Part shown: piece by piece, positions 1 through 36,718 of the stretch
Layout of the letters: each line of letters begins with the position of its first letter
Position numbering within the stretch: the stretch's first letter is position 1
Origin: a bacterium
GTDB taxonomy: Bacteria > Patescibacteriota > Patescibacteriia > SG8-24
Reading direction: 5' to 3'
DNA length: 36,718 nucleotides
Assembly (NCBI GenBank): GCA_023246225.1
Contig: JAHFIV010000005.1
Span: forward strand, 1-36,718
Notes under the pieces: generated by a model
Database searches by the model: none
What the model was told of the DNA's origin: nothing
The model's input: only the letters and a program-made list of their open reading frames with translations
Translations under genes and position numbers: made by a program

Positions 1-62
1 CTCTCGCACAGCAACACCCGCAGACCATACCTCGCTTCTCAACTGAACACTCCGTACTGTCG

Positions 63-102
63 CCGGCCCAGCACTCTCTTGCTTGGCCGGTTTATTTTTT
101 TA
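63..102 (+). terminator. Rho-independent terminator-like hairpin of a gene lying upstream of the window
   Basis: CCGGCC (63-68) ... GGCCGG (85-90) followed by TTTATTTTTTT. Confidence 0.6.
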
Positions 103-1425
103 GGGAACCTTCTCAAGAAGTGTGATCAGCTCGACGTGTGGTGAGTGGGGAAAAAGATCGAGTGCGGCAGATTTTGTGATGCGGTATTTTTTTCCGAGTG
201 CGGCGAAGTCGCGCGCGAAACTTTCGTGATTGCAGGAGACGTATAGAATGCGTTCTGGCGCGAGCGTGAGTAATGTTTCTGCAACTTTTGGATGCAGGCC
301 TGCGCGTGGTGGATCGATGATGACGGTATCTGCCTGCTCACCGCGCCACAGAAGATCCTCCGCTTTCGCAGCGATGAACGTTGCGTTTGTGACGCCGTTC
401 GCTGCGGCGTTTGCGCGTGCGAGCGTGATCGCGTCTGCATCGAGTTCAACACCGATGATTTTTTTTGCAGAACTTGCGAGGCAGATACCGAACAGTCCGA
501 CACCGCAGTACAGGTCGAGCAATGTTTCTGGTGGTCGGTCCGCGAGAAATTCGCGTGCGGTCGCGATGAGGCGGCCGGCCATCTCGGTGTTCGTTTGAAA
601 AAAACTGTTCACGGGAATCTGAAATGTTTTTCCATCAACGCGCTCTTCAAGAAGCGGTGCGCCGTGGAGTAACTCGAGCTCTGATGCGATGGAGAGATCG
701 GTGATCGTGGGGTTGATGCCGTGGTAGATCGTCGTTGCGAACGGCTGCAGCGACTTTATGAGCTGTTCACGATTTGGCAGCGCACCTGTTGACGTCACGA
801 TCATCACCATGCGCGTTCCCGAATTTTTTCCTTCGCGGATGACGAGGTAGCGCGCGTAGCCGGTATGCGTGCGGACGTTCCATGGCTCAAGGTTTTCTTC
901 ACGAAGATACGTGCGGAAAATTCGCATCACTTCGACCGATTCTGGTGAGAGGAGGTAACACGTGTCGAGATCGACATACGCGTTCCAGCGACCGGGTTCT
1001 TTGAGACCGAGTTCGCCGTTCGGGCCGATACCATAATCCATCCGATTACGATAATAGTAGAGTGACGGCGAGGGAATCACCGCGTCGATCGTTGCGTCGC
1101 TGGTGCATGACGCAAGACTTTTGTTGACAAGACTGCGTTTCATTTCGAGTTGCAGTGCGTAATCAAATTGCTGCCACGCGCATCCGCCGCAGCGTCCTGC
1201 GTACGGGCAGCGCGGGGTGACGCGAGCTGGGGATGGGGTGATCACGCGATCGATCTCCATCCTCACAACGCCTTGTTTGCGTGCGACCATGCGCGCCTCA
1301 ACCTCTTCTCCAGGAACCGCAAAAGGAACGCACACCTTTCGTGTGCCCACCGTCCCGCACCCTCGACCCTTTTTGTCGATGTCGGTAATCTTGAAGATGG
1401 CCTTATCACCAAATTTCATATTCAT
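100..1425 (-). CDS. 23S rRNA (uracil-5-)-methyltransferase RumA/RlmD-like (TRAM + Fe-S cysteines + SAM methyltransferase)
   Basis: Translation has N-terminal TRAM-like region, CPYAGRCGGCAWQQ cysteine cluster, LLDLYCGVGLFG SAM motif, IIDPPRAGLHP and YVSCNHESFARD. Start set at the internal Met (MNMKFGDKA) because the upstream extension is low quality. Confidence 0.93.
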   Translation of the reverse strand: MNMKFGDKAIFKITDIDKKGRGCGTVGTRKVCVPFAVPGEEVEARMVARKQGVVRMEIDRVITPSPARVTPRCPYAGRCGGCAWQQFDYALQLEMKRSLVNKSLASCTSDATIDAVIPSPSLYYYRNRMDYGIGPNGELGLKEPGRWNAYVDLDTCYLLSPESVEVMRIFRTYLREENLEPWNVRTHTGYARYLVIREGKNSGTRMVMIVTSTGALPNREQLIKSLQPFATTIYHGINPTITDLSIASELELLHGAPLLEERVDGKTFQIPVNSFFQTNTEMAGRLIATAREFLADRPPETLLDLYCGVGLFGICLASSAKKIIGVELDADAITLARANAAANGVTNATFIAAKAEDLLWRGEQADTVIIDPPRAGLHPKVAETLLTLAPERILYVSCNHESFARDFAALGKKYRITKSAALDLFPHSPHVELITLLEKVP

Positions 1426-1490
1426 GATAGTGTAGCGCCTTAGGTGTGTCCCGTCAACGCATGTGATTGTCATTCCGCCACCCACACTTC

Positions 1491-1590
1491 TGTCATTCCG
1501 GGCCGTGACCCGGAATCCAGAAAAAAAGCAAAACAACATCCGTTTGGCATTTTAATTTTTCTGGATTCCGGCTCGGAGGCCGGAATGACA
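1491..1590. repeat. Two-armed REP/BIME-like inverted repeat, copy R1
   Basis: TGTCATTCCGGGCCGTGACCCGGAATCCAGAAA ... TTTCTGGATTCCGGCTCGGAGGCCGGAATGACA. Confidence 0.9.
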
Positions 1591-1616
1591 AAGAAGAAAT
1601 GTGAGATTGAATTTGC

Positions 1617-2120
1617 ATGCAAGTTGTTCTCATCCTCGATAACATTCGCAGTTTGTATAACGTCGGTTCGATGTTTCGCACGGCCGATGGTTTTGGTGTG
1701 GAGAAAATTTTTCTCTGCGGAATCACCGGCACGCCAGCGCAGAACGGTTTAAAAAAAGTTGCGCTCGGCGCGGAGCACACGGTGCCGTGGGAACATGCAC
1801 GACACACATGGCGCGTGGTCGAAAAATTGCAGCGCGAAGGATATGACGTCGTTGGACTGGAACGCACTAATGGCGCGATGAAGATCGGGAAATTTCATCC
1901 GTCAAAAAAAATTGCGCTCGTCCTCGGCAACGAAGTGCGTGGACTCACACCAGCGTTACAAAAACGTCTCGACGCTACACTCGAAATTCCAATGGTCGGT
2001 AAAAAAGAATCGTTCAACGTCGCGGTCGCGTGCGGCATCGCGTTGTATGCATTGACCACCTCTGTCATTCCGGCCTCCCCTTTGTCATTCCGGCCCCCGA
2101 GCCGGAATCCAGAAAACTAA
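1617..2120 (+). CDS. TrmH/SpoU-family RNA 2'-O-methyltransferase
   Basis: LDNIRSLYNVGSMFRTADGFG, LVLGNEVRGL, LEIPMVGKKESFNVAVACGIALY are SPOUT/TrmH motifs. The last ~20 residues come from repeat R2. Confidence 0.92.
   Translation: MQVVLILDNIRSLYNVGSMFRTADGFGVEKIFLCGITGTPAQNGLKKVALGAEHTVPWEHARHTWRVVEKLQREGYDVVGLERTNGAMKIGKFHPSKKIALVLGNEVRGLTPALQKRLDATLEIPMVGKKESFNVAVACGIALYALTTSVIPASPLSFRPPSRNPEN
2063..2117. repeat. Partial copy R2 of the GTCATTCCGG repeat, inside the 3' end of the trmH-like ORF
   Basis: TGTCATTCCGGCC...TGTCATTCCGGCCCCCGAGCCGGAATCCAGAAAAC. Confidence 0.85.
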
Positions 2121-2152
2121 AAACGACGACCGCAGAGTTGCGGCCGTCGTTG
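2119..2152 (-). terminator. Rho-independent terminator of the minus-strand ORF 2169-2513
   Basis: Minus strand reads AACGACGGCCGCAACTCTGCGGTCGTCGTTTTTAGTTTTCT. Confidence 0.75.
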
Positions 2153-2168
2153 GGTTGGGAGCGTTGGG

Positions 2169-2513
2169 TCAGGTGATGGAGGGGACCTGGCCGAGCACGA
2201 GGAGCTTGCAGCCCTCGAGAAGTGAGGCAGCGACCATCCGTGAGACCACTGGCCGATAAGAACGAATTGCGTCGATCGCCTTGATGTACGTGGATCTCGT
2301 ATCATCTCCGCAGACGAACGTGCCGCATGGAAACTTGGGGAGAAAGATCAGGTCGTACACTGAGGCGTGGCCGGCGAGCCTGGTGTCCTTGAGATGTCCA
2401 CCGAGCTTCCGCGCAGCTTCCTCGAGGGTGTCGGCGTTCACCTGGCAGAGCTGTCTCTGGAAGTCTTGACCGTTGACGTTGTGATCGATACCGACGAGTG
2501 AAAACGTTTGCAT
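2169..2513 (-). CDS. Hypothetical protein, 114 aa
   Basis: Complete ORF with its own promoter-like sequence upstream and strong terminator downstream. Confidence 0.75.
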   Translation of the reverse strand: MQTFSLVGIDHNVNGQDFQRQLCQVNADTLEEAARKLGGHLKDTRLAGHASVYDLIFLPKFPCGTFVCGDDTRSTYIKAIDAIRSYRPVVSRMVAASLLEGCKLLVLGQVPSIT

Positions 2514-2578
2514 GAGACCCTCTTCGTTGTGGCGTTGTGGTTGATGCGGTCCGCCTTATTCAGGCGTAAAGCTTTCTT

Positions 2579-2607
2579 AAGTTATCCGGAGAAGGGTATT
2601 TTGTCAA
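2579..2607 (-). promoter_or_regulatory. Sigma70-like promoter for ORF 2169-2513
   Basis: Minus strand TTGACA (2602-2607), 17-nt spacer, TAACTT (2579-2584). Confidence 0.55.
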
Positions 2608-2759
2608 TCATATTTTCTAAGAATTTTTTTTGAGTAAATTTGTGTCGAATCTTGACGTTCCTGCTTATTTTTATTACATTTGACCGTCGTGTGTCGTAGG
2701 AGAAACAGCCTTAATCCCTTCCCTCTGAACCCCTCACTCTGCTACGCTGTGAGCGACAT

Positions 2760-3497
2760 ATGCTTTCCATCATCATTCCCGCCTATAACGAAGAAGAATA
2801 CCTCCCTTTTTTGCTCCGCTCGATTCAGGGGCAAACATATAAGGACTACGAGGTGATCGTGGCGGATGCTGCGTCCACCGACACAACCCGCGAAGTTGCG
2901 GCGAGTTTTGGTGCGCGAGTCGTTGCGGGTGGCAAAGTAGCCGTCGGTCGCAATAACGGCGCGGCGGCAGCGAAAGGGGAGAACCTTCTTTTTCTCGATG
3001 CCGATGTCGTTCTTCCCGATCCGTGGTTTTTACAGATTACGATCGCAGAATTTGAAAAGCGTGGACTCGGCGCGGCAGCGTGCAAGATCGATCCGCTCTC
3101 CGATAAAAAAATCGATAAAGTGTTTCACGAGGTGTTCAATTATTTCATGCTCGTCACGCAAGCGACAGTGCCGCACGCGCCAGGATCGTGTATTTTTGTA
3201 AAAAAATCTGTGCACGAAAAATTGCACGGTTTCGATCCGGAGATCACTCTCGCGGAGGATCATGATTACGTGAACCGTGCAGGAAAAATCGCAAAGTTCG
3301 GTGTACTCAAAACGTCAAAAATTCCAGTGTCGGTGCGCAGGTTCGATCGTGACGGTCGATTGAACATCATGATTAAATATTTGCTCTGCGAACTTCATCT
3401 GCGTACGCGCGGAAAAGTCACTTCGGATATTTTTAAATACACCTTCGGATACGATAAAAAGCCGACCGCTTCTCGCGATACGGGGAAAAAGAAATAA
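2760..3497 (+). CDS. Family 2 glycosyltransferase
   Basis: LSIIIPAYNEEEYLPFLLRSIQGQTYKDYEVIVADAASTDTT and LFLDADVVLP, typical GT-A fold motifs. Confidence 0.9.
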   Translation: MLSIIIPAYNEEEYLPFLLRSIQGQTYKDYEVIVADAASTDTTREVAASFGARVVAGGKVAVGRNNGAAAAKGENLLFLDADVVLPDPWFLQITIAEFEKRGLGAAACKIDPLSDKKIDKVFHEVFNYFMLVTQATVPHAPGSCIFVKKSVHEKLHGFDPEITLAEDHDYVNRAGKIAKFGVLKTSKIPVSVRRFDRDGRLNIMIKYLLCELHLRTRGKVTSDIFKYTFGYDKKPTASRDTGKKK

Positions 3498-3498
3498 C

Positions 3499-3834
3499 AT
3501 GGTGCGGATACTGCTCGGAAAAGTTGAAGAGGTGACGCCTGGTCACGGAAAAACATTCATCGTGCAAGGGAAACGGATCATCGTAGCGAACATGAAAGGC
3601 ACTCTTGTCGCCTACGAAAATTTTTGTCCGCACATGGGTGGTATGGTTCGGTATGATGGTGAAAAGAAAATGACCTGCGGATGGCACGGTGCACAATTCC
3701 AAGCGGCGACCGGAGAAAATATTGCTGGTGCGGATGGTCAAAAATTGAAACCGATGACCGTGGTTGTCGACGGCGAGAATCTTTACTGGGAAAAAAGCGA
3801 GGAAAAATCTCCTTGGGCTGACGACTTCTCATAA
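3499..3834 (+). CDS. Rieske [2Fe-2S] domain protein (ferredoxin type)
   Basis: CPHMGG ... CGWHGAQF Rieske ligand motifs. Confidence 0.9.
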   Translation: MVRILLGKVEEVTPGHGKTFIVQGKRIIVANMKGTLVAYENFCPHMGGMVRYDGEKKMTCGWHGAQFQAATGENIAGADGQKLKPMTVVVDGENLYWEKSEEKSPWADDFS

Positions 3835-3860
3835 ATTTTTCGCTATACTTTTTATATACT

Positions 3861-5174
3861 ATGGCGGGGAGGAATTTTTTAATGCGAGCAAAATTATTGA
3901 AAGCTGCGCCGATCGTTCCTGAAGGGAGCGATGATGAGATTGTGCACGCGATCGACGGGGCCACACCGCGTGATAAACGTCGTTTTTTTCGCGCACTGTC
4001 GTCTGCTCGTCGGGGTGCGATAATCGAGAAACTTTCCGAATATTCGCAAGAGAGTATTTTTCCTGCACTTTCGCTCGATGAACTTCGTGCAATGATCGAT
4101 GGTGTTGAATCAGACGACGCGGTCGACATCATTCAAATGCTTCCGGAGTCGCAGCGCACGAAATTGCTCACCGATCTTCGTCGATCTGATCCGCACGGGC
4201 TACTCCCGCTGCTTGTCTTCGGCGAAGAGACCGCTGGCGGTCTCATGAAAACAGAATTTCTTCACCTGCATGCAACGCTCAGTGTCGATGAGGCGCGACA
4301 TGCGCTCGCAAAGGAATCAGGAAACCGCACGAAATCGCATCTTTTGTATATTATCGATGATCAAGGGGCGCTCGTAGGAACACTCACGCTCGTGCGATTG
4401 ATCCAAGCAGCACCGAACGCATCTCTTCGAGAAGTGATGACCACGACGTACCCGAGCGTTGCGCCGACGATTGATCAAGAACAAGTCGCGCAGCTTTTCG
4501 ATGAACAGAACGCGATCGAAATTCCCGTCGTTGGTTTGCGAGGAAAAGTGCTCGGCGTGATTACGGCCGACGATATTTTCGAGGTCATGGAAAAAGAGTA
4601 CGCGGAAGATATTTCGCGTCTCGTCGGTGTACATGAGGACGATCGTATCACCGATCCGGTGCATCTCACCGTGCGACGTCGACTTCCGTGGCTGATTGTG
4701 AATCTTGCAACGGCGATTCTTGCGGCGTGGGTGGTGACCTTGTTTCAAGGTACGATTCAACGCGTGGTGATTCTTGCGGCGTACATGCCGATCATTGCGG
4801 GGATGGGTGGCAACGCCGCAACGCAAACACTCGGTGTCGTGATTCGTGCGATCGCACTCGGTGAACTTGACCATATCAACACAGCCCGTGCGATCATTAA
4901 AGAAGTACTTGCGGGCACGCTGAACGGATTTGTGAACGGCGTCATCATGGGCGCGATCGCGTATGCATGGTCGGGGAATTTTCATCTCGCGCTCGTGATT
5001 CTTGCGGCGATGACCGTCAATCTTTTCATCGCCGGGCTCGGCGGCGTCGCGATTCCTATAACAATGAAGGCGTTTCGCATCGATCCCGCGCTCGCGTCGA
5101 CGGTGTTTGTGACGACGCTCACCGACTGCTGTGGATTTTTTGTGTTTCTCGGTCTCGCGAGCCTAATGTTATAA
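3861..5174 (+). CDS. mgtE: MgtE-family magnesium transporter (N domain, CBS domains, C-terminal TM domain)
   Basis: PESQRTKLL region, CBS-like repeats, MPIIAGMGGNAATQTLGVVIRAIALGE characteristic of the MgtE pore. Confidence 0.93.
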   Translation: MAGRNFLMRAKLLKAAPIVPEGSDDEIVHAIDGATPRDKRRFFRALSSARRGAIIEKLSEYSQESIFPALSLDELRAMIDGVESDDAVDIIQMLPESQRTKLLTDLRRSDPHGLLPLLVFGEETAGGLMKTEFLHLHATLSVDEARHALAKESGNRTKSHLLYIIDDQGALVGTLTLVRLIQAAPNASLREVMTTTYPSVAPTIDQEQVAQLFDEQNAIEIPVVGLRGKVLGVITADDIFEVMEKEYAEDISRLVGVHEDDRITDPVHLTVRRRLPWLIVNLATAILAAWVVTLFQGTIQRVVILAAYMPIIAGMGGNAATQTLGVVIRAIALGELDHINTARAIIKEVLAGTLNGFVNGVIMGAIAYAWSGNFHLALVILAAMTVNLFIAGLGGVAIPITMKAFRIDPALASTVFVTTLTDCCGFFVFLGLASLML

Positions 5175-5185
5175 GAACTGAGTTC

Positions 5186-5224
5186 GGTGCCTGGCACCAA
5201 AAGGGCATTTGGTGCCAGGCACCA
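5186..5224. repeat. Paired palindromes GGTGCCTGGCACC / GGTGCCAGGCACC forming a larger inverted repeat
   Basis: GGTGCCTGGCACCAAAAGGGCATTTGGTGCCAGGCACC, intergenic after mgtE. Confidence 0.8.
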
Positions 5225-5310
5225 AAGTGACAAAAAGTGCCACCCTTTGAATTTGTGCTTGGCATCGAACCTTGCGTCTCTGTTTATCGCGCCTTATACT
5301 TCAGGCTCTT

Positions 5311-6966
5311 ATGTTCAAGGCACTTTTGGAGAAGCTGTTCCGCAAAGAATCCACCTCCATTCGCTCGGCGGCGTTGCTTTTGGCTAGCGCGACGCTTGCG
5401 AGTCGATTCGTGGGGATCGTGCGTGATCGGCTGCTCTCTGGCACGTTCGGCGCCGGCACCGAACTCGACGCGTACTACGCGGCGTTTCGTACACCTGACT
5501 TCATCTACAATTTGTTCGTCCTCGGTGCGATCACTGCAGGATTTATTCCGGTGTTCGCTGCGGTGTTCGCGAAAGGTCGCGAAGCAGAGGATGGTGTCGG
5601 CGAAGAGGGTTCGACCCTCGCGTCAGCGCTCATGACCGTTCTCGGCGTGACACTCGTCGCGCTTTCCACGATCGGCATATTCGCCGCGCCATTTTTAGTC
5701 ACGCTTCTCACGCCGGGATTTTCAGAACCAGAGCGCGCGCTCACCGTTTCGCTTACTCGCGTGATGTTTTTTTCGCCGGTGTTTCTCGGTCTCTCGAGCG
5801 TGCTCGGTGGCATTTTGCAAACCAAGCGGCGTTTTTTTATCTACGCGCTCGCGCCGGTGATGTACAACGTCGGCATTATTACCGGCATCGTTTTCCTTGC
5901 ACCGACACTCGGTATTCGTGGCGTCGCTTATGGCGTGGTCCTCGGTGCGTTCGCACATTTTCTCGTGCAAGCGTTCGCGTGTCGCGCGATCGGATTTCGT
6001 TTTCATTTTTTGTGGAAGCCTGGGCATGAAGGCGTGGTTACGATCGCGAAACATTCTGTGCCACGGATCGCCAGTCTCGCGGTGAGCCAAGTGAACCTGT
6101 TTATTCTCACCGGCCTTGCGTCAACGCTCGGCGCAGGTGGGATCGCAGTGTTCAATCTTGCAAATAATCTTCAAAATTTTCCCGTAGGAATTCTCGGTGT
6201 CTCCTTTGCGGTTGCGGCGTTTCCGATAATTTCTGATCTCGCAGCACGTGAGAAAAAAGATGAACTTGTCGCGCAGTTTAGTCGCACTGTGCGCACTGTG
6301 TTGTTTTTGATCATTCCTGCGACAGTGGCGTTTTTGTTGCTTCGCGCGCAAATCATTCGCGTGATCCTCGGCACCGGTCGTTTCGATTGGGGTGACACGA
6401 TCAGTACCGCAAACACACTCGCATTTTTTACACTCTCACTTTTCGCGCAGGCGTTGTATCCTTTAGTTGTTCGCGTATTTTTCGCTCTCCAAGATATGAA
6501 GACACCGCTCCTCACCGCAGTGTTTGCGGTAGTTGTTGAGCGTCTTCTCGCATGGCAGTTTCTCGTGCACGGCATGGGAACACCTGGTCTCGCGCTCGCA
6601 TTTTCTTTAGGAAGCATTCTCGATCTCGCATTACTCTGGTGTTTTCTTCGTCATCGCATCGGTGATCTCGGTGAACGACGAATTTTCCGAGCGCTTGCGC
6701 AGATGAGCGGCGCTGGTCTTCTTATGGCGTTTGTGATTCAAATGATGAAATCGGTGCTTGCGAGTGTGGTCAATATGCAAACCGGTGTCGGCATTTTTAC
6801 GCAAGGATTCGTTGCGGGCATCGCGGGTATCGCAACATATCTCGCGGTGGCGTATGTTATCGGTAGTGAGGAAGCGAAAGAGGTGATGGCGCTCTACGCA
6901 AAAAAAGTTTCTGGGGTTCGCCAGATGAACGTAGTGCAGGAAGAAGAAACTTTGAACGTTGAGTAG
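5311..6966 (+). CDS. murJ: Lipid II flippase MurJ/MviN-like
   Basis: FVGIVRDRLLSGTFGAGTELDAYYAAFRTPDFIYNLFVLGAITAGFIPVF, polytopic membrane protein. Start set at the internal ATG 5311. Confidence 0.93.
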   Translation: MFKALLEKLFRKESTSIRSAALLLASATLASRFVGIVRDRLLSGTFGAGTELDAYYAAFRTPDFIYNLFVLGAITAGFIPVFAAVFAKGREAEDGVGEEGSTLASALMTVLGVTLVALSTIGIFAAPFLVTLLTPGFSEPERALTVSLTRVMFFSPVFLGLSSVLGGILQTKRRFFIYALAPVMYNVGIITGIVFLAPTLGIRGVAYGVVLGAFAHFLVQAFACRAIGFRFHFLWKPGHEGVVTIAKHSVPRIASLAVSQVNLFILTGLASTLGAGGIAVFNLANNLQNFPVGILGVSFAVAAFPIISDLAAREKKDELVAQFSRTVRTVLFLIIPATVAFLLLRAQIIRVILGTGRFDWGDTISTANTLAFFTLSLFAQALYPLVVRVFFALQDMKTPLLTAVFAVVVERLLAWQFLVHGMGTPGLALAFSLGSILDLALLWCFLRHRIGDLGERRIFRALAQMSGAGLLMAFVIQMMKSVLASVVNMQTGVGIFTQGFVAGIAGIATYLAVAYVIGSEEAKEVMALYAKKVSGVRQMNVVQEEETLNVE

Positions 6967-6980
6967 AGGAGCCTATCCAT

Positions 6981-8792
6981 ATGGAAATGTCCCGGTACAG
7001 AAATTTCTGCATCATCGCGCACATCGATCACGGCAAGTCCACACTTGCCGATCGTTTGCTTGAAACGACCGGCGCGATTGCGAAGCGTGACATGCGCGAT
7101 CAGCTGCTCGACACGATGGATCTCGAACGCGAGCGCGGGATCACGATCAAGCTGCAGCCGGTGCGCATGCCGTATCGCGCGAAGGATGGTAGCGACTACG
7201 TGCTCAATCTCATCGACACGCCGGGTCACGTCGACTTCACCTATGAAGTTTCACGTTCACTCGCGGCGGTTGAAGGCGCGGTTCTTCTTGTCGATGCGAC
7301 GCAGGGTGTGCAAGCGCAGACACTTGGAAATCTTTATCTTGCAATCGAACAAAATCTCACGATCATTCCGGTCGTGAATAAAATAGATCTTCCGAGTGCG
7401 GAGCCAGAGCGTGTGCGTGATGAAATCGTGCATCTGCTCGGCTGCGCACCAGAAGATGTGCTGTACGCGTCCGGTCGCACCGGCGCCGGCGTCTCAGAAA
7501 TTCTCGAGGCGGTCGTTGCGCGCGTGCCGCCGCCGACCGGCGATCCGAACGGACCGCTCCGTGCGCTCGTTTTTGATTCGACGTACGACACCTATAAAGG
7601 AGTCGTTGCGTTCGTGCGCGTGTTCGATGGTTCTGCGGCGCGTGATGAAGTCATGAAACTCGCAGCGACTGCCGTGAAAAGTGAGATCATCGAGGTCGGT
7701 TACTTCACGCCAAAATTAAAAACGGCCGATCGGATCGGTGCCGGTGAAATCGGGTACATCGTCGGTGGTCTTAAGCAGATCGATTCGTGTCGAGTTGGTG
7801 ACACGATCACTGTTTCTGATTTTAAAGAGCGCGGCGTGATACCGCTCGACGGTTACAAAGACATCATGCCGATGGTGTACGCCGGCATTTTTCCAAAAGA
7901 AGGCGATGCGTTTGAACGGTTACGTGACGCGATGCTCAAACTCAAACTGAGCGATGCGTCACTTGCGTTCGAGCCAGAGCATTCTTCTGCGCTCGGCTTT
8001 GGATTCCGCTGCGGGTTTCTTGGGTTGCTGCATCTCGAGATTGTGCAAGAGCGCATCCGCCGTGAACATAACCTCGAGCTCGTGGTGACCTCGCCGTCGG
8101 TTGCATATAAAGTAAAGAAGACCGATGGCGCGATGATCGACGCAAAAAGTCCGGCGGATTTGCCCGACCCGTCGACGATTTCGTACGTCGAGGAACCGTG
8201 GGTGAAGGCCGACATCGTGTCGCCGCGCGAATATCTCGGCAACATCATGGCACTCGTGCAGGATAAGCGCGGGACGTATCGCGACACTGAGTTTCTTGCG
8301 GCGTCATCGGGCGAAGGTCGTGTGATTTTACATTATGAAATTCCGCTCGCGTCGATCCTTGTGGATTTTTATGATAAATTGAAAAGCGTATCGTCAGGAT
8401 ACGCATCGCTTAACTACGAATTTTCAGGATATCGCCAGGCCGACGTGGTGCGCATGGACATTCTCGTTGCGGATGAACCGGCAGAAGCGCTCGCGTCGAT
8501 CGTGTATCGCGACGCCGCTGCGCGCGAAGGACGACGCATCGTTGAAAAGTTGAAAGACGCGATCCCACGCCAACAATTCGAGGTGAAAATCCAAGCATCG
8601 ATCGGCGCGAAAATTGTCGCTTCTGAACGGATCAAGGCGTATCGCAAAGACGTCTCCGATATTTCTGGCGGCGACTGGACACGCAAAATGAAATTGCTCG
8701 AGAAACAGAAGAAGGGTAAGAAGCGTATGGCGGGCAAAGGCCGCGTCGACATTCCCCCAGAGGCGTATCTTGCAGTATTGAAACGAGATTAG
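6981..8792 (+). CDS. lepA: Elongation factor 4 (LepA)
   Basis: RNFCIIAHIDHGKSTLADRLLE, DTPGHVDF, C-terminal LepA signature RKMKLLEKQKKGKKRMAGKGRVDIPPEAYLAVLK. Confidence 0.98.
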   Translation: MEMSRYRNFCIIAHIDHGKSTLADRLLETTGAIAKRDMRDQLLDTMDLERERGITIKLQPVRMPYRAKDGSDYVLNLIDTPGHVDFTYEVSRSLAAVEGAVLLVDATQGVQAQTLGNLYLAIEQNLTIIPVVNKIDLPSAEPERVRDEIVHLLGCAPEDVLYASGRTGAGVSEILEAVVARVPPPTGDPNGPLRALVFDSTYDTYKGVVAFVRVFDGSAARDEVMKLAATAVKSEIIEVGYFTPKLKTADRIGAGEIGYIVGGLKQIDSCRVGDTITVSDFKERGVIPLDGYKDIMPMVYAGIFPKEGDAFERLRDAMLKLKLSDASLAFEPEHSSALGFGFRCGFLGLLHLEIVQERIRREHNLELVVTSPSVAYKVKKTDGAMIDAKSPADLPDPSTISYVEEPWVKADIVSPREYLGNIMALVQDKRGTYRDTEFLAASSGEGRVILHYEIPLASILVDFYDKLKSVSSGYASLNYEFSGYRQADVVRMDILVADEPAEALASIVYRDAAAREGRRIVEKLKDAIPRQQFEVKIQASIGAKIVASERIKAYRKDVSDISGGDWTRKMKLLEKQKKGKKRMAGKGRVDIPPEAYLAVLKRD

Positions 8793-8793
8793 T

Positions 8794-8913
8794 ATGGAAA
8801 AGAAGAAATTTAAACTTCGTCGGAGACACGTGAAAAAAATATTCGCAGTCACCCTTTACGCATTTGTTGCGATCGTTACTGTTATCGGTATCGCCGCGCC
8901 GGCATTACGATAA
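8794..8913 (+). CDS. Small single-TM protein, 39 aa (MEKKKFKLRRRHVKKIFAVTLYAFVAIVTVIGIAAPALR)
   Basis: Complete ORF between lepA stop and recJ start, basic N-terminus then hydrophobic helix; not in the ORF track. Confidence 0.5.
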   Translation: MEKKKFKLRRRHVKKIFAVTLYAFVAIVTVIGIAAPALR

Positions 8914-8914
8914 T

Positions 8915-10684
8915 ATGGACAAACGGTGGCGTGTCGCGCCCGAAGTATCGAGAGAAATGACGCAGCGATTTCCGGAGGTGCACCCGATTGCGTTGCGGCT
9001 TCTTGTGAATCGTGGGATTTCGACGCAAGACGCGGTCGATGAATTTCTTGAGCCAGACTATGAGGATTTGCATGATCCTTTTTTGTTTCGGAATATGGAG
9101 GCTGCGTGTGAACGCGTTTGGAATGCGATTCATGACGGCGAAAAGGTTGTGATTCACGGTGATTATGACGCCGACGGCATCACCGGCTCGACCGTGCTCA
9201 TGACCACGTTTCGTGATGCGGCGAAACGACTCGGTAAAGACCCCGCACTGCTCACGAGTTATCTTCCGCATCGCGAAAAAGATGGGTACGGTGTGCGACC
9301 AGAGAACGTCGAGCGTCTTGCGAAAGACGGCGCGACGCTGATGATCACCGTCGATTGTGGCATTTCGTGCGAACCGGAGATCACACTCGCAAAAAAATGC
9401 GGGATGGACACGATCGTGGTCGATCATCACCAGATCCCCGCAAAAATTCCTGATTGCATCATCCTGCATCCGCTCGTCGAGGGCGAAACGTATCCTTTTA
9501 AAAAACTCGCAGCGGTCGGCGTGTCATTTAAGTTCGCGTGCGGATTCATTACTTACTGTGCGCGAAAGGGTTCGTCTTATGAAGTCGGGTATGAAAAATG
9601 GTTGATGGATCTCGTGGCGATCGCGACCGTCACCGACGTGATGCCGCTCATCGGAGAAAACCGCACGCTCGAACGATACGGACTCGTAGTGCTGAATAAA
9701 ACTCGACGGATCGGTCTTCGGAAATTGATCGAAGCCGCGGGACTCGAGTTTGGTTCGATGGATACGACTTCGGTCGGATTTTCGATCGGTCCCCGCATCA
9801 ACGCGGCGTCACGGATGGAGCACGCAGAGCTTGCGTTCAAATGTTTGATGGCAGAAACAGAAGAAGACGCGACGGAGTACGCGAAGCGACTCGACCAAGC
9901 GAACCGTGACCGACAAAAATATACCGAAGAGATCATGGCAGTGGCGAAACGGGTAGTCGCTCTCCAGGGAGAGAGAAAAATACATTGCATCATAGGCGAA
10001 GGATGGTCTGCGGGGATCGTCGGGCTCGTTGCGGGTCGGATCGCGAACGAGCGCGGACGGCCGGTGTTTGTATTTGGACGCGAGGGTGAACGGATCGTCG
10101 GTTCTGGTCGGAGTATTCCTGAGTTTGATGTGGTGAAGGCGATGGACAGTGCAAAGGACTACATCGCGCGATACGGTGGACATCCGCAAGCATGCGGTCT
10201 CACCATTATGGGCGAAGAAAATTACGCCGCGTTTTGTCGTGCGGTCGAAGGATATGCGGACGAGATTCTCGCGGACGTGGATCTCCGTCCCGCGATCGAC
10301 ATCGATGCGGAACTCGCGATGAGTCAAGTGACATGGGATTTGATAGACTGGATAGCGAAGCTCGAGCCGTACGGTGAAGGGAATCCGCGGCCGAAGTTTT
10401 TACTTCGCGGTCTCGATGTATCCGCTGTTGACATCATTGGTAAAAATAAAAATACCGTTCGTATCGCGGCGCGCGGCGATCTCCCGAGGGAAGGAAAATT
10501 CATCGGTTTCAATTTTGTTTCCAAAGTAGAAGGGATCTGCCCCGGGATGACCGTCGATGCGGTTGTTGAACTTGGTATCAATGCGTGGAACGGGAACAAA
10601 GAAATTCAACTGAAGCTCGTCGACGTTCGTGCAGCGGAAACAGAAAGAGTGGAGGTAAAAAGGTTAAAAGGTGTAAAAGTTTAG
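8915..10684 (+). CDS. recJ: Single-stranded-DNA exonuclease RecJ
   Basis: HGDYDADGITGSTVL, TVDCGIS, VVDHHQIP (DHH), GYGGHPQACG-like RYGGHPQACGLTI (DHHA1). Start at ATG 8915. Confidence 0.96.
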   Translation: MDKRWRVAPEVSREMTQRFPEVHPIALRLLVNRGISTQDAVDEFLEPDYEDLHDPFLFRNMEAACERVWNAIHDGEKVVIHGDYDADGITGSTVLMTTFRDAAKRLGKDPALLTSYLPHREKDGYGVRPENVERLAKDGATLMITVDCGISCEPEITLAKKCGMDTIVVDHHQIPAKIPDCIILHPLVEGETYPFKKLAAVGVSFKFACGFITYCARKGSSYEVGYEKWLMDLVAIATVTDVMPLIGENRTLERYGLVVLNKTRRIGLRKLIEAAGLEFGSMDTTSVGFSIGPRINAASRMEHAELAFKCLMAETEEDATEYAKRLDQANRDRQKYTEEIMAVAKRVVALQGERKIHCIIGEGWSAGIVGLVAGRIANERGRPVFVFGREGERIVGSGRSIPEFDVVKAMDSAKDYIARYGGHPQACGLTIMGEENYAAFCRAVEGYADEILADVDLRPAIDIDAELAMSQVTWDLIDWIAKLEPYGEGNPRPKFLLRGLDVSAVDIIGKNKNTVRIAARGDLPREGKFIGFNFVSKVEGICPGMTVDAVVELGINAWNGNKEIQLKLVDVRAAETERVEVKRLKGVKV

Positions 10685-10718
10685 AGATACGGACTTCTAC
10701 ATCTTTAAACCTTTTCAT

Positions 10719-11129
10719 ATGAAACTTATTATTTATACTGACGGTGGAGCACGCGGGAACCCTGGTCCCGCTGGCTTGGGTGTGTACATCACGGACGAAG
10801 AGGGGAACGTTGTGAAAGAACATTCGCGGTATCTCGGTGCGCAGACCAACAACTACGCCGAGTACATGGCGATCGTCGATGCGCTCACGCATGCAAAGGA
10901 GCTCGGTGCAGACGAGGTCGCAATGCGTATGGACTCTGAGCTCGCCGTGCGTCAATTGAACGGTATTTATAAAGTAAAAAATGCTGCGCTTGCCATACTT
11001 TTTATGCAAGTGCATAATCTTCGACTTTCGTTTCGTAAGGTGACGTTCACCCACGTGCGGCGCGAACAGAATACGCACGCAGATCGACTCGTAAACGCGG
11101 CGATCGATAAGCATCACGGGAAACGATGA
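10719..11129 (+). CDS. Ribonuclease HI-like protein
   Basis: LIIYTDGGARGNPGPAGLGVYI, NNYAEYMAIVDAL, MDSELAVRQLNG, HVRREQNTHADRLVN. Confidence 0.94.
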   Translation: MKLIIYTDGGARGNPGPAGLGVYITDEEGNVVKEHSRYLGAQTNNYAEYMAIVDALTHAKELGADEVAMRMDSELAVRQLNGIYKVKNAALAILFMQVHNLRLSFRKVTFTHVRREQNTHADRLVNAAIDKHHGKR

Positions 11130-11173
11130 CACGTGGTGCGTCGCAAAGAAAAGTTGTATACTAGGAGGTGTCT

Positions 11174-12271
11174 ATGGGGTTTTTTGGTAGTAAAAAACAG
11201 AGTTATCTCGGTGTTGATCTTGGTACTGGCGGGATTAAGCTTGTTGAACTCCAAAATGAAAAGGGGAGAGCGCGGTTGTTTACCTACGGATTCACCGAGC
11301 GTCTTCCTGATGCGCAGCCGGTGAATCTCGTTGATGCACCAAAAGAAACCGCCGACCTTTTAAGGAAGATCGTGCAAAAAAGTAAAACGAGCACCACGCG
11401 TACCATCGCTGGACTTCCGATCGCATCAATTTTTAGTGCGGTGGTCACTGTTCCGAAAACCGTCGAAAAAAATCTTCGTGACGCAGTGCAGCGCCAAGCG
11501 CGAAAACTAATGCCGGTACCTCTTGAGGAGATGGTGCTTGATTATAAATTGGTTGCACCACCAGGAGATAAAACAAAAATTGAAAAAACTGTCGATAAAA
11601 AAGACGAAGCAAAAACCATGCAAGTGCTCGTCACTGGCGCATCGAAAACGATGGTGCAAAAATACGTGACCGTCTTCAAACTTGCAGGACTGGAACTGCT
11701 CAGTCTTGAAACAGAAAGTTTTGCGTTGATACGTTCGCTTATCGGCAAAGATCGTTCGACAACGATGATCGTCGACATGGGATCGGTTCGAACGAACATT
11801 ATCATCGTTGAAAACGGTATTCCTTTTGTGACGCGCAGTGTCGACATCGGCGGGGCAACGCTCACAAGAGCGATGTCGAACGCACTCGCTATGGATATCA
11901 AAACTGCCGAGCAAACAAAATGCGATATCAAAGGCATTTCCTCGATGTATCCCAACGAAGGACTACCAAAAATTTTTGAAACGTCTATCGCGCCGCTTCT
12001 CACTGAACTGCAATACTCAATGAAGTTGTATCTCGGGAGGACTGAGGGAGATACGGGTCAAGGAAAAAATATTGAAAAAATTATTTTAACCGGTGGATCG
12101 GCGGCGCTTCCTGCGCTCGCCCCGTATTTTGCAAAAGCGATGGGTATTAAAACGTACGTCGGTGATCCGTGGGCGCGGGTGGTGTACTCGGATGAGCTTC
12201 GTCCAGTACTCGAAGAGATCGGCCCTCGTTTCGCCACATCACTTGGACTTGCGATGAGAGACATCGAGTAA
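11174..12271 (+). CDS. pilM: Type IV pilus assembly protein PilM
   Basis: MGFFGSKKQSYLGVDLGTGGIKLVEL, actin-like fold motifs (VDMGSVRTNIIIVENG, ILTGGSAALPAL); AGGAGG upstream of ATG. Confidence 0.92.
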   Translation: MGFFGSKKQSYLGVDLGTGGIKLVELQNEKGRARLFTYGFTERLPDAQPVNLVDAPKETADLLRKIVQKSKTSTTRTIAGLPIASIFSAVVTVPKTVEKNLRDAVQRQARKLMPVPLEEMVLDYKLVAPPGDKTKIEKTVDKKDEAKTMQVLVTGASKTMVQKYVTVFKLAGLELLSLETESFALIRSLIGKDRSTTMIVDMGSVRTNIIIVENGIPFVTRSVDIGGATLTRAMSNALAMDIKTAEQTKCDIKGISSMYPNEGLPKIFETSIAPLLTELQYSMKLYLGRTEGDTGQGKNIEKIILTGGSAALPALAPYFAKAMGIKTYVGDPWARVVYSDELRPVLEEIGPRFATSLGLAMRDIE

Positions 12272-12345
12272 ATTTTTTGCAGAGGTCGACGCAATCTGCT
12301 ACACTAGCATTTGTTATTCTCGCCTACTTTTAAGAGCGAAAACGT

Positions 12346-12816
12346 ATGACAAAAGTAAATAATAAAGGTTTTACACTCATTGAGCTGCTCGTGGTTGTCG
12401 CTATCATCGGCTTGCTTTCGACGCTCGCTGTGGTCGCTTTAAATAGCGCAAGACAAAAATCACGAGATGCGAAACGTGTAGCAGATATCAAACAAGTGCA
12501 AACCGCGCTCGAATTATATTTTGCAGATCAAAACAACTATCCGACAGCAACGAACGCTGTTGAGCTTGGGGATGCAAATCATAAAGCGCTTTGTTCGAGT
12601 GGTGCGTGGACAGCGTCATGTGCGGGTGGAACAACATACATGGGTCTCGTCCCTGCACCAGCGCTGCCCGCTGACGGTTCCTGCAACACCACAAACAACG
12701 CCTACGCCTATTCTTCCGCCGCAGGAACTACCTACACGATTACTTTCTGTCTCGGTGGCGCGGTCGGTGAGCTCGCTGCTGGTCCGCATACCGCTTCGCC
12801 AAACGGGATTCAATAA
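12346..12816 (+). CDS. Type IV pilin-like protein with class III prepilin leader
   Basis: NNKGFTLIELLVVVAIIGLLSTLAVVALNSARQKSRDAKRVADIKQVQTALELYF. Confidence 0.95.
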   Translation: MTKVNNKGFTLIELLVVVAIIGLLSTLAVVALNSARQKSRDAKRVADIKQVQTALELYFADQNNYPTATNAVELGDANHKALCSSGAWTASCAGGTTYMGLVPAPALPADGSCNTTNNAYAYSSAAGTTYTITFCLGGAVGELAAGPHTASPNGIQ

Positions 12817-12858
12817 GGTCCACAATTTGTCACTTTGTCATTCCAGCCTTCCTTCTAT

Positions 12859-12965
12859 TGTCATTCCGGGCCGTGACCCGGAATCTAGAACGTAAAAAAG
12901 AGACCAAACGTATTTTGTTTGGTCTCTTTTATTTTCTGGGTTCCGGCTCGGAGGCCGGAATGACA
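12859..12965. repeat. Two-armed REP/BIME-like inverted repeat, copy R3
   Basis: TGTCATTCCGGGCCGTGACCCGGAATCTAGAA ... GAGACCAAACGTATTTTGTTTGGTCTC ... TTCCGGCTCGGAGGCCGGAATGACA. Confidence 0.92.
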
Positions 12966-13009
12966 GGGAAAAGAAAGCCGGAATAAAAAGTGTGTGCTAT
13001 GCTACGCAC

Positions 13010-13771
13010 ATGACACCGCTCCTCGCTGCGTTTATTTTTATGTTCGGTACCGCAATCGGAAGTTTTCTCTCTGTGGTGCTTTGGCGTCTCCACACCGGAG
13101 AACAATTTGTATTTGGGCGATCACATTGCACGCGTTGCTCGCATACTCTCGCGCTCCATGACCTGATTCCGATCGTAAGCTACCTCTCACTTAGAGGACG
13201 TTGTCGATATTGTCATCATCCAGTAGACCCCTCTTACATAGTACTAGAGATTATTACCGGGACACTTTTTGTTATCGCAGCCATTCTGATTCTTCGTGGA
13301 CCACTCACTTTTACGAACGTTGCGCGGCTCCTGCTCGATTGGTACTTGATCGCTACGTTCATCGTTGTTTTTGTATTCGATCTTCGCCACATGTTGATTC
13401 TTCGCAGTGTTACACTGCCTGCGGTGGTGATCGCTGTAGTAGGAAATGTTGCGCTCGGCATGCCCGTCACATCTCTCGCGCTCGGCATGCTTCTCGGCGC
13501 AGGATTTTTTTATGTGCAATATACGATGTCGAAAGGACGGTGGGTTGGTGGTGGCGATATCCAACTCGGATTACTCATCGGTGCAGCGCTCGGCGCACGG
13601 TACGGACTCGCAGCGATTTTTTTCGCCTACATCACCGGTGCGATTTACGGCACCGCGTTGGTCGTTCTACACAAAAAAGAACTACAGAGCAAAATTCCGT
13701 TCGGAACGTTTCTCTCAGCCTCATCTGTTGCAATGCTGCTTTTTGGCACACAACTTCTTGGGAACCTCTGA
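13010..13771 (+). CDS. pilD: Prepilin peptidase (type IV leader peptidase / A24 family)
   Basis: FGTAIGSFLSVVLWRL, CxxC pair (CTRCSH...CRYCHHP), GGGDIQLGLLIGAALG. Confidence 0.93.
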   Translation: MTPLLAAFIFMFGTAIGSFLSVVLWRLHTGEQFVFGRSHCTRCSHTLALHDLIPIVSYLSLRGRCRYCHHPVDPSYIVLEIITGTLFVIAAILILRGPLTFTNVARLLLDWYLIATFIVVFVFDLRHMLILRSVTLPAVVIAVVGNVALGMPVTSLALGMLLGAGFFYVQYTMSKGRWVGGGDIQLGLLIGAALGARYGLAAIFFAYITGAIYGTALVVLHKKELQSKIPFGTFLSASSVAMLLFGTQLLGNL

Positions 13772-13794
13772 AAAACTATATTCCAGAGGTTCCC
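13760..13794. repeat. Solo inverted repeat GGGAACCTCTG...CAGAGGTTCCC overlapping the pilD stop (possible IS-end remnant or terminator-like hairpin)
   Basis: Perfect 11-bp arms; 17-bp GGGAACCTCTGAAAAAC recurs at 34427. Confidence 0.75.
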
Positions 13795-13807
13795 TTGCAT
13801 GGTTTAA

Positions 13808-15883
<2,076 letters not shown>

Positions 15884-15905
15884 GTTCCCTAGATCCAATA
15901 GTTGT

Positions 15906-16199
15906 ATGAAACTCTCCATTGAAGAAGTTGAGCACATCGCAACGCTCAGTCGATTAGAACTTTCTACAGAAGAGAAGTCTGCGTTTGCATCGCAGCTTTC
16001 TTCTGTTCTTGAATATGTCGACAAACTCGCCGCAGTTGATACCTCTGATATTGAACCGATGGCACACAGCCTACCGGTGCGAAACGTGTTTCGGGAAGAC
16101 GAAGCAACAGCATGTGGCGATACAGTCCGAGATGCGCTGCTCAAGAATTTTCCTGAACGACAAAACGATCTCCTCAAGGTGAAAGCAGTTTTTTCTTGA
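15906..16199 (+). CDS. gatC: Asp-tRNA(Asn)/Glu-tRNA(Gln) amidotransferase subunit C
   Basis: IEEVEHIATLSRLELSTEEKSAFASQLSSVLEYVDKL; adjacent to gatA. Confidence 0.94.
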   Translation: MKLSIEEVEHIATLSRLELSTEEKSAFASQLSSVLEYVDKLAAVDTSDIEPMAHSLPVRNVFREDEATACGDTVRDALLKNFPERQNDLLKVKAVFS

Positions 16200-16202
16200 T
16201 GT

Positions 16203-17666
16203 ATGCCAGGGATGACACTCACCGAAGTTGGTGCAGCTTTTGACGAAGGGGCGCTCACTGCACGAGAGCTCACCGAAAAATGTCTTACAGTTGCGCGACA
16301 AAATGCGGACACCACGCATGCGTACGTGACGCTCACAGAAGACGAAGCGTTTACTGCGGCGGACGCTGCAGACGAACGCATCAAACGTCGTTCGCGACTT
16401 TCGATACTCGACGGTGTGCCCGTCGCAGTAAAAGATAACATGCTCGTTGCAGGTATTCGCGCAACTGCAGGATCGCACATCATTACAAATTATGTTGCGC
16501 CTTACGATGCCACGATCGTTTCGCGACTCAAGGCGGCAGGTGCTGTGCTTGTCGGCAAAACAAACATGGATGAATTTGCGATGGGCTCCTCGACAGAAAC
16601 ATCGTGTCATGGCCCAACGCGCAACCCGTGGAACACCGAAAAAATTCCCGGAGGTTCGTCGGGTGGTGCTGCTGTCGCGGTCGCCGAAGGTTCCGCGATC
16701 GTTTCGCTCGGTTCAGATACCGGCGGATCGATTCGCCAACCTGCGGCGATGTGTGGCGTGGTCGGTTTGAAACCAACCTACGGTCGCGTTTCGCGATACG
16801 GACTGATGGCGATGGCGTCGAGCCTCGATCAGATCGGTCCATTTGCTCGCACCGCCGAAGATGCTGCGCGTGTACTTTCAGTGATCGAAGGTCGCGATCC
16901 GATGGATTCAACGAGTGTTGATCTCGAACCTTCCTGGAAAGTACCGTTGCGATTCCCTTCATCTCTGAAAGGTTTACGTGTCGGATTACCGAAAGAATAT
17001 TTTGTTTCGGGGATGGACAGCGATGTCGAGCGAGCGGTGCGCGATGCGGTCGCTGCACTCGAAAATCTCGGCGCAGAAATCAAAGAAGTCACCCTTCCGC
17101 ATGCGGAGTACGCACTCGCGGTGTATTATGTACTGATGCCGTCTGAGGTGAGCTCGAATCTTTCGCGATTCGACGGTATCCGTTTCGGTACTCGCGTCGC
17201 TGGAGCATCGCTCGAAGAAACATACCGCAAATCACGCGGCACAGGATTTGGAAAAGAAGTGCGACGACGTATCATGCTCGGCACCTATGCGCTTTCGTCG
17301 GGTTATTACGATGCGTATTATTTGAAGGCGCTCAAAGTACGACGGTTGATTTCCAATGATTTCGCACAAGCGTTCACTGAAGTTGATGTGATCGCCACAC
17401 CGACATCGCCGAGTGTCGCCTGGAACATCGGTGAAAAATTTGATGATCCGCTCGCGATGTATCTTTCTGACATCTATACAGTGTCGGTGAACGTTGCCGG
17501 TCTTCCTGCAGTAAGCGTGCCTTGCGGATTCTCGAACGGATTACCTGTGGGACTCCAACTGATCGGTCGACACTTCGATGAGAAGACGATTCTTGGTACT
17601 GCGCATGCATACGAACATGCCGCAGGTCTTCGCGAGCAGCTTTCTTCACCGACCTCGATAAAATAA
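16203..17666 (+). CDS. gatA: Asp-tRNA(Asn)/Glu-tRNA(Gln) amidotransferase subunit A
   Basis: VAVKDNML, GKTNMDEFAMGSSTETS, PGGSSGGAAVAVAEG, SLGSDTGGSIRQPAAMCGVVGLKPTYGRVSRYG. Confidence 0.98.
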   Translation: MPGMTLTEVGAAFDEGALTARELTEKCLTVARQNADTTHAYVTLTEDEAFTAADAADERIKRRSRLSILDGVPVAVKDNMLVAGIRATAGSHIITNYVAPYDATIVSRLKAAGAVLVGKTNMDEFAMGSSTETSCHGPTRNPWNTEKIPGGSSGGAAVAVAEGSAIVSLGSDTGGSIRQPAAMCGVVGLKPTYGRVSRYGLMAMASSLDQIGPFARTAEDAARVLSVIEGRDPMDSTSVDLEPSWKVPLRFPSSLKGLRVGLPKEYFVSGMDSDVERAVRDAVAALENLGAEIKEVTLPHAEYALAVYYVLMPSEVSSNLSRFDGIRFGTRVAGASLEETYRKSRGTGFGKEVRRRIMLGTYALSSGYYDAYYLKALKVRRLISNDFAQAFTEVDVIATPTSPSVAWNIGEKFDDPLAMYLSDIYTVSVNVAGLPAVSVPCGFSNGLPVGLQLIGRHFDEKTILGTAHAYEHAAGLREQLSSPTSIK

Positions 17667-17673
17667 TTTCTCT

Positions 17674-18252
17674 ATGTCTATGACGCGTCGCATGATAAAA
17701 AAAACAGCGGGAAGTCGGGGACGTAGTGGTCTTAGCAGAAAAGAAAAAATGTCACGCGGTGGCGTGCGTGCAGCACAAGTGCAACGCTCAGGCGTCATAA
17801 AAAATAACGCGCCACGCGGTGGCGTTGTCCGCTGTGAAGGCTGTTCAGCGATCTGGTATGATAAGCACTGGCATTCGCCGCTCGTTGTTGAGCACATGAA
17901 ACTTGCAACGCAGGCGGTCGGTTTGTGCGACGAATGTCATCGGGCGGGGCAAAATGCAAAAGGGGCGGTATCGTATGCGGGCGAAATAACGCTCGATGGC
18001 GAATTTGCACCAAAAGAAAAAGAGGAAATTCTTGCGCTCGTGCGAAACATCGGCAAGCGAGCGATGAAACGTGATCCGGAAGACCGTGTAGTGCGCATCG
18101 CCGAAGCGGGTGGTGCAATAAAAATATTTACTTCCGACAATCAACTCGCAGTTGCGATCGGAAAACAAATACATGACGCGCGAAAAGGTGGAGAACTTCG
18201 TATTACGTGGTCACGAACAGATCTCCCTGTACGCGTGCATTGGACGAAATAA
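17674..18252 (+). CDS. Zinc-ribbon protein of unknown function (CxxC...CxxC; possibly BCAM0308/NMD3-like)
   Basis: CEGCSAIWYDKHW...LCDECHRA, basic N-terminus; operon-like position. Confidence 0.75.
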   Translation: MSMTRRMIKKTAGSRGRSGLSRKEKMSRGGVRAAQVQRSGVIKNNAPRGGVVRCEGCSAIWYDKHWHSPLVVEHMKLATQAVGLCDECHRAGQNAKGAVSYAGEITLDGEFAPKEKEEILALVRNIGKRAMKRDPEDRVVRIAEAGGAIKIFTSDNQLAVAIGKQIHDARKGGELRITWSRTDLPVRVHWTK

Positions 18253-18255
18253 ATC

Positions 18256-18714
18256 ATGTCTGTAACCATCGACATCGCAAGCGCATTCTGGGTGATCATC
18301 ACCATTCTTTTTGCTGTTCTGATTATCGGTATTTTTTGGATGATGATCGCAAAAGTTCGCAGCTTTTTTGCTTCACGAAAATTTGATGGCACCGACAGAG
18401 AGACGATGCGGCGACGGTGGATGGAGATCGAGCAGATGCTCGAGTCACCTGGAGAGATGAGCCGCAAACTCGCGATCATCGAAGCAGACAAGTTGCTTGA
18501 CTATGCGTTGAAGTCGCTCGCCATGCCTGGCATGACGCTCGGTGAGCGATTAAAATTTGCGCAGTACAAGTATCCCGATTTGCGTGAGGTGTGGTGGGCA
18601 CATAAAATACGCAATCAACTCGCGCACGAAACGAGCTATCATCTTGACGCCGGCCTCGCACGCAACGCGATACGAACGTTCAAAAAAGCGCTCGTACGTC
18701 TCGGGGCAATTTAG
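18256..18714 (+). CDS. Membrane-anchored protein with HEPN-like RNxxxH motif, 152 aa
   Basis: N-terminal TM helix, then helical domain ending HKIRNQLAHETSYHLDAGLARNAIRTFKKAL. Confidence 0.75.
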   Translation: MSVTIDIASAFWVIITILFAVLIIGIFWMMIAKVRSFFASRKFDGTDRETMRRRWMEIEQMLESPGEMSRKLAIIEADKLLDYALKSLAMPGMTLGERLKFAQYKYPDLREVWWAHKIRNQLAHETSYHLDAGLARNAIRTFKKALVRLGAI

Positions 18715-18719
18715 AACCT

Positions 18720-19502
18720 ATGATCCCTTTTTTTCGCCTCACCACCATCCCACTTGGACCGATCCAAATTCAGGTATGGGGACTTTTTGTTGCGCTCGGT
18801 ATGGGTGTTGCACTTTTTTTTGGACAACGAGAAGCTGCACGCCGCGACCTGAGTAGGGAACAGTTCATCGATTTCGCCTGCTGGATTCTTGTGGGCGCAC
18901 TTCTCGGCGCACGAATATTTTATGCGATCGCGTATCAACCGAACACATACCTTGCCGATCCTCTAAAAATTTTACGAGTGTGGGAAGGTGGCATGTCGAG
19001 TTTCGGTGGTTTTTTCGGTGCGGCGATCGGTGCGTTTTTTTACGCACGACGTGCAGGTCTTTCTTTCATGAAATACGCGAACGTTGCCGCGTACGTACTT
19101 CCTCTCGGCTACGGCATCGGCAGAATCGGATGCTTTCTCATCCACGACCACCCAGGTACGCTCTCACACTCGCTGCTCGCAGTTCGCTATCCTGGTGGCG
19201 CGCGACTTGATCACGGACTACTCCTTTCATTGCTCGGATTTGCATTATTCGTGGTGTTTTTTTTCATCAACCGTCGTCATAAAGGATTTAGTGAACGCGG
19301 ATTCCTTTTCCTTTTTATGCTATGCTACGGAGTAGTACGTTTTTTTCTTGATTTTTATCGCGCTTGGGATTTACCAGGTGCTGATCTACGCTTTTTTCTT
19401 CTCACTCCCGCGCAATATGGATGTTTGCTCTTCATCGCGGTCGGAATTTTAGGGCTCGCAAAATATACTTATGTTTCGACTGTTCAAAGGGAAGGAAACT
19501 GA
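18720..19502 (+). CDS. lgt: Prolipoprotein diacylglyceryl transferase
   Basis: WGLFVALGMGVALFFGQREA, GARIFYAI, GGMSSFGGFFGAAIGAFFYARR, GYGIGRIGCFLIHDHPG. Confidence 0.95.
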   Translation: MIPFFRLTTIPLGPIQIQVWGLFVALGMGVALFFGQREAARRDLSREQFIDFACWILVGALLGARIFYAIAYQPNTYLADPLKILRVWEGGMSSFGGFFGAAIGAFFYARRAGLSFMKYANVAAYVLPLGYGIGRIGCFLIHDHPGTLSHSLLAVRYPGGARLDHGLLLSLLGFALFVVFFFINRRHKGFSERGFLFLFMLCYGVVRFFLDFYRAWDLPGADLRFFLLTPAQYGCLLFIAVGILGLAKYTYVSTVQREGN

Positions 19503-19506
19503 AGCG

Positions 19507-19947
19507 ATGCAAATAACCGTGCTGCAATTTGCAGTCGGTGCGGTGTTCCTCTGGTTCGGTATCGATAAATGGGTGCATCCATCAGCATGGTACGGTTGGA
19601 TACCTCCGTGGTTCATCGCAATGCTCCCGAAAGGAGGCCTCGATTCTTTCATCTATCTTAACGGTGTTCTTGAGGTGGCGATCGGTATCGCTTTTGTCGC
19701 AAATCGTTTTGTTGCAATCGCTGCGGCGATCGCAAGTGCATTTTTACTCGCAATCTCATTTACCGTCGGAGTAAATGAAGTCACTATTCGCGATAGCGCT
19801 TTACTCGGCGTGTGTCTCGTTCTTTTCATCAATGCAAGCAACAAAGAACGGTGGCGTCTTTCGCCGCATGTCGTCAGTACGATGTACGGCGCATATATTT
19901 TTTATCTATTTCTCTACGGTGTGTGGTACCTTCGCATCGCGCCATGA
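19507..19947 (+). CDS. DoxX-like small integral membrane protein
   Basis: FAVGAVFLWFGIDKWVHPSAW ... multiple TM helices; start set to ATG 19507 after lgt. Confidence 0.7.
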   Translation: MQITVLQFAVGAVFLWFGIDKWVHPSAWYGWIPPWFIAMLPKGGLDSFIYLNGVLEVAIGIAFVANRFVAIAAAIASAFLLAISFTVGVNEVTIRDSALLGVCLVLFINASNKERWRLSPHVVSTMYGAYIFYLFLYGVWYLRIAP

Positions 19948-21479
19948 ATATTTCTCAACGTTCCTCGCATAGCAAACGACTGTTTGGCGTTACCACTTTC
20001 GTAATCGGCGCGGGGGTGATGGCGGTAGAACTCACCGCCTCTCGTTTGCTTGCACCTTTTTTCGGCGCGTCGATGTTTGTCTGGACCAGCCTCATCGTTA
20101 CCATTCTTCTTGCTCTCGCTCTAGGGTACTGGACAGGCGGCAATCTTGCGGGGAAAGGAGCAAAAATTGGAACAGTTGGCGCAGCACTTTGTGGAACGAG
20201 TATCACGCTCATTTTTGGTGTGATTATTTTGCCAATATGCGCGAACGCCACATCTGGGTTCCTTACATCTTTTTCTGCTGCCTTTGTCGCACTTTTTTTG
20301 GGATCGTTCGTTGCAGCAGTGGTCGCTTTTGCTGCCCCAGTCTTTCTTCTCGCAGCGGCCGGCCCAATTCTTCTCAAAGAATGGTCAGAAGGCTCAGATA
20401 TAGGTAATGCATCAGGAAAATATTTTGCGATCTCGACCGTGGGGAGCGTGGTTGGAACATTACTCCCCACGCTCATCCTCGTTCCGACTGTCGGTGCGCG
20501 GCACACCATCGAAATGATCGCGTTGATTTTTATGGCGCTAGGACTCGCGCTCATCCCTTGGCGTCGAGATGCGTTAGCGGCACTCATTTTTATTCCCGCA
20601 CTTGCTTATTCAGAAATTCAACCATTGTTTTCTGCACAAAAAGCGATTGAGCAACGTGAATCACCGTACCAACTCATCTCTGTGCTCAGTGATGGAGAAA
20701 AAAGATATCTCACATTTAATGAATCGCTCGGTGTCCAATCGGTGTATGAACCTGGTGCACAAAGAACCGGTTGGTATTTTGATTATCTTGCACTTCTTCC
20801 ATGGCTGCGTCGTTCTGCAGATGGATCATCTCCAAAAATAGCGTTCATTGGGCTCGCTGGTGGAAGCGGTGTGCGTGCGTTTCGCACTTTTCTTGCGCCA
20901 GAAGAAAAAACTGACATTACCGGCGTCGATCTTGACCCCACGGTCATCGAAATCGGCAAAAAATATTTTGCACTAGGTGATTTGCCGATGCGTATCGTGA
21001 GTGAGGATGGTCGAATGTTTTTGCAGCACACGAAAAACACGTTCGATGTGATCGTATTCGATATGTACAGCACGCAAGTGTACATTCCTCCTCACGTAGC
21101 CACAAAAGAATTTTTTACACTTGCGCATGCGCGCCTTTCACCTGGGGGGATGATCGCTATGAATGTGAATGCACCGTCGGATGATTCACCACTTCTCAAA
21201 ACGCTCGTCAATACTATTGCATCGCAATTTAAAAACGTTCGTGTGATACCGATGCCGACGGAATGGAATAGGGTGGTGATGGCGAGTGACGAATCGATTC
21301 CTCTCGAAGAAGCAACTACACATCTTCCTCCTACCTGGAATGATGTTGCTCTGACGATCACAAAGACTCGCGATGTCCGTTATGATCCGAGCGCAGACAT
21401 TTTTACCGATGACCGCGCACCTATCGAGCTACTCACGGACTCCATGATTGTGCGAGCAGCTCTCACAAAAGAGAAGTGA
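19944..21479 (+). CDS. Membrane-fused spermidine synthase-like protein
   Basis: N-terminal polytopic region (VMAVELTASRLLAPFFGASMFVWTSLI) plus SAM-dependent SpeE-like domain (IGLAGGSGVRAFR, VDLDPTVIEIGKKYF, DGRMFL, FDVIVFDMYS); ATGA overlap with the preceding gene. Confidence 0.88.
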   Translation: MNISQRSSHSKRLFGVTTFVIGAGVMAVELTASRLLAPFFGASMFVWTSLIVTILLALALGYWTGGNLAGKGAKIGTVGAALCGTSITLIFGVIILPICANATSGFLTSFSAAFVALFLGSFVAAVVAFAAPVFLLAAAGPILLKEWSEGSDIGNASGKYFAISTVGSVVGTLLPTLILVPTVGARHTIEMIALIFMALGLALIPWRRDALAALIFIPALAYSEIQPLFSAQKAIEQRESPYQLISVLSDGEKRYLTFNESLGVQSVYEPGAQRTGWYFDYLALLPWLRRSADGSSPKIAFIGLAGGSGVRAFRTFLAPEEKTDITGVDLDPTVIEIGKKYFALGDLPMRIVSEDGRMFLQHTKNTFDVIVFDMYSTQVYIPPHVATKEFFTLAHARLSPGGMIAMNVNAPSDDSPLLKTLVNTIASQFKNVRVIPMPTEWNRVVMASDESIPLEEATTHLPPTWNDVALTITKTRDVRYDPSADIFTDDRAPIELLTDSMIVRAALTKEK

Positions 21480-21482
21480 CCC

Positions 21483-22478
21483 TTGCATTTGCACAATGTT
21501 TCGCGTATGCTCTCGGGTCATATGGTTGGAAGCATACGCGCTGCAGCAGAACGAATCGCTGCAGAAAAAACCTACATACGTATCGACGATGCGAAGCTGA
21601 TCGCGCTCGCAGTGTCACTTAAAGATCGGCCGATCCCCGCATGGGACAACGGTCTCCATTTTTTTGATGGTGGACCGAAGAGTGTGATGTATACGCTGCT
21701 TCTCGATGCGGTAAATTTTTGTTTTTGGCCAAGTGTATTCGTAACCGAATACCAAGGAAAAAGGTACGGATTAGAGGATGGCTACTGTGCACTTTCGGTC
21801 GCACTAAAACGTGCGTTTGAGGAGGGGATTCCACTTTGGGATCCTACGTTCCTTACGCAAATTGATGTAAAAACACTAAAAAATATTTTGCGGTTTGATG
21901 GCGACATCTGTCTTCTTGAAGAGCGAGCGGCAAACGCTCGTAATCTTGGCGAAACGCTCGTGAAAAAATATCACGGCGATCCCTCGACTCTTCTCGCGGA
22001 GGCTGGTCACGACGCTGCGAGACTCGCCGATCTTCTTGCTGCAGATTTTGATTGCTATCGTGACGAACGCGTATGGCGTGGAGAAACATTTGCCGTAATG
22101 AAACGCGCACAAATTTGCGCATCCGACCTCGCGGGAAGTTTTAATGCAGGTGGTGTCGTACGACTTACCGGTGCGGAAAAATTAACCTGTTTTGCTGATT
22201 ATAAACTTCCGCAATTATTTCATGCTGATGGCGTTTTTGTATACTCAGCTGATGTAGAAAAAAGAATCCTTGCTCAAGAATTAATTCCAGAAAATTCCGA
22301 AGAAGAAGTTGCGATCCGTGCGAACACTATTTTGGTTGTTGAAAGATTGAAAAAAGAAATCGCTGCGCTCGGTCGAGAGATCAGTGCGCGCGAGATCGAC
22401 TGGTTATTATGGGATGAAAGCATCACCCCCGGACGACTCAACGTGCCGCATCACCGCACGCTCACTACCGCATACTAA
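21483..22478 (+). CDS. Queuosine salvage protein (DUF2419 / QNG1 queuosine-5'-phosphate N-glycosylase family)
   Basis: HFFDGGPKSVMYTLLLDAVNFCFWPS, LTCFADYKLPQLFHADGVFVYS and C-terminal PHHRTLTTAY match the family as recalled. Precise start uncertain (TTG 21483 or downstream ATG). Confidence 0.88.
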   Translation: MHLHNVSRMLSGHMVGSIRAAAERIAAEKTYIRIDDAKLIALAVSLKDRPIPAWDNGLHFFDGGPKSVMYTLLLDAVNFCFWPSVFVTEYQGKRYGLEDGYCALSVALKRAFEEGIPLWDPTFLTQIDVKTLKNILRFDGDICLLEERAANARNLGETLVKKYHGDPSTLLAEAGHDAARLADLLAADFDCYRDERVWRGETFAVMKRAQICASDLAGSFNAGGVVRLTGAEKLTCFADYKLPQLFHADGVFVYSADVEKRILAQELIPENSEEEVAIRANTILVVERLKKEIAALGREISAREIDWLLWDESITPGRLNVPHHRTLTTAY

Positions 22479-22479
22479 T

Positions 22480-23700
22480 ATGGGCGCACTGCAGTTCACT
22501 ATCACGCATAAAGATCCGAAGTCGCTCGCGCGCGCGGGCGTGCTTACCGTTCCGCACGGTGTCGTTGAAACACCTGCGTTTATCGTTGTCGGCACGCGCG
22601 CATCAGTAAAAGCGGTCGATCCGCGCGATCTCAAAGCAACAGGAACACAGATCGCGCTCGCGAACACGTATCACCTCATGCTTCGTCCTGGCGCCGAGGC
22701 GGTCGCCGAGCAAGAAGGTCTCCATAATTTCATGCAATGGGACGGTCCGATGGTGACCGACAGCGGCGGATTTCAAGCTTTCAGTCTCGGTTTTGCTATC
22801 GAGCATGGCGTAGGAAAAATGCTAAAAATGTTTCCCGACGAAGGAAAGCATGATCGAGATACGAAGAAGCAGGCGACTCCGCCGAGGCCGAAGCTCGCAA
22901 AAATCACCTCTGACGGTATTTTGTTTCACTCGCATCTCGATGCATCGAAACACATGCTCACTCCAGAGCGGTCGATCGACATTCAAGAAAAACTTGGTGC
23001 GGATATTATTTTAGTGCTCGACGAGTGCACGTCGCCGCTCGCAACGTACGAATACACGCGCGACTCACTCGAATTATCGCATCGCTGGGCAGAACGTTCT
23101 TTTGCTGCGCACAAGACCGATCAAGCGCTCGCTGGCATCGTGCAGGGCGGTGCATACAAAGATCTTCGTGATCACGCAGCGAAGTGGAACGCCGCGATGC
23201 CGTTCGACTCCTTTGCGATCGGTGGAAGCCTGGGAAAATCAAAAGATGACATGTGGCGGATTCTCGAATGGACGAACGTGATTCTTCCAGAAAATAAACC
23301 GCGACACTTACTCGGTATAGGGGGCGTTGATGATGTGTTCGGTGCGGTAGAGCGTGGAATCGATCTTTTTGACTGCATTTCACCAACGCGACTTGCGCGC
23401 ATGGGTATGGTGCACCTCCGTCCAGAGTCCGGCGGAACACGCGCAAACAAGTGGCGTTTTCATTTGAACGGCAGCACGAAAGCAGAAAAAGGCCCGATCG
23501 ATCCGGCGTGTGGCTGCTCCACATGCACGCGATTTTCTCGCGCGTACGTTCACCATCTTCTTCGCACCGGTGAATTGCTCGGCTACACACTCACTTCGAT
23601 TCATAACCTCTATTTCACCAACAAACTTTTCGAAGAAATTCGCGCGGCGATCAAAACGGGGACGTTCGAGTCGCTCAAAGAAAAGTGGATGGGAAAATAA
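22480..23700 (+). CDS. tgt: tRNA-guanine transglycosylase
   Basis: MVTDSGGFQAFSLG, DGILFHSHLDASKHMLTPERSIDIQEKLGADI, LAGIVQGGAYKDLRD, LLGIGGVDDVFGAVERGIDLFDCISPTRLARMG, zinc site CGCSTC. Start at ATG 22480. Confidence 0.96.
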   Translation: MGALQFTITHKDPKSLARAGVLTVPHGVVETPAFIVVGTRASVKAVDPRDLKATGTQIALANTYHLMLRPGAEAVAEQEGLHNFMQWDGPMVTDSGGFQAFSLGFAIEHGVGKMLKMFPDEGKHDRDTKKQATPPRPKLAKITSDGILFHSHLDASKHMLTPERSIDIQEKLGADIILVLDECTSPLATYEYTRDSLELSHRWAERSFAAHKTDQALAGIVQGGAYKDLRDHAAKWNAAMPFDSFAIGGSLGKSKDDMWRILEWTNVILPENKPRHLLGIGGVDDVFGAVERGIDLFDCISPTRLARMGMVHLRPESGGTRANKWRFHLNGSTKAEKGPIDPACGCSTCTRFSRAYVHHLLRTGELLGYTLTSIHNLYFTNKLFEEIRAAIKTGTFESLKEKWMGK

Positions 23701-23772
23701 GATTTTCTTGTCATCCTGAGCTTGATTCAGGAAATGTCATTCCGGACCAGGATCCGGAACCAAGTCATCTCA

Positions 23773-23877
23773 TGTCATTCCGGCCTCCGAGCCGGAATCC
23801 AGAAACGTAATAAAAGACCAAACAAAATTCGTTTGGTCTTTTATTTTCTGGATTCCGGGTCACGGCCCGGAATGACA
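23773..23877. repeat. Two-armed REP/BIME-like inverted repeat, copy R4 (opposite orientation)
   Basis: TGTCATTCCGGCCTCCGAGCCGGAATCCAGAAA ... AAAAGACCAAACAAAATTCGTTTGGTCTTTT ... CTGGATTCCGGGTCACGGCCCGGAATGACA; half-copies at 23710-23760. Confidence 0.92.
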
Positions 23878-23892
23878 ATGTGTGGAGTCGTG

Positions 23893-24291
23893 TTACTTTG
23901 CGTTCGTGTCCGCCTGGTGGATGCCAAAAATATTGCCCTCGGTATCTTTATAGTATCCCTGCCATGCCATGCCGGTGAGTGCGCTCTTCGGTGCGGCTTC
24001 AGTGCCACCAGCCGCAAGAATTTTTGCAGCGATCGCATCATAGTTTTCGACGACCATTGTGGTGACGTACGCGTTCACCGCCTGGCCTTCGGTTGGCGCA
24101 GAACCTTTTCTTCGGAGCAAGCCACCGTTGATGCCACCGGGTTCATCCTGCTTGCCGGTCATCACCATCCAATATTCAAACTGACCACCCTCCCATTTTT
24201 TAATCTCCCAACCAAAAACGTTGGTATAAAATTGTACTGCACGCTCGGGATCCTCTGCGTGAATTTCGAAATGCGCGGGGCGATTCGTCAT
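23893..24291 (-). CDS. VOC (glyoxalase/bleomycin-resistance superfamily) protein
   Basis: HFEIHAEDPERAVQFYTNVFGWEI ... YKDTEGNIFGIHQAD. Confidence 0.93.
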   Translation of the reverse strand: MTNRPAHFEIHAEDPERAVQFYTNVFGWEIKKWEGGQFEYWMVMTGKQDEPGGINGGLLRRKGSAPTEGQAVNAYVTTMVVENYDAIAAKILAAGGTEAAPKSALTGMAWQGYYKDTEGNIFGIHQADTNAK

Positions 24292-24323
24292 ATGCGTAAA
24301 ATTAAAAATGATATGCGGTCATC

Positions 24324-24353
24324 TTGACAGAAAGCAAAAGTACATGCTATAGA
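24324..24353 (+). promoter_or_regulatory. Sigma70-like extended -10 promoter for ORF 24371
   Basis: TTGACA (24324-24329), 18-nt spacer, TGC-TATAGA (24348-24353). Confidence 0.55.
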
Positions 24354-24370
24354 GATCCTAGGAGAAGTTC

Positions 24371-24796
24371 ATGTTAAAAATGTACGTGGTCACCGTTCTG
24401 GTCTCGATTCTCACGTGCACAGGACTCGTTCTCGTATGCGGTGAGCCTCTCACGGATACGAATCCGTTGCTTTTTTTCAGCATCTATTGGATCATCGCGC
24501 TGCAGACTCTGTTTGTGAGTGCGATCAACGTCGCTGACTGGGATCTCCCGAAAGGCTCGGAGTGGGGACGAATTCCCTTCGCTGCGTACGTTCTCGGCGC
24601 GAACAGTTCGCTCTATCACTCCAGCTTCATCGATGAGGGGATGCAAAAAATCCGCGACGGATGGGTCGTCAAAGGCATGTGGTTGGGGTTCGAGATCGTT
24701 CTCGTTATCGCCCTCATTGTCGGTATCATCCGATGGAGCGTTCGGCACCCCGCGCCACCTAAGGCCAAGGCAGCGAGCAACGCCAGACCGAGGTAA
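24371..24796 (+). CDS. Hypothetical membrane protein, 141 aa
   Basis: Three hydrophobic stretches; promoter-like sequence upstream, terminator downstream. Confidence 0.75.
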   Translation: MLKMYVVTVLVSILTCTGLVLVCGEPLTDTNPLLFFSIYWIIALQTLFVSAINVADWDLPKGSEWGRIPFAAYVLGANSSLYHSSFIDEGMQKIRDGWVVKGMWLGFEIVLVIALIVGIIRWSVRHPAPPKAKAASNARPR

Positions 24797-24803
24797 ATCT
24801 TAG

Positions 24804-24837
24804 AAGCCGCGCTCGGTTCATCCGACGCGGCTTTTTT
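24804..24837 (+). terminator. Rho-independent terminator
   Basis: AAGCCGCG...CGCGGCTTTTTTC. Confidence 0.8.
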
Positions 24838-24958
24838 CATTCCGTGATCAGCCCCCGTAACGCGTCACGGTCCCTATGGTGCCTGTCTCTAAAGTGACAG
24901 CGATGCGAGCCTAGTTATAAACCATTGACAAAATCGGAAAGTTTTATCAGGATATGGC

Positions 24959-24978
24959 CACGGCGTTCACTCGCCGTG
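24959..24978 (+). promoter_or_regulatory. 5'-UTR hairpin upstream of the MoxR-like gene
   Basis: CACGGCG-TTCACT-CGCCGTG, 7-bp perfect stem, ~40 nt before ATG. Confidence 0.35.
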
Positions 24979-25018
24979 AGCTCATTGCACCACACAAAAG
25001 AGAACAAGGAGACTCCTC

Positions 25019-26260
25019 ATGACAATGACTTCGGTTACGACGACACCTGCTGCGACAACCTCCCTTCCAGTGATCGCCTCGTCCATTCGTACGCTCCAAG
25101 CAGAGCTGAACGAGCTGTTCCCCGAACGGGAGCCGGTCGTGACGCAGCTCGTCTACGGTCTGCTCACGCGCGAGCACGTGCTCGTGTTCGGCACGTACGG
25201 AACCGGGAAGTCCCGCCTGGTGGATCGCTTCTTCGGCGCATTCCCCGACGCAAATCTGTTCTCCGTCGAGTGCACGAAGTTCATGACCGAGAGCAACGTC
25301 GTCGGCATCCCGAATCCGAAAAAGCTTCGTGAGGAGGGGCGCATATGGCACGACCGAGAAGGGACGATACTCGACGCGCAGTTCGCAGAGCTCGACGAGT
25401 TGTTCGACGCGAACGATCCGTTGCTCCGAACGCTGCTCGGTATCTTGAACGAACGGCGGTTCATCCGAGGCGTGCAGCGGGAGAAGGCGAACCTTCACAC
25501 CGCACTCGCTTCAACGAACGCCGACCCAGAGGCGGTCGTGAAACAGTCGCCGACGCTCGGCGCGCTCGTGGACCGATTCCTCTTTCAAACGCAGGTCAAA
25601 TATCTGCAGCAGGGTGCGAGCCGGCGGCGGATGCTTGCGAAGTATCTCAGCGACGAGCGGCCCACTGGCGGCATCTCGTACGGTGGGGTCGAAGCACTCG
25701 CGACCGCGGTGCGTGACACACGGATCGACGATCCGGTGCTCATCGATTTGCACGACCAGATCGTGCAGGCATTTCAGACAGCGAGCGGAAAAATTTTCTC
25801 CGATCGCCGCGCCTGCAAAGCGCTGGAACTTGCGAAGGCGAATGCATTTTTGTTCGGTCGTGACGAGGTCGCACCGGACGACTTCCTCGCGACCGCATGG
25901 GCGTTCTGCAAAGGGCACGACACCGCGTCACTCGACCAATTCAAAGGAGTGGCGACGCCGCTCATCGAAAAGGTCGTCAAGGAGCGGAAGCCGGACATTG
26001 TTCGCACGCAGATGAAGCTGATCGACGAGTTCGAGAAGCGCGTGCCGCAGCCGATCCCGGTGGCCGGAGCGACAGGCGCGCAACCAACATCGGATGAGCT
26101 GGTCGCTCTCCGACGCGTGCTCGTGCAACTACAGTCGGACGTCACGGCGATCCGCCCGAGCCACGCAGCCGTCGAAGATCGCCAAAAGAAACTCGTCACG
26201 CTCATCGGAAAGATCAAGGGTGATGTCGGGAAACTGATCGATGGAGAAGCGGTCGTATGA
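25019..26260 (+). CDS. MoxR/RavA-like AAA+ ATPase
   Basis: FGTYGTGKSRLVDRFF (Walker A), LDAQFAELDELFDAN (Walker B-like), LLGILNERRF; SD AAGGAG upstream. Confidence 0.88.
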   Translation: MTMTSVTTTPAATTSLPVIASSIRTLQAELNELFPEREPVVTQLVYGLLTREHVLVFGTYGTGKSRLVDRFFGAFPDANLFSVECTKFMTESNVVGIPNPKKLREEGRIWHDREGTILDAQFAELDELFDANDPLLRTLLGILNERRFIRGVQREKANLHTALASTNADPEAVVKQSPTLGALVDRFLFQTQVKYLQQGASRRRMLAKYLSDERPTGGISYGGVEALATAVRDTRIDDPVLIDLHDQIVQAFQTASGKIFSDRRACKALELAKANAFLFGRDEVAPDDFLATAWAFCKGHDTASLDQFKGVATPLIEKVVKERKPDIVRTQMKLIDEFEKRVPQPIPVAGATGAQPTSDELVALRRVLVQLQSDVTAIRPSHAAVEDRQKKLVTLIGKIKGDVGKLIDGEAVV

Positions 26261-27246
26261 TCCCGCTACTGATCGCGCTCGCGGTCATCGGGATCGCGCT
26301 GCTGCTCTACTGGCTCGCCAAACGTCAAGGTGGCGGCAAAGGAAAGAGTGCGGATTCGGGAGCGTCACCGTCGAAAAAAGCGACGCCACCCACGAAAAAT
26401 CCAGCCACAGCAACACCAAATGCAATCGACGCTGCAAAAATGCGCGCGATCGAAAACGCAGGAGGTTTGCTCGCGAGAGAATTACAAAGAGTAAAGATGT
26501 GTCTCACACCAGAGATGCTCGACGTCCTCTACCGCGCGGCAACGCAAGAGGACATCCACTTCAATCTTGCGACCGAAAAAAAGAAGCAGGTGCTGCAGTA
26601 TCCCACAGCGACGATGGACATCGTGCCGGTCGATGACGCGGCGCACCTGCCACAGATCTCTCCGGATCAGATGATGCTCGACGAAGATGCGTTCTACAGC
26701 AGATTCGTCATGCGCGAACTGATCCGCCCCGAATACTTCGGTGTTACCACTACCGGTAAACGCCTGTACATCCTTCTCGACATCTCGCCATCGATGTTCG
26801 ATAACGCCGCACGTATGCCCGATGGACAACTGCGAGACACGTGGTCGCGCGGCGTTGTCGCGAGCCTACTCGTCGACGCGGTCAAAGGCGAGGCGGAGTA
26901 CTTGTTTCAAAAATTCCACGACCAGGTTCGCGACCGATTGTCGGCAGTCACGCCGCAGGAAGCGGAGCAGTTGCTTTCGCACATCGTTGAGACTGCGGAG
27001 ATCGGTGGCGGCACAAACATCGGAAACGCAGTGCGCACTGCGGTGGCGCACATCAGAGCGTGTCAAGAACAAGAGACCCGCATGAATCACATCCTCCTCA
27101 TCACCGACGGTGAGGATTTTGGTGGCCTCACCCGAGACCAGCTCGTCAAATCGCTGGGAGACGACATCCAACTTCACGTCGTCCTCATCGGAAAATCGTG
27201 GGGACCGGAGCACGTACTCTCACCCTACATCATCGCGAAGTTCTAA
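26257..27246 (+). CDS. VWA-domain protein with N-terminal membrane anchor (partner of MoxR ATPase)
   Basis: LYILLDISPSMFDNAAR (MIDAS DxSxS), GGGTNIGNAV, LLITDGEDFG; ATGA overlap with upstream gene. Confidence 0.87.
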   Translation: MIPLLIALAVIGIALLLYWLAKRQGGGKGKSADSGASPSKKATPPTKNPATATPNAIDAAKMRAIENAGGLLARELQRVKMCLTPEMLDVLYRAATQEDIHFNLATEKKKQVLQYPTATMDIVPVDDAAHLPQISPDQMMLDEDAFYSRFVMRELIRPEYFGVTTTGKRLYILLDISPSMFDNAARMPDGQLRDTWSRGVVASLLVDAVKGEAEYLFQKFHDQVRDRLSAVTPQEAEQLLSHIVETAEIGGGTNIGNAVRTAVAHIRACQEQETRMNHILLITDGEDFGGLTRDQLVKSLGDDIQLHVVLIGKSWGPEHVLSPYIIAKF

Positions 27247-27252
27247 CGTCAG

Positions 27253-27285
27253 CCGCCCCGCAGTATTGCGGAGCGGTTTTTCTTT
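27253..27285 (+). terminator. Rho-independent terminator of the MoxR-VWA operon
   Basis: CCGCCCCGCAGTATTGCGGAGCGGTTTTTCTTT. Confidence 0.75.
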
Positions 27286-27302
27286 ATCACTCCGCCACCA
27301 TA

Positions 27303-27408
27303 TGTCATTCCGGGCCGTGACCCGGAATCCAGAAACGTAAAAAAGGATCAAACAAAATCCGTTTGGCTACTTTGTTATGTGGATTCCGGCTCGGAGGCCG
27401 GAATGACA
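27303..27408. repeat. Two-armed REP/BIME-like inverted repeat, copy R5
   Basis: TGTCATTCCGGGCCGTGACCCGGAATCCAGAAACG ... GATTCCGGCTCGGAGGCCGGAATGACA; half-copies to ~27445. Confidence 0.92.
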
Positions 27409-27494
27409 GAGAAGATGCCGGAATGACAAACGTGGGTGGAATGACAACAGGAGACCAGGTCTCTCGCATTTGTTTGCATTACCTACCTTCAAAA

Positions 27495-27540
27495 CACACA
27501 GACGGCGGCCTCGCGTAAAGCGAGACCACCGTCTGTGTGG
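27495..27540 (-). terminator. Long symmetric hairpin, orphan terminator-like
   Basis: CACACAGACGGCGGCCTCGC-GTAAA-GCGAGACCACCGTCTGTGTG. On the minus strand the two mismatches become U-G wobbles and the stem is followed by TTTT. Confidence 0.5.
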
Positions 27541-27829
27541 CGGTGTGGGCGGGTTAAGTGCTCCACCAGTGCAGTCAACGTAGGGCTTTTTCAGGGTCTG
27601 ACGAGCGGGTGGATTTGAGGCATGTGAGTCGGGGGTAAAAATGGAACAAACGGAACAGAATTATGGCATTTTGGACAGTCTCATTTTCCCCACCAAATCC
27701 CAAAGGCTGTCGAACTGTCGTTGACTCACGTCAGCCGAATGTTAAAATAAGGTGTCATTCCTTGGAAGCTGGCGCTAGCTGCACGCTAGAATTCTACTCG
27801 CAAGCTTCATTCTCATTATAGGAACTAAT

Positions 27830-27994
27830 ATGGAGAAGAAAAAATTGATTCAATGTCCCCACTGTCAGAAATCGCAGTTCTACAGGACCGACGGGGAGTT
27901 CATGACTCACATGAACAGTTGTCCGTCTCGATATTCTGATCCTCAGAAGCGGTTTAAAGCCAGCCTGGCTTTAAAGAAAAAGAAAAATAAATAA
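27830..27994 (+). CDS. Small zinc-finger-like protein, 54 aa
   Basis: MEKKKLIQCPHCQKSQFYRTDGEFMTHMNSCPSRYSDPQKRFKASLALKKKKNK; CxxC-x18-HxxxC spacing; not in the ORF track. Confidence 0.6.
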   Translation: MEKKKLIQCPHCQKSQFYRTDGEFMTHMNSCPSRYSDPQKRFKASLALKKKKNK

Positions 27995-28057
27995 AAAGCC
28001 TCAGTTTTATCCGCAGTGTCTTTTGTTGTGGCCTTGGGATTGGATAGTTTATCGAAA

Positions 28058-28294
28058 CTAAATGGTAGTGGAGAGGCTCTTGTGAGATTTATGCAGCGCG
28101 ACGTAAAACCATTCTTCCTTGGACTTGACCCGCTGGCTTTCGAGATAGGCCAAGACGTCGTCTTCTTTAAAACGGAGTCGGCGGCTGATGCGGTAGAACG
28201 GGATGATGCGGCTTTCCACCATACGGTAGATCGTGGTTTTAGAGACGCAGAATAGATCAGCCACATTTTCGATTGTCAGAAGTTTAATTGGCAT
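28058..28294 (-). CDS. Excisionase/AlpA-type helix-turn-helix DNA-binding protein
   Basis: LLTIENVADLFCVSKTTIYRMVESRIIPFYRISRRLRFKEDDVLAYLES. Confidence 0.88.
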   Translation of the reverse strand: MPIKLLTIENVADLFCVSKTTIYRMVESRIIPFYRISRRLRFKEDDVLAYLESQRVKSKEEWFYVALHKSHKSLSTTI

Positions 28295-28309
28295 AAAGAG
28301 GATGTTGGC

Positions 28310-28933
28310 TTATGCCTTTAACTGCCGCGCAGCGAGCCTCGTAAATGCAGTACGCATGTTATCAAGAAGCGATTGATCCTTTCGATTCAACTTTTCCGCA
28401 ACATTTTTAAGCACTTGTTGATAGTCCCTAAAAAATTCATTTGTGGAAAAGATAATTCCATTTTTTCCACCGAACAGACCAATCTTGATGCCGATATGTT
28501 CCGCACAAAATCCGTCCGGATTATTCAGAACGCCGGCAGTTCCTTTAATGCCGTATTCATGAACAAGGCCACATCGCACGGCGCTATAAATACCTTTAAT
28601 GGTTGGTCTGGGGCCGTCCTCTAAAACGATTTTTCTATCAACCTCTGTATATTCGGCCGGAAAATTTTTTATCGCCTCAGTAAAATTATTCTTCGCTTCA
28701 TCTGTGATTCCCGCATTACCCGTGAAAAGACCGCCAAGAAATTCGGTGTACGAAACGAGGCCTAACGCAACCAAATAGTTTGCTTGGCCCTTAATACCGT
28801 TTTCGATATCTTTGCATGTCCAATTGCTAAATTGGTCGAAGGCCTCGATAGCTTCTTGATCGGTCATATGCAACTCTCTCTCAATTATGGAAACGATTTT
28901 GCCCCAGTTATCGTCTATCAGGATACTGCTCAT
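28310..28933 (-). CDS. Hypothetical protein with HEPN-like Rx4H motif
   Basis: YLVALGLVSYTEFLGGLF ... GIYSAVRCGLVHEYGIKG; overlaps the upstream gene end. Confidence 0.75.
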   Translation of the reverse strand: MSSILIDDNWGKIVSIIERELHMTDQEAIEAFDQFSNWTCKDIENGIKGQANYLVALGLVSYTEFLGGLFTGNAGITDEAKNNFTEAIKNFPAEYTEVDRKIVLEDGPRPTIKGIYSAVRCGLVHEYGIKGTAGVLNNPDGFCAEHIGIKIGLFGGKNGIIFSTNEFFRDYQQVLKNVAEKLNRKDQSLLDNMRTAFTRLAARQLKA

Positions 28934-29672
28934 GAAGCCTTTTGTTCCCATCCAACCCTTGTTCTATCAATTCTTCAATCATATTAGCTTCGTGGTCACT
29001 AATTTTTTTGCTTTCCAGCAATCTCTTTTTCATTTCCCTAAGCTGTTCCGCTTCTAGTTTGACATCCTTCAGAGATAAAAGAGTCAAAACAGTTTTTACT
29101 AAATCTCCCTTGTCAAACCCAGTAGATTCTTTATTTGCATGCGATAAACTGCTTAAAATTACCCATGCGTGCTGCTCATCACTGGTTTGAAGTTTGTCGC
29201 CCAAAGTCATCCAAGTCATGAGACCTATGGATAAATATCGGCTAATAATTTTATCAAAATTCGCATTTTCTTCTTCGGTAAGAGAACCATTCTTTTTTGC
29301 AAAATTTTTCGTGTACTCAATGATATTATGATATATCGTTAAAACTCTCTCCTCCAGCTCACTGTCGTTCGGCAATACTGAATTATTGTAACCATCTTTG
29401 GCTATCTCACTGATGTCCTTACTTGCGCTCGATACATCAAATTGATTGGTAAAAAAATCGGAGTGCATATACTTCTCCAAGTTTTCTAGCTTCTCCACGA
29501 TTTCGTTACGTTCGCTGAGGTCCTTATTGGTCGCAATTTGTATTTCTAAAGCTGGCACGTCCTCCCCGAGGATTTGTCTGATAAATAAAATTTGTTGATA
29601 TCTTCCAACAAAAATATTATCGATTTTTTCTTCTTTTTTCTTTTTGAAAAAATTAAATAGTGCCATGATCAA
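28908..29672 (-). CDS. Hypothetical mostly helical protein, 254 aa (start may be the second Met)
   Basis: Long ORF, lysine-rich N-terminus MALFNFFKKKKEEK; overlaps both neighbouring genes. Confidence 0.75.
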   Translation of the reverse strand: MIMALFNFFKKKKEEKIDNIFVGRYQQILFIRQILGEDVPALEIQIATNKDLSERNEIVEKLENLEKYMHSDFFTNQFDVSSASKDISEIAKDGYNNSVLPNDSELEERVLTIYHNIIEYTKNFAKKNGSLTEEENANFDKIISRYLSIGLMTWMTLGDKLQTSDEQHAWVILSSLSHANKESTGFDKGDLVKTVLTLLSLKDVKLEAEQLREMKKRLLESKKISDHEANMIEELIEQGLDGNKRLHEQYPDRR

Positions 29673-30001
29673 AATATTATTTTAGTAGTCCAACCCTTCA
29701 AAAATAAAGATGCCAATACAGCGATAATGGACGCCACGATTGACGTTAGGAGGGACAACACCCATGGTCTCCAGTTACCATTTGGCACCCAGGAGATTTT
29801 TTGATGTTCCTCGTCCTCCATCTTAAGACGGGCTGTCTCTATCTCTGCAACGAACTTTTCGCGCAACCTCTCTTCAGCCTTAGCGCGCTGGCCGGAATAA
29901 GCAAGACCGTTAGAAGCAAAAGTTTCTTGCAGTGCTTCAAGCGCCTCTTTTTCTTCCTTACGTTTTTGTCTTTCCCAAACTTCAAATTCTTTTCTAATCA
30001 T
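29669..30001 (-). CDS. Hypothetical coiled-coil + C-terminal TM protein, 110 aa
   Basis: Charged helical N-terminus then WRPWVLSLLTSIVASIIAVLASLFLKGW; overlaps the next ORF start. Confidence 0.72.
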   Translation of the reverse strand: MIRKEFEVWERQKRKEEKEALEALQETFASNGLAYSGQRAKAEERLREKFVAEIETARLKMEDEEHQKISWVPNGNWRPWVLSLLTSIVASIIAVLASLFLKGWTTKIIF

Positions 30002-30014
30002 ATGTTAATACCTT

Positions 30015-30049
30015 AGGCACCCGGATCTCCCGGTAAGAAATTGTCGTGG
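30015..30049. repeat. Direct repeat copy 1 (att-like), 30/35 identical to the tRNA-Ser 3' flank
   Basis: AGGCACCCGGATCTCCCGGTAAGAAATTGTCGTGG. Confidence 0.8.
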
Positions 30050-30161
30050 GGCGGGTCACCCACGTTCAGAGCCACTCAGTTGGTGTATTGAGAGCTTCCT
30101 CGTGAGAGGGTCGATCACGGAGCGAACTTAGGGCAAGCGAGTCGGATAATAATCTACTTAT

Positions 30162-30569
30162 CTAGGTTTTCTTTTTAGCGCTACCAAAAATAATATAGAG
30201 CAGGATTCTGTAATAAAGAATGTCTGAAATGAGAAAAAATAGTACTTCATTCACGATAACAACAATGAGACCGCTGAGTTTAGCGCTTGAAATGCATTCC
30301 GCATAGTTAGCTCGATTTTTTTCATAATCCTGATCTGATTCCCGGATTAGCATGGGCGAGCCGCCATTTGAATAATTAACCAAAAAAACATTGTAACATT
30401 GATCAAATTCAGAAACCGCAACTTTCATCCAAGTAACTGCCGGAATTATGATGCAAAATAAAATAAAAATAACTTTAGCCAGCCTATGCCACCACTTATC
30501 AACTGTCTCTTTTTGATAGGGAAACAACCGATCGAGATATTTTTGTGACAGCTTAAACATAGATAGCAA
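30162..30569 (-). CDS. Hypothetical two-TM membrane protein, 135 aa
   Basis: VIFILFCIIIPAVTWM and LSGLIVVIVNEVLFFLISDILYYRILLYIIF helices. Confidence 0.65.
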   Translation of the reverse strand: MLSMFKLSQKYLDRLFPYQKETVDKWWHRLAKVIFILFCIIIPAVTWMKVAVSEFDQCYNVFLVNYSNGGSPMLIRESDQDYEKNRANYAECISSAKLSGLIVVIVNEVLFFLISDILYYRILLYIIFGSAKKKT

Positions 30570-30662
30570 GTTAAATTATAGCTGATAATGCAGTAATAAA
30601 AAATGGTTTGTAATGAAACCTTAATTAATAGGAACACCAATTATGAATAAGGGGTGATCTTA

Positions 30663-31592
30663 TTACTCTAGGCCATCATGTTCTTTCTCCGTGTCGAATT
30701 CGATCAAAAGTTCTTCCCCGAGTTTGGACAAACTTAATATCTTTGGCTTAAGCTGCCTCACTCGGTTACGAATATCCATCCAAAAAACAGAATCAATGTC
30801 TAAATTTTTGTGATACCGGTGCCAAAGAATAATGTTCAAAAAATCCCAGTGGGCAGAAACAGTCATTCCGAATAGCGCCAAAATCTTCTTTGCTTCAAAT
30901 CCAGGGCCGTATTTCACGAAAAATTTCTGACGTTCAGTCCCTGACTTACCCGCAGTCCCATAAAATTGGGCACCCCACGCACTTGCATGTGCAGCCTTAC
31001 TAAGTTTTTGAAACGAATCCTTAATTGATTTCACGCCGTGCTTCTTCAAGTCATAATCTATTGCCGCCTCACTAAAACTTTTTTTAAAATCTGAATCCTG
31101 TTGATAGGATGTATCACTCTCCTTAATGAATCCGGAAACTAGGTGCGGATTAAAATGCAAGTAATAAATCATGTTTATGTCGCTCAAAACACCGCGCAGC
31201 AAAATAAAAGCATCACCATAGAGACCCCTCTCTGTTAAAAGAAAAATACTTTCTATGTGTTGTATGGAGCGGCTTAAAAGTAAAAGTAGGGCCTTATTAA
31301 ATTCTTTATCGTACCCTTTCTCAAATTCTTTTATTAATTCATCCTTTACTGCCAAAATTTCTTTAAGAGACTCGGAATGCAGCCCATAAAATGGGAAGAA
31401 AGTTTCTCGCGACTCACGTTGAATTTGATGGTAGATTTTATCAAAAATCAGTTTTCCTTGCGCCCATCGGCCAAGCAAAAGTATTCGTGATTTTATAATA
31501 ACCAATTTGTAGAAATTCTCTAGGAGATTGCTTTTCTTCATTTGAGAAAAATTAGTGTCCTCGAGCCCCTCCGATAAGCATAGCGCTGCCAC
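30663..31592 (-). CDS. Hypothetical protein, DUF5677-like
   Basis: LLLSRSIQHIESIFLLTERGLYGDAFILLRGVLSDINMIYYLHFNP ... FQKLSKAAHAS resembles that family; start may be the internal Met (MKKSNLLEN). Confidence 0.65.
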   Translation of the reverse strand: MAALCLSEGLEDTNFSQMKKSNLLENFYKLVIIKSRILLLGRWAQGKLIFDKIYHQIQRESRETFFPFYGLHSESLKEILAVKDELIKEFEKGYDKEFNKALLLLLSRSIQHIESIFLLTERGLYGDAFILLRGVLSDINMIYYLHFNPHLVSGFIKESDTSYQQDSDFKKSFSEAAIDYDLKKHGVKSIKDSFQKLSKAAHASAWGAQFYGTAGKSGTERQKFFVKYGPGFEAKKILALFGMTVSAHWDFLNIILWHRYHKNLDIDSVFWMDIRNRVRQLKPKILSLSKLGEELLIEFDTEKEHDGLE

Positions 31593-31692
31593 TTAATTTA
31601 CAGAAGGTGGGCCAAGGCCACGAACGATAAAAACGGCCTTCCAGCCGTTTTCATCTTGGCGACAAGCACCTATCGACAGCCGTGCGCTATAT

Positions 31693-31727
31693 AGGCAAGC
31701 GGGTCTGCCGATAAGAAATTGTCGTGG
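31693..31727. repeat. Direct repeat copy 2 (att-like), ending at the CCA of tRNA-Ser
   Basis: AGGCAAGCGGGTCTGCCGATAAGAAATTGTCGTGG. Confidence 0.8.
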
Positions 31728-31812
31728 CGGAGAGGGGGGGATTCGAACCCCCGAAACCTTTCGGTTTACCCGCTTTCCAAGCGGGCGCACTCGACCACTA
31801 TGCGACCTCTCC
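31725..31812 (-). tRNA. tRNA-Ser(GGA), CCA encoded
   Basis: Minus strand GGAGAGGTCGCATAGTGGTCGAGTGCGCCCGCTTGGAAAGCGGGTAAACC...GGGGGTTCGAATCCCCCCCTCTCCGCCA; anticodon loop TTGGAAA; long variable arm. Confidence 0.95.
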
Positions 31813-31871
31813 AGGTCGTTCGCATTGTAGCTATTTTGTAAAGAAATGCAATCCTGAAATAAGAAAAACCG

Positions 31872-31898
31872 TCTCACAGCATTGCGGGACGGTTCGAA
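31872..31898 (-). terminator. Rho-independent terminator of ORF 31911-32249
   Basis: Minus strand ACCGTCCCGCAATGCTGTGAGACGGTTTTTC. Confidence 0.75.
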
Positions 31899-31910
31899 GT
31901 GGTCGTCGTC

Positions 31911-32249
31911 TTATCGTCGGTGTTTGATGTCGCCGGTCTGCGTGCTGACTTTTCCGCCGATGGAACCGGCGCAATCCACATCGCCGGTCTGTGTCTGCAC
32001 GGAACCACTGATGTTGCCACCAACGTCTACGTCGCCGGTTTGCGTCGAGACGCTACCGACGTCTCCGGTGACAGAGATCTTCTCGCAAGAGTCGACCTGA
32101 AGACGTTCGACGTTGCCGTGCACAGCGATGCTGATCTGCTTCGCGTCCGGCGTAACGTCCTTGCCGTCGATGACTACACGACCGTTACCGACAGCGACAC
32201 TGCGGTTACCGGTGTAAGTGACGCCGTTGACGGTGACTCTGCTTGTCAT
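31911..32249 (-). CDS. Small repeat protein with three TQTGDV units, predicted beta-solenoid/adhesin-like
   Basis: GDVGSVSTQTGDVDVGGNISGSVQTQTGDVDCAGSIGGKVSTQTGDIKHRR. Confidence 0.78.
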   Translation of the reverse strand: MTSRVTVNGVTYTGNRSVAVGNGRVVIDGKDVTPDAKQISIAVHGNVERLQVDSCEKISVTGDVGSVSTQTGDVDVGGNISGSVQTQTGDVDCAGSIGGKVSTQTGDIKHRR

Positions 32250-32253
32250 GGCT

Positions 32254-32661
32254 CTAGTGTTCCTGGCTGTTCGGAAGAACGTACTCGTTCTTCACTGGGT
32301 CGAACCTGCGCGCGCGGATCGCGGTGCACGCGGCCTGCGTGAGGCCGACCTCGGCGTAAGCGCTCGCCCAGTCGTTCCCGACCACCTGAACGCGGTTGTA
32401 CATGTTCGAGATGTGGACGAGGTGTCCGTAGAACTCGTTCGTCCAGTAGATGCCGTCCGAACGCTCCTCGTTCGACACCGACACATTGTGGAGCTCCCAG
32501 CAACGGAACGGCTTGCCGGTGTTGTCCATTTGGACGATCACCCAGTCGGCACCGAACGACTGCGCGGTGCAGGATGAACATCCACGATTGAAACCCGCGC
32601 ATCCGAACAGGAGCGCGGTGAACGCGATGAACAGGATGCGGGAAATGAGCGACGTCTTCAT
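32254..32661 (-). CDS. Putative lipoprotein, cysteine-rich N-terminus
   Basis: MKTSLISRILFIAFTALLFGCAGFNRGCSSC: signal peptide with LFGC lipobox; start at internal Met. Confidence 0.72.
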   Translation of the reverse strand: MKTSLISRILFIAFTALLFGCAGFNRGCSSCTAQSFGADWVIVQMDNTGKPFRCWELHNVSVSNEERSDGIYWTNEFYGHLVHISNMYNRVQVVGNDWASAYAEVGLTQAACTAIRARRFDPVKNEYVLPNSQEH

Positions 32662-32786
32662 GATCTCCTCCTTGTCCGATGATTTCACCTTGAGCATCGA
32701 TCGAACAGGCCAACCTCACACTTATACACCAACTTTGTCAAGCCAAGCTGGCGCACCATACCCACTCTATGCTAAAATGGCGGCGT

Positions 32787-34427
32787 ATGCCGAAGACTCC
32801 AAAAAAACCGGCAGGCGTCGTGCCAACACCGAAGATACAGAAGAAACTCGTTCCAGGCCGTGACTCAGGAATAAAAAAAACGACACCTCCCGCACCAAAA
32901 CAACTTCCTCCTCCGCCACCAAAAAAATCAGCAGCGACGCTGAAGGCTGTTGTCGTACCGAAGTTGCCGAAAAAACAATCACCGAAACCCACGCCAAAAA
33001 AACAACAAAAAAGGAAAAAGCGTGGAGCAAAGACAAAACCTGTCGTACAGCAACAACGATTGGTCAATAAAATTACGATCGGATCAGCGGTGGATGAAAA
33101 AACCGTCGCACCTTTTCCTGCACCCATGCAACCTCCCACACAACAACACGCGCATCCTTACGCAGCGCTCGCTGGTATGGCGTGTGTGTTGGCTGTCCTT
33201 GCTGTGGGACTATTCACGCTTGTCAAAGTTGCGCATCCACCATCGTTCGGTGCGCTCGTGCGTACCTTCACAAAAAACATGCCAGACACGATCGCAACGA
33301 ACGACACTTTCGCGCAGTGGCTGAGTGGTTGGAAAAAAACCGAACCGTACCTCTCGCGTGGCGAATTCGTTTCTTCTGCATCCGCACCGTTCACATTTAT
33401 AACCAATGCGATCACGTACCCGAACGCGAACGATCTGCAACCACCACGAGCAAACCGCTACATCTGGTCGCAAGATAAAACAAAATTTGTTGACTACCTT
33501 TCAAAATATCCGAACGACACGGCGGTAACCGTCTACGGTCACGCGGGAACAATTCTTGAAACAGTAGAGCAGCCGTGCGGTGAGGCCTGTGTCGTTGATG
33601 ATGCTTTCTGGACAAGCTCAACACGTTTCGTCTTACTCGCGCACGTTCCCGCGCTGAAATCAGATGGTTCACTACTATGTGTGGGTATGGATACCGAGAA
33701 TATGCCGCGATGTTACGAAAAACTTCTCGTTGCATCGTTTGATCTGGACTCTGGTCGTCGCACGAACTATCTCTCCGCGTCACATTTTTTTACAGCACAC
33801 CCTTCTGATGCCACGCGGCGCAATCGCTGGGCGTCTGGCCTTTCCGCAGAAGAACAGATCGCGCTCGGAGTCGTCCAACCCGAATCAGTGTTCAGTGCGA
33901 ATGGTGTGCTCACGACAGTATCGGTCGAGCCGACAGGTACATCACTTGTTGTGAATCAAGGAAAACTCGGTGAGCAGCAGGTGAAAGTGATCGCAGCGAC
34001 ACGCGTTCGTGATGTGCACGGTGAGCCGGTATCGCTTGAATATCTCCACGCAGGCTTCACTGCCGCGATCACCGGTCCTATGACGACAGAACGTGTGCTC
34101 GTCGCAGATAAAATCGATGTGACTGTTGCGCCACGCGTCCTTATCACTGCACCAGCAGCAGATGCAACTATCGGGAACAGCGCTGCTCTTGTCGGCATGG
34201 CGACGCCTGATGCATGGCCGCTCACTCTCACCGTCACTGACGGCACGAAAACAGTCGCCACGACAACGCTTGCTGCGCAAAAAAAGTTGGGAGCAGCATA
34301 TCTCGACCTCTTGCACGCCATGAAATTCACAAGACTCGGATTGAAACCGGGCGACAAACTGCATCTCCAAGTTGCACCCGCAAAAGGGGATGGAGTCGTT
34401 GACTTTGACGTCACATACCAACCATAG
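32787..34427 (+). CDS. Hypothetical single-pass membrane protein, Lys/Pro/Gln-rich cytoplasmic N-terminus and large extracytoplasmic domain (C-terminus possibly Ig-like)
   Basis: KKPTPKKQQKRKKRGAKTKP low-complexity, TM helix YAALAGMACVLAVLAVGLFTLV, C-term PRVLITAPAADATIGNSAALVGMATP. Confidence 0.75.
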   Translation: MPKTPKKPAGVVPTPKIQKKLVPGRDSGIKKTTPPAPKQLPPPPPKKSAATLKAVVVPKLPKKQSPKPTPKKQQKRKKRGAKTKPVVQQQRLVNKITIGSAVDEKTVAPFPAPMQPPTQQHAHPYAALAGMACVLAVLAVGLFTLVKVAHPPSFGALVRTFTKNMPDTIATNDTFAQWLSGWKKTEPYLSRGEFVSSASAPFTFITNAITYPNANDLQPPRANRYIWSQDKTKFVDYLSKYPNDTAVTVYGHAGTILETVEQPCGEACVVDDAFWTSSTRFVLLAHVPALKSDGSLLCVGMDTENMPRCYEKLLVASFDLDSGRRTNYLSASHFFTAHPSDATRRNRWASGLSAEEQIALGVVQPESVFSANGVLTTVSVEPTGTSLVVNQGKLGEQQVKVIAATRVRDVHGEPVSLEYLHAGFTAAITGPMTTERVLVADKIDVTVAPRVLITAPAADATIGNSAALVGMATPDAWPLTLTVTDGTKTVATTTLAAQKKLGAAYLDLLHAMKFTRLGLKPGDKLHLQVAPAKGDGVVDFDVTYQP

Positions 34428-34443
34428 GGAACCTCTGAAAAAC
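34427..34443. repeat. Second copy of GGGAACCTCTGAAAAAC, single arm
   Basis: 17-bp exact match to 13760-13776. Confidence 0.6.
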
Positions 34444-34550
34444 GCAGAAATACTGGGAGTATTTTCTCACGTCTTGCAGCCGAACAATTCGGATTACCGC
34501 CGAATACGGAGATATTAGACAGGCTCTTATGATTGGGCTAAGGTTCGCGC

Positions 34551-35357
34551 ATGAAGACTCTCCTTACCCACATCCGACCACATCTCGATGATATCTGTGG
34601 TTTATGGCTGCTTAAACGGTATTTTCCCGGGGCGAGCACTGCAGCGATCGATTTTATCCCTACCGATCAAAAAGGTGGAGACGTAGACGGTAATCCCGAA
34701 GTGCTCGCCGTAGGTGTCGGTCGCGGACGATTTGACGAACACAAGGGTGACATCGGTGAGTGCGCAACAACGCTCGTCTATAAGGACGTGTCCGGCGAGA
34801 TACAGGACGCGCTCGAAAAACGCGCGGTCGAAAAAATTGTCGCATGGGTATTTCAAGAAGATACCGGCCAGCTCGGTGCGCTGCAGTACCGCTCATTCGC
34901 CGTCCCTTCGATCATCGAAGGATATTTCGATAGTCATGAGAAGGATTCGGGCAAAGTGACAGAATTTGGTTTTGCGCTGCTCGACGCGCTGCTTGCGATG
35001 CAAAAAAACGAGGTTCGTCTCGAAGATGATTGGAAGAATCGCATTGAGTTCGATTCACGTTTCGGACGAGCGGTTGCGGTCATCGGTACATCGCGACAAT
35101 TCGATTCATACGGATACCGTCACGGATTTCCGCTCGTCGTGATCATGGATCCTACGGGGACTTACCACACCGTTCGCGCGAACGCGGCGTCAGAGATCGA
35201 CCTCACCTCCGCCTATGAAGCACTGCACCAGCGCGAACCGAACGCGAGTTGGTATTTTCATCACTCCAAAAAAATGTTGATTTGCGGCGGTGATCACGCC
35301 CCGAGCGCCACGCCATCAACACTCTCGATGCAAGAATTGATCGAGCTTCTCAAATGA
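34551..35357 (+). CDS. Hypothetical protein, possibly MYG1/DHH-phosphoesterase-like
   Basis: LLTHIRPHLDDICGLWLLKRYFPGA ... GRFDEHKGDIGECATTLVYKD resembles a DHH/MYG1-type metal site. Confidence 0.7.
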   Translation: MKTLLTHIRPHLDDICGLWLLKRYFPGASTAAIDFIPTDQKGGDVDGNPEVLAVGVGRGRFDEHKGDIGECATTLVYKDVSGEIQDALEKRAVEKIVAWVFQEDTGQLGALQYRSFAVPSIIEGYFDSHEKDSGKVTEFGFALLDALLAMQKNEVRLEDDWKNRIEFDSRFGRAVAVIGTSRQFDSYGYRHGFPLVVIMDPTGTYHTVRANAASEIDLTSAYEALHQREPNASWYFHHSKKMLICGGDHAPSATPSTLSMQELIELLK

Positions 35358-36718
35358 GTATGACCGGTGGCGCAGTCGATGAAATCAAAGCGAAATTAGA
35401 CATCGTTCCTTTGATGTCTGAGTACGTGCAGATGAAAAAAACTGGCGCGAGTTTCATGGTGGTCTGTCCGTTTCACCACGAAAAAACGCCGTCGCTGCAT
35501 GTGTCGCCAGACAAACAGATGTGGTATTGCCACGGCTGCGGAGAAGGTGGCGATATTTTTGGATTCATCATGCGCATGGAAGGATTGGATTTCCTTGACA
35601 CGCTCCGTTTTCTTGCGCGCAAGGCTGGTGTCACCCTCAGTCGTGACGACGCGAAGGCACACTCAGAACGGCAAGAGTTGATCGAGATCAACACGCTCGC
35701 GGCGAAATTTTTTCACGAGGTGTTATTAAAATCACCGCAGGCCGAGGTTGCGCGCACGTACGTTACCAAACGTGCGCTATCGCCAGAAACTGTCGATGAA
35801 TTCCTCCTCGGTTTTTCGCCGAACGCGTGGGATGCCACGATCACATTTCTTCGCAAACGCAATTATAAAGATGCACAGATCATTCGTGCGGGCCTTGCAT
35901 CAAAAAGCGAAAACGGTCGCGGTGCGTTTGATCGATTTCGTGGTCGATTGATGTTTCCGATACGCGATGCGAACGGAAGCGTCATCGGATTTACTGCGCG
36001 CATCATGCCGGGCGCAGACGGAAAAGATTCGAAAGACGAAGCGAAGTATGTGAATACCACCCAAACGCCGATCTACAACAAAAGTCACGTGCTCTACGGA
36101 CTCGACGCAGCACGCAAAGCGATCAAAGCGCAGGATCTTGCAGTGGTCGTGGAAGGAAACATGGATGTGATCGCCTCGCATCAAGCGGGAGTAAAAAATG
36201 TTGTAGCGAGTTCAGGTACATCCTTCACTGAAGAACAGTTGCGCATTTTAAAACGATTCACTTCACGACTGGTCCTTTCTTTTGATAACGACCCCGCAGG
36301 AGAAAACGCCGCGCGACGGAGCATCGATACCGCGGTTGCTGCGGGATTTGCGGTGCGTATTCTTCGATTGCCAGGAGATGCAGGAAAAGATCCGGATGAT
36401 TGCATCCGGAAAAATCCTGCACTGTGGTCAAAGGCGATTGCGGACGCTGTGCCTTATATGGAGTGGTACATCACACTCGTTCGAGAGCGTACAGATTTTC
36501 GAAATCCCGATGCGGTGCGTGACGCGTCACAGGACCTTCTGAAAGAAATCGCAAAACTCGCTGCGCCCGCAGAGCGTTCGCACTGGATCCGCCAAGTCGC
36601 CGACCTGTTCCAAACGCCGGAATCGGCGCTTTTCGAAGTAGTACAACGACTCGCTGCGGGTAAACCGCCCGCAGCGCTTCCGGCGGTGAAGCCTGCTGCA
36701 CCAATGAAACCGCTCCCA
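35354..36718 (+). CDS. dnaG: DNA primase DnaG, 3' truncated by window edge
   Basis: CPFHHEKTPSLHVSPDKQMWYCHGCGEGGDIFGFIM (CHC2 zinc site), GRLMFPIRD, VVVEGNMDVIASHQAG, LSFDNDPAGENAARR (TOPRIM); ATGA overlap with upstream gene; open frame to the last base. Confidence 0.96.
   Translation, partial: MSMTGGAVDEIKAKLDIVPLMSEYVQMKKTGASFMVVCPFHHEKTPSLHVSPDKQMWYCHGCGEGGDIFGFIMRMEGLDFLDTLRFLARKAGVTLSRDDAKAHSERQELIEINTLAAKFFHEVLLKSPQAEVARTYVTKRALSPETVDEFLLGFSPNAWDATITFLRKRNYKDAQIIRAGLASKSENGRGAFDRFRGRLMFPIRDANGSVIGFTARIMPGADGKDSKDEAKYVNTTQTPIYNKSHVLYGLDAARKAIKAQDLAVVVEGNMDVIASHQAGVKNVVASSGTSFTEEQLRILKRFTSRLVLSFDNDPAGENAARRSIDTAVAAGFAVRILRLPGDAGKDPDDCIRKNPALWSKAIADAVPYMEWYITLVRERTDFRNPDAVRDASQDLLKEIAKLAAPAERSHWIRQVADLFQTPESALFEVVQRLAAGKPPAALPAVKPAAPMKPLP

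Follow-up and report, generated by a model that had tools for sequence, protein, structure and literature searches.

A HEPN-like putative RNase gene with locus-specific partners in a candidate tRNA-Ser island of a Patescibacteria genome

Four compact minus-strand genes (positions 30001 to 28058) in an AT-rich part of a Patescibacteria contig raise the question of whether they form a conserved defence system or whether only one of them belongs to a wider family. The window (i.e. the whole stretch of 36,718 nucleotides that was analysed) is an entire contig, C46, of a 1.12-Mb genome from a reduced-genome lineage.

Gene layout and composition of the locus

The locus has a GC content of 0.37–0.44 at about 28.0–31.5 kb as compared to 0.50–0.60 in the flanks. 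The low-GC stretch reaches ~31.6 kb and, beyond the four-gene cassette, contains two further genes and a tRNA-Ser (GGA) gene (31725–31812, minus strand; ARAGORN and Rfam RF00005) that marks the edge of the AT-rich island. It lies between a lipoprotein-like gene (32254–32697) on one side and, on the other, a MoxR/vWA operon whose end is at 27246. Reading away from the tRNA-Ser on the minus strand, the order is a DUF5677-like gene, a gene for a 135-aa membrane protein and then the four cassette genes.

The first cassette ORF (29669–30001, minus strand) encodes a charged protein of 110 aa with a probable coiled coil, judged from the sequence only, in its N-terminal two thirds and a single C-terminal transmembrane (TM) segment, visible as a single pronounced hydropathy peak around residue 81 (19-residue mean of 2.45). 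The second (28908–29672, minus strand) encodes a predicted all-helical orphan of 252–254 aa and starts either with a TTG or with an ATG at 29666, which is 2 nt past the preceding stop; as listed, these two ORFs share 4 nt. The third encodes the HEPN-like putative RNase (28310–28951, minus strand; 205–213 aa), with start options at ATG 28951 (213 aa) or ATG 28933 (the start chosen in the original prediction) that give overlaps of 44 or 26 nt, respectively, with the preceding ORF. The fourth gene (28058–28294, minus strand) encodes a 78-aa helix-turn-helix (HTH) protein and begins 15 nt past the end of the HEPN-like gene. When 28310–30001 was shuffled 1000 times with dinucleotide composition kept, the longest minus-strand ORF had a mean length of 72 aa and a maximum of 171 aa, and no shuffle (0/1000) contained three ORFs of at least 110 aa, indicating that the gene layout was correctly observed. 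The original prediction of minus-strand genes overlapping end to start, in DNA more AT-rich than its flanks, was borne out: all four ORFs were present, the three larger ones overlap or abut, and the coordinates were right except for the choice of start codons. Translational coupling of these genes would make a physical complex of their products plausible.

The fourth gene had been described as an excisionase-type HTH gene, and its library matches agree with this description (Pfam HTH_17, E 2.3e-15; TIGR01764 excise, E 2.2e-13, 50 bits; PADLOC mad1, E 2.3e-8; NF047737, 44 bits). As no integrase gene was present on the contig, the HTH gene may simply be a regulator of the operon. The same HTH family contains the MADS regulator MAD1 and excisionases, but the MAD1 cut-off is 80 bits, which 28058–28294 misses by a wide margin with its 44 bits, and library scans of the island detected neither another MADS gene nor an integrase.

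Two smaller features were observed next to the cassette. A palindromic repeat of the REP/MITE kind occupies 27303–27447 (TGTCATTCCGG...GGATTCC / GGATTCCGG...GAATGACA), and a 54-aa ORF with a zinc-finger-like CxxC...H...C pattern (MEKKKLIQCPHCQKSQFYRTDGEFMTHMNSCP) lies at 27831–27994 on the plus strand, opposite in direction to the cassette.

Homologues and predicted structure of the Rx4H protein

HEPN domains are defined by an Rx4-6H motif that closes helix 3, together with an acidic helix-2 residue and inserts between helices 2 and 3 (PMC3710099). Roughly 0.2 Rx4H motifs are expected by chance per protein of the length encoded by 28310–28951 (an estimate), and a lone motif is weak evidence. 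Searches of Patescibacteria genomes (287 and later 380) produced 14 homologues besides the protein of the window, with identities of 17–32%. R126 and H131 are, apart from the start Met, the only invariant residues across the 15 aligned sequences, whilst residue 70 is Glu or Asp in 15/15 and G73 is present in 14/15. Invariance in 15 diverged homologues gives the motif a weight that a single occurrence would not carry.

An AlphaFold2 model of the protein (mean pLDDT 76, pTM 0.75) consists of helices plus a small beta hairpin. Helices 1 (residues 31–54) and 2 (58–77) are followed by an insert, helix 3 (118–131), the hairpin and helix 4 (170–189). In this predicted model, which is of moderate confidence (local pLDDT about 60–75 in the motif region), the motif residues R126 and H131 are located at the end of helix 3, whilst E70 belongs to helix 2. 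The protein is therefore like the HEPN superfamily in its all-helical domain, an Rx4H ending helix 3 and a conserved helix-2 acid, and its family shares the frequent occurrence of HEPN genes in restriction-modification (R-M) and mobile-island contexts. Differences from the superfamily are a long segment with a beta hairpin after the motif and, in the new family, a residue after the Arg that is often Cys rather than N/D/H.

Similarity to named HEPN families was not detectable in Pfam, NCBIfam or PADLOC, and 28310–28951 had no HEPN-family match in PHROG or among PDB sequences either; none of the 15 family members (0/15) matched a Pfam HEPN model. Foldseek with the predicted model gave no match at E <= 0.001. 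The non-significant list includes the HEPN structures 9bj7 (AbiV), 4nqf, 1wol and 2hsb, the last with a TM-score of 0.51 by target length. Alignment to Patescibacteria DUF4145 proteins with hhalign covered the motif region alone and was not significant (P 0.29), and PF18736 gave a single sub-threshold match in 116 genomes. AbiV, a HEPN-type abortive-infection protein, recurred among the non-significant fold matches. In AbiV, the canonical His of the motif is typically absent and another His takes its place (PMC3710099). The canonical His is invariant in the new family, for which neither the Pfam AbiV model nor a sequence search gave a match to AbiV.

Because no sequence-library or fold match was significant, the HEPN assignment rests on the motif, the acid and the topology. 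These features, in part taken from the predicted model, indicate that the third protein very probably represents a new, unnamed family of the HEPN superfamily. Membership is likely but not proven, since no profile or structure match passes its threshold. The earlier description of a HEPN-like Rx4H protein was strengthened by the invariance of the motif, the helix-2 acid and the model, in which the motif terminates helix 3. That the protein belongs to no named family was upheld by Pfam, NCBIfam, PADLOC and PHROG, whilst the fold search that might have placed it was not significant either.

The 14 homologues come from as many genera and nearly as many families, which are scattered and unrelated, and no homologue was found in the other sampled genomes of the window's own family and class. 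Such a distribution is typical of an accessory gene that spreads horizontally. Scans of the DNA of genome contigs and viral contigs produced no real close relatives, and tblastn detected no HEPN homologue in plasmids and phages. The one viral match (L060) was rejected as a chance IDDNWGKI stretch in a phage-like structural region. HEPN proteins, RNA-cutting proteins that are often deployed by bacteria against phages, are a known kind, and this HEPN-like family and the orphan partner genes are uncatalogued. The family is invisible to current defence and Pfam models, yet occurs in about 4% of sampled Patescibacteria genomes, often with restriction genes; a catalogued profile would reveal HEPN effectors in reduced-genome bacteria that annotation overlooks.

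Repeats at the tRNA-Ser gene

The tRNA-Ser end of the AT-rich stretch carries a 36-nt direct repeat with copies that are 86% identical. One copy (31692–31727, minus strand) is situated just 3' of the tRNA-Ser, overlapping the tRNA itself by 3 nt only, and the other (30014–30049, minus strand) sits 13 nt upstream of the first cassette gene; a third copy was not found. The copies enclose the genes for a 309-aa DUF5677-like protein (30663–31592, minus strand; PF18928 at E 1.9e-5, below the curated cut-off) and for the 135-aa membrane protein (30162–30569, minus strand; hydropathy of 2.39, no family), with the HEPN operon outside this interval, just beyond the distal copy. The DUF5677-like protein is a near-orphan in the phylum sample, and this pair of genes is possibly a second cassette.

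The tRNA-proximal copy is part of a hairpin of about 65–70 nt (31657–31727, minus strand; CGACAA-TTTC-TTATCG ... CGATAG-TTGTCG) that directly follows the CCA of the tRNA-Ser. The full-length trailer hairpin is kept behind tRNA-Ser in the window's own genome and in the relatives G289 (several isoacceptors) and G290; the match in G294 is weaker. Rfam gave nothing but the tRNA above the gathering score, and the hairpin could possibly be an integrase site or a tRNA processing signal. The 16-nt core of the repeat occurs three times in the genome, two of these at tRNA-Ser 3' ends (GGA here and TGA on contig C20). In G289, the repeat sequence lies behind three tRNA-Ser genes. Extra copies are present 1.7 kb downstream in the window's genome (i.e. 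the distal copy, which has the left half only and is a candidate att site) and 3.9 kb downstream of a tRNA-Ser in G289 (one copy). Conservation of the repeat and hairpin at tRNA-Ser, together with these extra downstream copies, suggests an integration site. The HEPN-like operon looks, from these sequence features, like part of a horizontally acquired island at tRNA-Ser with an att-like repeat. An empty-site comparison was sought via the flanking vWA gene, which was present in 0/9 other genomes of the family.

Other gene groups were observed at related sites. On contig C20 of the same genome, genes for a Prim-Pol protein, an HTH_17 protein and a tyrosine integrase are located directly upstream of tRNA-Ser(TGA) (L010:5569-9807); this integrase might act in trans on the island of the window. 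In G289, a YcaO plus nitroreductase fusion lies between two trailer-repeat copies (L052:8496-10682) and is a candidate azoline-peptide cassette.

Partner genes, homologue neighbourhoods and possible role

The original prediction treated the first three cassette genes as a module. The 110-aa protein gave no match of note in Pfam, PADLOC, NCBIfam or PHROG, and a search of 287 genomes returned only itself plus one match at E 9e-4. The protein of 28908–29672 had no family in the same four libraries, and its single-sequence model (pLDDT 42) was all helical and too poor to interpret. Its sole match among 380 genomes (in G225) was discarded as a chance match inside an ATP synthase gene cluster, and its PDB matches were implausible. 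No counterpart of either partner was detected beside the HEPN homologues at any of the 14 loci (blastp at 1e-3). Since both partners are orphans among the 287–380 genomes and neither accompanies any of the homologues, the comparison does not support a conserved three-gene system, and the module claim did not survive the comparison of gene neighbourhoods. On its gene content, the locus is a HEPN gene with locus-specific partners, with no demonstrated three-gene system. Membrane-linked HEPN proteins are on record (PMC3710099), and a sensor or adaptor role for the partners is speculation. A TM neighbour was present directly upstream on the same strand at 6/14 homologue loci; this frequency was not clearly above background and TM adjacency was dropped as support.

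Neighbourhoods of the homologues contain many restriction genes, with a DNA methylase, restriction enzyme or PD-(D/E)XK gene close by at 8 of the 14 loci. At L011, a type I R-M operon with genes for an HsdR-like helicase (ResIII, HSDR_N_2), a Schlafen/AlbA_2 protein and a HsdM/S fusion has the homologue as its last, overlapping gene. A methylase precedes the homologue at L033, together with a Tsp45I restriction enzyme, and at L036, together with DUF6996/6997. A Mrr-type nuclease is near the homologue at L012 and L040, a PD-(D/E)XK nuclease directly adjoins it at L012 and L039, and a DNA methylase (L032) or an HSDR_N_2 protein (L015) was found at two other loci. A total of 278 PADLOC families, many of them methylases, were matched in 80 neighbour proteins as compared to 45 in 80 control proteins, which came from the window and other loci; the 25 control families listed include no R-M methylase. 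No R-M gene was found near the window's own locus. Linkage of HEPN genes to R-M systems is a known and common theme (PMC3710099), and the frequent position of the homologues beside R-M or restriction-nuclease genes supports a defence role. This clustering, and the appearance of the locus as a mobile island, accord with the defence direction of the earlier claim. The L011 arrangement is like the PrrC-PrrI linkage of a HEPN RNase with type I R-M, but the new family has no fused ABC-ATPase domain and the copy in the window is not in an R-M operon.

Our preferred reading, on which confidence is evenly balanced, is an abortive-infection or dormancy HEPN RNase effector held in check by locus-specific partners and encoded in an operon of the tRNA-Ser island. 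In a healthy cell, the co-translated partners would keep the RNase inactive: the TM/coiled-coil protein would fix it to the membrane and the helical protein would serve as an inhibitor or sensor. The HTH protein would regulate the operon. Infection would disturb the complex and release the RNase to act, and R126 and H131 with E70 would then cleave cellular or phage RNA in a metal-independent manner. The gene layout, the invariance of the active-site residues, the helical topology as predicted, the patchy distribution and the R-M context of the homologues were observed here; we infer the RNase activity, the roles of the partners, the trigger and the defence phenotype of this model. A more specific version is improbable: a previously undescribed, membrane-anchored defence module of Patescibacteria in which a TM/coiled-coil protein is the tether and a helical protein the gate of an Rx4H HEPN RNase, the cassette having been carried into the conserved trailer hairpin of tRNA-Ser by an integrase whose gene lies elsewhere in the genome.

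The main rival is a two- or three-component toxin-antitoxin (TA)-like module that stabilises the island, in which the HEPN protein would be the toxin, the helical (or TM) protein the antitoxin and phage defence a side effect at most. The toxins of TA modules include many HEPN proteins (PMC3710099), and the tightly overlapping genes, the tRNA gene and att-like repeats at the island and an HTH gene that could autoregulate the operon would all fit. As a small operon with a HEPN-like protein, the cassette also resembles HEPN-MNT (type VII) TA loci, but a Pfam search of 28058–31592 detected no nucleotidyltransferase domain, and the neighbours include neither MNT nor another known antitoxin family. 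TA pairs normally travel together, whereas the partner here is not conserved with the homologues, which sit with R-M genes and not alone. We regard a TA-like module as unlikely.

Lower still do we rate a HEPN-fold RNA-binding or regulatory component that lacks nuclease activity and works outside defence, in a membrane-linked stress or signalling operon. The TM protein of the operon agrees with such a role. Not all HEPN families are catalytic, and stimulus-dependent RNA processing has been proposed for HEPN proteins that associate with membranes (PMC3710099). The Arg, the His and the acidic residue are, however, the best-conserved positions of the family, which fits catalysis, and the patchy distribution and defence-gene neighbours also argue against a role of this kind. 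Slightly more doubtful again is an unrelated helical protein outside the HEPN superfamily, whose R...H pair has another role, in an island whose mobile-element genes are decaying or cryptic. Both the lack of a significant sequence or fold match to HEPN and the orphan state of the partners would be expected, but three independent HEPN features (i.e. motif invariance, the helix-2 acid and a motif ending helix 3) coincide in the protein, and the ORFs are unbroken and much longer than expected by chance.

The homologue loci contain further recurrent genes. ClpP-like proteases recur as neighbours (L012 and L013), with an SDH-type relative in L036. At L013:9340-11077 and L036:5775-8413, the homologues share an operon with genes for a TM protein and a serine protease of the ClpP or SDH type, and at L036 a second small RxxxxH-motif protein is encoded between the operon genes. 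A zinc-ribbon-like family (30% identity) is located directly upstream of the homologue at L015:8246-9337 and L035:8393-9586, in two unrelated families, making the zinc-ribbon-like protein and the HEPN homologue a candidate conserved pair.
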